Assembly (NCBI RefSeq): GCF_020073815.1
Contig: NZ_JAIQZJ010000012.1
Location: forward strand, 62,001 to 126,000
Length of the DNA: 64,000 bases
Reading direction: 5' to 3'
Source of the DNA: Nocardioides mangrovi
GTDB lineage: Bacteria; Actinomycetota; Actinomycetes; Propionibacteriales; Nocardioidaceae
In this document: positions 1-64,000 of the stretch, piece by piece
How the letters are laid out: each line of letters begins with the position of its first letter
Position numbering within the stretch: position 1 is the first letter of the stretch
Translations under genes and position numbers: made by a program
The notes under the pieces: generated by a model
What the model saw: the letters and a program-made list of their open reading frames with translations, nothing else
Databases searched by the model: none
What the model was told of the DNA's origin: nothing

Positions 1-1025
1 CGCTCGGCGCCGTCGTCGTCGACCGGATCGACGAGCAGACCGGCACCGTCGCCGGCGGTCTCGACGACGTCGACACCGTCACCGAGGCGCCGCTGCCGGC
101 CGAGAACGGCTCGGTCGCCGCGGTCGCCCGCAAGCTGCTGCCGAGCACGGTGCAGATCTCGGCCGAGTACGACGGCCAGCGCGGCGGCGCCACCGGCTCG
201 GGCTTCGTCCTGGACCGGCAGGGCCACATCATCACCAACAACCACGTCGTCGCCGACGCGGCCTCCGACGACGGTCCGATCGAGATCGTCGACGAGGACG
301 GCGACCGCTACGACGCCACCGTCGTCGGCCGCAGCTCGGTCTACGACATCGCGGTGCTCTTCGCGCCCGAGGCCAAGCACCTGACCCCGGCGTCCCTGGG
401 CTCCTCGCAGCGGCTGGTCGTGGGGGAGAGCGTCGTGGCGTTCGGGTCGCCCCTCGGCCTCAGCTCGACGGTGACCGCGGGCATCGTCAGCGCCCTGCAC
501 CGCCCGGTCACCACCGGCGGCGACTCCGGCGACGACTCCTCCTACATCAACGCCGTGCAGACCGACGCGGCGATCAACCCCGGCAACTCCGGCGGCCCGC
601 TCGTCGACCTCCAGGGGCAGGTCGTCGGGGTCAACTCCGCCATCGCCACGACCGGCGGCAGCGCCGGCGGCGAGTCCGGCAACATCGGCGTCGGCTTCGC
701 GATCCCGATCGAGCAGGTGCGGGTCACCGCCGACCAGATCCTGCGCACCGGCAAGGCGCAGTACCCCGTCATCGGCGCCCAGGTCCGCACCGGCGGCCAG
801 AACGGCGCCGAGGTCGACGAGGTCAACCCGGGCACCCCTGCCGAGAAGGGTGGCCTGGAGAAGGGCGACGTGATCGTCGAGGTCGACGGCCAGCGGGTCA
901 CCGACGGCATCTCCCTCATCGTCGCCATCCGCGCCCACCAGCCCGGCGACACCGTCACCTTCACCGTCGACCGCGACGGCGACCAGAAGAGCGTGACCGT
1001 CACGCTCGGCGGCGAGGTCGGTTAG
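1..1025 (+). CDS. Trypsin-like serine protease with PDZ domain (HtrA/DegP type), 5' end outside window
   Basis: The frame is open from base 3, so the start and the expected N-terminal cytoplasmic/membrane part lie upstream. The visible part has the S1C/HtrA triad: His in NNHVVADA, Asp in VYDIAVL, and the nucleophile Ser in NPGNSGGPL. A PDZ domain follows (about the last 90 residues, with NPGTPAEKGGLEKGDVI). Family knowledge: a membrane-anchored extracytoplasmic protease for protein quality control. A GTG at 150 is internal and is not the start. It converges on the small HTH gene with a 5-bp gap. Identification is firm; the substrate is unknown. Confidence 0.93.
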   Translation, partial: LGAVVVDRIDEQTGTVAGGLDDVDTVTEAPLPAENGSVAAVARKLLPSTVQISAEYDGQRGGATGSGFVLDRQGHIITNNHVVADAASDDGPIEIVDEDGDRYDATVVGRSSVYDIAVLFAPEAKHLTPASLGSSQRLVVGESVVAFGSPLGLSSTVTAGIVSALHRPVTTGGDSGDDSSYINAVQTDAAINPGNSGGPLVDLQGQVVGVNSAIATTGGSAGGESGNIGVGFAIPIEQVRVTADQILRTGKAQYPVIGAQVRTGGQNGAEVDEVNPGTPAEKGGLEKGDVIVEVDGQRVTDGISLIVAIRAHQPGDTVTFTVDRDGDQKSVTVTLGGEVG

Positions 1026-1030
1026 ACCGC

Positions 1031-1264
1031 TCAGCCGTCCTCGGCGTCGACGAACGGGTGCTCGTCGACGAAGGTCTTGGTCTCGGCGTACATCCGCTGG
1101 ATGAAGTCCTCGAGCTGGGTCGACTCGACCCGCCACTGGCCGCGGCCGCCGATCTTGATCGCGGGCAGCTCGCCGCGCCGGACCAGTGCGTAGACCTGGG
1201 CGCTGGAGGTGTTGAGCACCTCGGCCACGTCGGCCAGGGTGAGGAAGCGGGGCGTCGCGGCCAT
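1031..1264 (-). CDS. Small helix-turn-helix protein, excisionase/MerR-like fold
   Basis: 77 aa. An N-terminal winged HTH (FLTLADVAEVLNTSSAQVY, then RRGELPAIKIGGRGQWRV) fits the excisionase/BldC-type family, in which one small domain binds DNA. A short acidic C-terminal tail follows. It is divergent from the SAF-domain gene (about 100 bp between starts), so it could regulate that gene; this is inference from position only. The ATG at 1264 immediately precedes the domain. No integrase is nearby, so a phage excisionase role is unlikely. Confidence 0.85.
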   Translation of the reverse strand: MAATPRFLTLADVAEVLNTSSAQVYALVRRGELPAIKIGGRGQWRVESTQLEDFIQRMYAETKTFVDEHPFVDAEDG

Positions 1265-1364
1265 GGGCCCATCGTCGCACCTCGCGACCGCGGCCGGACG
1301 GCGGCCCGCGGGGGCCTGTGGAGAGCCGGGTTTCGGGGCGCGGCCGGAGGGTGATCATGTCGGC

Positions 1365-2030
1365 GTGGCGCTCGGGGTCGACACGCGGACGAGCGGGGCC
1401 GATACGTCGGTCCCGGCGGCCACGCGCGCGACCACCCCGGGGTGGCGCGACCCCCGGCTCTGGATCGGCCTGCTGATCGTCGCGCTCTCCGTCGTCGCCG
1501 GCTCGCGGCTGCTCGCGTCGGCCGACGACACCGTCGCGGTCTGGGCGGTCGCCGCCGACGCCGGCGCCGGTGCCGAGCTCACCGACGCCGACCTCGTCGT
1601 CCACCGGGTGCGCTTCGCCGACGGCGACGACCTCTCCGCCTACTACGCCGCCGACGACGAGCTGCCCGCCACGCTGCGCCTGGTCCGTGCCGTCGGGGCC
1701 GGCGAGCTGCTGCCGCGGGCCGCGGTCGGCGCGGCCGACGCCCCGAGCGACGTCGTCGAGCTGCCGGTCGGGGTCGACCCGGCCCAGGTCCCGCCGAGCG
1801 TCCGGGCGGGCTCCGTCGTCGACGTCTACCTCCTCGGCGGCAAGGGCGACGCCGGCCCGGTGCTGGAGGAGGTCACCGTCGTGTCGGCGAGCAGCCCCGA
1901 GTCGGGCTTCGGATCGGTCGGCGGCCAGCTGCAGCTGGTGCTCGCCGTCCCCCAGGAGGCCGCCGCCGACTTCCTCGCCGCCGTCGGGGCCAGCGACCAG
2001 CCGACCCTGACCGTCGTACGACGGAGCTGA
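1365..2030 (+). CDS. SAF-domain membrane-anchored protein (CpaB/RcpC-like)
   Basis: 221 aa from the chosen GTG. One membrane segment (LWIGLLIVALSVVAGSRLL, about residues 28-46) precedes a SAF domain (about 55-125) and a C-terminal beta-rich part. SAF domains occur in the pilus assembly protein CpaB/RcpC. The GTG at 1365 is preceded by GGAGG at 1346-1350, which is rather far, so the start is uncertain. It lies 10 bp upstream of a CpaE-like ATPase. No CpaF, TadB or TadC gene is present, so a complete tad pilus locus is not supported here. Confidence 0.8.
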   Translation: MALGVDTRTSGADTSVPAATRATTPGWRDPRLWIGLLIVALSVVAGSRLLASADDTVAVWAVAADAGAGAELTDADLVVHRVRFADGDDLSAYYAADDELPATLRLVRAVGAGELLPRAAVGAADAPSDVVELPVGVDPAQVPPSVRAGSVVDVYLLGGKGDAGPVLEEVTVVSASSPESGFGSVGGQLQLVLAVPQEAAADFLAAVGASDQPTLTVVRRS

Positions 2031-2040
2031 GCGGATCGTC

Positions 2041-3255
2041 ATGGCCGACCGCGTCGTGGTCCTGATCGTCGCGTCGGGTGCCGCCTGGGAGCCCGAGGCG
2101 CTCCGGCTGCTCGGCGACCACCCGCGGATCGTGGTGCTGCGCCGGTGCGTGGACGTCGACGACCTGCTCGCCGCCGCCAGCGCCGGCCAGGCCGACGTCG
2201 CCGTCGTCGGCCTCGACGCACCCGGCCTCGACCGGGCCGCGGTCGACCACCTCCGCGTGCACGGCGTGCGCGCCGTGGCGATCACCCCGGCCGCCGCGAC
2301 CCTCGACGGCGGCCGGCTCCGGGCCGGCCGCGTCGGCATCCCGATCGTGGTGACCGAGGACCTCCTCGGCACCCTGCCCGACGCCGTCTGCGCGGCCGAG
2401 CCGCGTCCGACCCAGCCCCGCACCCCGCCGCCGTCGCGACCACCGGACGGCGCCGTCCCGCCGGCCGCGTCGACGCCCGGCCGGGTGGTCGCCGTCTGGG
2501 GGCCGGGTGGCGCTCCGGGGCGCTCCACCGTCGCGACCGCGGTCGCCTCCGAGCTTGCCCGCCGGCGTCGCCGTACCGTCCTGGTCGACGCCGACCCCTA
2601 CGGCGGCGCGCTCGCCCAGCAGTTGGGCATCCTCGACGAGGTCTCCGGGCTGCTCTCGGCCGCCCGGCTGGCCACGGGCGGGCAGCTCGCCGCCCGCTTC
2701 GGATCGGTCCAGCGCGGGATCGACGGACACCTGAGCGTCGTCACCGGCCTGCCGCGCGGCGACCGGTGGGTCGAGGTGCGCCACGGGGCGCTCGAGGAGC
2801 TGCTGGAGGTCGCGGGCGAGCAGGCCGAGGTCGTCGTCGACACCGGCTTCAGCCTCGAGGAGGGGCCGGCCGCCGAGCTGGGCGGCCGACCGAGCCGCAA
2901 CCACCTGACCCTGGCCGCGCTCGACACCGCCGACGAGGTGCTGGTGGTCGGCTCCGCCGACCCGGTCGGGCTGTCCCGGCTCGCCCGCGGGCTCGTCGAG
3001 CTGCGCGAGCGCAGGCCGGACCCGGTCCAGGTCGTCGTCAACCGGATGCGTCCCACCCTGGGGTGGACCGAGCGCGACATCGTCGGGATGCTCTCGGGCT
3101 TCTCCCACGCCTCGGCCGTCCACTTCCTGCCCGACGACCAGCCGGCGGTCGACCGGGCGCTGGTCGCCGGACGCACCCTCCTCGAGGGTGGCGAGTCGCC
3201 GCTGACCCGCGCCGTGGCCCGTCTCGTCGACGCGCTCCTGCCCCTGCCCGTGTAG
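2041..3255 (+). CDS. CpaE/TadZ-like P-loop ATPase (ParA/MinD superfamily), modified Walker A
   Basis: 404 aa. The N-terminal ~120 residues resemble the receiver-like domain of CpaE/TadZ; a Pro-rich linker (~121-145) leads to an ATPase domain with VVAVWGPGGAPGRST (P-loop at residues 156-163), VLVDADPYGG and EVVVDTGF. The usual P-loop Lys is Arg161, and the deviant-Walker signature Lys is also missing. Family knowledge: such proteins place pilus or secretion machinery or partition DNA. Coupled to the SAF gene, so they probably act together at the membrane. The Arg may be typical of this actinobacterial subfamily, which I could not check. Confidence 0.78.
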   Translation: MADRVVVLIVASGAAWEPEALRLLGDHPRIVVLRRCVDVDDLLAAASAGQADVAVVGLDAPGLDRAAVDHLRVHGVRAVAITPAAATLDGGRLRAGRVGIPIVVTEDLLGTLPDAVCAAEPRPTQPRTPPPSRPPDGAVPPAASTPGRVVAVWGPGGAPGRSTVATAVASELARRRRRTVLVDADPYGGALAQQLGILDEVSGLLSAARLATGGQLAARFGSVQRGIDGHLSVVTGLPRGDRWVEVRHGALEELLEVAGEQAEVVVDTGFSLEEGPAAELGGRPSRNHLTLAALDTADEVLVVGSADPVGLSRLARGLVELRERRPDPVQVVVNRMRPTLGWTERDIVGMLSGFSHASAVHFLPDDQPAVDRALVAGRTLLEGGESPLTRAVARLVDALLPLPV

Positions 3256-3364
3256 CCCTGGGGAGGGCCGGGTGTGAGGAAGACGTGAAGAAACCTGTGA
3301 GGGTTCTGTCAGGAAGGTCGCCGCAGATCCCTCAGGGCAGCGCTCCGGATGCCGAATTCACCTC

Positions 3365-4150
3365 GTGTGGCATCTCGATGACTTCGAGCCGGACGCCTCC
3401 GACATGGAGACGCGCCTGCTCTATCCCCAAGGGCGGCGGAGCTACTCCGTGTCGCCGCTGCTGGGGTCCGTCGTGCCCGCCGTCCTGCCGCGACTGTCGC
3501 GCGTCGAGCTCGGCATGCTGGGGGCGATCCGCGGACCGGTGAGCCCGACGGTGCTCCCGGCCGGGGCGCCGAGCGACGTCCTGGTCGCGCAGATCCGGGT
3601 CCGCAAGGAGCTGCTCCGCTTCTACGTCGACCGGATGCCCGAGCTCGAGCGCGTCCACCGCCACGGCGTCGACGCGCTGCTCGACGTCGCCACCGTCATG
3701 CACCTGGAGAAGTGGGTCCACCCGGACATCCACGAGCAGACGCTCCTGCCGCTGCGGTCCCTGGTCGGGCCCGAGGAGGAGCTCGGGTTCGGTCCGGCGT
3801 ACGTCGAGGTGCTCGACGTCCTGCACGCGCTGAGCCACTTCATGGGCAACGCCCAGCGCAGCAGCGCCGTCACCGCGGCCTGGATGGGCCGCCGCCTCAG
3901 CCACTGGGACCTGCTCGCCAGCGAGCTCTTCTCCGCCGCCAACGTCACCGGCCGGCTGGTCTCGCTGCGGATGGTCAGCCGCGTGCTCGCGGTGTCCAGC
4001 GAGGCCGTCCGCCACGGTCACGTCTTCCGCGCGACCATGCTCCGCGCCGCCGCGCTCGTCCTCGGCGACCTGCTCGACGAGGACCTCTCGCAGGCCGCGA
4101 GCGAGCCGTGGTTCGCCGGCCACCGCGCCGGCGGCCAGGCGGCCGCCTGA
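3365..4150 (+). CDS. Conserved hypothetical protein, mostly alpha-helical
   Basis: 261 aa; not recognised. The GTG at 3365 (MWHLDDFEPD) is the longest start; an in-frame ATG at 3404 would remove 13 residues, and neither has a strong ribosome site. There is no signal peptide or convincing membrane segment. The composition is amphipathic and helical, with several His and Trp (VATVMHLEKWVHPDIHE, LHALSHFMGN, RLSHWDLLAS). It follows the CpaE-like gene by 109 bp and converges on the membrane gene at 4167. Codon use matches its neighbours, so it is real. No function is assigned. Confidence 0.7.
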   Translation: MWHLDDFEPDASDMETRLLYPQGRRSYSVSPLLGSVVPAVLPRLSRVELGMLGAIRGPVSPTVLPAGAPSDVLVAQIRVRKELLRFYVDRMPELERVHRHGVDALLDVATVMHLEKWVHPDIHEQTLLPLRSLVGPEEELGFGPAYVEVLDVLHALSHFMGNAQRSSAVTAAWMGRRLSHWDLLASELFSAANVTGRLVSLRMVSRVLAVSSEAVRHGHVFRATMLRAAALVLGDLLDEDLSQAASEPWFAGHRAGGQAAA

Positions 4151-4166
4151 CCCCGGGCCGACGAGG

Positions 4167-5492
4167 TCAGGCGGCGAACAGCAGGTAGAGGCCGCCGACG
4201 GTGAAGGCGATCATCGCGGCCAGCAGCGGCAGCTGACCGGTCAGCTGGTGCCGCTTCGGCAGGATCCGGATCGCCCGGTCGTGGGCGGCGATCACGCCGA
4301 GCACGTGGCCGGCGACGACCGCGAGCACCTTGATGTTGGCCAGCAGCGTCGGGTGGTAGCTCAGCCAGTAGCTCGGGGTGAGGTTGGCCGTGCCGAGGAA
4401 GTTGTCCCCCCGGCTGAAGGGGTCGCTGAGCTGGACCAGCGTGATCTGTCCGACCTCGACGAGGTAGCTCAGGTAGTGCGCGACCACGTAGCCGATCACG
4501 ATCGGCACCACCGAGTGGGCGAACTGGTTGGGCAGCGAGGTGCGCTGGAGGTCGTCGCCGAGCCCGGTCAGCATGGTGCCCGCCGCGAAGACGAGGCCGA
4601 CGCCGACGCAGAACGCGAGCAGGCCCAGGTTGTTGAGCAGGTACGCCGAGGTGGTGCTGCCCTGCACGAACTGCACCCAGTGGGTCGAGTCCTTGAACGA
4701 GTCGAACGCGGTGCTGCCGAAGAGCACCGCGACCACGCCCACCAGGCCCGGCCGGACCGGCGTCGCGTCCAGGTTGGCGAGCGGGCTGCGGATCAGCAGC
4801 ACCCCGTCGCGCCGGCCCCAGGCCGACATCCGCGAGGCGAGCGTGGAGTAGACCTCGAACGGGTCGCACCGCTCGTAGAAGACGTTGCCGAAGAGCGCCC
4901 CGCCGACCAGCATCACCGCGACGTACGCCGCGCACCACAGCCGCACCGGGCCGAGCTCGGTGGAGTAGGGGTAGACCAGCTCGAGCCAGACGAAGGCGAA
5001 GAGTCCGACCGCGGCCGGCCAGTGGCCGAGCCGCTCGGGGTAGGTGAGGACGCCGCGCTCCGGGTCGCTGCCCGCGACCTTCGCGAAGGCGAGGTTGATC
5101 GTGCGGACCGGGCTGATCGCTTTCCAGACCGGACCGAGGAGGAGGGAGAGCGGCACCAGGCCGACCCACCACCACACGTAGAAGACGCCGAAGACCGGGT
5201 TGATGACCAGGTCCTTGCCGAGGATCGCGGCGGCGCCGACGTAGAGGAAGAGGACCATCCCGAAGGTCCGCCACAGCACCCGCCACCAGGTGCTGTCGAC
5301 GATGTCGGCCAGCCACGAGGGGGCGGGGCGGCCGCTGGTCGAGGCGTCGTAGCGCGGGTTGCGCCACGCGACGGCGAGGACGGTGAAGGAGACGACCAGC
5401 GCGGCCGTCGCACCTGCGATCGCCAGCTCGGGCGAGATGGGCAGGTCCTTGGCCCCGCCGATCCCGTGGGCGAGGTTGATCCCGTCGGACAC
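4167..5492 (-). CDS. Polytopic integral membrane protein (fenitrothion-hydrolase-like family)
   Basis: 441 aa with about 11-12 hydrophobic segments over the whole length (for example FGMVLFLYVGAAAIL, VVPIVIGYVVAHYLSYLV, IKVLAVVAGHVLGVIAAHD). Family memory: similar actinobacterial proteins are named after the FedB subunit of a bacterial fenitrothion hydrolase; that is weak evidence for substrate. Several His lie in membrane segments (VAHYLSYL, VAGHVLGV, AAHDRAI), which could hold a metal or heme. The GTG start at 5492 lies 3 bp after the cupredoxin-like lipoprotein gene, so the two are cotranscribed and probably form one complex. The true role is unknown. Confidence 0.72.
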   Translation of the reverse strand: MSDGINLAHGIGGAKDLPISPELAIAGATAALVVSFTVLAVAWRNPRYDASTSGRPAPSWLADIVDSTWWRVLWRTFGMVLFLYVGAAAILGKDLVINPVFGVFYVWWWVGLVPLSLLLGPVWKAISPVRTINLAFAKVAGSDPERGVLTYPERLGHWPAAVGLFAFVWLELVYPYSTELGPVRLWCAAYVAVMLVGGALFGNVFYERCDPFEVYSTLASRMSAWGRRDGVLLIRSPLANLDATPVRPGLVGVVAVLFGSTAFDSFKDSTHWVQFVQGSTTSAYLLNNLGLLAFCVGVGLVFAAGTMLTGLGDDLQRTSLPNQFAHSVVPIVIGYVVAHYLSYLVEVGQITLVQLSDPFSRGDNFLGTANLTPSYWLSYHPTLLANIKVLAVVAGHVLGVIAAHDRAIRILPKRHQLTGQLPLLAAMIAFTVGGLYLLFAA

Positions 5493-5495
5493 GGG

Positions 5496-5858
5496 TCAGC
5501 TGACCTCGAGCTGGACGATCACCTTGTCCAGGTGGTGCGACTCGACGTCGACGGTGCCGGGCTGGTCGATGCCCTGGATCGTCTGCGTGGACTGTCCGGC
5601 GGGGTACTCCAGCTCCTGCTCCGGCGAGGAGTGGACGTGGATCTCACCGGCGACGTCCGCGTCGATCTTGAGCTCGATGGGCTGCCCGGTGGACACCTCG
5701 ACCCGCTCGCCGTTGGGCGTGACGTCCTCGCCGTCGAAGGTCACCTCGATGACCTTGGGGTCGCTGGATCCGGAGCTGGGCTTGTCCTCGTCGCCGCAGG
5801 CGCTGACGAGGGTGAGCGTGGCGAGGACTGCGGCCACGGCTGCGAGGGTACGGCGCAT
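5496..5858 (-). CDS. Cupredoxin-like lipoprotein
   Basis: 120 aa. A lipoprotein signal peptide ends in LVSAC with the lipidated Cys at residue 21. An acidic Ser-rich linker and a beta-sandwich of cupredoxin type follow (IEVTFDGEDVTPNGERVEV, GEIHVHSS, TIQGIDQPGTVDVESHH). His residues in HVHS and SHHLDK are possible metal ligands, but the Cys and Met of blue copper proteins are not visible, so copper binding is unproven. The ATG at 5858 has GAAGGA 8 nt upstream. First gene of a two-gene unit with the membrane protein downstream. Confidence 0.8.
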   Translation of the reverse strand: MRRTLAAVAAVLATLTLVSACGDEDKPSSGSSDPKVIEVTFDGEDVTPNGERVEVSTGQPIELKIDADVAGEIHVHSSPEQELEYPAGQSTQTIQGIDQPGTVDVESHHLDKVIVQLEVS

Positions 5859-5962
5859 CGTGCATCCTTCTCGTCGAGTGACGTCTGTCAGAATCCCATG
5901 CCAGACAAACTCCCGGTACGCCGGGGCTGGCCAGCCAGAGGCATGCGACGAAAGGGCAGCAG

Positions 5963-7408
5963 TTGAACGAGCGCCTGCGACCGCGTGACGTGGCCCTGCT
6001 GGCGGAGGAGTCCACCTCCTCGCCGATGCACAACGCGACGGTCGAGATCTTCGACCCGGGCACGTCCGGCTTCGACTACGCCCGGCTGGTCGAGCTCGTG
6101 GCCGACCGGCTCGCGTTCGTGCCCCGCTACCGCCAGCGCATCCAGACCGTTCCCGGCCGGATGGCCAACCCGGTCTGGGTCGACGACGACAGCTTCGACC
6201 TCGGCTACCACGTACGCCGCTCCGCGCTCCCGCGCCCCGGGTCGCTCGACCAGCTCCGCGAACTGGTCGCCCGGATCGTGTCGCGCCCGCTCGACCGCAA
6301 CCGGCCGCTGTGGGAGATCTACTTCGTCGAGGGTCTGGCCGACGGCCAGGTCGCGCTGCTCTCCAAGTCCCACCAGGTGCTCGTCGACGGCATCGAGACC
6401 GTCGACATCGGCCAGGTCCTGCTCGATACCTCCCCGGAGCGCGGCCAGCTGGGGCCTGACGACTGGCGACCGCGACGGCGGCCGTCGCCGTTCGCCCTCA
6501 TGGGGGGCGCGGTCCGCGACTCGGTGACCGACCCCGGCACCGTGGCCGACACCGCTCGCAGCACCGCCGGCACGGTCCTGCGCGGCGTCGCCGGCACCGC
6601 CCGCACGACCGGCCGCGTGGTCGACGCCCTCGCCAACCGCCGGCCGCGCGGCGAGTCGCCGATCATCGGGCCGCTCTCCCAGCAGCGCCGTGTGGTCACG
6701 GTCCGCACCGACCTCGCCGACCACCGCAAGATCCGGGAGGCGCACGGCGTCACGGTCAACGACGTGGTGCTGGCGACCGTCACCGGCGGCCTGCGGGCGT
6801 GGCTGATGAGCCGTGGCGAGTCGATGCGCGGGATCCGCCAGATCCGCGTGCTCGCGCCGGTGTCGGTCATCGACGCCGAGCTGGAGGCGACCGCCCTCGG
6901 CTCGCAGATCGCCGCCCACTACGTCGACCTCCCGATCTGGGAGGCCAGCCCGGTGGTCCGGCTGCACCAGGTCTCCTACTCGTTCCTCGCCCACCAGGAG
7001 ACCGGCCGGGGCGTCTCGGCCAGCCGACTCGCGGCGATGGCGGGCTTCGCGCCGACGACCTTCCACGCCCTGGGCTCGCGGATCGCCGCCGCCGAGCGCC
7101 GCGCCTACCAGCTCTGCGTCACCAACGTGCCGGGCCCGCAGGCGCCGCTCTACGCCGCGGGCGCGCGCATGGTCGCGACCTACCCCGTCCCGCCGCTGCT
7201 GGAGGGCCACCCGTTGACGATCGGCGTCACGTCGTACGACGGCGGCGTCTACTACGGCCTGACCGCCGACCGCGACATGCTGCCCGACGCCGACCTGCTC
7301 GGCCCGTGCCTGCGCGAGGCGCTCGACGAGCTCCTCGACTCCGCGACCGGCGGCCGCACCCGAGCGCCGCGCGGCCGGCGCAAGCGCAAGACCCCGGACG
7401 ACGCATGA
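5963..7408 (+). CDS. Wax ester synthase / diacylglycerol O-acyltransferase (WS/DGAT)
   Basis: 481 aa, usual length for the family. It esterifies acyl-CoA to diacylglycerol or fatty alcohol for neutral-lipid storage. The N-terminus (LRPRDVALLAEESTSSPMH) is characteristic. The catalytic HHxxxDG motif reads SHQVLVDG (Ser136-His137 to Asp142-Gly143): the first His is Ser, while the catalytic second His and the DG are kept. The C-terminus has LCVTNVPGPQAPLYAAGA (DUF1298). Start TTG at 5963 with AAAGGG upstream; it fits the family N-terminus. The downstream gene overlaps the stop by 4 bp. Substrate preference cannot be read from sequence. Confidence 0.88.
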   Translation: MNERLRPRDVALLAEESTSSPMHNATVEIFDPGTSGFDYARLVELVADRLAFVPRYRQRIQTVPGRMANPVWVDDDSFDLGYHVRRSALPRPGSLDQLRELVARIVSRPLDRNRPLWEIYFVEGLADGQVALLSKSHQVLVDGIETVDIGQVLLDTSPERGQLGPDDWRPRRRPSPFALMGGAVRDSVTDPGTVADTARSTAGTVLRGVAGTARTTGRVVDALANRRPRGESPIIGPLSQQRRVVTVRTDLADHRKIREAHGVTVNDVVLATVTGGLRAWLMSRGESMRGIRQIRVLAPVSVIDAELEATALGSQIAAHYVDLPIWEASPVVRLHQVSYSFLAHQETGRGVSASRLAAMAGFAPTTFHALGSRIAAAERRAYQLCVTNVPGPQAPLYAAGARMVATYPVPPLLEGHPLTIGVTSYDGGVYYGLTADRDMLPDADLLGPCLREALDELLDSATGGRTRAPRGRRKRKTPDDA

Positions 7409-7767
7409 GCCGGGTCTACCTGCCGCTGACGCTCGCCGGTCTGGCCGCCGCGCGTGACGAGGGGACGGTCGTCGCGACCGACGACCTCGTCGTCGCCGTC
7501 GACGACTCCGAGGAGCAGGAGTACGCCGCGCTGATGACCGCCGCCGACGCGTCCGCGGCGCTGCTCGACGGGCCCGGCCGTCGCGTCGTCCTGGTGGCCG
7601 AGCTCGACCGCGAGCCGCAGCCCGGCGACGCCGTACCCCGCAAGCGGTGGGCCGCGCTGCACGCCGACGAGGCGGACCGCCCGGTCGACGCCGACCCGGA
7701 CGACGACCTCGGGTGGTACGGCGTGCAGGAGATCGACGCCGTGTTGGGGGTCTCCGGAGGGGAGTGA
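7405..7767 (+). CDS. DUF6912-like small protein
   Basis: 120 aa. It begins SRVYLPLTLAGLAAARDEG and has a central EEQEYAALMTAADASAALL, resembling the uncharacterised actinobacterial DUF6912 family (from memory). The C-terminus is acidic and ends GWYGVQEIDAVLGVSGGE. The ATG overlaps the TGA of the WS/DGAT gene (ATGA), so translation is coupled. No signal or membrane segment. Function unknown. Confidence 0.75.
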   Translation: MSRVYLPLTLAGLAAARDEGTVVATDDLVVAVDDSEEQEYAALMTAADASAALLDGPGRRVVLVAELDREPQPGDAVPRKRWAALHADEADRPVDADPDDDLGWYGVQEIDAVLGVSGGE

Positions 7768-7780
7768 GAGCATCGCAGGC

Positions 7781-9409
<1,629 letters not shown>

Positions 9410-9413
9410 GGCC

Positions 9414-9635
9414 ATGGACCCCGACCTGATCGCACTCCACATGGGTGCGCTGCACCCCTACGAGCAGGCCCTGACGCTGGTCCTGGCCTTCGGCCCGTTC
9501 GTCGTGCTCGGCGGCGTGATCGTGCTCCGGCGCCGGCAGGACGCCCGCGAGGAGGCCGCGCAGGCGGGCGCCCAGGCCCAGGCAGAGGCTCAGACAGAGG
9601 CTCAGGCAGAGGCGCAGGCTCAGGCGGAGAGGTAG
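9414..9635 (+). CDS. Small single-pass membrane protein with Gln/Ala-Glu repeat tail
   Basis: 73 aa. ATG at 9414, 4 bp after pruA. The N-terminus (MDPDLIALHMGALHPYEQ) leads to one membrane segment (ALTLVLAFGPFVVLGGVIVL, about 19-38), then an RRRQ stop-transfer and a cytoplasmic tail of Gln-Ala-Glu-Ala units encoded by a 12-bp tandem repeat. The tail should form a charged helix or coiled coil. Short actinobacterial membrane proteins of this kind are common and uncharacterised. The 3' end overlaps the convergent DUF2505 gene by 16 bp. Confidence 0.7.
   Translation: MDPDLIALHMGALHPYEQALTLVLAFGPFVVLGGVIVLRRRQDAREEAAQAGAQAQAEAQTEAQAEAQAQAER
9579..9626 (+). repeat. 12-bp tandem repeat, four units, in coding sequence
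   Basis: Four units: CAGGCAGAGGCT (9579-9590), CAGACAGAGGCT (9591-9602), CAGGCAGAGGCG (9603-9614) and CAGGCTCAGGCG (9615-9626). Each encodes Gln-Xaa-Xaa-Ala, so unit-number changes keep the frame. The repeat forms the tail of the small membrane protein and may vary in length between strains. Confidence 0.85.
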
Positions 9636-10102
9636 CCGCGCGCGACCTTCTCCTCGGCGACCAGCGCCTTGCGGAGCATGTCGGCGATCAGCTTCTCGAT
9701 CTTCCCGCCGACCAGCGGGATACCGACGGTGATGACGCACGCGACCGTCTCGGTCGTGGTGCCGCCGTCCTCGGTGAGCTCGATGCTGCCGACCATCTGG
9801 CCCGGCTTGCCGGGGATGGTGACGTGGAGCTCGGCGTGGTCGGCGGCGGTCCACTCCTCGCGCTGGACGATGTTGATCTGGTCGCCCACGAACTTCGTCG
9901 CGAAGCTCGGCAGGCCCTTGGCCGGCTGCACCTGGTCGAGCACGACCACGACCGTGTCGCCGTCCTGCTCGAAGGTCACGGCGTTCTTCGTCCCGCCCTG
10001 CGCCGCGATGACCTCCTCGCGGTAGGCCTGGTCGTCCAGCATCGCGCCGACGTCGGCCAGCGCGGCGTCGTACGTCATCGTGTGGCAGAAGTCCGTGCTC
10101 AT
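9620..10102 (-). CDS. DUF2505 family protein (SRPBCC/START-like fold), copy 2
   Basis: 160 aa. N-terminus STDFCHTMTYDAALADVGAML and C-terminus GIPLVGGKIEKLIADMLRKALVAEEKVARGYL are typical of actinobacterial DUF2505, thought to have the SRPBCC lipid/ligand-binding fold. No catalytic residues are known. The ATG at 10102 has GGAGGG upstream and overlaps the stop of the upstream paralogue (ATGA), so the two are translationally coupled. Ligand unknown. Confidence 0.88.
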   Translation of the reverse strand: MSTDFCHTMTYDAALADVGAMLDDQAYREEVIAAQGGTKNAVTFEQDGDTVVVVLDQVQPAKGLPSFATKFVGDQINIVQREEWTAADHAELHVTIPGKPGQMVGSIELTEDGGTTTETVACVITVGIPLVGGKIEKLIADMLRKALVAEEKVARGYLSA

Positions 10103-10581
10103 CGCTGTCCCTCCAGGTAGGTCACGCCGACGGTGTGCTCGGCCTCCATGCCGGCCGTGATCTTCTCGGCCAGCAGCTTCTCCAGCTTGCCGCCGATCAG
10201 CGGCACCTTGATCCTCAGGTCGAGCTCGACGACCTCGGTGGTCGTGCCGCCGCCGTCGACCAACGTGATCGTCCCGCGCACCTGCGAGGGCTTGCCGGGC
10301 GCGTCGATCTCGAGGGTGCCGCCGGTCGGGTCGGTCCACACCTCGCGCTGGATCGCCCGGGTCGAGTCGCCGGCGAAGGTGCGCGCGAAGGACGGGAGGT
10401 CGTCGGTGCGCTGCAGCTGGTCGATGGTGAGCGTGAAGCCCTCGCCGGTGCGCTCGACCTCGACCTCTGCGGAGATCACGTCCTGCGCGGCGCAGGCCGC
10501 CTCCCGGAAGGCCGGGTCGGCGAGCATCGCGAAGACGTCGGCCGGTGCGGCGTCGTAGGTCACCTCGTGTCGGAACCTCAT
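10099..10581 (-). CDS. DUF2505 family protein (SRPBCC/START-like fold), copy 1
   Basis: 160 aa from ATG 10581 (MRFRHEVTYDAAPADVFAML); in-frame ATGs at 10590 and 10593 would add 3-4 residues, and no start has a strong ribosome site. The C-terminus KVPLIGGKLEKLLAEKITAGMEAEHTVGVTYL parallels the downstream copy, so the pair arose by tandem duplication and may form a heterodimer. The shared DUF2505 core spans the whole protein. Function unknown. Confidence 0.88.
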   Translation of the reverse strand: MRFRHEVTYDAAPADVFAMLADPAFREAACAAQDVISAEVEVERTGEGFTLTIDQLQRTDDLPSFARTFAGDSTRAIQREVWTDPTGGTLEIDAPGKPSQVRGTITLVDGGGTTTEVVELDLRIKVPLIGGKLEKLLAEKITAGMEAEHTVGVTYLEGQR

Positions 10582-10627
10582 GGCGGTCATCATGCCGGGA
10601 TCGAGATCTGCCGGGGCGGCGCCCTCC

Positions 10628-10690
10628 CGTCGTACCTGACGAACGGGTCGTGAAATCGTCGGATCGGCGACCCCTACGTCAGGTACGACG
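10628..10690. repeat. Dispersed palindromic intergenic repeat, copy 1
   Basis: A 63-bp element with perfect 14-bp terminal inverted repeats: CGTCGTACCTGACG at 10628-10641 and its complement at 10677-10690. The inner part contains GGTCGTGAAATCG. A second copy in the opposite orientation is at 25208-25268; over 61 aligned positions without gaps the first 12 and the inner 13 bases are identical. It lies between the DUF2505 pair and kynA, ending 18 bp before the kynA -10 hexamer. It could be a small repeat element or a structured regulatory site. Confidence 0.8.
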
Positions 10691-10707
10691 AGCCCGGGAC
10701 GCAGCCG

Positions 10708-10713
10708 TACCCT
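10708..10713 (+). promoter_or_regulatory. Predicted leaderless-type -10 (TACCCT) for kynA
   Basis: TACCCT ends 7 nt before the kynA ATG at 10721 and no ribosome-binding site is present, so the transcript probably starts at or next to the start codon. Ten further genes here show the same TANNNT spacing of 6-7 nt. Confidence 0.55.
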
Positions 10714-10720
10714 CAGGCGC

Positions 10721-11545
10721 ATGAGCGGCGATGACGGCCAGACCACCGAGAGCTTCGTGTCCTTCGGCGAGCAGGGGGCGCAGCTCACCTACGGCTCGTA
10801 CCTGCGGCTGCCGGACCTGCTGGACTCCCAGCACCTCGAGTCCGACCCGCCCGCGCACGACGAGCTGCTCTTCATCACCATCCACCAGGTCTACGAGCTG
10901 TGGTTCAAGCAGCTGCTGCACGAGGTGACCGCGGCCCGCGACGCGATGCTCGCCGGCGCCGAGGGCGGGCGGCTGTGGTGGGCGCAGCACCTCCTCGCGC
11001 GGGTGCACGTGATCGAGCGGGTGCTGGTGCAGCAGGTCGACGTGCTCGAGACGATGACCCCGCAGGACTTCCTGGAGTTCCGCCAGCGGCTCGCGCCGGC
11101 CAGCGGCTTCCAGTCGGTGCAGTTCCGCGAGCTCGAGTTCCTCTCCGGCGCGAAGGACCCGTCGTACGTACGCCGCTTCCGCGGCCTCACGGAGGCCGAG
11201 GAGGAGCGGCTGGCCGAGCGGCTCGAGGAGCCGACGCTGTGGGACGCCTTCCTCGCGGTGCTGCGGTCGGTCGGCCTGCCCGCGGGAAGCGACGAGGAGG
11301 TCTCGGCCTCGATGCGGACCGTCGCCCACGACCGCGACCAGCACGCCGCGGTGTGGGCGCTCGCCGAGGCGCTGCTCCAGCACGACGAGCTCGCCGCGAG
11401 CTGGCGCGCGCGGCACGTGGTGATGGTCGAGCGGATGATCGGCAGCAAGTCCGGCACCGGTGGGTCGAGCGGCTCGACGTACCTCCGCTCGCGGCTGCCG
11501 CTGCAGTACTACCCGCTGCTCTGGGACCTCCGCAGCGAGCTCTGA
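10721..11545 (+). CDS. kynA: Tryptophan 2,3-dioxygenase
   Basis: 274 aa, normal length. A heme enzyme that opens the tryptophan indole ring to N-formylkynurenine, the first step of the kynurenine route. Diagnostic stretches: LTYGSYLRLPDLLDSQH, DELLFITIHQVYELWFKQLL, the C-terminal RMIGSKSGTGGSSGSTYL loop that closes over the substrate, and His in ASWRARHVVMVERM as the likely heme ligand. No kynureninase or formamidase gene is nearby. ATG at 10721 is directly behind a TACCCT hexamer. Confidence 0.95.
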   Translation: MSGDDGQTTESFVSFGEQGAQLTYGSYLRLPDLLDSQHLESDPPAHDELLFITIHQVYELWFKQLLHEVTAARDAMLAGAEGGRLWWAQHLLARVHVIERVLVQQVDVLETMTPQDFLEFRQRLAPASGFQSVQFRELEFLSGAKDPSYVRRFRGLTEAEEERLAERLEEPTLWDAFLAVLRSVGLPAGSDEEVSASMRTVAHDRDQHAAVWALAEALLQHDELAASWRARHVVMVERMIGSKSGTGGSSGSTYLRSRLPLQYYPLLWDLRSEL

Positions 11546-11599
11546 CCGGCGACCGGACTCGCCGGGCACCCCGACTGGTGAGTAACCGGCACCGGGTCC

Positions 11600-11605
11600 T
11601 ACTGT
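11600..11605 (+). promoter_or_regulatory. Predicted leaderless-type -10 (TACTGT) for NAD-glutamate dehydrogenase
   Basis: TACTGT ends 7 nt before the GTG at 11613. A GGAG between them is too close to the start for a normal ribosome site, favouring a leaderless transcript. Confidence 0.55.
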
Positions 11606-11612
11606 CGGAGAC

Positions 11613-14600
11613 GTGTCAACGACGACGCACGAGCCCGACCTGTCCGCACTCCTCTCGGCTGCCGTGGAGGTGGCCCGCAGCGGCAGGGGTAGCGGTGGCC
11701 CACCCCGCGACCACGTCGACGCCCTGGTCCGTGCCTACTACCGGCACGTGGCCGCCGAGGACGTCGCCGACCGCTCCGACGTCGACGTGTACGGCGCCTT
11801 CGCCTCGCACTACCGGCTCGCCGGCCAGCGTCCGCAGGGCACCGCGCGGGTCCGGGTCAGCACCCCCGGCCTGACCGACCAGGGCTGGTCGGCCGACGGC
11901 CACACCGTCGTCGAGGTCGTCGTCGACGACATGCCCTTCCTCGTCGACTCGCTCACGATGGAGCTCTCCCGGCTGCTGCACGACGTGCACGTCGTGATCC
12001 ACCCCCTCTTCGACGTGGTCCGCGACATCACCGGCACCCTCCAGGAGGTGCGGCCGGTCGCCGACGGCGAGGACGAGCACGCCGAGGTGCTGCGCGAGTC
12101 GTGGATGCACGTCGAGATCGACCGGCTGCCCGAGGGCACCGACGTCACCGCGATCGAGGACGCCGTGCAGCGGGTGCTCCGCGACGTCCGCGAGGCCGTC
12201 GAGGACTGGCCCAAGATGCACGCCCAGGTCGCCGACATCGTCCACGAGCTGAGCACCGACCCGCCGGCCGGCGTGCCGATCGACGAGGTGCACCAGTCGC
12301 GCGACCTCCTCCAGTGGCTGGCCGAGGACCACTTCACCTTCCTGGGCTATCGCGAGTACAGCCTCGAGGACCGCGACGGCGGCGAGTACCTCCGCGGCGT
12401 CCCCGGCACCGGGCTGGGCATCCTGCGCGCCGACCAGGACATGGGCACGACGTCGGGCAAGCTCCCGCCGGCCGCGGCCAGCCGGGCCCGCGAGAAGACG
12501 CTCATGGTGCTCACCAAGGCCAACTCACGCTCGACGGTCCACCGCCCGGCGTACCTCGACTACGTCGGCATCAAGAAGTTCGAGAACGGCGAGGTCGTCG
12601 GCGAGCGGCGCTTCCTCGGGCTCTACTCGAGCGCCGCCTACACCGAGTCGCTGACCCGGATCCCGATGCTGCGCGACCGCGCGACCGCTGTCCTCAAGCG
12701 CATCGGCTTCGCGCCGCAGAGCCACGACGGCAAGGCGCTGATGGACACCCTCGAGACCTACCCGCGCGACGAGCTCTTCCACACGACCGTCGACGAGCTG
12801 GCGCCGATGGCGGAGGCCGCGATGCACGCGCGGGAGCGCCGGCAGCTGCGGCTCTTCATCCGCCGCGACACCTACGGGCGCTACGTCTCCGTGCTCGTCT
12901 ACCTGCCGCGCGACCGCTACAACACCAACGTCCGCGAGCGCTTCTCCGAGATCCTCAAGGACTCCCTCGGCGGCGACTCGGTCGAGTTCACGGTGCGCCT
13001 CACCGAGTCGACGACCGCGCGCGTGCACTTCGTCGTGCACCCGCCCAAGGGCGCGACCATCCACGACGTCGATGCCGCCGACCTCGAGCGCCGGCTCACC
13101 GAGGCGTCGCGCTCGTGGCGCGACGACTTCGTGAGCGCGGTCTTCGCGGAGTACGGCGAGCAGGCGGGCGCCGCCCTCGCGCGGCGCTACCTCGAGTCCT
13201 TCCCCGAGGCCTACAAGGAGGACTTCTCCCCGCGGCGCGCGGCCTCCGACCTCGGCCGCGTCGAGGGGATCACCACCGGGCCGGACGGCTCCGGCATCGA
13301 CCTCGCCCTCTACGAGGACCTCGACGCCGGGCGCGGCGAGGTGCGGCTCAAGGTCTACCGCGTCGGCCCGCCGCTGTCGCTCTCGCACGTGCTGCCGATG
13401 CTGTCCTCGATGGGTGTCGAGGTCGTCGACGAGCGACCCTACGAGCTGGCCGGGCTCGAGCGCACGACGTACCTCTACGAGTTCGGCCTGCGCTACCCGG
13501 TCGCGCTGCCGGACGGGGCGCGCGACCTCTTCCAGGACGCGATCCGGGCGATCTGGGACGGCTACAACGAGATCGACGGCTTCAACGGCCTGGTGCTCGC
13601 CGCCGGGCTCTCGTGGCGGCAGGCGACCCTGCTCCGGGCGTACGCGAAGTACATGCGCCAGGGGAACTCGCCCTTCGCCCTCGACTACATCGAGGAGGCG
13701 CTGCTCAGCAACGTCGACATCACCCGCCAGCTGGTGCGGCTCTTCGAGACCCGCTTCGACCCGACCCGCGTGCGGGGCGAGGACGGCAGCGCGGAGGAGA
13801 CGGTCGTCGAGCGGATCACCCGGGCGCTCGACGACGTGGCGAGCCTCGACCACGACCGCATCCTGCGCTCCTACCTGACCCACGTGCGGGCGACGCTGCG
13901 CACCAACTACTTCCAGCCCGATCGGGACGGCGGCCTGCGGCCCTACATCTCGCTCAAGCTGGAGCCGTCGGCGATCCCGGACCTGCCGGCCCCGCGGCCG
14001 CGCTTCGAGATCTTCGTCTACTCGCCGCGCGTCGAGGGTTCCCACCTGCGCTTCGGTGCCGTCGCGCGCGGCGGCCTGCGCTGGTCCGACCGCCGCGACG
14101 ACTTCCGCACCGAGGTGCTCGGCCTGGTCAAGGCGCAGATGGTCAAGAACACCGTGATCGTGCCGGTCGGCGCGAAGGGCGCCTTCTTCTGCAAGCAGCT
14201 GCCCGACCCGTCGGTGGACCGCGAGGCGTGGCTGGCCGAGGGCATCGCCTGCTACACGACCTTCATCTCCGGGCTGCTCGACATCACCGACAACCTCGTC
14301 GACGGCGCCACCGTGCCGCCGCGCGACGTGGTGCGCCACGACGGCGACGACACCTACCTGGTCGTCGCCGCCGACAAGGGCACCGCGACCTTCTCCGACA
14401 TCGCCAACGGCGTCTCGCAGGACTACGGCTTCTGGCTCGGCGACGCCTTCGCCAGCGGGGGCTCGGTCGGCTACGACCACAAGGCGATGGGCATCACCGC
14501 CCGCGGTGCCTGGGTCTCGGTGCAGCGCCACTTCCGCGAGCGAGGCATCGACTGCCAGACCGAGGACTTCACGTGCGTCGGCATCGGCGACATGTCCGGC

Positions 14601-16490
14601 GACGTCTTCGGCAACGGCATGCTCTGCTCCGAGCACACCCGGCTGGTGGCCGCCTTCGACCACCGCGACATCTTCCTCGACCCGACGCCCGACCCGGCCG
14701 CGTCGTACGCCGAGCGCAAGCGGATGTTCGCGCTGCCGCGGTCGAGCTGGCAGGACTACGACACGTCCCTCATCTCCGAGGGCGGTGGCGTCTACTCGCG
14801 GGCCCTGAAGAAGATCCCGCTCAACGACGCGGTGCGTGGGGTGCTCGGCATCGACGCGGGGGTCCAGAGCATGACGCCCGCCGAGCTGATGAACGCGATC
14901 CTGAAGGCGCCGGTCGACCTGCTCTGGAACGGCGGCATCGGCACCTACGTCAAGGCGTCGACCGAGACCCACGCCCACGCGGGCGACAAGGCCAACGACG
15001 GCATCCGGGTCGACGGCAAGGACCTGCGCGCCCGGTGCGTGGGGGAGGGCGGCAACCTCGGCCTGACCCAGCTCGGCCGGATCGAGTACGCCCGCGAGGG
15101 CGTCGGTGGTGCGGGCGGCCGGATCAACACCGACTTCATCGACAACTCCGCCGGCGTCGACACCTCCGACCACGAGGTCAACCTCAAGATCCTGCTCGAC
15201 CGCGTGGTCAAGGACGGCGACCTCACCGAGAAGCAGCGCAACCACCTGCTCGCCGAGATGACCGACGAGATCGCCGGTCTGGTGCTGCGCGACAACTACG
15301 AGCAGAACCTCGCGCTGGCCAACTCCCTCGACCACTCGGCGTCACTCCTGCACGTCTACGAGGACTGGATCCGCCGGCTCGAGCGCGACGGCGTCCTCGA
15401 CCGCGAGCTCGAGGGGCTCCCGTCGCGCACGGAGGTACGCCGCCGGCTCGAGGCCCGGGAGGGCCTGAGCGCTCCCGAGCTGGCCGTGCTGCTGTCGTGG
15501 ACCAAGATCGTGCTGGCCGACGAGCTGCTGGAGTCCGACCTGCCGGAGGACCCCTACCTCGACCTGGACCTGCGGGCCTACTTCCCCGGACCGGTGCAGG
15601 AGGGCTTCGGCGCGCAGGTCGAGCAGCACCCGCTGCGCCGGGAGATCATCGTGACCCAGGTGGTCAACGACCTGGTCAACGGCGCGGGCCTGACCTTCTG
15701 GCCGCGGCTCTCGGGCGAGACCGGCACCAGCGCCGCCGAGCTCACCCGCGCCAACTTCGTGGCCCGCGAGATCTTCGGCTCGCTGCCGCTGCGCAAGGAG
15801 CTCGCGTCGTACGACAACCGGCTCGACGCAGCGGTCCAGACCCGGATGCGCCTGGAGATGCGCACGCTCGTCGAGCGCGCGACCCGCTGGCTGGTCAACA
15901 ACCGCCGGCCGCCGCTCGACACGGGCGGCACCGTCGAGCTCTTCGCCGACGCCGTGCAGCGCACCATGGCCGAGCTGCCGGAGCTGATGAGCGGCCGCGA
16001 GCTCGCGGCGTACGCCGCCCGGCGCGAGTCGCTCGAGCAGAGTGGCGTCCCGGACGACCTGGCCTCGCGGGTGGCCGTGCTGCCGCCGGCCTACATGCTG
16101 CTCGGGATCATCGAGATCGCCACCCGCGAGGAGCTCGACCCCGCGGTCGTCGCCCGGGTCCACTTCGCCCTCGGCGAGCGGCTCGGCCTGCCCGGGCTGG
16201 TGCAGCGGATCCTCGCCCTCCCGCGGGCCGACCGCTGGCAGACGATGGCCCGCGCCGCGCTGCGCGACGACCTGCACGCCGTGCACGCGCAGCTCACCGC
16301 GCTGGTGCTCGCCACGACCTCGCCCGACGAGTCCGCGGCCGCGCGGATCGCCGCCTGGGAGGACGCCGACGACGTGCTCGTGCCGCGCGCGGCCGGGACG
16401 CTCGAGGAGATCTGCTCCGACGACCAGGCCGACCTGGCCCGGCTCTCGGTCGGGCTGCGCGTGGTGCGGGGACTCCTGGCCAACAGCTGA
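11613..16490 (+). CDS. NAD-specific glutamate dehydrogenase, large (~180 kDa) class
   Basis: 1625 aa, the length of the 180-kDa GDH class known from Streptomyces and Pseudomonas. It deaminates glutamate to 2-oxoglutarate and ammonia with NAD+. The N-terminal ~700 residues are the regulatory part (ACT-like segments such as VVEVVVDDMPFLVDSLTMEL). The catalytic core follows, with AVARGGLRWSDRRDDFRTEVLGLV, VPVGAKGAFFCK and the NAD-binding stretch CVGIGDMSGDVFGNGML. A C-terminal helical domain completes it. GTG start with a leaderless-type promoter. With pruA and kynA it fits amino-acid catabolism. Confidence 0.96.
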   Translation: MSTTTHEPDLSALLSAAVEVARSGRGSGGPPRDHVDALVRAYYRHVAAEDVADRSDVDVYGAFASHYRLAGQRPQGTARVRVSTPGLTDQGWSADGHTVVEVVVDDMPFLVDSLTMELSRLLHDVHVVIHPLFDVVRDITGTLQEVRPVADGEDEHAEVLRESWMHVEIDRLPEGTDVTAIEDAVQRVLRDVREAVEDWPKMHAQVADIVHELSTDPPAGVPIDEVHQSRDLLQWLAEDHFTFLGYREYSLEDRDGGEYLRGVPGTGLGILRADQDMGTTSGKLPPAAASRAREKTLMVLTKANSRSTVHRPAYLDYVGIKKFENGEVVGERRFLGLYSSAAYTESLTRIPMLRDRATAVLKRIGFAPQSHDGKALMDTLETYPRDELFHTTVDELAPMAEAAMHARERRQLRLFIRRDTYGRYVSVLVYLPRDRYNTNVRERFSEILKDSLGGDSVEFTVRLTESTTARVHFVVHPPKGATIHDVDAADLERRLTEASRSWRDDFVSAVFAEYGEQAGAALARRYLESFPEAYKEDFSPRRAASDLGRVEGITTGPDGSGIDLALYEDLDAGRGEVRLKVYRVGPPLSLSHVLPMLSSMGVEVVDERPYELAGLERTTYLYEFGLRYPVALPDGARDLFQDAIRAIWDGYNEIDGFNGLVLAAGLSWRQATLLRAYAKYMRQGNSPFALDYIEEALLSNVDITRQLVRLFETRFDPTRVRGEDGSAEETVVERITRALDDVASLDHDRILRSYLTHVRATLRTNYFQPDRDGGLRPYISLKLEPSAIPDLPAPRPRFEIFVYSPRVEGSHLRFGAVARGGLRWSDRRDDFRTEVLGLVKAQMVKNTVIVPVGAKGAFFCKQLPDPSVDREAWLAEGIACYTTFISGLLDITDNLVDGATVPPRDVVRHDGDDTYLVVAADKGTATFSDIANGVSQDYGFWLGDAFASGGSVGYDHKAMGITARGAWVSVQRHFRERGIDCQTEDFTCVGIGDMSGDVFGNGMLCSEHTRLVAAFDHRDIFLDPTPDPAASYAERKRMFALPRSSWQDYDTSLISEGGGVYSRALKKIPLNDAVRGVLGIDAGVQSMTPAELMNAILKAPVDLLWNGGIGTYVKASTETHAHAGDKANDGIRVDGKDLRARCVGEGGNLGLTQLGRIEYAREGVGGAGGRINTDFIDNSAGVDTSDHEVNLKILLDRVVKDGDLTEKQRNHLLAEMTDEIAGLVLRDNYEQNLALANSLDHSASLLHVYEDWIRRLERDGVLDRELEGLPSRTEVRRRLEAREGLSAPELAVLLSWTKIVLADELLESDLPEDPYLDLDLRAYFPGPVQEGFGAQVEQHPLRREIIVTQVVNDLVNGAGLTFWPRLSGETGTSAAELTRANFVAREIFGSLPLRKELASYDNRLDAAVQTRMRLEMRTLVERATRWLVNNRRPPLDTGGTVELFADAVQRTMAELPELMSGRELAAYAARRESLEQSGVPDDLASRVAVLPPAYMLLGIIEIATREELDPAVVARVHFALGERLGLPGLVQRILALPRADRWQTMARAALRDDLHAVHAQLTALVLATTSPDESAAARIAAWEDADDVLVPRAAGTLEEICSDDQADLARLSVGLRVVRGLLANS

Positions 16491-16493
16491 CCC

Positions 16494-16518
16494 AACCTCG
16501 GCGGCCCCCGGCTGCGTC
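16494..16518 (+). promoter_or_regulatory. Predicted ECF-sigma (autoregulatory) promoter
   Basis: AACC (16494-16497) and CGTC (16515-16518) are separated by 17 bp, matching the general AACC/CGTC pattern of ECF promoters, and lie directly upstream of the ECF sigma gene. This suggests the sigma factor activates its own operon. The expected transcription start falls only a few bases before the ATG at 16527. Confidence 0.55.
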
Positions 16519-16526
16519 TGGAGGAC

Positions 16527-17021
16527 ATGCAGACGGACGACTTCGCGGAGTTCTACCGCTCGACGTGGCCGCGGCTCTACCGGACGGCGTACGCCGTGGC
16601 GGGGGATGCGGCGGCCGCGGAGGACGCCTTGCAGACCGCGTTCGCCCGGGCGTACGCGTCGTGGCGCCGCGTCCGAGCGGCCGAGCACCCCGAGGCCTAC
16701 GTGCGGCGGATCGTCGTCAACGAGGTGATCAGCGCCGCCCGCCGACCCTGGCGCCGCGAGCGGGCCAGCGAGTCGCCGCCCGACCGGGGCATGCCCGACG
16801 CGACGGCGGCCGTCGCCGACCGCGACGAGCTGTGGCGCGCGGTGCTCGCCCTGCCGGTGCGCCAGCGGGCGGTCGTGGTGCTCCGCTACTACGAGGACCT
16901 CTCCGAGGAGCAGATCGCCGAGGTCCTCGGCTGCTCCCGCGGCACCGTGAAGTCCCAGGCGTCCGACGCCCTCGCCGCCCTCCGCCGGCACGCCGGCGTC
17001 ACGATCGGAGACCTGTCATGA
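16527..17021 (+). CDS. ECF RNA polymerase sigma factor, SigE family
   Basis: 164 aa. Region 2 (FAEFYRSTWPRLYRTAYAV, DALQTAFARAYASWRRV) and region 4 (LPVRQRAVVVLRYYEDLSEEQIAEVLGCSRGTVKSQ) are both present, as in the small SigE family of actinobacteria. ATG at 16527 with GGAGG only 2 nt before it. The stop overlaps the start of the membrane partner (ATGA). It would direct transcription of a stress regulon that likely includes itself. Confidence 0.92.
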   Translation: MQTDDFAEFYRSTWPRLYRTAYAVAGDAAAAEDALQTAFARAYASWRRVRAAEHPEAYVRRIVVNEVISAARRPWRRERASESPPDRGMPDATAAVADRDELWRAVLALPVRQRAVVVLRYYEDLSEEQIAEVLGCSRGTVKSQASDALAALRRHAGVTIGDLS

Positions 17022-18058
17022 CCGGACTCGCCGAGCTCCTGCACGACCGTCTCGACGACGTGCCTGTTCCGCCCGCCGACCTCGACCGGGTCGAGCAGCA
17101 GGGCCGCCGGATCCGGCGGCGGCGACGCGCCCCGCTGGTGGTCGGCGCCGTCGTCCTGGTGGCCGTCGCCGGCTACGCGCTCCGCCCGGGCGGAGCCGAC
17201 GACCGGTCCGAGCGCCGGATCGACCCGATCGGCCGGCTGGACTTCGGCGACGGGCTGCGGGCGTACGCCGACCCCGGGCGCGTCGTGCACCTCGGCGACC
17301 GCACCGTTCCGGCCGCCGACCTCGAGGCGCTCGACACCGACGCGGCCGCGACTCCGTTCGGGATCGTGTTCTACGCGGACGGCGTCCCGATGCTCCTGGA
17401 GGAGTCGGGGGACTCCGTCCCGCTGCAGCCCGGCGCCGAGCGCGGCGACTTCCTGCCGACGTCGAAGGCCGACTCGGTGAACCCGTGGGTGGCCTACGGC
17501 GCGACCGTCGACGGGCAGCCCACCGTCGTGGTGCGCGACCTGGCGCGGGGCACGGTCGTGGCGACCCACCCGGTGCCCGGCGACACGGTCATCGACGCGC
17601 TCGACGACGGCGTCGTCTTCCTGCGCACCGGCGAGGGGACGACGGTCTGGGACCCCGCGACCGACACCGAGTCGGACCTCGCGGGTCCGAGGACCTCGGT
17701 GGCCGACGTCCGCGGCGGGGTGGTGCTCTACGACGGTCAGCGGCCCAGCGGGCCGGCGGCACCGGCGTACCGCCTGGTCGAGGGTGCCATCGACGCGCAG
17801 CTCACCTTCGACGGCGCACACGTTCTGTACTGGTCGAACCGTCTCGAGCCCACCGACGGTGGCGACCCGATCGTGCTCGACCACCAGGGCACGTTCTTCG
17901 CGGTCGACACGGACGGCTCGATCCTGATGGCCGGCAGCCAGCGCGGGGCGCCGGGGGACACGTTCTACGACTGCGAGGTGCCGTCCGGGACCTGCGTCGA
18001 GCTCGGCACCCTGCGGATGACCGGCGGTGACCCGATGTTCATCGGCGTCGACATGTGA
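17018..18058 (+). CDS. Single-pass membrane protein, probable anti-sigma partner
   Basis: 346 aa. A cytoplasmic N-terminus (~36 residues, acidic then RRIRRRRR), one membrane segment (APLVVGAVVLVAVAGYAL) and a large extracytoplasmic domain of repeated beta strands, possibly beta-propeller-like (WVAYGATVDGQPTVVVRDL, GVVFLRTGEGTTVWD, HVLYWSNRLEP). It has no recognisable zinc-type anti-sigma domain. Translational coupling to the sigma gene and the topology suggest it senses envelope state and controls the sigma factor; this is inference. Ends 18 bp before the amidase. Confidence 0.75.
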   Translation: MTGLAELLHDRLDDVPVPPADLDRVEQQGRRIRRRRRAPLVVGAVVLVAVAGYALRPGGADDRSERRIDPIGRLDFGDGLRAYADPGRVVHLGDRTVPAADLEALDTDAAATPFGIVFYADGVPMLLEESGDSVPLQPGAERGDFLPTSKADSVNPWVAYGATVDGQPTVVVRDLARGTVVATHPVPGDTVIDALDDGVVFLRTGEGTTVWDPATDTESDLAGPRTSVADVRGGVVLYDGQRPSGPAAPAYRLVEGAIDAQLTFDGAHVLYWSNRLEPTDGGDPIVLDHQGTFFAVDTDGSILMAGSQRGAPGDTFYDCEVPSGTCVELGTLRMTGGDPMFIGVDM

Positions 18059-18063
18059 CTCGC

Positions 18064-18069
18064 TAGTCT
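18064..18069 (+). promoter_or_regulatory. Predicted leaderless-type -10 (TAGTCT) for the amidase/ABC operon
   Basis: TAGTCT ends 7 nt before the amidase ATG at 18077, with no clear ribosome site between. It would give the amidase-ABC genes their own promoter, separate from the sigma operon. Confidence 0.5.
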
Positions 18070-18076
18070 CGGCGGC

Positions 18077-19470
18077 ATGACCGACCTCGCCCGGGCTGGA
18101 GTCGCGGACACCGTCGAGCTGGTCACCGGGGGAGTCATGTCGGCGCGGGCGGTGGTCGGGGCCGCCCTGGCCCGCATCGAGGCCCGGGACCCGGCGCTCA
18201 ACGCGTTCTCCCGCGTGCTGGTCGACGAGGCGATCGCCGAGGCCGAGCTGCGCGACGCCGCCCTCGCGAGCGGCGAGCCGCCCGGCCCGTTGCACGGCGT
18301 ACCGATCGCGATCAAGGAGGAGCTCGACGTCGCGGGCACGGTCACGACGTTCGGTGGCGACGGCAACTCCACGCCGGCCCGCGCGGACGGCGAGGTGGTC
18401 CGGCGGCTGCGGGCCGCGGGCGCGGTGATCATCGGGAAGACGACGATGCCGGAGTTCGGCGCGTTCCCCTTCACCGAGTCGGCCTCGCGCGGCGTGACCC
18501 GCAACCCGTGGGATCGCACCCGCACACCCGGCGGCTCCAGCGGCGGTACGGCGGTCGCCGTCTCCGCGGGCATGGTCCCGGCCGGGATCGGCGGCGACGG
18601 CGGCGGCTCCATCCGGATCCCCAGCGCCAGCTGCGGTCTCTTCGGCCTCAAGCCGCAGCGCGGCCGCGTGACGACCGCGCCGTACCCGCACCTGTGGTGG
18701 GCGCTCGGCACCGCCGGGCCGCTGACCCGCAGCGTGCTCGACTCGGCCCTCGTCTACGACGCGATCCGCGGCAGCATGCCCTCGGACGCCTACCGGGCCG
18801 GTGGCGACGCGTCGTTCGTCGACGCCGTCGGCCGCGACCCCGGGCGACTCCGGATCGGCTGGTCGACGAAGGCCGTGGCGCTCGGCGTCCGGCCCGACCC
18901 GGCGCACGTGCAGGCCGTCGAGGACACCGCCCGGGTGCTGACCTCGCTCGGGCACGACGTGCGCGAGGTCGACCCGCACTACCCGGACCCGACGCCGGCC
19001 TTCGTGCCGCAGTTCTTCTCCGGCATCCGCGCCGAGGCCAACCAGGTCGAGCACTTCGACCGCCTCGAGCGGCGGACCCGCCAGACCTACCGGCTCGGCT
19101 CCTGGGTCAAGCCCGAGATCCTCGAGTGGGCGCTGGCCCGCACCGACCGGATCTCCGAGCGCGCCAACCGCGTCTTCCAGGACGTCGACGTGCTGCTCAC
19201 CCCGGCGATCGCGCACCGGCCGCCGCCGGTCGGCCGGCTCGACGGGGTGGGCACCCTGCGTGCGTCGCTGCGGGCGATGCCGTCGATCGCGTACGCCGCG
19301 ATCTGGAACGTCGCCGGCAACCCGGCCGCCTCCGTGCCGTGCGGCCTCGCCGACGACGGGCTGCCGCTCGCCGTGCAGCTGGTCGGCCGCACCGACGACG
19401 AGACGACGCTGCTCTCGCTCTCCGCGCAGCTCGAGCGGACCCGGCCCTGGCCCCTGACGGCCCCGGTCGC

Positions 19471-19474
<4 letters not shown>
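18077..19474 (+). CDS. Amidase, amidase-signature family
   Basis: 465 aa. The catalytic triad of the AS family is visible: Lys80 in PIAIKEEL, cis-Ser154 in TPGGSSGGTAVAVSAG, and nucleophile Ser178 in GGDGGGSIRIPSA; spacing of 24 between the two Ser is standard. It hydrolyses an amide to acid and ammonia; the substrate is not evident. It is not GatA, because gatB/gatC are absent and the C-terminus differs. Its TGA overlaps the GTG of the following ABC ATPase. Confidence 0.9.
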
Positions 19475-20303
<829 letters not shown>

Positions 20304-20307
<4 letters not shown>

Positions 20308-21365
20308 AGCCCTTCTGGGCCCTCTCCCGGGCGATCCTGCGCGGCTTCGTGCGCGACCGTACGTCGGTCTTCTTCGCCGTCGTCTTCCCGCTGATGTTCC
20401 TGGTCCTCTTCGGCGGCCTCTTCTCCGACCAGTCCGTGGGCAAGGTCGACATGATCGTGGTCGGCGACGCGTCGCTGGTCGACGACCTGCCCGCCGACGC
20501 CCGGGACGACTTCGACGACACCTTCCACGTCGTCCGCTCCGACGACCTGGACGACGCGCTCGACCAGGTCCGCAAGGGCGACGCGGACGTCGCGGTCGAG
20601 CAGCAGGGCGACACCCTGGTGGCGCACTACTCGCAGACCGACCCGGCGAAGGCCGGCATCGTGGCCGGGACGCTCCGGGCGCTGGTCGACGGCACCAACA
20701 TCGCGCTGACCGGGCAGCAGCCGACGTACGACCTCCGGGTCGAGTCGGTCGAGGACGACTCGCTCTCGACGATCCAGTACTACACACCCGGCCTGCTCGG
20801 CTGGGCGGTCGCGATGAGCGCGGCCTTCGGGGCCGCCGCGACCCTGCAGGGCTGGCGGCAGAGCAAGCTGCTGCGCCGGCTCCAGCTGGCCCCGGTCTCC
20901 ACGCGGTCCGTGGTCGGGGCGCGGGTGTCGGTGACCGTGTCGATCGCGCTCGTGCAGATGGCCATCTTCATCGGGGTCGGCGGGATCTTCTTCGGGCTCA
21001 CCCTCACCGGCGCGTGGTGGATGGCGATCCCGCTGCTCGTGGTCGGCACGCTCTGCTTCATGGCCATCGGGCTGCTCGCCGGCGCGATCACCAAGACCCA
21101 GGAGGGCGCGGTCAACGCGGCCAACTTCCTGGTGCTCCCGATGGCCTTCCTGTCCGGCTCGTTCTTCGCCCTCGACGACGCCCCGCAGTGGCTCCAGACC
21201 TTCTCCGAGCTGCTGCCGCTCAAGCACCTCAACGACGGGATGCTCGACGTGATGGTCCGCGGCGAGCCGTGGACGGCGGCGCTGGTGCCGATGGCGATCC
21301 TCGCGGCGTTCGCGCTCGTGGTCACGCTCGTGGCCGCCCGGCTGTTCCGGTGGGACACCGCGTAG
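20304..21365 (+). CDS. ABC-2 type transporter permease
   Basis: 353 aa. An N-terminal membrane segment (VFFAVVFPLMFLVLFGGLF, about 26-44), an extracytoplasmic domain (~45-165), then five membrane segments (LLGWAVAMSAAFGAAATL, ALVQMAIFIGVGGIFFGLTL, AIPLLVVGTLCFMAIGLLAG, FLVLPMAFLSGSFFALDD, ALVPMAILAAFALVVTLVA). LSGSFFALDDAPQWLQ and LPLKHLNDG are typical of ABC-2 permeases. It pairs with the ATPase upstream. Confidence 0.92.
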
Positions 21366-21395
21366 GCGGGTGGGAGCTCGCGGAGGTGGACTCCT

Positions 21396-21522
21396 GGTTC
21401 ACCAAGGGATCGAGGGGAACCAGCAGGTGCCGTCGGTTGACCGTGATCCCTTGGTGAACCGACGCTTCCCCCGCGGAGCTCACCGAGGGGAGTGCGGGTT
21501 CACCGTCATCCCTTGGGGAACC
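21396..21522. repeat. Cluster of three 26-bp palindromic intergenic repeats (GGTTCACC family)
   Basis: Copies at 21396-21421 (reverse), 21435-21460 (forward) and 21497-21522 (forward). Each has imperfect inverted ends of the type GGTTCACC...GGTGAACC around a conserved ATCCCTTGG. Copies 1 and 2 face each other: GGTTCACCAAGGGATC (21396-21411) is the exact complement of 21445-21460, so they can form a strong hairpin. Similar flanks (GGAGCTC) are shared near copies 1 and 3. The region follows the ABC operon; it may act as a terminator and looks like a genome-specific repeat. Confidence 0.8.
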
Positions 21523-21584
21523 AGCGGGACCGCCCCGACCAGCCGCTTGACATCCACTCGCGTTGTGTAAATCGCCACACCTGG

Positions 21585-21624
21585 CTACTCCGGGGTAGTC
21601 CACGAGACGCGGGTCACATACTCT
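21585..21624 (+). promoter_or_regulatory. Predicted leaderless-type promoter and small palindrome upstream of the aldehyde dehydrogenase
   Basis: TACTCT at 21619-21624 lies 7 nt before the ATG at 21632. A palindrome CTAC-TCCGGG-GTAG (21585-21598) covers the expected -35 area and could be an operator. No regulator gene is adjacent. Confidence 0.45.
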
Positions 21625-21631
21625 CGGTCTC

Positions 21632-23254
21632 ATGAGCGCCCAGAACCCCACGCCGGCCGGTGGTCCCCTCACCGAGGGGCCGCGCGACCCCGAGCACGAC
21701 CCGCGCGCGTCGTACGCCCTCGAGCCCGACGAGGTCGCCCGCCTGACCCGGCGGCTGCTGGCCACCAGCGGGACCACCGCCGAGGTGCGCTCGCCCCTCG
21801 ACGACGCCCCGCTCGCGCACATCCCGCAGAGCACCCCGGCCGACGTGGCCGAGGCCTTCTCCCGCGCACGTCGCGCCCAGGTCGCGTGGGCGCGCACCCC
21901 GATCTCCGAGCGTGCCGCGCTGCTGCTGCGCCTGCACGACCTCGTGCTCGACCGCCAGGACGAGATCATCGACCTGATCCAGCTCGAGTCGGGCAAGGCC
22001 CGCAAGCACGCCTTCGACGAGCCGCTCCACGTCGCGCTCACCGCCCGCTACTACGGGCGTACGGCGGAGAAGCACCTCGGCACCGAACGCAAGCTCGGCG
22101 TCGTCCCGGGCCTCACCCGGGTCGAGGTCAACCGCGTGCCCAAGGGCGTGGTCGGGATCATCTCGCCCTGGAACTACCCCTTCAACCTCGCGCTCATCGA
22201 CGGCATGGCGGCGCTGCTCGCCGGCAACGCCGTGGTGATCAAGCCGGACGCCCAGACCATGCTCTCCGCCCTGATCGGCGCCGAGCTGCTCGACCAGGTC
22301 GGGTTGCCGGCCGACCTGTGGCAGACCGTCGCCGGGCCGGGCGCCGAGATCGGCGGCGCGATCATCGAGTCCGCCGACTACGTCTGCTTCACCGGCTCGA
22401 CCGCCACCGGCCGCTCGGTCGCCAAGGCCTGCGCGGACCGGCTGATCGGCTGCTCGCTCGAGCTGGGCGGCAAGAACCCCCTCCTGGTGCTCCGCGACGC
22501 CGACGTCGAGAAGGCCGCCGAGGGCGCCGTCCGCGCGTCGTTCTCCAACTCCGGCCAGCTCTGCGTGTCGATGGAGCGGATCTTCGTGGCCGACCAGGTC
22601 TACGACCGCTTCGTGGAGCGCTTCGTCGCTCGCACCCAGGCGCTCACGCTCGGCGCGACGCTCGACTGGGGCAACGACATGGGCCCGCTGATCTCGCAGC
22701 GCCAGCTCGAGGCGGTTACCGCCCACGTCGAGGACGCGGTCGCCAAGGGCGCCCGGGTGCTCACGGGCGGCAACGCTCGGCCGGACCTCGGCCCCTACTT
22801 CTTCGAGCCGACGATCCTCGAGGGCGTCAGTCCGGACATGACCTGCTTCGGCAAGGAGACCTTCGGACCGGTCGTCTCGATCTACCGCTTCCACGACGAG
22901 GCCGACGCGATCGCGCGCGCCAACGACGGGCAGTACGGCCTCAATGCGTCGATCTACAGCGAGGACGGCGCCCGCGCGCGGTTCCTCGCCCGCCACGTCA
23001 AGTGCGGCACGGTCAACATCAACGAGGCGTTCGCCGCCACCTTCGCCAGCATCGACGCCCCGATGGGCGGCATGCGCGAGTCCGGCATGGGCCGGCGCCA
23101 GGGCGCCGAGGGCGTGCTGCGCTACACCGAGACGCAGTCGGTCGCGACCCAGCGGCTGATCCGCTTCGGCCCGCAGTTCGGCATGAGCGACGAGATGTAC
23201 GCCAAGGTGATGAACGCCAACCTGCGCCTGATGAAGAAGCTGGGCCGAGCGTGA
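21632..23254 (+). CDS. Succinate-semialdehyde dehydrogenase (NAD(P)+), GabD2-like aldehyde dehydrogenase
   Basis: 540 aa. Motifs: ISPWNYPFNLALIDGM, VIKPDAQT, FTGSTATGRSVAK, base Glu277 in LELGGKNP and nucleophile Cys311 in GQLCVSMER. The family assignment as GabD2-type rests on overall similarity from memory; other aldehydes are possible. ATG at 21632 follows a leaderless-type -10. The stop overlaps the GTG of the GMC oxidoreductase, so the dehydrogenase may handle an aldehyde or side-chain product connected with that enzyme; this is inference. Confidence 0.88.
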   Translation: MSAQNPTPAGGPLTEGPRDPEHDPRASYALEPDEVARLTRRLLATSGTTAEVRSPLDDAPLAHIPQSTPADVAEAFSRARRAQVAWARTPISERAALLLRLHDLVLDRQDEIIDLIQLESGKARKHAFDEPLHVALTARYYGRTAEKHLGTERKLGVVPGLTRVEVNRVPKGVVGIISPWNYPFNLALIDGMAALLAGNAVVIKPDAQTMLSALIGAELLDQVGLPADLWQTVAGPGAEIGGAIIESADYVCFTGSTATGRSVAKACADRLIGCSLELGGKNPLLVLRDADVEKAAEGAVRASFSNSGQLCVSMERIFVADQVYDRFVERFVARTQALTLGATLDWGNDMGPLISQRQLEAVTAHVEDAVAKGARVLTGGNARPDLGPYFFEPTILEGVSPDMTCFGKETFGPVVSIYRFHDEADAIARANDGQYGLNASIYSEDGARARFLARHVKCGTVNINEAFAATFASIDAPMGGMRESGMGRRQGAEGVLRYTETQSVATQRLIRFGPQFGMSDEMYAKVMNANLRLMKKLGRA

Positions 23255-24978
23255 CCGATCTCGACGCTGGTCTCGACTTCGACGTCCTGGTCATCGGGTC
23301 CGGCTTCGGCGGCTCCGTCACCGCGCTCCGGCTGACCGAGAAGGGCTACCGGGTCGGCGTGCTCGAGGCGGGCGCCCGCTTTGAGGACGACGACCTGCCG
23401 GAGACGTCGTTCGACGTCGCGAAGTACCTCTTCCGCCCCGAGGTCGGCTGCTACGGCATCCAGCGGATCGACGCCCTCAAGGACTGCCTGATCGTCTCGG
23501 GCGCGGGCGTCGGGGGCGGGTCGCTGGTCTACGCCAACACGCTCTACGAGCCGCTGCCGGCCTTCTTCGACGACCCGCAGTGGAGCCACATCACCGACTG
23601 GCAGGACGAGCTCGCGCCCTACTACGACCAGGCGAAGCGGATGCTCGGCGTGGTCGAGAACCCGCTGCGCACCCCCTCCGACGAGGTGATGGAGAAGGTC
23701 GCGACCGAGATGGGCGTGGCCGAGACCTTCCACCCGACGCCGGTCGGCGTCTTCTTCGGCGGGCCGGGCGCGGGCATGGGCCAGACCGTCGACGACCCGT
23801 TCTTCGGGGGCGCGGGCCCGGAGCGCAAGACCTGCATCGGCTGCGGGTCGTGCATGACCGGCTGCCGCCACAACGCCAAGAACACCCTGGTCAAGAACTA
23901 CCTCCACCTCGCCGAGTCGGCCGGAGCGAAGGTGCTGCCGCTGACCACGGTCACCCGGGTCGCGCCCCGCGACGGTGGCGGCTACGACGTCCACGTGCGC
24001 TACACCAAGGCCAAGATCGCGCGCCGTACGTCGAAGCGCGTGCTCACCGCCGAGCAGGTCGTCTTCGCCGCGTCCGCCCTCGGCACCCAGCGGCTGCTGC
24101 ACCAGATGAAGGACGAGGGCCACCTGCCGCGGCTCTCGGAGCGGGTCGGCTACCTCGCGCGCACCAACTCCGAGTCGATCGGCGGCGTGATCGCGCCCGA
24201 CACCAGCGTCGACTACAGCCAGGGCATCGCGATCACCTCCAGCTTCCACCCCGACGAGAGCACGCACATCGAGCCGGTGCGCTACGGCCCGGGCAGCAAC
24301 CTGATGTCGATGCTCCAGTCGGTGCTGACCGACGGCGACGGCGACGAGCCGCGCTGGCGGACCTGGCTGCGCGAGATGTGGGCCCAGCGGCGCGACGTGC
24401 TCGACCTCTACGACATGAAGCACTGGTCCGAGCGGACCGTGATCGCGCTGGTGATGCAGAGCCTCGACAACTCGATCACGACGTACACCAAGCGGATCCC
24501 CTTCACCCGCCGCCGCTACCTGACCTCGCGGCAGGGCCACGGCCAGCCGAACCCGACCTGGATCCCCAAGGGCAACGAGGCGATCCGCACCATGGCCGAG
24601 ATCATGGGCGGCTTCCCGGGCAGCGCCGTCGGCGACGCCTTCAACATGCCGCTGACCGCGCACTTCATCGGCGGCTGCGCGATCGGCGACTCCGCGGAGA
24701 CCGGCGTGGTCGATCCCTTCCAGCGGGTCTACGGCCACCCCGGCCTGCACGTGGCCGACGGGTCCGCGGTGACCGCCAACCTGGGCGTCAATCCGTCCTT
24801 GACGATCACCGCCCAGGCCGAGCGGGCGATGGCCTTCTGGCCCAACAAGGGCGAGGTGGACGCCCGCCCCGACCTGGGTGCGGCGTACGCCCGGATCGAG
24901 CCGGTCCGGCCGCTCCACCCGGTCGTCCCGGACGACGCGCCGGGGGCGCTCCGGCTGCCGATCGTCGGGGTCAGCTGA
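23251..24978 (+). CDS. GMC-family FAD oxidoreductase, ChoD (cholesterol oxidase)-like, with Cys-rich motif
   Basis: 575 aa. Rossmann FAD motif VLVIGSGFGGSVTALRL (GSGFGG at 16-21), VSGAGVGGGSLVYANTLYEPL, and C-terminal GCAIGDSAETGVVDP and VADGSAVTANLGVNPSLTI. A ferredoxin-like motif CIGCGSCMTGC (Cys195, 198, 201, 205) sits in the middle, followed by RHNAKNTLVKNYL as in mycobacterial ChoD-type proteins. Mycobacterial choD lies in a gua gene region, and here guaA follows. The physiological substrate is uncertain; sterol oxidase activity is not proven. GTG start overlaps the upstream stop. Confidence 0.87.
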   Translation: MTDLDAGLDFDVLVIGSGFGGSVTALRLTEKGYRVGVLEAGARFEDDDLPETSFDVAKYLFRPEVGCYGIQRIDALKDCLIVSGAGVGGGSLVYANTLYEPLPAFFDDPQWSHITDWQDELAPYYDQAKRMLGVVENPLRTPSDEVMEKVATEMGVAETFHPTPVGVFFGGPGAGMGQTVDDPFFGGAGPERKTCIGCGSCMTGCRHNAKNTLVKNYLHLAESAGAKVLPLTTVTRVAPRDGGGYDVHVRYTKAKIARRTSKRVLTAEQVVFAASALGTQRLLHQMKDEGHLPRLSERVGYLARTNSESIGGVIAPDTSVDYSQGIAITSSFHPDESTHIEPVRYGPGSNLMSMLQSVLTDGDGDEPRWRTWLREMWAQRRDVLDLYDMKHWSERTVIALVMQSLDNSITTYTKRIPFTRRRYLTSRQGHGQPNPTWIPKGNEAIRTMAEIMGGFPGSAVGDAFNMPLTAHFIGGCAIGDSAETGVVDPFQRVYGHPGLHVADGSAVTANLGVNPSLTITAQAERAMAFWPNKGEVDARPDLGAAYARIEPVRPLHPVVPDDAPGALRLPIVGVS

Positions 24979-25143
24979 GCGGTCCGGGGGCGCCCGCCGA
25001 GGCGGACCGAGAAAGTCTGAAAAAGACTGCGAATCCGCCGTGACCCGCCTGTGAGGGCTTCGTTGAGCCAGCGGACCCGGTACACGCTCCCTCCCACCAC
25101 CGGGTCCCATGTCCAGGCGCTGTCCAGCAGTTGCGTGGACGGT

Positions 25144-25181
25144 CAGGGCCCGGCCATCCCTCCCTCCCCGGCCGGGCCCTG
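25144..25181 (+). terminator. Strong hairpin, probable terminator after the GMC oxidoreductase
   Basis: A perfect 12-bp stem: CAGGGCCCGGCC (25144-25155) pairs with 25170-25181 across a 14-nt C-rich loop. No U tract follows, as is common in high-GC actinobacteria. The gap 24979-25309 also holds a small AGTCT/AGACT hairpin near 25015-25029, a repeat copy and the guaA promoter; no gene is evident in it. Confidence 0.65.
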
Positions 25182-25207
25182 ATGCGTGTCCGGACCCGCG
25201 CACGCCT

Positions 25208-25268
25208 GTCGCACCTGACGAAATGGCTGCGGATCGACCGATTTCACGACCATGTGGTCAGGTACGAC
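25208..25268. repeat. Dispersed palindromic intergenic repeat, copy 2 (reverse)
   Basis: 61 bp, the inverse of the element at 10629-10689. End arms are GTCGCACCTGAC (25208-25219) and GTCAGGTACGAC (25257-25268), pairing with one mismatch. The conserved inner CGATTTCACGACC is at 25239-25251. It ends 29 bp before the guaA -10 hexamer. Confidence 0.8.
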
Positions 25269-25297
25269 GCGGATCGGGCGGTGGACATCCGGGCCGA

Positions 25298-25303
25298 TAG
25301 GCT
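25298..25303 (+). promoter_or_regulatory. Predicted leaderless-type -10 (TAGGCT) for guaA
   Basis: TAGGCT ends 6 nt before the guaA ATG at 25310, with no ribosome site between, so the mRNA probably begins at the start codon. No guanine riboswitch is visible. Confidence 0.55.
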
Positions 25304-25309
25304 CACCCC

Positions 25310-26887
25310 ATGACGGCGGGTGAGCACGATCTGGTCCTGGTGGTCGACTTCGGGGCGCAGTACGCCCAGCTGATCGCCCGCCGCGTCCGCGAGGCGCGGG
25401 TCTACTCCGAGATCGTGCCGCACACGATGCCCGTGGCCGAGATGCTGGCCCGCGGACCGAAGGCGATCATCCTCTCCGGCGGGCCGTCGTCGGTGTACGC
25501 CGAGGGTGCGCCGGGCATCGACCCGAGCGTCTTCACGGCCGGTACCCCGGTCTTCGGCATGTGCTACGGCTTCCAGCTCATGGCCCGCGGCCTCGGCGGC
25601 GAGGTCTCCGCGACCGGAGCGCGCGAGTACGGCCGCACCCGGGTGAGCGTGAGCGCGCCCGGCACGCTGCTGGCCGACATCCCCGCCGAGCACACCGTCT
25701 GGATGTCGCACGGCGACTCGGTCACCCAGGCACCCGCCGGCTTCGACGTGCTCGCCGCGACCGCGCAGACCCCGGTGGCGGCCTTCGAGGACGTCGACCG
25801 CGGCCTCGCCGGCGTCCAGTGGCACCCCGAGGTGCTGCACACCGAGCACGGGCAGAAGGTCCTCGAGCACTTCCTCGTCCAGATCGCCCACTGCCGGCAG
25901 ACCTGGACGATGGTCAACATCGTCGAGGAGCAGGTGGAGAAGATCCGCGAGCAGATCGGCGAGCGCGGCCAGGCGATCTGCGGCCTGTCCGGCGGCGTCG
26001 ACTCCGCCGTCGCGGCCGCGATCGTGCAGCGGGCCATCGGCGACCGGCTGACCTGCGTGTACGTCGACCACGGGCTGATGCGCAAGGGCGAGACCGAGCA
26101 GATCGAGCGCGACTTCGTCGCCTCCACCGGCGCCGACCTGCGGGTCGTGGACGCCGAGAAGCAGTTCCTCGACGCGCTCGCCGGGGTCTCGGACCCCGAG
26201 GAGAAGCGCAAGATCATCGGCCGCGAGTTCATCCGCACCTTCGAGGCCGCGGAGGCGGAGATCCTGGGCGACTCGATCGCCGAGGAGGGCGAGAAGGTCG
26301 CCTTCCTCGTCCAGGGCACTCTCTACCCCGACGTCGTCGAGTCCGGCGGGGGAGCCGGCACCTCCAACATCAAGTCCCACCACAACGTCGGCGGGCTCCC
26401 CGACGACCTCCAGTTCGAGCTGGTCGAGCCGCTGCGCACGCTCTTCAAGGACGAGGTCCGCCTGGTCGGCGAGCAGCTGGGCCTGCCGGCCGAGATCGTC
26501 TGGCGGCACCCCTTCCCCGGCCCCGGCCTCGGCATCCGGATCATCGGCGAGGTCACCCGCGAGCGGCTCGACATCCTCCGCGAGGCGGACGCCATCGCCC
26601 GCGAGGAGCTGACCCACGCCGGCCTCGACCGCGACATCTGGCAGTTCCCCGTCGTGCTCCTCGCCGACGTCCGCTCCGTCGGCGTCCAGGGCGACGGCCG
26701 CACCTACGGCCACCCGGTCGTCCTCCGTCCGGTCACCTCCGAGGACGCGATGACCGCCGACTGGGCCCGGCTCCCGTACGACGTGCTCGAGCGGATCTCC
26801 ACCCGGATCACCAACGAGGTGGCCGAGGTCAACCGGGTCGCGGTGGACATCACGTCGAAGCCCCCGGGCACCATCGAGTGGGAGTGA
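25310..26887 (+). CDS. guaA: GMP synthase (glutamine-hydrolysing)
   Basis: 525 aa, full length. Converts XMP to GMP using glutamine and ATP. The class I amidotransferase domain comes first ([19 protein letters not shown], nucleophile Cys in GMCYGFQLM, His-Pro-Glu in [12 protein letters not shown]). The ATP-pyrophosphatase domain follows ([16 protein letters not shown]-loop), then the dimerisation domain ending [16 protein letters not shown] at 25310 with a leaderless-type promoter. Followed by a bidirectional terminator shared with the convergent oxidoreductase gene. Confidence 0.98.
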
Positions 26888-26966
26888 TCGGGTCCGTTCC
26901 GCAAGGTTTCCTCAAGACCCGGGGAAGCGTGATGGTTCCTTGCGTTCACTGGCTATTCTTGTGATC
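26888..26966 (+). other. Structured guaA 3' region
   Basis: 79 bp between the guaA stop and the terminator. It has nested inverted repeats: CGGGTC (26889-26894) with GACCCG (26916-26921), and GCAAGG (26901-26906) with CCTTGC (26938-26943). It has more A/T than its surroundings. It may simply be a folded 3' UTR or contain a small RNA that uses the downstream terminator; neither is proven. Confidence 0.35.
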
Positions 26967-27002
26967 AAGAACCGCTGGTGACCCGAGACGCCAGCGGTTC
27001 TT
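26967..27002. terminator. Bidirectional intrinsic terminator between guaA and the F420-type oxidoreductase
   Basis: A perfect 12-bp stem AAGAACCGCTGG (26967-26978) and its complement at 26991-27002, with a 12-nt loop. A T-rich tail (GCTATTTCT) follows on the + strand; on the - strand the stem is followed by GATCACAAG. It separates convergent genes. Confidence 0.85.
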
Positions 27003-27028
27003 GCTATTTCTGACGCCTCTGTCCGGGC

Positions 27029-27895
27029 CTATCCGTTCAGCGGCCGGATGATGTCGGCGGCGAAGCGCTCCATCCCGTCGACCTTCTGCTCCAGCGTCAC
27101 CTCGAGGCCGTGGTAGTACGCCCACGGCATGGTCCAGCAGTCGGTGACACCGCCCTCCTCGGCCCGGGCGAAGTGCTCGGGCAGGAAGGCGTCGCTGAGT
27201 GCGGTGATGACCGAGAAGTCGCCCTCAGCGCCGACCTCCGCGCGGGCCGCGGCGAGGCGCGCGGCGAGGGCCGTGGCCTCCTCGATCGTGTAGAGGTCGC
27301 CGACCCAGCCGTCGTGGCGGGCGGCGCGGCGGAAGGCGGCGTCGGACAGGCCGCCGACCACGATCGGGATCGGCTCGCTCGGCGTCGGCTCCATGACCAG
27401 GCGGGGCGCGGTGTAGAACTCGCCCTCGAACTCGGTCCACCCGGGCTTCCAGAGCTCGGCCATCAGGGCCAGCGCCTCGTCGGTACGCCGTGCTCGGCTC
27501 GTGAAGTCCTGGCCGAGGAGCTCGAACTCCTCCCGGCACCAGCCGATGCCGACGCCCAGGCTGACCCGGTTGCCGGACAGCACGGCCGCCGTACCGACGC
27601 TCTTGGCGACCTGGAAGGGGCTGCGGATCGCGGGCACGTAGACCGAGGTCAGGAAGCGCAGTCGGGTGGTCACGGCGGAGAGCCCGCCGATCAGCACCCA
27701 CGGGTCCGGCCAGGCGGCGCTGGAGTCCCAGCGGCGGGCGCCGTCGGCCGTGTAGGGGTACGGCGTCTCCAGCTCCTCGATGTCGACGACGTGGTCGGAG
27801 ACCGCCATCGAGTGGTAGCCGAGCTCGTCGGCGGTGCGGGCGAGCACGGCGAGGTGCTCGACGGGCTGGAAGGCGGTGCTGATCGAGAAGCGCAC
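27029..27895 (-). CDS. F420-type luciferase-like (LLM class) oxidoreductase
   Basis: 288 aa. N-terminus MRFSISTAFQPVEHLAVLARTADELGY, then SDHVVD, a TRLRFLTSVYVPAIRSPFQVAK strand-helix and SLGVGIGWCREEFELLG are typical of F420-dependent LLM oxidoreductases. GWVGDLYTIEEA and the C-terminal helix complete the TIM barrel. Substrate not evident. GTG start at 27895 with a leaderless-type promoter and a KstR-like operator upstream, suggesting a role in steroid or related lipid breakdown. Cofactor preference is by family, supported by fbiC in this window. Confidence 0.85.
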   Translation of the reverse strand: MRFSISTAFQPVEHLAVLARTADELGYHSMAVSDHVVDIEELETPYPYTADGARRWDSSAAWPDPWVLIGGLSAVTTRLRFLTSVYVPAIRSPFQVAKSVGTAAVLSGNRVSLGVGIGWCREEFELLGQDFTSRARRTDEALALMAELWKPGWTEFEGEFYTAPRLVMEPTPSEPIPIVVGGLSDAAFRRAARHDGWVGDLYTIEEATALAARLAAARAEVGAEGDFSVITALSDAFLPEHFARAEEGGVTDCWTMPWAYYHGLEVTLEQKVDGMERFAADIIRPLNG

Positions 27896-27901
27896 CCGCC
27901 C

Positions 27902-27930
27902 ACCCTAGCGAGAAACTAGAACGTGTTCTC
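27902..27930 (-). promoter_or_regulatory. Leaderless-type -10 and KstR-like operator upstream of the LLM oxidoreductase
   Basis: On the - strand TAGGGT (27902-27907) ends 6 nt before the GTG at 27895. Upstream, TAGAACGTGTTCTC (+ strand, 27917-27930) fits 13 of 14 positions allowed by the mycobacterial KstR pattern TNNAACNNGTTNNA; the core AGAAC-GT-GTTCT is a perfect inverted repeat. Binding would block the promoter. No TetR gene is in the window, so the regulator would act in trans. Confidence 0.5.
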
Positions 27931-27943
27931 GCAATCGCGGTGG

Positions 27944-27960
27944 GATCCGCTCGGCGGATC
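27944..27960. other. Short hairpin in the 27931-28091 gap
   Basis: GATCCGC (27944-27950) pairs with GCGGATC (27954-27960) over a 3-nt loop. The rest of the gap up to 28091 is G+C-rich sequence with no gene I can support. It may end transcription of the minus-strand gene that stops at 28092, but it is distant. Confidence 0.4.
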
Positions 27961-28091
27961 GGGCCGACCCGGCGCACCGGCCTCGGCCGGCCCGAGGGCG
28001 CTGGCCGGGCCGATGCCCCGGGTCGATCAGGTGACGAGGGCGGTCCGGTCGCGGAGGTCGATGTCCCCGCCGTCGGCCGTACCGCCGGGCG

Positions 28092-28235
28092 CTACTTGAA
28101 GATGCTGTAGCCGCCCGGGCCGACGGCGAAGCCGACGACGATCAGCACGATGCCCCAGAGCCAGGCGCCCTTGAAGAGCTGGACGATGCCGGCCACCACG
28201 AGGATGACGGCGATGATCCACAGCAGGAATGCCAT
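28092..28235 (-). CDS. Small membrane protein with GPGG motif
   Basis: 47 aa: two hydrophobic stretches (FLLWIIAVILVVAGIVQLF and WGIVLIVVGFAV) separated by KGAW, ending GPGGYSIFK. The GPGG-motif small membrane proteins are widespread in actinobacteria and have no known function. ATG at 28235 with GGGAGG 10 nt upstream. The ribosome site lies in the arm of a short hairpin. It sits 55 bp downstream of the DUF5709 gene on the same strand. Confidence 0.82.
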   Translation of the reverse strand: MAFLLWIIAVILVVAGIVQLFKGAWLWGIVLIVVGFAVGPGGYSIFK

Positions 28236-28246
28236 GTGAAAGAACC

Positions 28247-28266
28247 TCCCTCTCGATTGCGAGGGA
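28247..28266 (-). promoter_or_regulatory. Hairpin overlapping the ribosome-binding site of the GPGG gene
   Basis: TCCCTC (28247-28252) and GAGGGA (28261-28266) are complementary across 8 nt. On the transcript the 3' arm overlaps the GGGAGG (complement of 28245-28250) used by the small gene, so folding could mask it. Confidence 0.4.
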
Positions 28267-28273
28267 AGTCGTA

Positions 28274-28286
28274 CCCCCTTCGGGGG
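28274..28286 (-). terminator. Possible terminator after the DUF5709 gene
   Basis: CCCCC-TTC-GGGGG at 28274-28286, directly after the DUF5709 stop on the - strand. The stem is only 5 bp, so it may be partial, letting some transcription reach the GPGG gene. Confidence 0.4.
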
Positions 28287-28290
28287 CGGA

Positions 28291-28725
28291 TCACTCGTCC
28301 CCGAAGTCCTCGACGATGTGGATCGCAGCCTCCTCCGCCGAGGCGGACCCGTCGTCGATCCCGACGTCGTCGCCGACCAGGTCCTTCTCCTCGTCCTCGC
28401 CGAGGCCCTCGTCGAGGTCGACGAGGCGCCCGGCCCGCGCGTTGCCGACCTCGCCGTCGTCGAGGAAGTCGTCGTCCTCGACGTCGTAGGGGTCGTCGTC
28501 GGGGATCTCCTGGCCGACGCGCTGGTCGATGGTCTCGCGGTGCTCCTCCTCCCAGGCGGTGTTGCCGTAGCCCTGGCCGGCGGAGTACTTCTCGGGCGGG
28601 GAGTAGCCGCGGTCGAGCGGGTCCTCGACGTCGTCGTCGCCGAGGTCGTCGATGTTGCCCGGCTGGTCCTCGTCGTCGACGCTGTAGTCGCCGTAGATCT
28701 CCTGCTCGCCGTCACCTTGAGTCAT
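28291..28725 (-). CDS. DUF5709 acidic protein
   Basis: 144 aa, strongly acidic and apparently disordered (many Asp/Glu). Conserved stretches [36 protein letters not shown], broken here as [11 protein letters not shown] and [12 protein letters not shown], match DUF5709 of actinobacteria, and the C-terminus [13 protein letters not shown] is typical. Soluble, without signal. ATG at 28725 follows a leaderless-type TAGCGT. Function unknown; acidic proteins of this sort may be stress-related, but nothing here shows it. Confidence 0.85.
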
Positions 28726-28732
28726 GGCGCTC

Positions 28733-28738
28733 ACGCTA
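28733..28738 (-). promoter_or_regulatory. Predicted leaderless-type -10 (TAGCGT) for the DUF5709 gene
   Basis: On the - strand TAGCGT ends 7 nt before the ATG at 28725, with no ribosome site between. Confidence 0.5.
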
Positions 28739-28816
28739 CTGCCAGGGTCCACGGACCCGAACTCTCACCCGAAACGGCCGATTGCACCCGGTGGGGGCAC
28801 GGGCAACCGTGGAGTC

Positions 28817-31162
28817 ATGGACCCGGACTTCCAGACCCTGGACCGCTGGTGGCGCGCGGCCAACTACCTCTCGGTCGGTCAGATCTACCTGATGGACAAC
28901 CCGTTGCTCCGCGAGCCGCTGCGCGCCGAGCACGTCAAGCCCCGCCTGCTCGGCCACTGGGGCACCACCCCGGGGCTCAACTTCGTCTACGCCCACCTCA
29001 ACCGCGAGATCATGCGTCGCCGGCAGTCGATGATCTTCGTGACCGGTCCCGGCCACGGCGGCCCGGGCGTCGTGGCGTCGTCCTACCTCGAGGGCACCTA
29101 CTCCGAGATCTACCCGAACGTCGGGCTCGATGAGCGCGGCCTCCAGCAGCTCTTCACCCAGTTCTCCTTCCCGGGCGGCATCCCCAGCCACGCCGCACCG
29201 GAGACGCCGGGGTCGATCCACGAGGGTGGGGAGCTCGGCTACGCCCTCTCGCACGCGTACGGCGCCGCCTTCGACAACCCCGACCTCGTGGTCGCCGCCG
29301 TCGTGGGTGACGGGGAGGCCGAGACCGGGCCGCTGGCGACCAGCTGGCACAGCACCAAGTTCATGGACCCGCGGCGCGACGGGGCCGTGCTGCCCGTGCT
29401 GCACCTCAACGGCTACAAGATCGCCAACCCCACGGTGCTGGCCCGGATCCCCGAGGACGAGCTGACCGCGCTCATGCGCGGCTACGGGCACGCGCCGTAC
29501 GTCGTCGCCGGCTCGGACCCGGCCCAGATGCACGCCGACTTCGCGGGTGCGCTCTCGGCCGCGCTCGACGAGATCGCCGACATCCAGGGCGAGGCGCGCT
29601 CGGGCTCCGGCCCGGTGCCGCGCCGGCCGTGGCCGATGATCGTGCTGCGGTCACCGAAGGGCTGGACCGGCCCGAAGGAGGTCGACGGCCTCAGGGTCGA
29701 GGGCTACTGGCGCTCGCACCAGGTGCCGTTCGCCAACGCCCGCACCGACAAGGGGCACCGCAAGGTGCTCGAGGAGTGGCTGCGCAGCTACGCCCCCGAC
29801 GAGCTCTTCGACGAGGTCGGCGCGCCCGCGGCGGACATCGCCGCCCTGCACCCGGAGGGCGAGCTGCGGATGAGCGCCTCGCCGCACACCAACGGCGGCG
29901 TGCTGCTGCGGGACCTGCGGATGCCCGACTTCCGCGACTACGCGGTCACCGTCGAGCGGCCGGGCACCGGTTCGGCCGAGGCGACCCGGGTGCTGGGCGG
30001 CTTCCTGCGCGACGTGATGGCGCAGAACCTCTCGACCTTCCGGATGTTCGCCCCCGACGAGAACAGCTCCAACCGGCTCGGGGACGTCATGGAGGTCACC
30101 GACCGCACGTGGAACGCCGAGATCCTGGAGTACGACGACCACCTCGCGCCCGACGGCCGGATCATGGAGATCCTCTCCGAGCACACCTGCCAGGGCTGGT
30201 TCGAGGGCTACCTGCTCACCGGCCGGCACGGCTTCTTCTCCTGCTACGAGGCCTTCATCCACCTGGTCGACTCGATGTTCAACCAGCACGCGAAGTGGCT
30301 GGAGTCGACCCGCAAGATCGGGTGGCGGCGCCCGGTCGCGTCCCTCAACTACCTGCTCACCTCCCACGTGTGGCGCCAGGACCACAACGGCTTCTCGCAC
30401 CAGGACCCCGGCTTCATCGACCACGTGGTGAACAAGAAGGCGACGGTGGTCCGCGTCTACCTGCCGCCGGACGCCAACACGCTGCTCTCGGTGGGTGACC
30501 ACTGCCTGCGCAGCAGGCACTACGTCAACGTCATCGTCGCCGGGAAGCAGCCGGCCCGGCAGTACCTCTCGATGGACGACGCGATCGTCCACTGCACCAA
30601 GGGCGTCGGCATCTGGGACTGGGCGTCCAACGAGGGCGACGCCGAACCCGACGTGGTGCTGGCCTGCGCGGGAGACGTCCCGACGATGGAGACGCTGGCG
30701 GCGGTCCAGCTCCTGCGCGAGGAGCTGCCGGACCTGCGCGTCCGCGTCGTCAACGTCGTCGACCTGATGCGGCTCCAGCCGGAGTCCGAGCACTCGCACG
30801 GCCTCTCCGACGCCGACTTCGACGCCCTCTTCACCCGCGACCGGCCGGTGATCTTCGCCTACCACGGCTACCCGTGGCTCATCCACCGGCTGACCTACCG
30901 CCGCACCAACCACGAGAACATCCACGTGCGGGGCTACAAGGAGGAGGGCACCACGACCACGCCGTTCGACATGACGGTCCTCAACCAGGTCGACCGCTTC
31001 CACCTGGCGATGGACGTGATCGACCGCGTGCCGCGGCTGCACGCGACCTCCGGCGCCGCCCGCGAGCGGTTCAAGGACGCGCTGATCCGGCACACGCAGT
31101 ACATCCGGACCCACGGCGAGGACCTGCCGGAGATCCAGGACTGGGAGTGGGCGGGAGCCTAG
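28817..31162 (+). CDS. xfp: Xylulose-5-phosphate/fructose-6-phosphate phosphoketolase
   Basis: 781 aa, normal length. A thiamine-diphosphate enzyme that splits xylulose-5-P (and/or fructose-6-P) with phosphate into acetyl phosphate and an aldose phosphate. N-terminus [52 protein letters not shown] and [17 protein letters not shown] (ThDP site) are diagnostic; the C-terminus has [18 protein letters not shown] 28817 chosen because upstream in-frame starts add unrelated residues. Its TAG overlaps the acetate kinase GTG, so acetyl phosphate is passed on for ATP. Confidence 0.96.
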
Positions 31163-32193
31163 TGCGGGTCCTCGTCGTCAACCCGGGCTCGAGCAGCCTC
31201 AAGGTCTCCCTGGTCGCCGACGCTGTGGCGCAGGAGGACGACGGCGGGCCGTACGACGGGATCGGGGTCCGCTTCGTCCACGGTGGCAGCCGCACCTCGC
31301 CGGCGCGGCTCGACCCCGCGGTCCTCGACGAGCTCGAGGACGTCTCGGCGCTGGCGCCGCTGCACAACCCACCCGCGCTCGAGGCGGCGCGGGACCTGCT
31401 CGCCGCGCACCCGGGCGTGCCGGTCGTCGCCTGCTTCGACACCACCTTCCACACGACGATCCCGGACGCGGCGGCGACGTACGCCCTGCCGCGGGAGTGG
31501 AACCGGCGCTGGGGTCTGCGCCGCTACGGCTTCCACGGGCTCTCGCACGCGTACGCCGCCCGCCGGGCGGCCGAGCTGGTCGGTCGGCCGGCCGAGGAGC
31601 TGAGGATCGTCACCTGCCACCTCGGCGGCGGCGCCTCGCTCTGCGCGGTCCGGGGTGGCCGGTCGGTCGACACCACCATGGGGATGACGCCGATGGAGGG
31701 GCTGGTCATGCAGACCCGCTCCGGCTCGGTCGACCCGGGGCTGCTGCTGCACCTGCTCACCCGCGAGGGGCTGGACCCGGACGAGCTGGAGCGCGGCCTG
31801 GACCGCGAGGCGGGCCTCAAGGGCCTCTCGGGCACCTCCGGCGACCTGCGCGAGGTCCAGGCGGCGATCGCCGCCGGCGACGCCGACGCCCGGCTGGCCC
31901 TCGACGTCTACGTGCACCGCCTGGTGCGGGAGGTCGGCGCCATGACCGCATCCGCGGGCGGCCTCGACGTCCTGGTCTTCACCGGCGGCGTGGGGGAGCA
32001 CGCGCCCGAGGTCCGGGCGGCGGTCGCCTCCGCGCTCGGCCACCTGGGGGTGACCGTCGACGCCCGCCGGAACGAGCGGTCCGACGACGAGCCCGACGTC
32101 GAGATCTCGGCCGAGGGATCGGCCGTGCGGACGCTGGTCGTGCAGGCGCGCGAGGACCTGGAGATCGCGCGTGAGGTGAGGGGGCTCCTCTAA
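31162..32193 (+). CDS. ackA: Acetate kinase (compact form)
   Basis: 343 aa, about 50 shorter than the usual ~400; the missing part lies between the N-terminal VNPGSSSLK and VRFVHGGSR. Core motifs remain: CFDTTFHTTIP, RRYGFHGLSHAYAA, VTCHLGGGASLCAV, DTTMGMTPMEGLVMQTRSGSVDPG and FTGGVGEHAPEVR. It converts acetyl phosphate and ADP to acetate and ATP. GTG start overlaps the phosphoketolase stop by one base (TAGTG). Compact acetate kinases are seen in other actinobacterial xfp-ackA pairs (memory). Confidence 0.93.
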   Translation: MRVLVVNPGSSSLKVSLVADAVAQEDDGGPYDGIGVRFVHGGSRTSPARLDPAVLDELEDVSALAPLHNPPALEAARDLLAAHPGVPVVACFDTTFHTTIPDAAATYALPREWNRRWGLRRYGFHGLSHAYAARRAAELVGRPAEELRIVTCHLGGGASLCAVRGGRSVDTTMGMTPMEGLVMQTRSGSVDPGLLLHLLTREGLDPDELERGLDREAGLKGLSGTSGDLREVQAAIAAGDADARLALDVYVHRLVREVGAMTASAGGLDVLVFTGGVGEHAPEVRAAVASALGHLGVTVDARRNERSDDEPDVEISAEGSAVRTLVVQAREDLEIAREVRGLL

Positions 32194-32196
32194 CCT
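32191..32196 (+). promoter_or_regulatory. Predicted leaderless-type -10 (TAACCT) for the substrate-binding lipoprotein
   Basis: TAACCT starts within the ackA stop codon and ends 6 nt before the GTG at 32203, so the lipoprotein gene may have its own promoter rather than share the xfp-ackA message. Confidence 0.5.
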
Positions 32197-32202
32197 GTCG
32201 CC

Positions 32203-33318
32203 GTGCTCCCGACCCGCCGCTGCGCCGCGCTCGTTGCCGGCGTACTCGCCGTCGCGCTGCTGGCGGGCTGCTCCGGCCAGCCCGGCTCGGCGCCGGCCCC
32301 GACGCCCTCCGCCCCGCCCGCGAGCACCGCTCCTGCACCCTCCGGGCCCACCGGCTCCGTGGTGGTCCTCCAGCGCGACGGCGACGTCGACCGCGAGCGG
32401 GGCTTCGACAAGGAGACCTTCGACGCCGAGCTCGCACAGGACTGTCCCGGGTGCACGGTCACCCACCAGGACGCGAAGGGGCAGTACCAGACCCAGACCG
32501 GGCAGCTGTCGACCCTGGTCGGCACCGACGTCGACGTCGTGGTCCTCGACCCGGTCAACCCGCTCACCGTGGTCACCTTCGTCGACCAGCTGCGCGACTA
32601 CGGCACCAAGGTGATCGTGATCGGCGCCAGCGTGGAGGGCGCGGACGTCCGGGTGGCCTTCGACGACGAGGCCGTCGGCACCGACCAGGCCCGCGCGCTG
32701 CTGCGCGCGGCCGACACGCGCACCCCACAGCTGCTCGTGGTCAACGGCTCCCCGGCCGACCCCACCGCCGTGACCGTGAAGGCCGCGGCGCACGCCGTCC
32801 TCGACGACAGCCGCGCCGGCATCGTGGGGGAGTACGACGACCTCGGCACCAGGCCGCGGCTCCTGCAGACCTGGCTCGCCACGCTGCTCACCTACTACCC
32901 GCCCGACGTGCTCGGCGGCGTCTACGCTGCCGACGACCGGATCGCCGGGGAGGTCATCGACGCCCTCGGGGCCGCCGGGGCGACCCCGGCGACGATGCCG
33001 CCGGTCACCGGTGCCGACGCGGAGCTCGACGCCGTACGCCGCGTCGTCGCGGGCACCCAGCTGATGACGGTCTACCGCCCGCTCGGTCCGGGGAGCCGGC
33101 GGACCGCGCAGCTCACCGCTGCGCTGCTCGCCGGCACCGACCTCGGCAGCACGACCGAGGTGGCCGGCACCCCGACGGTCCTCCTCGACCCGGTGCCGGT
33201 CGCCGCGGAGGACGTCGCGGACACGGTGGTCGCCGACGGCTACTGGACCGCCGACCAGATCTGCACGAAGGCGCTCGCCCGGGCCTGCCGGAAGGCGGGG
33301 GTCCGTCAGGGGGAGTAG
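32203..33318 (+). CDS. Sugar-type periplasmic substrate-binding lipoprotein, orphan
   Basis: 371 aa. A lipoprotein signal (VAVALLAGC, Cys23), a Pro/Ala/Ser linker and a type I binding-protein fold (GTDVDVVVLDPVNPLTVV, KVIVIGASVEGADVRVAFDD, AADDRIAGEVIDALGAAG) like xylose/ribose-binding proteins. Cys140-type pairs near the N-terminus (DCPGC) may form a disulfide. No ABC permease or ATPase lies next to it, so it is an orphan, serving a distant transporter or a sensor. Its 3' end overlaps the convergent kinase gene by 13 bp. Confidence 0.8.
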   Translation: MLPTRRCAALVAGVLAVALLAGCSGQPGSAPAPTPSAPPASTAPAPSGPTGSVVVLQRDGDVDRERGFDKETFDAELAQDCPGCTVTHQDAKGQYQTQTGQLSTLVGTDVDVVVLDPVNPLTVVTFVDQLRDYGTKVIVIGASVEGADVRVAFDDEAVGTDQARALLRAADTRTPQLLVVNGSPADPTAVTVKAAAHAVLDDSRAGIVGEYDDLGTRPRLLQTWLATLLTYYPPDVLGGVYAADDRIAGEVIDALGAAGATPATMPPVTGADAELDAVRRVVAGTQLMTVYRPLGPGSRRTAQLTAALLAGTDLGSTTEVAGTPTVLLDPVPVAAEDVADTVVADGYWTADQICTKALARACRKAGVRQGE

Positions 33319-35081
33319 GGCCCCGCGAGCGTCTCGAGGGTGAGCTTCTGCCCGTCGACGGTCACCGTCCACGGACCTGACGTCGCAGCCACGGCGAAGA
33401 ACCGCGACCGAGTCACGCGACCGGTCTTGCTGACGGGGACCGTCTGGCAGGCGCTGTCGGTCTGGCAGGCGGGCTGTCCTTGCTGCTGGAGAACGACGTC
33501 CTGGCTGCTGTTCGGCGCGAAGCCGGCGAGCTCGAGCTCGTACCACCAGCACGGGTAGGTGTAGCCGCCGGAGGAGTAGCTGCACGGGAGAGCCTTGTTG
33601 GCAGTGAGGGCGATCGTCCGCGCCTCGGCCTTGCCGCACTGCTTCTCTCCAGGTGAGGAGGCCGTCTGCCCGCCGGAGCTGCGGACTGCGCGTGCCCGCA
33701 AGCACGCGCGATCTCCGCCCTGAGTCGTCGTCACCCTGAAGGACTCCCGCTTGAGCGGGGCCCACGCGCCGTCGCGAAACACCTGCAGCTTGACGTCGTC
33801 CCCGGGCGGCGGCGTGACGGTGAACGCGACGGCGCGGTAGGCGGACTGGGCGGTCACCCGTGGCGCCTTGGGTGTCGCCGGTGGTGTCGCGGACTCGCTG
33901 GTGGAGGTCGAGGTCGTCGGGTCGGCGACCGGGTCGACCTCGTCGCCGTTGCGGTTGATCAGGACCGCGGTGACGATGGCGACGACCAGGACCAGGGCGG
34001 CGCTGAGCAGGACCGGCAGCAGCCACCGGCGCTGCTGGCGCTCGCGGGCGGCGACGGGCACCGGCGGCGGACCCGAGGAGCTTCCCCCGGCAGCGGGCTC
34101 GGCCGGCGGCGCCGGCGGCGTCGGGACCAGGGCGGGTCGGACCGCGGTCCGGCCGGAGTCCACGTTCGGATCCGGGGCGCCACCGGTCGGCGGCAGCGCC
34201 GTCGGCGGCAGCGGGACCGGCAGCGCCGCGCTGTCGATCTCGCGGACGATGTCGAGCAGCTGGGCGCGCATCTCGGCGGCGCTCTGGATCCGGCGGGCCG
34301 GGTCCTTCTCCAGGGCCAGGGCGAGCACGTCGTCGATCCGCAGGTCGACCGGGTGGTCGGTGCCGAGGGTGACCACCGGGGCGTTGATGTGGGAGTTCAT
34401 CATCTGGAAGTCGGTGCCGGCGTACGGCGCATCGCCGGTCAGCACCGCCCAGAGCAGGCAGCCGGCCGAGTAGACGTCGCCGCGCTCGTCGGCCGGGTGC
34501 CCGAAGTGCCGCTCGGGCGCCATGTAGGCCGGGCTGCCGATGAGCGTGCCGGTGCGGGTCAGCCCGCTGCGCTTCTCGGGCGCTCCCTCGACCGCGATGC
34601 CGAAGTCGGCGAGGTAGGGCACCAGCCCCTCGGGGCGGCTCCACAGCAGCACGTTGCCGGGCTTGACGTCGCGGTGCACGACGCCCGCCGCGTGCGCGTC
34701 GGCCAGTGCCTCGCTGACCTGCGCGACCAGGGACAGGGCGGCCCGGCGGTCCAGGGGACCGTGCTCGGCGATCCAGGACTGCAGGTCGCCGTCGGGGAAG
34801 AACTGGGTGGCGAAGTAGACCGTGTCCTCGTGCTCGCCGTAGTCGTAGATGCCGACGATGTGCCGCGAGTGGATCTTCGCCAGCGCCGCGGCCTCCTGCG
34901 CGAAGCGCTGGTGGTACTCGTCGCGGTCGGCGAGCGACGGCAGCACGATCTTGAGCGCGACCGAGCGGTTGAGGACCGTGTCGAGCGCCTCGTAGACGAC
35001 GCCCATCCCACCGTGGCCGATCTCGGCGACGATGCGATAGCGACCGCCGTACTGGTCACCCGCCTTCGGGAATCCCGCCAT
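33306..35081 (-). CDS. Transmembrane serine/threonine protein kinase (Pkn type)
   Basis: 591 aa. N-terminal kinase domain (~14-280): glycine loop IGHGGMGVVY, Lys44 in VALKIVL, HRD at 136-138, DFG at 159-161, APE in AYMAPERHF. A Pro-rich juxtamembrane linker (~285-345), one membrane segment (WLLPVLLSAALVLVVAIVTAVL, ~353-375) and an extracytoplasmic domain of ~200 residues with several Cys (CLRARAVRS, KQCGKAEA, CSYSSGGYTYPCWWYELEL). No PASTA repeats, so the sensed ligand is not peptidoglycan by that route. ATG at 35081 with AAGGG upstream. Confidence 0.93.
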   Translation of the reverse strand: MAGFPKAGDQYGGRYRIVAEIGHGGMGVVYEALDTVLNRSVALKIVLPSLADRDEYHQRFAQEAAALAKIHSRHIVGIYDYGEHEDTVYFATQFFPDGDLQSWIAEHGPLDRRAALSLVAQVSEALADAHAAGVVHRDVKPGNVLLWSRPEGLVPYLADFGIAVEGAPEKRSGLTRTGTLIGSPAYMAPERHFGHPADERGDVYSAGCLLWAVLTGDAPYAGTDFQMMNSHINAPVVTLGTDHPVDLRIDDVLALALEKDPARRIQSAAEMRAQLLDIVREIDSAALPVPLPPTALPPTGGAPDPNVDSGRTAVRPALVPTPPAPPAEPAAGGSSSGPPPVPVAARERQQRRWLLPVLLSAALVLVVAIVTAVLINRNGDEVDPVADPTTSTSTSESATPPATPKAPRVTAQSAYRAVAFTVTPPPGDDVKLQVFRDGAWAPLKRESFRVTTTQGGDRACLRARAVRSSGGQTASSPGEKQCGKAEARTIALTANKALPCSYSSGGYTYPCWWYELELAGFAPNSSQDVVLQQQGQPACQTDSACQTVPVSKTGRVTRSRFFAVAATSGPWTVTVDGQKLTLETLAGPYSP

Positions 35082-35125
35082 CGCCGCCCTTGCCCCAGTC
35101 GGCCGCTGTGGCCGCTCCCCGTGTC

Positions 35126-35152
35126 GGTCGTACCCGATGTTAACGGTCGTAC
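35126..35152. repeat. Short direct repeat upstream of the kinase gene
   Basis: GGTCGTAC occurs at 35126-35133 and 35145-35152 in the 58-bp gap between fbiC and the kinase gene. Spacing is 19 bp. It might be a regulator site for the kinase; evidence is weak. Confidence 0.3.
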
Positions 35153-37647
35153 GTCGTCCGGCGCTCGCTCACGGGTCGCCCGATGCCCGCGCCGATCTCG
35201 ACGAGCTCCTCGACGGTCTTGGCCGAGCCGTGCTCGGAGCCGGCCATCCGCGAGATGGTCTCCTCCATGAGCGTGCCGCCGAGGTCGTTCGCGCCCGCCT
35301 GGAGCATCGCGCGGGTGCCCTCGACCCCGAGCTTCACCCAGGAGGTCTGGATGTTGGGGATGCGGCCGTGCAGCATGATCCGCGCCATCGCGTGCACCGC
35401 GAGGTTGTCGCGCAGGGTCGGGCCCGGCCGGGCCACGCCGGCGAGGTAGATCGGGGCGCTGGTGTGCACGAACGGCAGCGGCACGAACTCGGTGAAGCCG
35501 TGGGTCTCGTCCTGGATCCGCGACAGCACGCGGAGGTGGCCGACCCAGTGCTTCGGGTGGTCGACGTGGCCGTACATCATCGTGCTCGTCGTCGGGATGC
35601 CGACCCGGTGCGCGGTGGAGACGATCTCGACCCAGGTGCGGGTCGGCAGCTTGCCCTTGGTCAGCACCCACCGGACCTCGTCGTCGAGGATCTCCGCGGC
35701 GGTGCCGGGCAGGGAGCCGAGCCCGGCCTCGCGGGCCTTGATCAGGAAGTCCTCGATGGACAGGCCCGTGCGAGCGGTGCCGTTGACGACCTCCATCGGG
35801 CTGAAGGCGTGCACGTGCATCTCGGGCACCCGCTGCTTCACGACGCTCACCAGGTCGAAGTACGCCGAGGCCGGCAGCTCAGGGTCGATCCCGCCCTGCA
35901 TGCAGACCTCGGTCGCCCCGAGCTCCCAGGCCTCCTGGGCCCGGTCGGCGACCTCGTCGAGCGAGAGTGAGTAGGCGTCGGCGTCGGTGCGTCGCTGGGC
36001 GAACGCGCAGAAGCGGCAGCCGACGTAGCAGACGTTGGTGAAGTTGATGTTCCGGTTGACGACGTAGGTGACCTCGTCGCCGACGGCCTCCTTGCGCAGG
36101 TCGTCGGCCAGTCGGCAGACCTCGCGGAGGAGGTCGCCCTCGGCGGTCATCAGGGTCAGCGCGTGCTCGTCGGAGAGGTTGCCCGGATCGGCCTCGGCCG
36201 CGCGCAGCGCCTCGGAGCCCTCCGCGTGGAGGACGGCCGGGGTGCCGGTGGTGGACGCGGCCGCCTTGATGGAGTCCCAGTCGCCGTAGACGTTGGCGAA
36301 GTCGGAGCGTCGGTCGTCGGTGCGGCCCCCGCCGGGTCCTTCGCGGTCGACCGCCTCGAAGAGGTCGGTGCGTCCCACGCTGGCGAACCCGCCGTCGGGC
36401 TCCTGCCACGGCAGGCCGACCGGTCGTACGCCGGGGCGCGCGAGGCCGTCGTCGGTGGCCAGCGCCGCGACGTGCGCGGAGACGCGCGGGTCGAGCCACG
36501 GCTCGCCGCCCCGGACGTACTCGGGGTGCACCGTCAGGCGCGGCCTCAGCTCGAAGCCGCACTGGGCGGTGAGGTCCCGCAGCCGCTCCAGCGACGGCCA
36601 GGGGCGCTCGGGGTTGACGTGGTCGGGGGTCAGCGGCGAGACGCCGCCCCAGTCGTCGACACCGGCCTCGAGCAGCGCGCGGCACTCGGCCAGGTCGACG
36701 AGGTTGGGCGGCGCCTGCACGCGGGCCTTCGGGCCGAGCACGATCCGGGTGACCGCGATCGCGGCGCGGTAGTCGTCGAGGCCGAGGTCGTCGGTGTGCC
36801 GCATCGCCGTGTCGGGCTTGGCCCGGAAGTTCTGGACGATGACCTCCTGGACCGCGCCGTACGCCTTCATCGTGGCGCGCAGCGCGAAGATCGTCTCGGC
36901 GCGCTCCTCGAGCGTCTCGCCGATGCCGACCAGCAGACCCGTGGTGAAGGGGATCGAGAGGCGGCCGGCGTCCTCGAGCACCCGCAGCCGGACCGCCGGG
37001 TCCTTGTCGGGGGAGCCGAAGTGGGCCTCGCCCTTGGTCTCGAAGAGCCGCCGCGAGGTCGTCTCCAGCATCATCCCCATCGAGGGCGAGACCGGCTTGA
37101 GCCGGTTCATCTCCTCCCACGACATGACGCCGGGGTTGAGGTGCGGCAGCAGCCCGGTCTCCTCCAGGACCCGGACCGCCGTCGCGCGCACGTAGGCGAG
37201 CGTCGAGTCGTAGCCCTGCTCGTCGAGCCACTCCCGCGCCTCGGGCCAGCGGTCCTCCGGCCGGTCGCCGAGCGTGAAGAGCGCCTCCAGGCAGCCGAGG
37301 GCCGCCCCGTCCGCGGCGATCTGGAGGATCTCGTCGGGGGAGAGGTACGGCGCGCGTCCCTCGCGGGCGGCGTGACCGGGGGTCTCGACGAAGGTGCAGT
37401 AGTGGCACCGGTCGCGGCAGAGCCGGGTGACCGGGATGAAGACCTTCGGCGAGTAGGTGACCGTGGCCGGCCGGCCCGCCGCGACCAGTCCCGCGTCGCG
37501 GACCTTGGCGGCGGCGGCGGTCAGCCGGTCGAGGTCCTCGCCGGTCGCGGCCAGCAGCACCGCGGCCTCCGCGACGTCGAGCGCGGCGCCTCGCTCGGCG
37601 CGTGCCAGCGCCCGTCGTACCTGCTGCGGGGTCGGGTGATCGCTCAC
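35140..37647 (-). CDS. fbiC: FO synthase (bifunctional CofG-CofH), F420 biosynthesis
   Basis: 835 aa, fused two-domain radical-SAM enzyme as in actinobacteria. It builds the deazaflavin FO from tyrosine and a flavin precursor. The N-terminal CofG domain carries CRDRCHYC (Cys77, 81, 84) for its 4Fe-4S cluster; the C-terminal CofH domain carries CYVGCRFC (Cys540, 544, 547). GTG start at 37647 overlaps the stop of the MMPL gene. It supplies the cofactor for the two LLM-class oxidoreductases encoded here. cofC, fbiA and fbiB are not in the window. Confidence 0.97.
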
Positions 37648-39788
37648 CCGTTCAGGCTAGCCGGGACGGGTTCCTCCTCCGCTGAGGGCTCGGACGGCGG
37701 GACGACCGGGGGCTTGCGGTCGAGCGCGCTCGGCCACCAGATCCGGCCCCGGATGTCGAGGTTGAGGGCGGTGACCAGCACCGACCTGACGATCATCGTG
37801 TCGAGCAGGACGCCGAGCGCGATGGTGGTGCCGATCTGGAGGGTGAAGGTGAGCGGCATGGTGGCCAGGGCGGCGAACGTCGCGGCCAGCACGATGCCCG
37901 CCGAGGTGATCACGCCGCCGGTCGAGGACAGGGCGATCAGGGAGCCGCGGCGGGTGCCCTGGGTCGCGGTCTCCTCCCGGACCCGGGTCATCAGGAAGAT
38001 GTTGTAGTCGATGCCGAGGGCGACCAGGAACACGAACGCGAAGAGTGGGAAGCCCGGATCGGTGTGCGGTCGGTCGTAGAGCAGGTCGAAGACGATGCCG
38101 GAGATGCCCATCGCGGCGGCGAAGGACAGGATCACGGTGCCGATCAGCAGCAGCGGCGACGCGATCGCGCGCAGCAGTCCGATCAGGATCAGGAACACCG
38201 CGGCCAGGACGATCGGGATGATCACCTTGTTGTCACGCTCGGAGGCCTTCTCGACGTCGAGCGTGACCGCGCTGTAGCCGGTGACCAGCGCGTCGGCACC
38301 GGGCACCGCATGGACCGCGTCACGGACGTCCTCGACCGCCGCGATCGCGTCGTCGGAGATCGGGTCGGACTGCAGGTTGGCGATCACGAGGGCGGTGTCG
38401 CCCTGGACGATCGGCTGCGGCAGGACCTGGACCCCGTCGACGCCCTCCAGGGACGCGATGACGTCGTCGGCCCGGTCGGCCTTGGCGATGATCTGGATCG
38501 GGGTGCTGGCGTCGATCAGGCCGTGGTCGACGAGCAGCTGCTGGCCGACCACCGAGTCGGCCTCGTTGGTGTACTGCTCGTCGCTGGGGATGCCCGAGGT
38601 GTCGAGCAGCAACGAGCCCAGGCTGACCAGGGCGAGCGCGAGGGCGGTGCCGATCCAGACCGCGCGCGGGCGGCCGTCGATCCGGTTGCCGACCCGCGCC
38701 CAGAAGCCGGAGGTGGTCGGCTCGCTGCTGCCGTAGCGCGGCACGAAGGGCCAGAAGACCCAGCGGCCGCAGATCACCAGCAACGCGGGCAGGAAGGTGA
38801 CCATCACCAGGCAGGTGATCGCGACGCCGATGGCGTTGGCCGGACCGAGTCCGGCGGTGGAGTTGAGCTCGGCGAACATCAGGCAGAGCAGACCGACCAC
38901 GACCGTCGTCGCCGAGGCGAGGATCGCCGGCGCGGCCCGGTGCAGCGCGAACGCCATCGCCTCGTGGCGGTCCTCGTGGCGGCGCAGCTCCTCGCGGTAG
39001 CGGGCGATCAGCAGCAGCGCGTAGTCGGTGCCGGCGCCGATGACCAGCACGGTGAGGATGAACTGGGTCTGGCCGTTGATGGTGAGCGGCGTGTACTTCG
39101 CGAGCAGGTAGAGCAGGCCCATGGTGATGCCGAGGCTGGCCACGGCGCTGAGGATCGGCAGCAGCCACAGGATGGGGCTGCGGTAGCTCGCCAGCAGGAT
39201 CAGGATGACCACGCCGAGGGTGATCAGGAGCAGCTTGCCGTCGAAGCCGGAGAAGACCGAGGACTGGTCGGCGGTCGACCCGCCGGCGCCCGCGAGGTAG
39301 ACGTCGACCCCGTCGATCGCCGTGATGTCGCGGACCTCGTCGGCCAGGCTCGGCATCTCCTCCCAGAGCGCGTCGCCGAAGTTGACGGTGAACTCGAGCT
39401 TGGCGACCTTGCCGTCGTCGGACACGAACGGCACCGGCGACCCGGCCGCCTCGGCGCCCTGCGGCGTGATCACGTCGGACACCCCGTCGAGGTCCCCGAG
39501 CTCGGCGGCCTGCGACTCGATCGCGGCGAGGTCGTCGTCGGTCAGCCCGGACTCGCGATAGTAGACGACGGTGGTGCCGACGTCGTACTGGTCCTGGAAG
39601 GTGTTGAGCGCATCCATCGCCCGGGTCGACTCGGCGCTGGAGGGCAGCCACGAGTCGGCGTCGTTCTCCTGGACGTCGGTCAGCTTGCCGGCGAACGAGC
39701 CCATGATCACGACGAGCGCGAGGACGCCGACGAGGACGAACCACTTGGAGAAGCGGCCGGTGAGCTTGCCGGCGATCTGTCGGTGCAT
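37644..39788 (-). CDS. MMPL-family RND membrane transporter
   Basis: 714 aa. Two halves, each with a large extracytoplasmic loop and six membrane segments ([20 protein letters not shown] at the start; [28 protein letters not shown]; second half [15 protein letters not shown]). The GxxxDY signature occurs in both halves ([21 protein letters not shown]), as in MmpL proton-driven lipid or drug exporters. The ATG at 39788 was chosen for its GGAAGAG ribosome site; an in-frame ATG at 39824 adds 12 residues. The stop overlaps the fbiC start. Confidence 0.92.
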
Positions 39789-39921
39789 GACGATCACTCT
39801 TCCAGTCGGCGGGGACAGTGGCATCGGGGTTTTCCCCTAGCCCGGGGTGACTCCGACCGGCGGCACCGGCAGAACTCATCCGACGTCGTCCGTCCCTATT
39901 TCCCGCACGTTGCATGAGGGC

Positions 39922-39927
39922 TAGTTT
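39922..39927 (+). promoter_or_regulatory. Predicted leaderless-type -10 (TAGTTT) for the acyl-CoA synthetase
   Basis: TAGTTT ends 6 nt before the ATG at 39934 and no ribosome site lies between. The divergent gap 39789-39933 otherwise shows only short G/C-rich stretches, including TTTTCCCC followed by CCCGGGG near 39826-39847. Confidence 0.55.
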
Positions 39928-39933
39928 CGGGAC

Positions 39934-41442
39934 ATGTATCCCGGCACCTGGGCCGCTCGTACCCCCGACAAGCCGGCGCTGGTGATGGCCGGCTCCGGCC
40001 GCACGCTGACCTACGCCGAGCTCGACGAGCGCAGCCTCCGGCTGGCGCACGTGCTCCGGGACGCGGGACTCGTCGTCGGCGACGTCGTCGCCCTGCTGTC
40101 GGACAACCGGCCCGAGGCGTACGAGGTCTACTGGGCGGCGCTGCGGTCGGGCCTCTACGTGACGGCGGTCAACCACCACCTCAGCGCCGAGGAGGTGTCC
40201 TACATCGTCCGCGACTGCGGCGCGAAGGCGCTCGTGGTGGCCCCGACGAAGAGCGACCTGGCGGCCGAGCTCGACGTGGACGTCGACCTGGTGCTGACCG
40301 TCGAGGGCGGCTACGAGTCGGCGCTCGCCGCGGCCTCGGCGGAGCCGCTGGCCGAGCAGCCGCACGGCGACGACCTGCTCTACTCCTCCGGCACCACGGG
40401 GCGTCCGAAGGGCATCAAGCCGCCGCTGCCCGCGATCGCCGTCGACGAGCCCGGCTACGTCTACCCGACCGTCTTCGGCGGGCTCTACGGCTTCGGCGAG
40501 GACACCGTCTACCTCTCGCCGGCCCCGGTCTACCACGCCGCGCCGCTCCGCTTCGGCGGCGTCGTCCACGCGCTCGGCGGCACGCTGGTGATGATGGAGC
40601 GGTTCGACGCCGAGGACGCGCTCCGCGCGATCGAGCGGTACGCCGTGACGCACACGCAGATGGTGCCGACCATGTTCGTGCGGCTGCTGAAGCTGCCGGA
40701 GGACGTGCGCGCGTCGTACGACGTGAGCTCGCTGCGGTGCGTCGTCCACGCCGCCGCGCCCTGCCCGGTCGACGTGAAGCGGCGGATGATCGAGTGGTTC
40801 GGCCCGATCGTGCACGAGTACTACGCCTCGACCGAGGCCAACGGCGCGACCTTCATCGACTCGACGTCGTGGCTGGCGCACCCCGGGTCGGTCGGCACCG
40901 CGCTGATGGGGATCATCCGGATCTGCTCGGACGACGGCGCGGTGCTCGGGCCGGGCGAGGTCGGGACGGTCTACTTCGAGCGCGAGCAGCGGACCTTCAG
41001 CTACCACAACGACCCCGAGCGGACGGCGTCCACGCAGCACCCCGAGCACGAGAGCTGGACGACCGTCGGGGACCTCGGCTACGTCGACGAGGACGGCTAC
41101 CTCTACCTCACCGACCGCAAGGCGTTCATGATCATCTCGGGCGGCGTGAACATCTACCCGCAGGAGGTCGAGGATCTCTTCTCCCTGCACCCCGCCGTCA
41201 CCGACATCGCCGTCATCGGGGTGCCCGACGACGAGATGGGCGAGCGGGTCGTGGCCTTCGTCCAGCCCGCCCCGGGCGTCGCGGCCGGGGCCGAGCTCGT
41301 CGCCGAGCTCACGGCGTACGCCCGTGACCGGATCGCGCACTTCAAGGTGCCGCGGGAGTTCCACTTCCGCGACGAGCTGCCCCGCACCCCGACCGGGAAG
41401 ATGGTCAAGGGGAAGCTGCGGGACGAGTACGTCGGGGCGTAG
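39934..41442 (+). CDS. Acyl-CoA synthetase (AMP-forming, FadD-like)
   Basis: 502 aa. Adenylate-forming motifs: LLYSSGTTGRPKGIK (P-loop), HEYYASTEANGATF (A5-like), WTTVGDLGYVDEDGYLYLTDRKAFMIISGG, split as VGDLGYVDEDGYLYLTDRK, and C-terminal Lys in TPTGKMVKGKL. It activates a carboxylic acid to its CoA thioester. Substrate length is not clear. Divergent from the MMPL-fbiC unit. ATG 39934 with a leaderless-type promoter. Confidence 0.92.
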   Translation: MYPGTWAARTPDKPALVMAGSGRTLTYAELDERSLRLAHVLRDAGLVVGDVVALLSDNRPEAYEVYWAALRSGLYVTAVNHHLSAEEVSYIVRDCGAKALVVAPTKSDLAAELDVDVDLVLTVEGGYESALAAASAEPLAEQPHGDDLLYSSGTTGRPKGIKPPLPAIAVDEPGYVYPTVFGGLYGFGEDTVYLSPAPVYHAAPLRFGGVVHALGGTLVMMERFDAEDALRAIERYAVTHTQMVPTMFVRLLKLPEDVRASYDVSSLRCVVHAAAPCPVDVKRRMIEWFGPIVHEYYASTEANGATFIDSTSWLAHPGSVGTALMGIIRICSDDGAVLGPGEVGTVYFEREQRTFSYHNDPERTASTQHPEHESWTTVGDLGYVDEDGYLYLTDRKAFMIISGGVNIYPQEVEDLFSLHPAVTDIAVIGVPDDEMGERVVAFVQPAPGVAAGAELVAELTAYARDRIAHFKVPREFHFRDELPRTPTGKMVKGKLRDEYVGA

Positions 41443-41486
41443 GCCTGCGGGCGGATTCCCCCGGCCCGGCCGAGTCACATCCGCAC

Positions 41487-41569
41487 CACTCCTCAGGCGA
41501 GCCCGTCACTTCTCAGGCGTTGCATCGGCCGAGAAGTGCAGCATTCACCGGTGCACCGGTGAATCCTGC
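41487..41569. terminator. Structured intergenic block with long palindrome (bidirectional terminator candidate)
   Basis: Between convergent genes. CACTCCTCAGGCG (41487-41499) and CACTTCTCAGGCG (41507-41519) are direct repeats, and GGCCGAGAAGTG (41527-41538) is nearly their complement. A perfect 22-bp palindrome with half ATTCACCGGTG lies at 41543-41564, extended by GCAG/CTGC (41538-41541 and 41566-41569) to a 16-bp stem with one mismatch. It could end transcription from both sides; a DNA-binding site is also possible. Confidence 0.65.
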
Positions 41570-41578
41570 GTCACCGGC

Positions 41579-42478
41579 TCAGGCCGCGCGGCGGCGCTCC
41601 CACCGGCCGACGAGGACCATCACCAGCAGCGCGAGCAGGCAGCCGCAGATCGCGTCGATGACGTAGTGCTCGGCGAAGTAGGTCAGCGCGGTCGCCATCG
41701 CCAGGGGGTAGAGGAGCAGCAGCCAGCGGGCGGGGGTGCGCAAGCGCGAGATGCCGTAGAGGGCGACCAGGCAGGCGATCCCGCAGTGCAGGGAGGGCAT
41801 GGCGGCGACCTTGTTGCCCATGCCCCACATGATCAGCGTCTGCCGGTGCAGGTCGGAGCCGGCGAAGGCGATCTCCGACCACCCGCGGCTGGTGGTCCGG
41901 TGCACCTCGGGCAGGTAGCCGTCGCGGGCGGCCATCCACGGCGGGGCCATCGGGAAGACGATGTAGATCGCGAGACCGGACATCAGCAGGGTGATGTAGC
42001 GCCGCAGCCAGCGCACCCACTCGTCCCGGTTGCGCACCCACAGCACCCCGGCCAGGGTCAGCGCGACCAGGAAGTGCGACGCGTAGACGGTGGTGAGCAG
42101 GGTGTCCCACCAGCGCGGGGAGAGGTCGTTGGTGCACGGCGTCCCGCACCACGCGTGCTGCAGCGCGACCGTCGGCACGTCGTCGGTGAAGGGCGACGAC
42201 AGCCACTCGTCCACCCGGATCGGGAAGGTGTAGTGCGGGGGGATGCCGATCTCGTCGGCGAGCCCGCGCACCAGCCAGTAGACGACCAGGAGCAGCAGCG
42301 GCTTCCACCAGTCCCGCCAGAAGCGCCAGGGGTCGCGGTCGACGTCCTCGACCTGCCACGCGAGCGTGCCGAGCCAGATCCACACGACGACGCCGGCGGG
42401 GTCGTTGGGGATGCCGACGTACCACGACCAGGCCAGCAGGAGCAGGGCGTACGCCGACACCGCCGTACGTCGGCTCAC
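41579..42478 (-). CDS. PAP2-family membrane phosphatase/phosphotransferase (Aur1/Ipt1-like)
   Basis: 299 aa, about seven membrane segments. Acid-phosphatase motifs: MPSLHCGIACLVAL (SxxH) and AEHYVIDAICG (HxxxD), the two C-terminal elements of the PAP2 site. The overall form is like the inositol phosphotransferase/Aur1 subgroup used in lipid or glycolipid synthesis. GTG at 42478 overlaps the stop of the glycosyltransferase, so the two act in one membrane pathway, possibly a glycolipid or polyprenyl-phosphate route (inference). Confidence 0.85.
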   Translation of the reverse strand: MSRRTAVSAYALLLLAWSWYVGIPNDPAGVVVWIWLGTLAWQVEDVDRDPWRFWRDWWKPLLLLVVYWLVRGLADEIGIPPHYTFPIRVDEWLSSPFTDDVPTVALQHAWCGTPCTNDLSPRWWDTLLTTVYASHFLVALTLAGVLWVRNRDEWVRWLRRYITLLMSGLAIYIVFPMAPPWMAARDGYLPEVHRTTSRGWSEIAFAGSDLHRQTLIMWGMGNKVAAMPSLHCGIACLVALYGISRLRTPARWLLLLYPLAMATALTYFAEHYVIDAICGCLLALLVMVLVGRWERRRAA

Positions 42479-43863
42479 GCGTCGTCCTCCCGGTAGATCG
42501 TCCACTCCCCGGCCGTCGTGGCCAGCGCGTAGTGGTCGGCGAGGACGGCGTCGGCGGTGGTGGCGTCGACGCCCCACGTGCCGAGCGACGTGCCGGCGAC
42601 GACGACCCACGTCGGCCGGTCGTCGCTCTCGAGCAGGGCGGTCAGGTCGGTGAGGTCGGGGTCGTGCACGCGCACCGGGAGGCTCCACAGGTCGGCGTAC
42701 GGGCTCGACAGGTCCGTCGCCCGGAGGATGTTGGCGGCCCCGAACGCCACCACCGCCGTGTCGCCCGGCTCGCGGTGCGCCTGCAGCCAGTCGATCGCGG
42801 GCTGCTCCGCGCGCCCGACCGGGTGCACCAGCACCACGACGAGCGCGACCAGCGTGGACGCAGCCGCGATGGCGTACGACGTCGTGAGCAGCCGGTCGGG
42901 CGACGACCCGCGCTGCAGACCGGCGACGGTGAGGAGCACCAGACCGGGGACGAGGCCCATGAGGTAGTGCAGCCAGTAGCTGCCGCCGCCGAGGACGACG
43001 AAGAGCTCCCAGGCGAGCACCGCGACCGCGGGCCACCACAGCGTCGCGCCGACCGCCCGGCGGGCCAGCGCGAACGCGAGGAGCGGGACGCCCGTGGCGA
43101 GCAGCGCCAGCAGCAGTCCGCCCAACCGGGTCGGCGTCGAGCCGGTGGCCGAGGACGCGATCACCGACGCGGCCTCGCGGCGGAAGACGACGACGCCGTC
43201 CCAGAGGTCGGCGGGAGCGGTGCCGCGCAGGTCGGCCGCGCCGACCCCGACCGCGACGGTCGCCACGGCCGCGACCACGAGCACGCCCAGGGCGGTGAAC
43301 CGGCGGCGCGCGACCAGCAGCACCACCGCCAGCACGAAGACGTCCAGCAGGCTCTGCTTGACCAGTGCGCCCGCGGCGCCGAGCACGCCGGCGAGCATCG
43401 CCCAGGCGAGCTCGGTCTCGACGCGGGCGGAGGCCGCGACGACCGCGGCGCCGCCGCCGAGCAGGAAGGGCAGGCCGAGGAGCTCGCCGTTGACGACGGT
43501 GCTGCCGAAGAGCGGCGTGGCGACGAGCACGGCGGCGGTCAGCGCCGGCAGCAGCGGCGGCACGCCTCCCGCGCGGCCGACGAGCCCGGCCAGCAGCACC
43601 GACACCACGACGACCGCGATCGCCAGCAGCCGCAGGGCCCAGACCGATCCACCGAGCGCGTCGACGAAGGAGAAGATCCCGATCAGCAGCGGCGGTCGGT
43701 CGACGAAGTAGTCGCCGTAGAGCGACCGGCCGTCCGACCACTGGCCGCCCAGGATCAGCAGGCCGCCCTCGTCGGGGCTCAGCGTCCGGCCCGCGAAGGG
43801 CAGCCAGACGAGCCCGGCCACGACGGCCAGGGCGACGACTCCACCCCACCGCGACCGTGACAC
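42475..43863 (-). CDS. GT-C type membrane glycosyltransferase (ArnT/PMT-like)
   Basis: 462 aa, about 11 membrane segments. The N-terminal loop SPDEGGLLILGGQWSDGRS with the acidic DE pair and YGDYFVDRPPLLI are typical of family 39/83-like glycosyltransferases that use polyprenyl-phosphate sugars. A soluble C-terminal domain follows (TAVVAFGAANIL, PTWVVVAGTS). GTG at 43863 follows a TACTGT hexamer by 6 nt. Acceptor unknown. Confidence 0.82.
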   Translation of the reverse strand: MSRSRWGGVVALAVVAGLVWLPFAGRTLSPDEGGLLILGGQWSDGRSLYGDYFVDRPPLLIGIFSFVDALGGSVWALRLLAIAVVVVSVLLAGLVGRAGGVPPLLPALTAAVLVATPLFGSTVVNGELLGLPFLLGGGAAVVAASARVETELAWAMLAGVLGAAGALVKQSLLDVFVLAVVLLVARRRFTALGVLVVAAVATVAVGVGAADLRGTAPADLWDGVVVFRREAASVIASSATGSTPTRLGGLLLALLATGVPLLAFALARRAVGATLWWPAVAVLAWELFVVLGGGSYWLHYLMGLVPGLVLLTVAGLQRGSSPDRLLTTSYAIAAASTLVALVVVLVHPVGRAEQPAIDWLQAHREPGDTAVVAFGAANILRATDLSSPYADLWSLPVRVHDPDLTDLTALLESDDRPTWVVVAGTSLGTWGVDATTADAVLADHYALATTAGEWTIYREDDA

Positions 43864-43869
43864 GCGGTG

Positions 43870-43875
43870 ACAGTA
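43870..43875 (-). promoter_or_regulatory. Predicted leaderless-type -10 (TACTGT) for the GT-C glycosyltransferase
   Basis: On the - strand TACTGT ends 6 nt before the GTG at 43863 and abuts the kdpE stop codon, separating the membrane-enzyme pair from the kdp unit. Confidence 0.55.
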
Positions 43876-44556
43876 CTAGCCCGCCTCGAGGGTGTAGCCC
43901 AGACCTGCCGAGGTGATGAGGTGTCGCGGGTGCGCCGGGTCGTCCTCGAGCTTGCGGCGCAGCTGGGCGGCGTACACCCGGAGGTAGTGCGTCTCGTGCT
44001 CGTACGCCGGCCCCCAGACCTCGCGCAGGATCTGCTCGCGGGTGACCAGCCGGCCGAGGTTGCGGGCGAGGAGCTCGAGGAAGGCCCACTCGGTCGGGGT
44101 GAGCCGGACGTCGACGCCCTCCCGCGCGACCCGCTTGCGGGCCAGGTCGATCTCGAGCGAGCCGACCGTCACGACGGCCTCCTCGGGCGCGGCGACCTGG
44201 CCACGCCGGACGGCGGCGCGCAGCCGGGCCATCAGCTCGTTCATCGCGAACGGCTTGGTGACGTAGTCGTCGGCGCCGAGGTCGAGCGCGTCGACCTTGT
44301 CCTCGCCGTGCTGCCGCGCGGACAGCACCACGATCGGCACGCTGCTCCACCCGCGCAGGCCGGCGATGACCTCGGTGCCGTCCAGGTCGGGCAGGCCCAG
44401 GTCGAGGACGACGACGTCGGGGCGCTCGGTCGCGGCGGCGTCGAGGGCCGAGCGCCCGTCGGCGGCGGTGACGACCTCCCAGCCGTGGGCGCGCAGGTTG
44501 ATCGCCAGTGCGCGTGCCAGCGCGGGCTCGTCGTCGACCACCAGGACCTTGCTCAT
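43876..44556 (-). CDS. kdpE: KdpE, two-component response regulator
   Basis: 226 aa, OmpR class. Receiver domain: acidic pocket VVDDE, phosphoacceptor Asp52 (VVVLDLGLPD), Lys101 (DDYVTKPF). Winged-helix C-terminal domain: RLTPTEWAFLELLARNLGRLV, LREVWGPAYEHETHYLRVYAAQLRRKLE. It activates kdpFABC when potassium is scarce. ATG at 44556 overlaps the kdpD stop. A candidate direct-repeat operator is upstream of kdpF. Confidence 0.97.
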   Translation of the reverse strand: MSKVLVVDDEPALARALAINLRAHGWEVVTAADGRSALDAAATERPDVVVLDLGLPDLDGTEVIAGLRGWSSVPIVVLSARQHGEDKVDALDLGADDYVTKPFAMNELMARLRAAVRRGQVAAPEEAVVTVGSLEIDLARKRVAREGVDVRLTPTEWAFLELLARNLGRLVTREQILREVWGPAYEHETHYLRVYAAQLRRKLEDDPAHPRHLITSAGLGYTLEAG

Positions 44557-47045
44557 GCGCGCGGCACCGCCAGGATCATCGTCAGGCCGCCACCGGGTGT
44601 GTCCTCCGCGGTCAGCGAGCCGCCGATCGCCTCGGCGAGACCCCGCGCGACGGCGAGGCCGAGCCCCAGGCCGCCCGGGCTGGCGTCGCCGAGCCGCTGG
44701 AACGGCTCGAACATCCGCTCCCGCTGGTCGGGCGGTACGCCGGGCCCGCGGTCGACCACGAGCACCTCGACCGTCGCGGGCAGGACGTGGGCGAGCACCC
44801 GCACCGGGGCGCCGGCGGAGACCCGGACGGCGTTGCCGATCAGGTTCGCGACGATCCGCTCGAGGAGCCCGGGGTCGGTGCGCACGAGCGGCACGGTCTC
44901 CTCCACCTCCAGCGACACGGAGCCGGCCGGATGACCGGCGACGGCGAGCGGCAGCACCTCCTCGAGGCTGAGGTCTCGCGGCACCGGGTGGACCAGGCCC
45001 GACTCGAGGCGGGAGAGGTCGAGGAGGTTGTCGATCAGCCGCTCGAGCTGGTCGGCGGACGACTCGACGGCGGCGACGAGCTCGGCCTGGTCCGCCGGAG
45101 GCAGCGACCCCGACACGAGGCCGTCGACCGAGGTGCGCATGGTCGCCAGCGGCGTGCGCAGGTCGTGCGAGACGGCCCGCAGGATCGCGGTGCTGGTGGC
45201 CTCCGCGCGCTCCAGGGCGGCCGCGCGCTCGTCGCGCTCGCGCAGCCGGCGGTACTCCAGCACGAGGCTGGTCTGGACCGCGAACGCCTCCAGCACCCGC
45301 TGGTCGGTCGCCCGCAGCGGAGCGCCGCAGAGCACGATCACGTGGTCGTCGTCGACGGCGACGCGGGTGTCGCCCTCGTCGGGGGCGCAGGCCGCGTCGG
45401 GTCCGGTCGCGGCGACCACCGTCCAGCCGGTGGGGGAGCGGGAGAGCAGCGAGGCGGCGCGCTGCCCGAAGGTCTCCCGGAGGCGGGCCACGATCGCGTC
45501 GGCGGTGTCCTGGCCGGTGAGCACCGAGCGCGACAGGGACCCCAGGGTGGCGGCCTCGGTGCGGGCCCGGACCGCGTCGGAGGCACGGCGCGAGGCGCGG
45601 TCGACCACTCGTGCGACCCCGATGGCGACGGCGACGAAGACCAGCAGCGCGACCACGTTGGTCGGCTCGGAGATGGTCAGTCGCCGGACCGGCGGGGTGA
45701 AGAACCAGTTCATCAGCAGGAAGCCGCCGACCGCCGCGATCAGCGCGGGCAGCATGCCGCCGACGAGGGCGACGAGCACGGTCACGGCCAGGAAGAGCAG
45801 CACGTCGAGCGGGAGCTGGTCGGGGTCGCTGAACTGCCGCAGCACGAGCGTCAGCAGCAGCGGCAGCACCACCGAGAGCACGACTCCCGCGACCTGACGG
45901 CGCGGGCTGAGCGGCGAGGCGTACCACCGGGGCCGGCCGGCCCCCGCGCCCTGCTCGTGGGTGACGAGGTGGACGTCGATGGTGCCGGCGAGCGAGGCGA
46001 TCCGTTCGCCCGTCGTCCCCGTGAAGAGGCGGCGCAGCCGGCCGTGCCGCGAGACGCCGACGATGATCATCGTGGCGTTGGCGCCGGTGGCGTAGTCGAC
46101 GACCGCCTGTGGGACGTCCTCGCCGACGACCGAGTGGAAGGTCCCGCCGAGAGAGGCGACGAGCTGCTGGGCCCGCTCGATCCGGGCCTCGTCCGGGTTG
46201 GCGATCCCGTCGGCCGCGATCACGTGCAGGGCGATGAGGTCCGACCCGGCGGCGCGCTGCGCGAGCCGCGCCCCACGGCGCAGCAGCGTCTCGCTCTCGG
46301 CGCCGCCCGTGACCGCGACGACGATGCGCTCCTTGGCCGGCCACGGGTGCTCGATCCGGTGCGCGCGCCGGTAGTCGCCGAGCGCGTCGTCGACGCGGTC
46401 GGCCAGCCAGAGCAGGGCGAGCTCGCGCAGGGCGGTGAGGTTGCCGACCCGGAAGTACGACGTGAGCGACGCATCGATCTGGTCGGCGCGGTAGATGTTG
46501 CCGTGGGCCATCCGTCGGCGCAGGGCGTCGGGGGACATGTCCACGAGCTGGATCTGGTCGGCGGTGCGGACGACGTCGTCGGGCACGGTCTCGCGCTGCC
46601 GGACACCGGTGATCCGCTCCACCTCGTCGTTGAGCGACTCCAGGTGCTGGATGTTGACGGTGGTGATGACGTCGATGCCCGCCCGGCGGATCAGCTCGAC
46701 GTCCTCGGCGCGCTTCTCCCGCGCGCTGCCGGGCACGTTGGTGTGCGCGAGCTCGTCGACGCAGACCACGGCCGGCGCGCGGGCGATCACGGCCTCGGTG
46801 TCCATCTCGGTGAAGGTGGTGCCGCGGTAGGAGACCTCCTTGCGCGGCAGGACCTCCAGGCCCTCGAGCATCCCGGCGGTGTGCTCCCGGCCGTGGGTCT
46901 CGACGTACCCGATGACCACGTCGGTGCCGCGCTCGCAGCGGCGGCGCGCCTCGCTGAGCATCGCGTAGGTCTTGCCGACGCCGGGTGCCGCGCCCAGGTA
47001 GACCGTCAGCCGTCCCCGGCGCGACGCCTGCCCCTGCTCCGACAC
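44553..47045 (-). CDS. kdpD: KdpD, potassium-sensing histidine kinase
   Basis: 830 aa from GTG 47045; a GTG at 47051 (overlapping the kdpC stop as GTGA) adds two residues. I prefer 47045 because AGGA lies 8 nt before it. Domains: N-terminal KdpD nucleotide-binding domain (RLTVYLGAAPGVGKTYAMLS), USP-like domain (ERIVVAVTGGAESETLLRRG), four short membrane segments (VVLSVVLPLLLTLVL, LLFLAVTVLVALVGG, LIAAVGGFLLMNWFF, VVALLVFVAVAIGVA), GAF-like region, HisKA with His627 (VSHDLRTPLA), and ATPase (NLIGNAVRVS, GLGLGLAVARGLA). Confidence 0.96.
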   Translation of the reverse strand: MSEQGQASRRGRLTVYLGAAPGVGKTYAMLSEARRRCERGTDVVIGYVETHGREHTAGMLEGLEVLPRKEVSYRGTTFTEMDTEAVIARAPAVVCVDELAHTNVPGSAREKRAEDVELIRRAGIDVITTVNIQHLESLNDEVERITGVRQRETVPDDVVRTADQIQLVDMSPDALRRRMAHGNIYRADQIDASLTSYFRVGNLTALRELALLWLADRVDDALGDYRRAHRIEHPWPAKERIVVAVTGGAESETLLRRGARLAQRAAGSDLIALHVIAADGIANPDEARIERAQQLVASLGGTFHSVVGEDVPQAVVDYATGANATMIIVGVSRHGRLRRLFTGTTGERIASLAGTIDVHLVTHEQGAGAGRPRWYASPLSPRRQVAGVVLSVVLPLLLTLVLRQFSDPDQLPLDVLLFLAVTVLVALVGGMLPALIAAVGGFLLMNWFFTPPVRRLTISEPTNVVALLVFVAVAIGVARVVDRASRRASDAVRARTEAATLGSLSRSVLTGQDTADAIVARLRETFGQRAASLLSRSPTGWTVVAATGPDAACAPDEGDTRVAVDDDHVIVLCGAPLRATDQRVLEAFAVQTSLVLEYRRLRERDERAAALERAEATSTAILRAVSHDLRTPLATMRTSVDGLVSGSLPPADQAELVAAVESSADQLERLIDNLLDLSRLESGLVHPVPRDLSLEEVLPLAVAGHPAGSVSLEVEETVPLVRTDPGLLERIVANLIGNAVRVSAGAPVRVLAHVLPATVEVLVVDRGPGVPPDQRERMFEPFQRLGDASPGGLGLGLAVARGLAEAIGGSLTAEDTPGGGLTMILAVPRA

Positions 47046-47047
47046 AC

Positions 47048-47662
47048 TCACGATCCTGCCAGTTGCCGCACCGCGATGTTCAGCTCCAGGACGTTGACGT
47101 GCGGCTCGCCCAGCACTCCCCACGTGCGACCCGTCGTGTGCTCGTCGACGAGGTCGCGCACCTGGTCCTCGGTGAGGCCGTTGGCCTCGGCCACCCGCGG
47201 CGCCTGGAGGTCGGCGTACGCGACCGAGATGTCCGGGTCCAGTCCGGAGGCCGAGGAGGTGACCGCGTCCGGCGGTACGTCGGCGGGGTCGACCCCCTCG
47301 CGCTCCGCGACCTGCGCCTCGAGCTCGATGATCGAGGCGACCAGGTCGGGGTCGTTCGGCCCGAGGTTGGTCCCATAGCTGTTGAGGGGGTCGTAGCCGT
47401 CGCCCGCGGCCGACGGGCGGTTCTGGAAGAGCGCGTCGTCGTCGACGACCTGGCCGAGCCGGGCCGAGCCGACCGCCTCGTCGGCGTCCTCGGTGTGCTC
47501 GCCCGTCGCGGTGACCAGTGAGCCGTTGGCCTGCCAGGGGAAGGCGACCTGGGCGATGCCGGTGACGGCCAACGGGTAGGCGACGCCGAGCAGCACCGTC
47601 ATGGCGACCAGCATGCGCAGCCCGGCGAGGCTGTGCCGGAAGAGCGTGTAGATGTCCTTCAT
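47048..47662 (-). CDS. kdpC: KdpC, potassium-transporting ATPase C subunit
   Basis: 204 aa. One N-terminal membrane segment (GLRMLVAMTVLLGVAYPLAVTGI, ~14-36) and an extracytoplasmic domain with FQNRPSAAGDGYDP, SYGTNLGPNDPDLV, PDAVTSSASGLDPDIS and ERVNGLTEDQV-like AEANGLTEDQVRDLVDEHT, all standard KdpC landmarks. It stabilises the KdpA-KdpB complex. ATG at 47662 with an AGGACAGG ribosome site; 9 bp after kdpB. Confidence 0.97.
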   Translation of the reverse strand: MKDIYTLFRHSLAGLRMLVAMTVLLGVAYPLAVTGIAQVAFPWQANGSLVTATGEHTEDADEAVGSARLGQVVDDDALFQNRPSAAGDGYDPLNSYGTNLGPNDPDLVASIIELEAQVAEREGVDPADVPPDAVTSSASGLDPDISVAYADLQAPRVAEANGLTEDQVRDLVDEHTTGRTWGVLGEPHVNVLELNIAVRQLAGS

Positions 47663-47671
47663 GTCCTGTCC

Positions 47672-49651
47672 TCAGAGACCGGGGATGAGCGAGATGACGA
47701 GGTCGAGCAGCTTGATCCCGACGAAGGGCGCGATGAGCCCGCCGAGGCCGTAGACCAGCAGGTTGCGGCGCAGCAGCGCGGTCGCCGACGACGGTCGGTA
47801 GCGCACGCCGCGCAGGGAGAGCGGGATCAGCGCGACGATGATCAGCGCGTTGAAGACCACCGCGGAGACGATCGCGGACTGCGGGCTCGACAGGTGCATG
47901 ACGTTGAGCACGTCGAGCTCCGGGAACGCGACGACGAACATCGCCGGCAGGATCGCGAAGTACTTCGCGACGTCGTTGGCGACCGAGAAGGTCGTGAGCG
48001 CTCCGCGGGTGATGAGCAGCTGCTTGCCGATCTCGACGACGTCGATGAGCTTCGTCGGGTCGGAGTCGAGGTCGACCATGTTGCCGGCCTCCTTGGCCGC
48101 AGTCGTCCCCGTGTTCATCGCGACGCCGACGTCGGCCTGGGCCAGCGCCGGAGCGTCGTTGGTGCCGTCGCCGCACATCGCGACCATCCGGCCGCCCTCC
48201 TGCTCCTGGCGGATCAGGGCGAGCTTGTCCTCGGGCGTGGCCTCGGCGAGGAAGTCGTCGACGCCGGCCTCCTGCGCGATCGCCGCGGCGGTGACGGCGT
48301 TGTCGCCGGTGATCATCACGGTGCGGATGCCCATCGCGCGCATCTCGTCGAAGCGCTCGCGGATGCCGTCCTTCACGACGTCCTTGAGGTGGATGACCCC
48401 GAGCAGCCGTCCACTGTCGGCGACGACCAGCGGCGTACCGCCGCTCGAGCTCACCTGCTGGACGAGTCCGTCGAGCTCGGGGTCCGTGCGCTTGGCCCAC
48501 GCGGTCACGGCGGACGCCGCGCCCTTGCGGATCTCGCGCCCGTCCAGGTCGATGCCGCTCATCCGGGTCATCGCGCTGAACTCCACGAGAGCTGACCCCG
48601 GCGGCGTCCGTGCCTCGGAACCTCCGACCAGCGTGACGATCGAGCGACCCTCGGGGGTCTCGTCGGCGAGCGAGGACAGCAGGGAGGCCTCGGCCAGCTC
48701 GTCGTACGGGACACCGGGGAGTGGCAGCAGCTCGGAGGCCTGCCGGTTGCCGTGCGTGATGGTGCCGGTCTTGTCGAGGAGCAGGACGTCGACGTCGCCC
48801 GCCGCCTCGACCGCACGGCCGGACATCGCGAGCACGTTGCGACGGACCAGCCGGTCCATGCCCGCGATGCCGATCGCGGAGAGGAGCGCCCCGATCGTGG
48901 TGGGGATCAGGCAGACCAGGAGGGCGGTGAGCACCAGCACGGACTGGTGCGCCTCGCTGTAGTCGGCGACGAAGTAGAGCGACCCGACCACCACGACGAA
49001 GATCGCGGTGAGCGAGGAGAGCAGCACGTTGAGGGCGATCTCGTTGGGTGTGCGCTGGCGCTCCGAGCCCTCCACCAGCGCGATCATCCGGTCCACGAAG
49101 GACTGGCCGGGGTCGGAGCTGATCCGCACCACGATCCGGTCGGAGAGCACGACGGTGCCACCGGTGACGGCCGAGCGGTCGCCACCCGACTCGCGGATGA
49201 CCGGGGCTGACTCGCCGGTCACCGCGGACTCGTCGACCGACGCGACCCCCTCGACGACGTCGCCGTCGCCGGGGATCCGCTGACCGGCCTCGACGACCAC
49301 GAGGTCGCCGGTGCGCAGCGCGGTGCTCGGCACTGCCTCCTCCGACCCGTCGGCGCGCAGCCGGCGGGCGGTCGTCTCCTGCTGGAGCGCGCGCAGGCTC
49401 GCGGCCTGCGCCTTGCCGCGACCCTCGGCGACGGACTCGGCGAGGGTGCCGAAGAGGACCGTCAGCCACAGCCAGACGGTGACGGACCAGCCCATCACGG
49501 AGGGGTCGAGGGCCGAGAGGACCGTCGTGGCGACCGCGCCGACCTCGACGACGAGCATGACGGGGGTGGCGAGGAGCTCGCGCGGGTCGAGCTTGCGGAC
49601 GGCGCCCGGGAGCGCCTCCCGGATGGTGAGCTGGAGGTTGAGGGTGGTCAC
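47672..49651 (-). CDS. kdpB: KdpB, potassium-transporting P-type ATPase catalytic subunit
   Basis: 659 aa. P-type ATPase motifs: phosphorylated Asp293 in [25 protein letters not shown] (actuator TGES), [26 protein letters not shown], and [22 protein letters not shown], given here as [13 protein letters not shown]-terminal [19 protein letters not shown] is typical. GTG at 49651 overlaps the kdpA stop. It powers K+ uptake through KdpA. Confidence 0.98.
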
Positions 49652-51312
49652 GAGAGGGACTCCACGATCGGGCCGAGGGCGAGCACGGGCACGTAGGTCA
49701 GGCCGACCACGACCAGGGCGACGCCCGAGAGGAGCGCCACGAAGAGTGGCGTGTGCGTGGGGAGGGTGCCGGCGCCGCGCGGCGAGTGGCGCTGGGTGGC
49801 GAACCGTCCGGCCAGGGCGAGCACGAGCACCATCGGCAGGAAGCGGCCGAGCAGCATCAGGACCCCGAGCAGCGTGTTCCAGAAGGGGGTGCCGGAGGTG
49901 AGTCCGCCGAAGGCCGAGCCGTTGTTGTTGGCCGCCGACGTGACGGCGTACAGCGCCTCGGAGAGGCCGTGCGGCCCGCTCTCCTGCAGGCCGGCGAGCC
50001 CGTCGTGGGCGGTGATCGCGATCGCGATGCCGGTCAGCACCAGCACGGGAGTGGCGAGCACGTAGAGCGCGACGAGCACGATCTCGCGCTGGCCGATCTT
50101 CTTGCCGAGGTACTCCGGCGTGCGGCCGACCATGAGGCCGCACAGGAAGACGGTGACGATGGCGAGCATGAGCATGCCGTAGAGGCCGGAGCCGACCCCG
50201 CCGGGCGCGACCTCGCCGAGCATCATGTTGAACATCGCCACGCCGCCACCGGGGGCGGTCAGCGAGTCGTGCATGGCGTTGACCGAGCCGGTCGACGTGC
50301 CGGTGGTCGAGGCGGCGAACAGCGCCGAGGCGGCCTCGCCGAAGCGGACCTCCTTGCCCTCCATGGCGCCGCCCGCGGCCGACGGGGCGAGACCGGGTCC
50401 GGCCATCTCCGCCCAGGTGAGGAGGGCGACCGAGACGCCCCACAGGAGCGCCATCACCGCGAGGATCGCGCCACCCTGGCGGCGGTCCCCGACGATGATG
50501 CCGAAGGCCCAGGCCATCGCGAACGGGATGACCAGGAGCAGGAAGATCTCGAGGACGTCGGTGAACGGCGTCGGGTTCTCGAAGGGGTGGGCGGCGTTGG
50601 CGTTGTAGAAGCCGCCGCCGTTCGTGCCGAGCTCCTTGATCGCCTCCTGGCTCGCGACCGGGCCACCGGTGATCGCCTGGGAGCCGCCGGTCAGCGTGTG
50701 CACGGCCTGCGGCTCGAGGAGGTTCTGCACCATGCCGAACGCCACGAAGAGCACCGCGGCGACGACCGAGATCGGCAGCAGCACGCGGACCACGCCGCGG
50801 ACCAGGTCGGCCCAGAAGTTGCCGACCCGACCGCCGGCGAGGTTGCGGGCGAGGGCCCGTGCGAACGCCGCCGCGACGGCCATGCCGACGGCGGCGGACA
50901 CGAAGTTCTGGACGGTGAGGCCGGACATCTGCATCAGGTGGCCGAGGGCCGCCTCGCCGGAGTACCACTGCCAGTTGGTGTTGGTCACGAAGGAGACGGC
51001 GGTGTTCCAGGCGCCGTCGGCCGGGAGCGCGCCGAAGCCGAGGCTCAGCGGCAGGTGCTCCTGCAGCCGCCCGAACGCGTAGAGCCCGAGGATGCCGACG
51101 AGCGAGAGGCCCAGCACCGACATGGTGTAGGTCTTCCAGTGCTGGTCGGCGTCCGGGTCGACGCGCAGCAGCCGGTACGACGCGCGCTCGACCGCGAGGT
51201 GCTTCTCGGACGTGTAGACGTGGGCGAGGTAGCGCCCGAGGAAGGGGACCGCGACGGCCAGCGCGGCCACGAGGACCGCGATCTGGCCGAGGGCCGGGGC
51301 GACGTCGCTCAT
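49648..51312 (-). CDS. kdpA: KdpA, potassium-translocating subunit
   Basis: 554 aa, about ten membrane segments. Four pore-loop regions are recognisable ([34 protein letters not shown] shown as [42 protein letters not shown]). It is the K+ channel-like subunit of the Kdp pump. The ATG at 51312 overlaps the kdpF stop (ATGA). Confidence 0.98.
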
Positions 51313-51398
51313 CCGTCACCCCGGTCCAGCGCGCCGGCGAGCAGCGCCAGTCCGGCGAACGCGGCGAGCGTCAGCAGGAGGTAGAGGAGATCAGTCAC
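51309..51398 (-). CDS. kdpF: KdpF, small membrane subunit of the Kdp ATPase
   Basis: 29 aa: GTG-start peptide [19 protein letters not shown] followed by AGALDRGDG. It is one hydrophobic helix with a charged end, as expected for KdpF, which stabilises the complex. Start GTG 51396-51398; the TGA overlaps the kdpA ATG. The position at the head of the kdp operon and the translational coupling support it strongly, although the gene is very short. Confidence 0.88.
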
Positions 51399-51404
51399 GC
51401 CCCA

Positions 51405-51457
51405 GTGGTACGCCCGCGGGCGACCCGGCCCGCACCGTCTTGACGGTTCCTTGACGG
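51405..51457 (-). promoter_or_regulatory. Candidate kdp promoter and KdpE operator
   Basis: On the - strand, two CCGTCAAG units (complement of 51450-51457 and 51439-51446) repeat with an 11-bp period, as OmpR-class regulators prefer. TACCAC (51405-51410) ends 6 nt before the kdpF GTG and could be a weak -10; the repeats then lie just upstream of the -35 position, the place for an activator. No riboswitch-like structure is seen in the short gap. Confidence 0.5.
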
Positions 51458-51474
51458 CGGGCGGGCCGGTCCCT

Positions 51475-51490
51475 ACCGATCCTTATCGGT
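51475..51490 (-). terminator. Short hairpin after the acyl-CoA ligase gene
   Basis: ACCGAT-CCTT-ATCGGT (51475-51490) is a perfect 6-bp stem with a 4-nt loop that starts in the ligase stop codon. It may weakly end transcription ahead of the kdp promoter; it could also be a regulator site. Confidence 0.4.
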
Positions 51491-53313
51491 CAGCCGTAGA
51501 GGCGGTCCACCACGTCGGAGTACTTGGTGTTGACGACGCGCCGCTTCAGCTTCAGCGTCGGCGTCAGCTCCTCGGACTCGGCGGTCCACTCGACGCCGAG
51601 CAGCTCGAAGGACTTGACCTGCTCGGGACGGGAGAGACGCTCGTTGGCGGCGTCGACGGCCTGCCGCACGGCCGCGACGATCTCCGGCTTCTGGGCGAGG
51701 TCGGCGAGGTCGCTGAACTCGACGCCCATCTGCTGGGCCATGAGCGGTGCGATCTCGCCGTCGAGGGTGAGGATCGCGACGACGTACGGGCGGTTGTCGC
51801 CGATCGCCATCGCGTGCCCGATGAGCGGCGACTCCTTGAGGTAGTTCTCGATGTTGGAGGGCGCGACGTTCTTGCCGGCCGAGGTGATGATCAGCTCCTT
51901 CTTGCGGTCCACGACCGAGAAGAAGCCGTCGTCGTCGAGAACGCCGATGTCACCGGTGTGCAGCCAGCCGTCCTCGTCGACCAGCGCACGGGTCGCCTCC
52001 TCCTGGAGGTGGTAGCCGGGCGTGTTGACCGGGCCCCGCACCAGGATCTCGCCGTCCTCGCCGAGGCGGATCTCCATGCCCGGGTTGGCCTGGCCGACCG
52101 TGCCGAGCTTGAAGGCGTCCGGGCCGTTGGCGGTCACCGCGCCGCAGGTCTCGGTCATGCCGTAGACGTCGTACACCTTGAGGCCGAGGCCGGCCATGAA
52201 CTGCGCGACGTCGAGCGGCATCGGTGCCGCGGCGGAGCCGGCCCAAGTGACCTGGTCGAGGCCGAGCAGCAGCTTGAGGAAGCCGAGGATCTGCTCGTCG
52301 GCCTGGCGGTAGGCCTCCTCGACCTCGGGGGTCATCGTGCCGCCGACCTCCTGCGCCTGCACCCAGGCCAGGCCGGCGGCCATGGACCGCTGGACCATCT
52401 CGCGGTTGGCGGGGTCCGGGTCGGCGGCGAGCTTGGCGGAGATGCCGGTCTTGATCTTCTCCCACACCCGCGGCACCCCGAAGAAGGCCGTCGGGTGCAC
52501 CTCGCCGAGCGTCGCGAGCAGCTCGGCCGGGTCGCCGATGGCGTACATGTGGCTGCCGGTGATCTGCGGGCCGTAGAGCCCCAGGACCCGCTCGGCGATG
52601 TGGGCGAGCGGGAGGTAGCTCACCGACCGCTGCGGGTCGAGCATGCCGGCCTTCTCCTGGGTGGAGATCGCCTCGTAGAGCACGTTGTGGTGGGTGAGCA
52701 CCACGCCCTTCGGGTTGCCGGTGGTGCCCGACGTGTAGAGGATCGTCGCCGCCGTCGCCGGGGTCACCTCCGCGGCCCGGTCCTCGACGGCGCCCGGGTG
52801 CTCGGCCCGGTAGGCCGCACCGGCGGCCACCAGGTCGTCCCAGTCCTGGTCGAGGGTGACGACCCGCGCGATGCTGTCGACCTCGGCGAGCGCCTTCTCC
52901 CAGCGCGCCCGGTGGTCGGCGGTCTCGAGCACGACCACCCTCGGGCGGGCGTGGTGCGCGACGTACGCGACCTGCTCGGCCGAGAGCGTGTTGTAGATCG
53001 ACATCGGCGTCGCCGCGGCGTGCACGGCGCCCATGTCGGCGAGGAAGTGCTCGACCCGGTTGGTCGCCATGATCGCGACCGTGTCGCCGGCCGCGACGCC
53101 GGCCTCCATCAGCCCGGCCGCGACGTCGAGGGCGCGGTCGCGGGTCTCGCCCCACGTCAGCGTGCGCCAGCTCTCGCCCTCCGCAGCGTGGTGCCGGTCG
53201 GAGTAGGCCGGCTGGTCGGCGTGCGCGGCTGCGGTCTCGGCCAGCGCGTCGACGAGGGTGCGCCCCTCGACGAGCTGCTGGACGCGGGCGCGTTCGGTGA
53301 GTACGTCGGACAT
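51490..53313 (-). CDS. Long-chain fatty acid-CoA ligase (FAA1 type, AMP-forming)
   Basis: 607 aa. Motifs: ILYTSGTTGNPKGVVLTH (P-loop), VYDVYGMTETCGAVT, DEDGWLHTGDIGVLDDDGFF, VDRKKELIITSAGKNVAPSNIE (FACS region). The length and C-terminal TPTLKLKRRVVNTKY are those of long-chain ligases. ATG at 53313 has GAGGAG 6 nt upstream; a longer in-frame start at 53367 has none. It activates fatty acids for beta-oxidation or storage lipid synthesis; the acyl-CoA dehydrogenase gene is upstream on the same strand, 54 bp away. Confidence 0.93.
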   Translation of the reverse strand: MSDVLTERARVQQLVEGRTLVDALAETAAAHADQPAYSDRHHAAEGESWRTLTWGETRDRALDVAAGLMEAGVAAGDTVAIMATNRVEHFLADMGAVHAAATPMSIYNTLSAEQVAYVAHHARPRVVVLETADHRARWEKALAEVDSIARVVTLDQDWDDLVAAGAAYRAEHPGAVEDRAAEVTPATAATILYTSGTTGNPKGVVLTHHNVLYEAISTQEKAGMLDPQRSVSYLPLAHIAERVLGLYGPQITGSHMYAIGDPAELLATLGEVHPTAFFGVPRVWEKIKTGISAKLAADPDPANREMVQRSMAAGLAWVQAQEVGGTMTPEVEEAYRQADEQILGFLKLLLGLDQVTWAGSAAAPMPLDVAQFMAGLGLKVYDVYGMTETCGAVTANGPDAFKLGTVGQANPGMEIRLGEDGEILVRGPVNTPGYHLQEEATRALVDEDGWLHTGDIGVLDDDGFFSVVDRKKELIITSAGKNVAPSNIENYLKESPLIGHAMAIGDNRPYVVAILTLDGEIAPLMAQQMGVEFSDLADLAQKPEIVAAVRQAVDAANERLSRPEQVKSFELLGVEWTAESEELTPTLKLKRRVVNTKYSDVVDRLYG

Positions 53314-53367
53314 CGCTGCTCCTCGGGGTGGGCTCGCGTGGCGTGGGTCACACCCTAGCCGTCCCAC

Positions 53368-54516
53368 CTAGACCCCGAGCGAGCGTCCGATGATCTCCTT
53401 CTGGATCTCGGTGGTGCCGCCGTAGATCGTCTGGATCCGGCTGTCGACGTACGCCTTCGCGATGGGGTACTCCAGCATGTAGCCGTAGCCGCCGTGCAGC
53501 TGGACGCCGGCGTCGACGACCTGCTTCTGCAGCTCGGTGGTCCACCACTTCGCCATCGACGCGAGCGTGGTGTCGACCTCGCCGGCGTTGAGCTTGAGGA
53601 TGCAGTCGTTGATGAAGACCCGCGCGATGTGGGCGTGTGTCGCCATCTCGGCCAGCACGAACCGGGTGTTCTGGAAGGACCCGATCGGCTTGCCGAAGGC
53701 CGTGCGCTCCTTGGCGTAGGACAGCGAGAGGTCGAGGACGTGCTCGACCGCGGCGACTGCCATCGCGGCGATGGAGATGCGCTCCTGGGGGAGGTTCATC
53801 ATCAGCGAGATGAAGCCGGAGCCCTCCTCGCCGAGGAGGTTCGCCTTGGGCACCTCGACGTTGTCGAAGAACAGCTCGGCCGTGTCCTGGGCCTTCATGC
53901 CGACCTTGTCGAGGTTGCGGCCGCGCTCGAAGCCCTGCATGCCGCGCTCGACGACGAGCAGGCTGATGCCCTTGTGGCCGGCCTCGGGGTCGGTGCGGCA
54001 GACCACGATCACCAGGTCGGACAGGATGCCGTTGCTGATGAAGGTCTTGGAGCCGTTGAGGACGTAGTGGTCGCCCTTGTCGACCGCCGAGGTGCGGATG
54101 CCCTGCAGGTCGCTGCCGGCACCCGGCTCGGTCATCGCGATCGCCGAGATCAGCTCGCCGCTGACCAGGCCGGGCAGCCAGCGCTGCTTCTGCTCCGGCG
54201 TCCCGAGCGAGGAGATGTAGGGGACGATGATGTCGCTGTGCACCGGGAAGCCCGGTCCGCTGGCGCCGACCCGGGCCATCTCCTCGGCCACGATCGTGTG
54301 GTAGCGGAAGTCGTTGACCCCGGCGCCGCCGTACTCCTCGTCGACGTCGAAGCAGAGGAGGCCGGCCTCGCCGGCCTTGCGCCAGACCTCGCGGTCGACC
54401 TGCCCGTCCTGCTCCCACTGGTCGTGGAAGGGGACGATCTCCTTCTCGCAGAACGCGCGCACGCTGGCGCGGAAGTCCTCGTGCTCCTGCTCGTAGATGG
54501 ACGGACGCTCGGTCAT
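53368..54516 (-). CDS. Acyl-CoA dehydrogenase
   Basis: 382 aa. FAD-dependent alpha,beta-desaturation of acyl-CoA. Signature stretches: AIAMTEPGAGSDLQGIRTSA, NGSKTFISNG, FGKPIGSFQNTRFVLAEMA, LHGGYGYMLEYPIAKAYVD and catalytic Glu in YGGTTEIQKEIIGRSL. ATG at 54516 shares its A with the TGA of the upstream LLM oxidoreductase (TGATG), so the two are coupled. Substrate chain type is not evident. Confidence 0.95.
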   Translation of the reverse strand: MTERPSIYEQEHEDFRASVRAFCEKEIVPFHDQWEQDGQVDREVWRKAGEAGLLCFDVDEEYGGAGVNDFRYHTIVAEEMARVGASGPGFPVHSDIIVPYISSLGTPEQKQRWLPGLVSGELISAIAMTEPGAGSDLQGIRTSAVDKGDHYVLNGSKTFISNGILSDLVIVVCRTDPEAGHKGISLLVVERGMQGFERGRNLDKVGMKAQDTAELFFDNVEVPKANLLGEEGSGFISLMMNLPQERISIAAMAVAAVEHVLDLSLSYAKERTAFGKPIGSFQNTRFVLAEMATHAHIARVFINDCILKLNAGEVDTTLASMAKWWTTELQKQVVDAGVQLHGGYGYMLEYPIAKAYVDSRIQTIYGGTTEIQKEIIGRSLGV

Positions 54517-55553
54517 CAGGACACCCACTCCTTGATCTGGGAGATGGTCGCGGCCGGGTCGGCGGTCGCGGGGACGACGGACAGGACGGTGACGCCGGAC
54601 TCGGCGAAGGCGGCCAGGCGCTCCTTGACGTAGGACTCCGGGCCGACCAGGTTGCCGGCCTCGAGCCACTCGAGCGGGACCAGGGCCTCGGCCTCCTTCT
54701 TCTTGCCGTCGAGGTAGAGGTCCTGGATCTCCTTGGCCTCCTTCTCGTAGCCGTAGTGGCAGGCGAGGTCGTTGTAGAAGTTCTTGCCACGGGCGCCCAT
54801 GCCGCCGACGTACAGCGCGTACATCGGGCGCATGAAGTCGAGCAGCGCCTTGGTGTCCTCGCCCTCGCCGATCGCGACCATGCCGCCGGCGGAGATCTCC
54901 AGCGGGCCGAGGTCGGCCGAGCGCTTGGCGTTGCCCTTGGCGAGGGCTTCGCCCCACACCGACTGGGCCTTCTCGGGGTAGAAGAGGTGCGGCAGCCAGC
55001 CGTCGGCGAGCTCGGCGGTCATCGCGACGTTGGCGTCGCCGAGGGCGGCGACCCAGATCGGGATGGACTCGCGCTCGACCTGGGTGAGGATCTTCAGCGG
55101 CTTGCCGAGGCCGAGCCCCTGGTCGGCGGGCAGCGGCAGGGTGAAGTTCTTGCCCTCGTGGACGAGGCGCTCGCGGCGCAGGCCCATCCGGACGATCTCG
55201 ATGACCTCGCGAGTGCGACCCAGCGGCCGCTCGTACGGCATGCCGTGGAAGCCCTCGATCACCTGCGGGCCGGACGCGCCCAGCCCGAGCACGGCGCGGC
55301 CGCCGGACACGTTGTCGAGGCCGGCCGCGGTCTGGAGCAGCGCGCTCGGCGTACGCGAGAAGACGTTGAGGATGCCCGCGGCGATCTGGATGGTCTCGGT
55401 CTTGGCGGCGAGGTAGCCCATCAGCGTGGGGGAGTCGAACCCGTAGGCCTCCGCCACCCAGACGAGGTCGAGCCCCGCCTTCTCCAGCGCGGCGACCTGG
55501 TCGGCCGCCTGGCGTGGGTTGCCGTCGTACATGAGGGGGGTCGAGAGCTTCAT
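54516..55553 (-). CDS. F420-type luciferase-like (LLM class) oxidoreductase
   Basis: 345 aa. N-terminus MKLSTPLMYDGNPRQAADQVAALEKAGLDLVW (given as LMYDGNPRQAADQV), WVAEAYGFDSPTLMGYLAAKT, AAGILNVFSRTPSALLQTAA and RAVLGLGASGPQVIEGFHG are typical of the F420-dependent LLM subgroup found with fatty-acid genes. Substrate unknown. The ATG at 55553 lies 6 nt after a TATGCT hexamer that sits inside a palindromic operator. First gene of an operon with the acyl-CoA dehydrogenase. Confidence 0.88.
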   Translation of the reverse strand: MKLSTPLMYDGNPRQAADQVAALEKAGLDLVWVAEAYGFDSPTLMGYLAAKTETIQIAAGILNVFSRTPSALLQTAAGLDNVSGGRAVLGLGASGPQVIEGFHGMPYERPLGRTREVIEIVRMGLRRERLVHEGKNFTLPLPADQGLGLGKPLKILTQVERESIPIWVAALGDANVAMTAELADGWLPHLFYPEKAQSVWGEALAKGNAKRSADLGPLEISAGGMVAIGEGEDTKALLDFMRPMYALYVGGMGARGKNFYNDLACHYGYEKEAKEIQDLYLDGKKKEAEALVPLEWLEAGNLVGPESYVKERLAAFAESGVTVLSVVPATADPAATISQIKEWVS

Positions 55554-55554
55554 T

Positions 55555-55573
55555 GTGACAGCATAACTGTCAC
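55555..55573 (-). promoter_or_regulatory. Palindromic operator overlapping a leaderless-type promoter
   Basis: GTGACAG (55555-55561) and CTGTCAC (55567-55573) form a perfect inverted repeat with a 5-bp centre. On the - strand TATGCT (55560-55565), the likely -10, lies inside it and ends 6 nt before the ATG at 55553. A repressor bound here, perhaps of the TetR type usual for acyl-CoA genes, would block initiation. Confidence 0.6.
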
Positions 55574-55596
55574 GGTTGTGGTGTCGAGGGTGGGTG

Positions 55597-55691
55597 GGCG
55601 GGTTTCCCCGGCTGCCCGGGGAAACCCGCCGACACACCGACGATGCCGCGGCGTGTCGGCAGTTTTCCCCGGCCGCCCGGGGAAACCCGCC
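55597..55691. repeat. Array of palindromic hairpins (GGTTTCCCCGG family)
   Basis: Hairpin A: GGCGGGTTTCCCCGG (55597-55611) pairs perfectly with 55616-55630, loop CTGC. Hairpin B: GGCAGTTTTCCCCGG (55658-55672) pairs with 55677-55691 with two mismatches, loop CCGC. Between them CCGACACACCG (55629-55639) pairs with CGGCGTGTCGG (55649-55659) with one mismatch. The array lies between the ABC stop and the LLM promoter, likely ends ABC transcription, and A and B are copies of one repeat. Confidence 0.8.
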
Positions 55692-55706
55692 GCGGCGCCT
55701 CACCGC

Positions 55707-57461
55707 TCAGCCGCGACCGTGCCAGGACTCCCAGAGTGCGGCGTAGGAGCCGCCGGTGGCGACCAGCTCGTCGTGGGAGCCGAGCTCGGAGATCCGGCCG
55801 TCCTCGACCACGGCGACCCGGTCGGCGTCGTGGGCGGAGAAGAGGCGGTGGGCGATCGCGATGACGGTGCGCCCCTCCAGTACGGCGGCCAGGGACCGCT
55901 CCAGGTGGCGGGCCGCGCGCGGGTCGATGAGGGAGGTGGCCTCGTCGAGCACGAGGGTGTGCGGGTCGGCGAGGACCAGGCGGGCCAGGGCGATCTGCTG
56001 CGCCTGGGCGGCGGTGACGGCGCGGCCGCCGGAGCCGACCTCGGTGTCGAGCCCCTCGGGCAGCGCGTCGACCCAGTCGAGGGCGTCGACGGCGTCGAGC
56101 GCCGACCGCACGTCGTCGTCGGAGGCACCCGGGCGCGCGAGGACGAGGTTCTCGCGCATGGTGCCGACGAAGACGTGGTGCTCCTGGGTCACCAGCGCGA
56201 CGTGGCCGCGCAGGTCGTCGAGGGGCAGCTCGACCAGGCCGACGCCGCCGACGGTCACCGCGCCGGTGCGCGGCGGGTGGATGCCGGCGAGCAGCCGGCC
56301 GAGGGTCGACTTGCCGGCACCGGACGGCCCGACCATCGCGATCCGCTCGCCCACGCCGACGTCGAGCGAGACGCCGTGTAGGACGTCGCGCCCCTCGACG
56401 TACGAGAACCGCACGTCGTCGGCCTCCAGCTGCTCGCCCGCGGGCTCGCGGCCGCTGACCTCGCGGTCGTCGGGCACCTGGGCGACGCCGAGCAGCCGGG
56501 CCAGCGAGGCCGCGCCCAGCTGCAGCTCGTCGAGGATCGAGACGATCCGGTCGACCGGGTCGATGAGCATCTGGACGTAGAGGGTCGCGGCGGTGACGGC
56601 CCCGAGCGACACCTCGCCCTGGGTGTAGAGGTAGCCGCCGAAGAGCAGCGTCGCGACCGTCGGCACCAGGTAGGCGATCTCCATGTTCGGGAAGAAGACC
56701 GTGCGCAGGTAGAGCGTGTAGCGCTCCGCCCAGTACGACGCCTCGATGTCCTCGTCGGCGGCCGCGATCCGCCGACGGCCGAGCCCGAGCGCCTCGACCG
56801 TGCGCGCTCCCTCGACGGTCTCGGTGAGCGTTGCGTTGATGCGGGAGTACGTCGCGGACTCGCGCAGGTAGCCGTCCTTGGCGCGCCGGAGGTACCACCG
56901 CAGCCCGATCACCAGCGGCGGGACACCGAGCAGGCAGGGGAGCGCGACCCACCAGCCGACGCTGATCGCCGCCACGAAGGTCACCACCGCGGTGACCACC
57001 GCGATCGTCCACTCGGGCAGCGCCATCCGGATCGACCAGCCGAGCTGGTCGACGTCGCGGCTGGTGCGGGTCAGTAGGTCGCCCGACCCGGCCTCCTCGA
57101 CCACTCCGACAGGCAGCGCGAGCGTGCTGTCGACGAAGTCCTCGCGCAGCTCGGCCAGCACCTGCTCGCCGAGCACCTGGCTGAGGTAGCGGGCATAGCG
57201 GGTGAGCACGGTCTGCACGACCAGGAAGGCGGCCAGGACGCCGACGATCCGGTCGACGTGGCCGGTGGTGGTGCCGTTCTGGACCGCCTCGACGAGGTCG
57301 CCGAGGAGCCGCGGGGCGGCCAGCGCGGCCAGCGCCGCGCCGACGTGCAGGGAAAGGGCGCCGTACAGCATCCGCGGGTGGCGGCGCGCGAGCTGCGCGA
57401 CGTAGCGGCGTACGGCGCGGTCGTCGGCGACGGGCAGGTGTCCCGAGACCTGGCTGCTCAT
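55707..57461 (-). CDS. ABC exporter half-transporter with intact Walker motifs and degenerate signature
   Basis: 584 aa: six-helix membrane domain (~30-310; LLTRTSRDVDQLGW, YLRESATYSRINATLTETVEG) and an ATPase domain (~350-584). Walker A GPSGAGKST (Lys384), Walker B HTLVLDEATSLIDP and H-loop AIAHRLFSAHD are normal, but the LSGGQ signature is replaced: GSGGRAVTAAQAQQIALARL. ATG at 57461 overlaps the stop of the second half-transporter. Together they form a heterodimer with one working ATP site. Substrate unknown; related pairs in actinobacteria are multidrug- or siderophore-type exporters. Confidence 0.9.
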   Translation of the reverse strand: MSSQVSGHLPVADDRAVRRYVAQLARRHPRMLYGALSLHVGAALAALAAPRLLGDLVEAVQNGTTTGHVDRIVGVLAAFLVVQTVLTRYARYLSQVLGEQVLAELREDFVDSTLALPVGVVEEAGSGDLLTRTSRDVDQLGWSIRMALPEWTIAVVTAVVTFVAAISVGWWVALPCLLGVPPLVIGLRWYLRRAKDGYLRESATYSRINATLTETVEGARTVEALGLGRRRIAAADEDIEASYWAERYTLYLRTVFFPNMEIAYLVPTVATLLFGGYLYTQGEVSLGAVTAATLYVQMLIDPVDRIVSILDELQLGAASLARLLGVAQVPDDREVSGREPAGEQLEADDVRFSYVEGRDVLHGVSLDVGVGERIAMVGPSGAGKSTLGRLLAGIHPPRTGAVTVGGVGLVELPLDDLRGHVALVTQEHHVFVGTMRENLVLARPGASDDDVRSALDAVDALDWVDALPEGLDTEVGSGGRAVTAAQAQQIALARLVLADPHTLVLDEATSLIDPRAARHLERSLAAVLEGRTVIAIAHRLFSAHDADRVAVVEDGRISELGSHDELVATGGSYAALWESWHGRG

Positions 57462-59179
57462 GCGCCCACCGCCTCGAGGTCGGTCTCGCGGGTCACCACG
57501 CGGCGGTAGGCGGCGGACGAGGCGAGCAGCTCGGCGTGCGTGCCGGTCGCGACGACGCGGCCGCCCTCGAGGAAGGCGACGACGTCGGCGGTGTCGAGCA
57601 TCAGCGGGCTCGTCGAGGTGACGACGGTGGTCCGGCCGGCCCGGTGGTGCCGCAGCCGCGCCGCGATCCGCGACTCGGTGTGGGCGTCGACGGCCGAGGT
57701 CGGCTCGACCAGCACGAGCACCTCGGGGTCGAGGGCCAGCGCACGCGCGAGCACGAGGCGCTGCCGCTGGCCGCCGGAGAAGCTGCGGCCGCGCTCGGCG
57801 ACGATCGTGTCGAGGCCCTCGGTGAGCGCGTCGAGGATGTCGGCCGCGGAGGCCGTGTCGAGGGCCCGGTCGACGTCGCCGTGGCCGCTGAGGTCGAGCC
57901 CGTCGCCGAGCCGCCCGGAGAAGAAGAGCGCACCGGTGTCGGAGACGACGATCCGCTCGCGCACCTCGACCGGGTCCAGGGCGGTCAGCGGGACGCCGCC
58001 GAGCGTGACCTCGTCGTCGACCGGTGAGGCGGTCATCCCGAGCCGGTCGGCGAGCAGCGCGGAGTCGTCGGGCTGGTCGCTGACGATCGCGGTGAGCACG
58101 CCGGCCCGGACGGTCAGGCCGCTGCGCGCGTCGACCAGGTCGACGCCGGTGGCGGGGGACCCGGCGACCTCGGCCGGTACGCCGACCTCGGGGTCGAGCT
58201 CGAGGACCCGGCAGATGCGGGCCGCCGCGACGCGGCCGCGGATCACCTTGTTGGCGTACTCGGTGGCCGTCCGCAGCGGGATCATCAGGAACGCGGAGTA
58301 GCCGTAGAAGGCGACCAGCTCGCCGGCCGTGATGCTGCCGGAGACCGCCGAGCGGGCGCCGATCCAGACGACCACGACGACGAAGAAGCCGGGCAGGAAG
58401 ACCTGGAGCGCGTCGAGCACCGACTGGAGCCGGGCGACCTGCACGCCGGCGTACCGGGCGCTCTGCGACTCGCGGCGGTAGCGGTCGGCGAAGACCTGTT
58501 CGCCGCCGATCCCACGGAGCACCCGCAGCCCGCCGACGATGTCGCTGGCGGTGTTGGAGAGCCGGCCCATGAGGTGGCGCTGGTGGGCGCTGCTGCGCTG
58601 CAGGGGGCCGAGGATGGGGGTCAGCAACAGCATCATCAGCGGCACGCCGAGCAGGACGACGAGCCCGAGCGTCACCGAGGTCTGCAGCAGGATCACCGCG
58701 ACCACGACGAAGGAGACGACCGCGCCCGAGAAGCGCGCCGAGACGTCCATGACCTGCCCGATGTGGGAGAGGTCGTTGGTGCCGATCGCGACCACCTCGC
58801 CGGTCGACACCTTGCGCGGGAGGGTGCCGCCGAGGCGGACGGACTGGCGGGTCACCAGCTGCACGATGCGGTACGCCGCGGTCAGCCAGTTGGTGACCGC
58901 GAAGCGGTGCCGCATGATCCCGGCGCCCGCCTGGACGAGGCCGATCGCGAGGAGGACCCCCGCCCACTCGAGGAGCCGGTCGGTGTCCTTGGCGGCGACG
59001 CCCTGGTCGATCGCCCGGCCGATGACGGCGGGCATCACGGCCTGCGCGCACATCCAGACGATGCCGAAGGCCATGCCACCGGCCAGGGTGCGCCACTGCT
59101 GGCCGGCCATCCACCACAGGAACCGTCCGGGGCTGCGGTGGTCGGCGGTCCCGGGGTGGTCGAGGGGCAGGCGGCGCAC
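57458..59179 (-). CDS. ABC exporter half-transporter lacking Walker A, with intact signature
   Basis: 573 aa. Membrane domain (~25-310; LTPILGPLQRSSAHQRHLMG, SDIVGGLRVLRGIGGEQVFADRYR in part). In the ATPase domain Walker A is lost (TAIVSDQPDDSALLADRLG), Walker B has Val for Asp (VLVLVEPTSAVD) and the H-loop His is Ser (VVTSTSPLMLD), but the signature FSGGQRQRLVLARAL is intact. It thus supplies the signature for the partner's Walker site. GTG at 59179 lies behind a leaderless-type TAGCGT. Confidence 0.9.
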   Translation of the reverse strand: MRRLPLDHPGTADHRSPGRFLWWMAGQQWRTLAGGMAFGIVWMCAQAVMPAVIGRAIDQGVAAKDTDRLLEWAGVLLAIGLVQAGAGIMRHRFAVTNWLTAAYRIVQLVTRQSVRLGGTLPRKVSTGEVVAIGTNDLSHIGQVMDVSARFSGAVVSFVVVAVILLQTSVTLGLVVLLGVPLMMLLLTPILGPLQRSSAHQRHLMGRLSNTASDIVGGLRVLRGIGGEQVFADRYRRESQSARYAGVQVARLQSVLDALQVFLPGFFVVVVVWIGARSAVSGSITAGELVAFYGYSAFLMIPLRTATEYANKVIRGRVAAARICRVLELDPEVGVPAEVAGSPATGVDLVDARSGLTVRAGVLTAIVSDQPDDSALLADRLGMTASPVDDEVTLGGVPLTALDPVEVRERIVVSDTGALFFSGRLGDGLDLSGHGDVDRALDTASAADILDALTEGLDTIVAERGRSFSGGQRQRLVLARALALDPEVLVLVEPTSAVDAHTESRIAARLRHHRAGRTTVVTSTSPLMLDTADVVAFLEGGRVVATGTHAELLASSAAYRRVVTRETDLEAVGA

Positions 59180-59185
59180 CCGGCA

Positions 59186-59216
59186 ACGCTAGGGAACGGG
59201 ACCCTTCGCTAGCGAA
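59186..59216 (-). promoter_or_regulatory. Leaderless-type -10 and palindrome for the ABC exporter operon
   Basis: On the - strand TAGCGT (59186-59191) ends 6 nt before the GTG at 59179. A perfect 12-bp palindrome TTCGCTAGCGAA (59205-59216) covers the region near -35 and may be an operator. No regulator gene is adjacent. Confidence 0.5.
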
Positions 59217-59227
59217 TCGTTTTCGCG

Positions 59228-59241
59228 GTGACCGTGGTCAC
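59228..59241. terminator. Short palindrome after the secreted lipoprotein gene
   Basis: GTGACC-GT-GGTCAC at 59228-59241, 13 bp downstream of the stop of the minus-strand lipoprotein gene; followed on that strand by A-rich GCGAAAACG. A small terminator or a second operator of the ABC promoter. Confidence 0.35.
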
Positions 59242-59253
59242 GGGATCGCCCGC

Positions 59254-60198
59254 TCAGCCGCCGCCGGAGACGGTGCCGAGGTTGCCGCAGGAGTCCTTGG
59301 CGAAGTCGATGGCGTGGGCCGCGCCGGGGATGCTCATCCGCAGCGTGATCTGACCGGGCTTCCCGTCGATGTGCAGACCGATCTTGAACGCCGTCGCGCC
59401 GCCCGACTCCAGGAAGGCGTGGTCGTCGCAGCGGTTGGGCTTGACCGGGAGGTCGATCCGGGTCGGACCGTCGGTGCCGTGGATGGTCGCGTCCGGTCGC
59501 CACACGTCGCTGCCGACGGGGGTGAGGATCGGCGTACCGGAGATCGAGTCGAGGGTGAGCGTGCCACTCCCGCCGGACGGACGGACCACGAGGGTCAGGG
59601 TGCCGGGGTCGCCGGCCTTGCCGGAGAAGCCCACGTGGTCCGACCACGACAGGGCGGCGACCCCGGCGACCGCCAGCTCCGTGCAGCGGGCGCGGGTGTA
59701 GCGGCCCGCGACGTCGGTCTCGTCGGCGACTCGCACCGTGCGCGTGTGCAGGTCGCCGTCCTCGGTACGGTAGCGGACCTCGACGGTGCCGCGACCGTCC
59801 GGGTGGTCGCAGGCCGGGCGCGCGGGCAGCTGGATCTGGAAGCCGCGCTCGGACTGCGAGGGCACCGGCCGCAGCCGGGTGCCGGGCAGGGGGGTGCGGT
59901 AGCGGGGGTCGCGGTAGGTCAGCTTCGTCGGCCGGATCTGGCCGGCGGTGTCGTTGTCGATCCAGACCTCCATCCGCCCCGCCGCGGCGTCGCGCGAGGA
60001 CTGGCGCATGTCCGCGATGAGCTTGCCGGTCGGCGGCGGGGGCGGCGGGAGCGCGATCGGGGTGAGGGTCCGGATCGAGCTGGTCGGCGACGGCTCCGGT
60101 GCGGTCCTGGTGCCCTCGTCGCTGCTGCTGGAGCAGGCCGCGAGCGATCCCGCGAGGAGCACCACCGCGACGACTGCTCGCCTCCGCGGGCGGGTCAT
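59254..60198 (-). CDS. Secreted lipoprotein, unknown function
   Basis: 314 aa. Lipoprotein signal VVLLAGSLAAC (Cys22), then a Ser/Pro linker including a run of Pro (LPPPPPPTG), then two beta-rich parts: RMEVWIDNDTAGQIRPTKLTY and a second with SDHVGFSGKAGDPGTLTLVV and IDLPVKPNRCDDHAFLESGG. Single Cys residues in ACDHPDG, ARCTEL and RCDDHAF may form disulfides. Not recognised. ATG at 60198 overlaps the stop of the YbaK-type gene (ATGA), so it is the second gene of a two-gene unit. Confidence 0.78.
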   Translation of the reverse strand: MTRPRRRAVVAVVLLAGSLAACSSSSDEGTRTAPEPSPTSSIRTLTPIALPPPPPPTGKLIADMRQSSRDAAAGRMEVWIDNDTAGQIRPTKLTYRDPRYRTPLPGTRLRPVPSQSERGFQIQLPARPACDHPDGRGTVEVRYRTEDGDLHTRTVRVADETDVAGRYTRARCTELAVAGVAALSWSDHVGFSGKAGDPGTLTLVVRPSGGSGTLTLDSISGTPILTPVGSDVWRPDATIHGTDGPTRIDLPVKPNRCDDHAFLESGGATAFKIGLHIDGKPGQITLRMSIPGAAHAIDFAKDSCGNLGTVSGGG

Positions 60199-60734
60199 TG
60201 CGCCAGTCCCTCGATGACCTCGGCGCCGGGGAGCTCGCCGGCCAGGGCGCCGGGGAGCAGCAGCTTGGAGCGGCGTACGCCGGAGCCGATCACGGTCAGG
60301 TCGACCTCGAGGACCCGCGAGTCGACCAGCAGGCGCCACCCCGCGGGCAGGCCGACCGGGGTGATGCCGCCGTACTCCATGCCGGACTCCTCGACCGCCC
60401 GCTCCATGGGCAGGAAGGAGGCCTTGCGCACGTCGAGCTCGCGGCGCACCACCTTGTTGACGTCGGCGCGGGTGTCGGCCCGGACCAGGCAGGCCGCGAC
60501 CCGCTCGTCGCCGCCGCGGGCGCCCCCGACGACCACGCAGTTGGCGCCGGTCTCGGCGGGGAGCCCGTAGGCCTCGTTGAGCGCGGTGGTGTCGGCGATC
60601 GCCGGGTCGATCTCGAAGACCCGCAGCCGGTCCGCGTGCGGCCAGGCCTCGAGCGCGGCCAGCACCGGCGGGGCGAGCAGGTCGGGTCGCTCGAGCGCGG
60701 GCTGGGACGCGATCGCGTCCAGTGCGGAGGTCAT
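60195..60734 (-). CDS. YbaK/EbsC-type aminoacyl-tRNA deacylase domain protein
   Basis: 179 aa. A YbaK/prolyl-tRNA-editing fold: NEAYGLPAETGANCVVVGG, AACLVRADTRADVNKVVRREL with the conserved Lys, and MEYGGITPVGLPAGW. Family members remove wrongly attached amino acids from tRNA (proS editing and related). N-terminal ~40 residues (LDAIASQPALERPDLLAP) are an extension seen in actinobacterial members. ATG at 60734; no strong ribosome site. Confidence 0.88.
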   Translation of the reverse strand: MTSALDAIASQPALERPDLLAPPVLAALEAWPHADRLRVFEIDPAIADTTALNEAYGLPAETGANCVVVGGARGGDERVAACLVRADTRADVNKVVRRELDVRKASFLPMERAVEESGMEYGGITPVGLPAGWRLLVDSRVLEVDLTVIGSGVRRSKLLLPGALAGELPGAEVIEGLAQ

Positions 60735-60811
60735 GGGCTCATCTTGGCCCCTTCACCGCCCGTTCACGTCGACCCTGCCGATCGGACACCCCGCCCGACT
60801 CTCCTGGACCC

Positions 60812-61819
60812 ATGACCGAGCGGCCGATCGTCATCGCCCACCGGGGCGCCTCCGGCTACCGCCCCGAGCACACGCTCGCGTCGTACCGCCTCGCGATCGC
60901 GCTCGGCGCCGACTTCGTCGAGCCCGACCTGGTCCCCACGCGCGACGGCGTCCTGGTCGCCCGCCACGAGGCCGAGATCGGCCGCACCACCAACGTGGCG
61001 CGACGCGGCGACTTCGCCGACCGGATGACGACCAAGGAGATCGACGGCCGCGAGGTGACCGGCTGGTTCGTCGAGGACTTCACGCTCGCCGAGCTGCGCA
61101 CCCTGCGGGCGATCGAGCGGCTCCCCGAGCTGCGGCCCCGCAACACCCGGTACGACGGTCGCTACACGGTGCCGACGTTCGAGGAGATCCTCGAGCTGGT
61201 CGACGCCGAGTCGGCGCGGCTCGGCCGGCGGATCGGGGTCTACCCCGAGCTCAAGCACCCGTCGTACTTCGCCGGCCTCGGCCTCGCCCTGGAGCAGCCC
61301 GCCCTCGACGCGCTCACCCGGCACGGGTACGCCGGGCGGGACGCAGCCGCCTTCCTCCAGTGCTTCGAGCCCGACACGCTCCGGTGGCTCCGGTCACGCA
61401 CCGAGCTGCCGCTGGTGCAGCTGGTCGCGGCCACCGGGCCCCGTGGTGAGCGGAGCGACCTGGTGACCACGACCGGCCTGCGCCGCGTGGCGGAGTGGGC
61501 CGATGCCGTCGGGGTCGAGAAGGACCTCGTCCTCCCGCGGCACCCGGGCAGCGGCACCATCGGCGACGCCACGACGCTCGTGCCCGAGGCGCACGCCGCC
61601 GGCCTCCAGGTGCACGTGTGGACCATGCGCGACGAGAACGCCTTCCTGCCGACCGGCTACCGCCGCGGCGAGAACCCGGCCGACATCGGCGACTCCATCG
61701 AGGAGACCCAGGCCTTCCTCGACGCCGGGGTGGACGGCTTCTTCACCGACCAGCCCGACACGACGCTCGAGGCCCGCCGGCTTCACAGCTCCGGCATGAG
61801 GATCCAGGCGGCGACGTAG
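60812..61819 (+). CDS. Glycerophosphodiester phosphodiesterase (GDPD)
   Basis: 335 aa. Opens with IAHRGASGYRPEHTLASY (His10-Arg11, Glu19), the GDPD site, and GADFVEPDLVPTRDGVLVARHE, given in parts as DFVEPDLVPTRDG. Also YPELKHPSYF, LQCFEPDTLRWL and HVWTMRDENAFLP. It hydrolyses glycerophosphodiesters to glycerol-3-phosphate and alcohols. No signal peptide seen, so cytoplasmic unless the start is upstream. ATG 60812 is chosen because the catalytic motif starts soon after. The 3' end overlaps the convergent PspC gene by 37 bp. Confidence 0.92.
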   Translation: MTERPIVIAHRGASGYRPEHTLASYRLAIALGADFVEPDLVPTRDGVLVARHEAEIGRTTNVARRGDFADRMTTKEIDGREVTGWFVEDFTLAELRTLRAIERLPELRPRNTRYDGRYTVPTFEEILELVDAESARLGRRIGVYPELKHPSYFAGLGLALEQPALDALTRHGYAGRDAAAFLQCFEPDTLRWLRSRTELPLVQLVAATGPRGERSDLVTTTGLRRVAEWADAVGVEKDLVLPRHPGSGTIGDATTLVPEAHAAGLQVHVWTMRDENAFLPTGYRRGENPADIGDSIEETQAFLDAGVDGFFTDQPDTTLEARRLHSSGMRIQAAT

Positions 61820-61980
61820 GCGAGCACGACGGCGCCGAGGCTGAAGACGGCGCCCACGACGGCCGCGACCCGGACCAGGGTCGGGTCGATGCCGAGGTAG
61901 TCGGCGATCCCCGAGCACACGCCCGCGATCATCCGGTCGTCGAAGGGGCGGGTCAGGCGCTTGCGGGTCAGGTCGCTCAT
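61783..61980 (-). CDS. Small PspC-domain membrane protein
   Basis: 65 aa, made of one PspC domain: RPFDDRMIAGVCSGIADYLGIDPTLVRVAAV followed by a membrane segment (VVGAVFSLGAVVLAYVAAWIL), shown here in parts (MIAGVCSGIADYLGID). PspC proteins sense or respond to membrane stress. ATG at 61980 overlaps the upstream stop (ATGA). Last gene of a three-gene unit. Confidence 0.9.
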   Translation of the reverse strand: MSDLTRKRLTRPFDDRMIAGVCSGIADYLGIDPTLVRVAAVVGAVFSLGAVVLAYVAAWILMPEL

Positions 61981-62303
61981 CGGAGCTCCTCGGTGTCGTC
62001 GATGGTGGTGGTGTCGTTGGTGGTGGCGTCGGTGTCGGCGGTCGTGTCGGGCTCGGCCGGGGGCACCCAGCCGACCTGGCGGTTCGACCAGCGCCGGCTG
62101 CCGGAGATCGCGATCGCGGTCAGCCCGGCGACGCCGGCGAGCACCCACGGCACCGGCAGCAGCCAGCGGATGTCCGAGCCGGTGACGGCGTCCGTCTGGA
62201 TCAGCGCCCAGCCGCCGACGATGCCGAGGAACGCGATGCCCATGACCAGGTGACCGACGTTGACGGGGTGGCGTCCGGTGGTGGTGTTGGTGGTGGTGCT
62301 CAT
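61977..62303 (-). CDS. Two-helix membrane protein, PspC cluster
   Basis: 108 aa. Thr-rich N-terminus (MSTTTNTTTGRHP), two membrane segments (LVMGIAFLGIVGGWALIQT, LLPVPWVLAGVAGLTAIAI), then SRRWSNRQ and an acidic Thr-rich C-terminus. Not recognised beyond its place in the PspC unit; it may be a membrane partner. ATG at 62303 shares a base with the upstream stop (TGATG). Confidence 0.78.
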   Translation of the reverse strand: MSTTTNTTTGRHPVNVGHLVMGIAFLGIVGGWALIQTDAVTGSDIRWLLPVPWVLAGVAGLTAIAISGSRRWSNRQVGWVPPAEPDTTADTDATTNDTTTIDDTEELR

Positions 62304-63553
62304 CAGTTGGTCACCTCGATCGAGCCGACGTGGAGGTTGAGGTAGATCGTGACGTGGGGATCGCCCGAGTTGCCGACGGTCATCCGGTCGTCGACGCCCC
62401 AGTCGCTGTCGTCGCTGCCGAAGAGCTTGATCTCGCCGGGACCGTCGACGGTGGCGTCGAGCGTGGCGCGGAGGCCGTGGGGCAGGGTGAGGTCGATCGA
62501 GCCGACATCGCCGTCGATCGTGATGGTCCGGCCGTCGAGCGCGTCGAGGTCGGCGACCCGGGTCAGGTCGACGCGCTGCTCGCCGACGTCGAGCTGGTAG
62601 ACCGACTGCACCTCCGCCGCCGTCCGCGGCGTGGCCGTGTAGGAGTCGGTGTCGATCTCCTGGGCGGCGGTGGCGCCGGCGAGCCCGACGCTGGCGAGCA
62701 GGCCGATCGCGATGATGCCGCCGGCGCGGCCGTAGAACGCGCCGACCAGGAGCATCACGCCGCAGATCGCCACGGCCAGGGCCGGGTAGGCCGGGTCGGC
62801 GACCGAGCCGCCCGCGAGGTCGACGATCCCGAGGATCCCTTCGGCCAGCGCGATCAGCGCGACCGTGAACCAGAAGAGGACCGGGCCGCGCTTGCGGGGG
62901 TTCTCCGGCTTCGGCGCGACGTACCGCGGGGGCGGGACGTAGGTCGGCGGCGGGACGTAGGCCGGCGGTCCGGTGTAGGCCGTGGCCCGCGGCGAAGGCG
63001 CGTACGGCGCGGCCGGGTACGTCGGCGGCGCGGGCTGCGGTCCGTAGGGAGCCGCCGCCGGCGGCGGGGGAGTGCTGCCCTGCGACGACCTCGACGAGGA
63101 ACCGTTGCGGGTGAGGAGCCAGAGCGCGATCAGCGCGACGACCGCCAGCGGCCACGGGAACCAGAAGGCGCCCCAGCTGTCGCCGAGGAGCGCCAGCGTG
63201 GCCACCGCTCCGGCGATGAGGAGGGCGAACGTCCGGGAGCGGTCGTCGAGGTTGAGGGCCGCGCGGCCCGAGTTCTCCTCGGGCACGAGCAGCCAGCAGG
63301 CGGCGTACAGGATGATGCCGGCGCCACCGAAGAAGACCAGCACCACGAACGCGATCCGCAGCACGAGCGGGTCGACGTCGAGGTGCCGGGCCAGCCCTCC
63401 CGCGACGCCGGCGACCTTGCGGTCGCCGATCGAGCGGCGGAGCCGGCCGAGGTCGCGCACCTGGTCCCGGCCGACGCGCGGGCCGCCGGTGTGCGGCGCC
63501 TCCGCGTTCGGGTCCTGGGGCGGCGGTGGTGCTTCGGGTGGTGTCGTGGTCAT
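62303..63553 (-). CDS. PspC-domain protein with LiaF-like C-terminal domain
   Basis: 416 aa. N-terminal Pro-rich stretch, a PspC domain (~40-95; DRKVAGVAGGLARHLDVDPLVL), membrane segments, a Pro/Tyr-rich linker (~155-215; PPPTYVPPPRYVAPKP), several further membrane segments (GPVLFWFTVALIALAEGIL, ALAVAICGVMLLVGAF) and a C-terminal beta-solenoid of the LiaF/DUF2154 kind (ITIDGDVGSIDLTLPHG, ATVDGPGEIKLFGSDD). Family knowledge: envelope-stress modulators acting with a PspC/LiaS-type two-component system. It is divergent from the partial PspC gene at 63711. Confidence 0.9.
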   Translation of the reverse strand: MTTTPPEAPPPPQDPNAEAPHTGGPRVGRDQVRDLGRLRRSIGDRKVAGVAGGLARHLDVDPLVLRIAFVVLVFFGGAGIILYAACWLLVPEENSGRAALNLDDRSRTFALLIAGAVATLALLGDSWGAFWFPWPLAVVALIALWLLTRNGSSSRSSQGSTPPPPAAAPYGPQPAPPTYPAAPYAPSPRATAYTGPPAYVPPPTYVPPPRYVAPKPENPRKRGPVLFWFTVALIALAEGILGIVDLAGGSVADPAYPALAVAICGVMLLVGAFYGRAGGIIAIGLLASVGLAGATAAQEIDTDSYTATPRTAAEVQSVYQLDVGEQRVDLTRVADLDALDGRTITIDGDVGSIDLTLPHGLRATLDATVDGPGEIKLFGSDDSDWGVDDRMTVGNSGDPHVTIYLNLHVGSIEVTN

Positions 63554-63564
63554 GGCTCAAGCCT

Positions 63565-63598
63565 GCGTCCCCGAGGCGCTCCCGACCATCGGGGACGC
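63565..63598. promoter_or_regulatory. Inverted repeat in the divergent PspC promoter region
   Basis: GCGTCCCCGA (63565-63574) and TCGGGGACGC (63589-63598) form a perfect 10-bp inverted repeat with a 14-nt centre, within the 157-bp gap between divergent PspC genes. GGGTGTCCCC near 63680-63689 resembles the half site. It could be the binding site of the response regulator of this locus. No other gene is seen in the gap. Confidence 0.45.
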
Positions 63599-63710
63599 CC
63601 CTGATCCTGGGCCCTGGGACGGGTCCGGGCCGGGGCCGAGGTGGTCAGGGTCGGGCCGGGGTTCGCCCTCATGGTCCGGGGGTGTCCCCTGTGTGACGAT
63701 TGACCCCGAG

Positions 63711-64000
63711 ATGAGCAGCACAGACGGCACCGCGATCGTTCGCCGGGCGAGCCGGGACACGCAGGAGCCGATCCTCGGCGGTGTCGCCTCCGGACTGGCC
63801 CGGCACCTCGGCGTGCCGGTGCTCTGGGTGCGGGCCGGCTTCGTCGTCGCCGCCTTCCTGAGCGGGCTCGGCGTGGTCCTGTACGCCGCCTACTGGCTGC
63901 TGCTGCCCTCGGACCGCCACTTCGAGACCGCCCCGCCGGGCATCGAGAGCGCCACCCGCGGCGGCCGCCGTCCGGGCCGGATCCGCCGGCTCGGGGACGT
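63711..64000 (+). CDS. PspC-domain protein, N-terminal part of probable sensor histidine kinase (3' end outside window)
   Basis: At least 96 aa; cut by the window edge. The PspC domain is complete (TQEPILGGVASGLARHLGVPVLWVRAGF) with two hydrophobic segments (VVAAFLSGLGVVLYAAYWLLL), followed by a basic region (RGGRRPGRIRRLGD). In actinobacteria this arrangement, divergent from a PspC/LiaF gene, usually begins a PspC-histidine-kinase fusion with a response regulator downstream; that part is not visible here. ATG at 63711. Confidence 0.8.
   Translation, partial: MSSTDGTAIVRRASRDTQEPILGGVASGLARHLGVPVLWVRAGFVVAAFLSGLGVVLYAAYWLLLPSDRHFETAPPGIESATRGGRRPGRIRRLGD

Follow-up and report, generated by a model that had tools for sequence, protein, structure and literature searches.

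Two 61-bp palindromes in Nocardioides mangrovi look like solo members of a mobile repeat family with a gene-bearing form

Two palindromes upstream of kynA and guaA

The window analyzed here, a whole stretch of 64,000 nucleotides from Nocardioides mangrovi (contig NZ_JAIQZJ010000012.1, positions 62,001 to 126,000), carries two imperfect palindromes of 61 bp each. The first (10629–10689, plus strand) lies between two divergent genes, one on the minus strand (10099–10593) and a kynA-like gene on the plus strand (10721–11545). The second (25208–25268, minus strand) is located 41 bp upstream of guaA (25310–26887, plus strand). As originally described, the two elements align without gaps; the first copy and the reverse complement of the second are identical at 47 of 61 positions. 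Measured from the called starts, the spacers between element and gene are 31 bp for kynA and 41 bp for guaA, in agreement with the 32 and 42 bp given earlier. The two halves of each element pair with one another at 23 of 30 and 19 of 30 positions, respectively. The outer arm of the first copy, GTCGTACCTGACG (10629–10641, plus strand), is mirrored at 10677–10689 and shows the highest conservation of any part when the copies in this genome are compared. The inner 13-bp block, GGTCGTGAAATCG (10646–10658, plus strand), is common to both window copies and shows no differences between them, confirming the earlier observation. A scan of the window against Rfam at gathering scores returned 0 matches.

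Other palindromes are also present in the window. An intergenic palindrome of 65 bp with very different arms (GGTTCACCAAGGGATC) is found at 21396–21460, 30 bp past a stop codon; it scores 28, whereas five shuffled windows gave at most 25, and it may represent a solo copy from a different arm family. At about 55600–55680, several high palindrome scores (24, 23, and 21 of 30) overlap.

Copies across the N. mangrovi genome and beyond

The N. mangrovi genome is available as a draft assembly of 5.04 Mb in 38 contigs. Further copies, whose existence was implied by the original prediction, were sought with a covariance model derived from 13 N. mangrovi copies, and 16 intact elements were recovered at E < 1e-6, every one of them 61 bp in length. 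In the alignment of the 13 copies, the arms GTCGTACCTGACG vary little or not at all, a GG at positions 18–19 is invariant, and much of the remainder varies with the length kept. With at most one mismatch allowed, the arm GTCGTACCTGAC has 88 matches in the genome, compared with 23 for the same pattern read backward, and because of this excess the palindrome is considered to be repeated more often than expected by chance. All 23 exact copies of GTCGTACCTGAC reside inside intact or interrupted palindromes. As none of the 23 is solitary, an uptake-sequence reading was rejected. A weaker match of the model, at C4:29407, belongs to a different arm family.

Two additional copies are broken at their center by IS-like DNA with terminal inverted repeats of about 30 bp. 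Both are situated at contig ends, which presumably belong together as C1/C35 and C31/C13. The interrupting DNA presumably resembles the IS30 family; a Pfam search of it supported no family.

Short, non-coding elements of fixed length with terminal inverted repeats could also represent miniature inverted-repeat transposable elements (MITEs) of an ordinary insertion sequence, the arms serving as its terminal repeats. However, no target-site duplication was seen in the flanks of the copies, and, the exact arm being confined to palindromes in N. mangrovi, no insertion sequence with these ends was found. Moreover, the gene-bearing form described below ends in whole palindromes rather than in halves. 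We regard a MITE origin as extremely improbable.

Among the matches listed, the covariance model reached at least 19 of 58 genomes, comprising its own, 17 of 36 other Nocardioides, and one of another family. The matches in other genomes include families that follow the same plan and are of similar length, with different arms. In a genome from another family of the order (G056), near-perfect palindromes (CTTCCTGAGCGGACTGGACG...; loci L121–L123) come no closer than 240 bp to any called gene.

Position relative to genes and pairing between halves

Seventy-five matches from several species were inspected using a simple codon-usage gene caller, and 69 of them proved to be intergenic with both neighbors called. 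In 51 of the 69, a stop codon is overlapped or lies no more than 30 bp away, and many copies are located between convergent genes; some of the copies counted by stop-codon position sit beside the gene of approximately 330 codons discussed in the next section. Within 35 bp of a stop codon were 11 of 17 copies in N. mangrovi, 19 of 21 in a second genome (G013), and 14 of 16 in a third (G033). With the distances mapped, promoter-proximal placement, which had been put forward for the two window copies, does not hold as a general trait, and these two copies are the exceptions.

No covariation was detected among the N. mangrovi copies, the observed score being reached by 292 of 500 shuffles, and paired cells in these copies numbered 147 of 256, versus 147.5 after shuffling. 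Two arm types of G033 gave similar results, with 25 paired cells of 55 (24.4 shuffled) and 71 of 154 (68.6 shuffled). One arm type of G013 showed 106 paired cells of 176, versus 83.9 shuffled, with the excess chiefly at pairs 15, 16, and 18; this excess could reflect either selection or palindrome correction. Leaving this G013 arm type apart, an RNA-structure reading was rejected for N. mangrovi because its copies lack covariation, and the earlier suggestion of a conserved structured element is accordingly unsupported in that genome. The absence of both a general relation to promoters and covariation, named at the outset as a refuting outcome, tells against the promoter-element reading and does not touch the mobile one.

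The proximity of 51 of the 69 intergenic copies to a stop codon (30 bp or less), the location of many copies between convergent genes, and the above-shuffled pairing of the G013 arm type might suggest that the palindromes are bidirectional terminators or 3′ hairpins that stabilize mRNA, maintained by selection and kept alike by gene conversion. This explanation appears improbable. Both length and arms are fixed, and no T-run adjoining the hairpin, the sign of an intrinsic terminator, was seen beside the listed copies when the flanks were judged by eye. Neither N. mangrovi nor the two G033 arm types display a pairing excess, the window copies lie upstream of genes, and one gene family is bracketed by matched palindromes. 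Co-option of individual copies as terminators would nevertheless be compatible with the mobile palindrome family favored here.

A gene bracketed by matched palindromes

Comparison of the neighbors of palindrome copies yielded one recurrent protein of approximately 300–350 amino acids, typically about 330. In G013, a palindrome lies on either side of its gene, and the whole unit immediately precedes guaA, in the slot that is occupied by a solo copy in the window; a second such locus is present on contig C19. At E values up to 1e-10, a profile of five members identified 138 matches, which are distributed over 53 of the 59 genomes of the genus. Ninety-one of these matches were examined for palindromes of any sequence, and 68 had matching arms on both sides, although a few of the calls in this set look doubtful (L144 and L153). 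Named genomes yielded 127 relatives, and of the best 80, 70 had matched palindromes on both sides; 76 of these 80 are titled Nocardioides or Pimelobacter, and the other four are metagenome-assembled genomes titled Acidimicrobiaceae, Actinomycetota, Nocardioidaceae, and Marmoricola. In the union of the two sets, which have 26 loci in common, matched palindromes flank the gene in 115 of 145 distinct loci, and the script found no matched pair in 30. Control genes subjected to the same matched-pair test passed in 0 of 111 and 0 of 100 cases. Calling a palindrome on a single side is a loose criterion, which 27 to 31 of 111 control flanks also pass; matched pairs alone were therefore counted. At the loose threshold of 12, 1218 of 4830 cross-locus arm pairs agree.

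The gene family extends beyond the genus. Across the order, it was detected in 155 of 245 genomes (E up to 1e-15). Among 20 loci of other genera or families, drawn from the best matches, 13 passed the pair test with a looser minimum length, compared with 3 of 100 controls; we accept 11 of the 20 and regard L375 and L376 as spurious. At the phylum level, a cutoff of 1e-20 left 9 of 296 genomes with a match. There were 24 matches outside N. mangrovi; of the 17 that were examined, 6 had matched palindromes, versus 0 of 96 controls. A genus of the same class (g40) harbors several divergent family members per genome (L422–L442), some with internal stop codons and some flanked by matched palindromes such as CGCCGAGACTGCAG.

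N. mangrovi itself encodes three members, at C4:28439, C30:219080, and C15:19603 (L141, L170, and L218, respectively). The C4 and C15 genes are each flanked by a matched pair whose arms differ from those of the window copies, while the C30 gene has an upstream palindrome only, its contig stopping 81 bp past the match. A gene with GTCGTACCTGAC arms was not found in the draft genome. Because the three family genes carry other palindromes, the two window elements seem to be orphans, unless their cognate gene is missing from the draft assembly.

Linked variation of arms and protein

The relationship between the two palindromes of a locus was evaluated from the top-ranked palindrome of each flank, the arms being disregarded. 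Both were present in 71 of 80 loci, and their arms agreed at 15 or more of 20 positions in 63 of these 71, versus 305 of 4970 cross-locus pairs. Under this arm-blind selection, mean arm agreement was 16.9 within loci and 10.1 between loci; an earlier within-locus mean of 17.3 of 20 came from loci selected for matching arms. The two end cores were in direct order in 35 and in inverted order in 28 of 68 loci, with neither order clearly prevailing. Across 70 loci, likeness of the arms follows likeness of the protein (Mantel r 0.63, reached by 0 of 999 permutations), a correlation that is partly expected from joint descent.

More telling than this correlation are the genome-specific solo copies of two arm types. 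The type GCACCCCATGC...GCATGGGGTGC has 14 copies, found among 59 genomes in G033 only, and one of the 14 lies beside the gene. The type CTCCTCACGT...ACGTGAGGAG has 6 copies, confined among the same 59 genomes to G079, with two of the 6 beside the gene. Length is constant within each type, backward controls returned 0 for both, and G033 and G079 each hold a gene flanked by those same arms. The palindrome sequence appears to be particular to each gene of the family.

Features of the predicted protein

Searches of curated families returned no match for four proteins in Pfam or for three in NCBIfam, and a sequence search of the PDB was also negative. DUF2726, MTES_1575, and DUF559 were each hit by 3 of 60 scanned members at E values of 0.005–0.03; unrelated families scored alike, and these assignments were rejected. 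An AlphaFold2 model derived from 60 family members has a mean pLDDT of 94. In comparisons with VIA-align, residues 187–289 superpose on the catalytic domain of I-Bth0305I (3r3p) with a Z score of 10.2 and an rmsd of 2.9 over 95 residues, and the C-terminal half matches Vsr (1cw0) with a Z score of 8.5. Residues 1–182 match AbiEi (6y8q) with a Z score of 9.7 over 163 residues, the rmsd of 5.2 denoting a loose superposition. Competing matches were obtained for residues 39–182 with the nucleotidyltransferase toxin MenT1 (Z 8.6) and for the C-terminal half with mitoribosomal chains (Z 8.4). Because VIA-align commonly assigns Z scores of 7–8 even to models that have no clear match, all of these scores are moderate. 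Foldseek gave nothing below an E value of 0.001; its best matches were a mitoribosomal chain (0.015) and then the restriction enzyme PvuRts1I (0.022).

As modeled, the protein resembles an AbiEi-like N-terminal half joined to a C-terminal half of the Vsr/EDxHD homing-endonuclease type. E190, D223, H240, and D249 are invariant in the 60 sequences; this conservation fits an E-D-H-D site without proving it. AbiEi is reported to bind 11-bp inverted repeats that are N27 apart and extendable to 23 bp with 4 mismatches (PMC3985639), and an EDxHD enzyme is described as a dimer whose target spans nearly 60 bp (PMC3943268). By analogy, a 61-bp palindrome would fit as the site of a protein dimer, being compatible with both the AbiEi repeats and the EDxHD target length. 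The alternative initially offered, that the elements are protein-binding sites, has become plausible with the existence of a cognate protein family, and binding of the arms is something we infer.

Presence and absence at orthologous slots

Among the genomes with a match, orthologous slots were inspected for guaA in 30 of 58, for kynA in 17 of 54, and for relA, which has an element copy downstream in N. mangrovi, in 27 of 58. At the guaA slot, solo copies occur in N. mangrovi and, with the arms of their own gene, in G015 and G079, the latter copy being recognized without having been flagged by the script. The gene-bearing form occupies this slot in G013 and G071. In the close relative G058, no palindrome was found at the guaA slot, and a different palindrome is present in that of G009. 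Either gain or loss of the gene could account for the differences at this slot. Of 17 species inspected at the kynA slot, N. mangrovi alone has the element there, and it was not found in the 16 others.

Between relA and its convergent neighbor, the gap measures 75 nt with the element in N. mangrovi, versus 15 nt without it in G058, a difference of about one element length. Taken alone, this contrast is weak because relA gaps vary widely among species, ranging from 12 to 1263 nt across the 27 inspected and holding various other contents. In three species (L465, L467, and L475), other genes that on reading look AbiEi- or DUF559-like lie between relA and its neighbor, and G060 has a 64-bp near-perfect palindrome with unrelated arms (TACTGACCGTTGAGACC...; L462) at the relA slot of the N. 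mangrovi copy. The slot downstream of relA looks like an insertion hot spot.

Gene loci of the family also have neighbors in common that link them to one another, on both sides in 27 of 70 and on at least one side in 36 of 70; in example loci, we take these neighbors to be pstB and a phosphate permease gene. Since 27 of the 70 loci keep their flanking genes on both sides, the shared placement suggests vertical inheritance rather than frequent jumping.

The presence and absence of the elements also bear on a purely regulatory explanation, in which the protein would be an AbiEi-like repressor or would bind the chromosome, the solo palindromes would mark its regulon or serve as its binding sites, and nothing would be mobile. 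The AbiEi autorepressor is reported to bind inverted repeats (PMC3985639), the N-terminal half of the model is AbiEi-like, and one palindrome does lie upstream of the gene. However, a matched palindrome lies downstream of the gene as well, most inspected copies follow stop codons, the arms vary by species, and the window elements are missing at the orthologous sites inspected. We therefore consider this explanation unlikely.

Of the initial interpretations, that of a mobile, non-coding repeat family has stood up best: the copies are of fixed length, their distribution is patchy, they are absent at orthologous sites inspected, and a gene-bearing form exists, movement itself being unobserved. 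The readings as a general promoter element or, in N. mangrovi, as a structured element were not sustained.

Proposed mechanism

The window elements are probably solo, non-autonomous copies of a mobile family of palindromes of about 61 bp that is served by the AbiEi-like/Vsr-like protein; our confidence is slightly reduced by the moderate level of the structure matches. The fuller form of the element consists of a palindrome, one gene, and a second palindrome. The N-terminal half, similar to the AbiEi antitoxin, would be responsible for DNA binding, and the C-terminal Vsr/EDxHD-type domain is nuclease-like in its predicted fold. A dimer of the protein may bind both arms of a palindrome and cut in or near its center, after which the unit could spread through repair from a palindrome-gene-palindrome copy or through an unknown copying step. 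Solo copies would then be either independently spreading palindromes or scars of recombination between two flanking palindromes. The sequences directly show the repeat family, the gene with its matched flanking palindromes, the joint variation of arms and protein, the confinement of solo copies to single genomes for two arm types, and differences in occupancy at orthologous slots; cutting, movement, and the direction of movement are, like arm binding, steps that we infer.

Whether this arrangement constitutes a new class of bacterial mobile element appears to us evenly balanced. Such a class would consist of a homing-type nuclease in which an AbiEi-like half reads the arms and a Vsr/EDxHD half cuts; its gene would be bracketed by two whole copies of its own palindromic site of about 61 bp, and solo sites would be distributed over the chromosome by the nuclease. 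The enzyme and its palindrome would co-evolve largely in place, each lineage holding a matched pair, and the system would be an actinobacterial counterpart of REPIN–RAYT built on an unrelated enzyme.

Relationship to known systems and significance

As described in PMC3116915 and PMC8049555, REPIN–RAYT systems share several features with the present family. They comprise short extragenic inverted doublets that occur in many copies, can form hairpins, and have lineage-specific sequences, and their enzyme gene is tied to the same repeats and long-lived in place. In contrast, the gene described here is AbiEi-like and Vsr/EDxHD-like rather than a Y1 (HUH) transposase, the palindrome is near-continuous over about 61 bp, and the hosts are Actinomycetota. 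Among the Pfam hits of 60 family members at E up to 1, no Y1 family was present. On account of this different enzyme type, the elements were not filed under REPIN–RAYT.

That the palindromes are nonetheless classical REP/REPIN elements mobilized by a RAYT (Y1 tyrosine transposase) is very unlikely. Their extragenic inverted doublets, 3′ location, and repeat-flanked enzyme gene are reminiscent of such elements, as are the IS-like insertions in two copies, but the Pfam hits include no Y1 family, and the C-terminal half has a Vsr-like predicted fold. Furthermore, the window family lacks, by eye, the unpaired GTAG or CGTC tag; GTAG does occur in many other arm families, where it is paired within the arm. 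According to PMC3733652, GTAG- and CGTC-tagged repeats are likewise extragenic and mostly downstream, between unidirectional or convergent genes, and the CGTC families have no known enzyme; those repeats, however, are 20–40 bp long with the unpaired tag at one end. The main text of PMC3733652 contains no words beginning with Actino, Streptomyces, Nocardioides, or Mycobacter. Palindromic REP candidates have been reported by RepRanger in three Actinomycetota genomes (PMC12306157), but the available text of that report includes no enzyme and no fixed 61-bp family, and Nocardioides has 0 occurrences in it.

The relationship to individual enzymes is similarly partial. With I-Bth0305I, an EDxHD enzyme, the predicted protein has in common the fold of the catalytic domain (Z 10.2), and the dimer target of nearly 60 bp described for this enzyme type (PMC3943268) approaches the palindrome in length. 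Here, however, two whole presumed targets flank the gene, many solo copies exist, and the other half of the protein is AbiEi-like. The resemblance to AbiEi and the abiE operator lies in the predicted fold of the N-terminal half, which superposes only loosely (Z 9.7, rmsd 5.2), and in inverted-repeat arms, which in abiE measure 11 bp and extend to 23 bp on each side (PMC3985639); the present system differs in the added nuclease-like domain, the matched palindromes at both ends, and the scattered solo copies. In the open-access literature, as covered by titles and abstract openings, no description of a palindrome-gene-palindrome system was found; one may exist elsewhere, as subscription journals are scarcely covered.

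The window palindromes look like solo members of a mobile repeat family in soil actinobacteria, and a previously unexplained repeat is hereby tied to a protein family that has no curated name and is widespread in the genus and the order. Dozens of natural protein–palindrome pairs with differing arms offer a recognition code that is ready to be decoded, and the protein family is a possible set of nucleases with very long sites. The family also provides an independent case for the persistence of short-palindrome populations in bacterial chromosomes, hitherto tied to RAYT enzymes.

REPs are known to receive IS insertions (PMC1525189). At the N. mangrovi contig ends, two distinct IS-like elements abut the centers of palindrome halves (L001, 1501–1736; L020, 1–236; L017, 1501–1907; L005, 1–407), and the palindromes may be a preferred target for IS-like elements.
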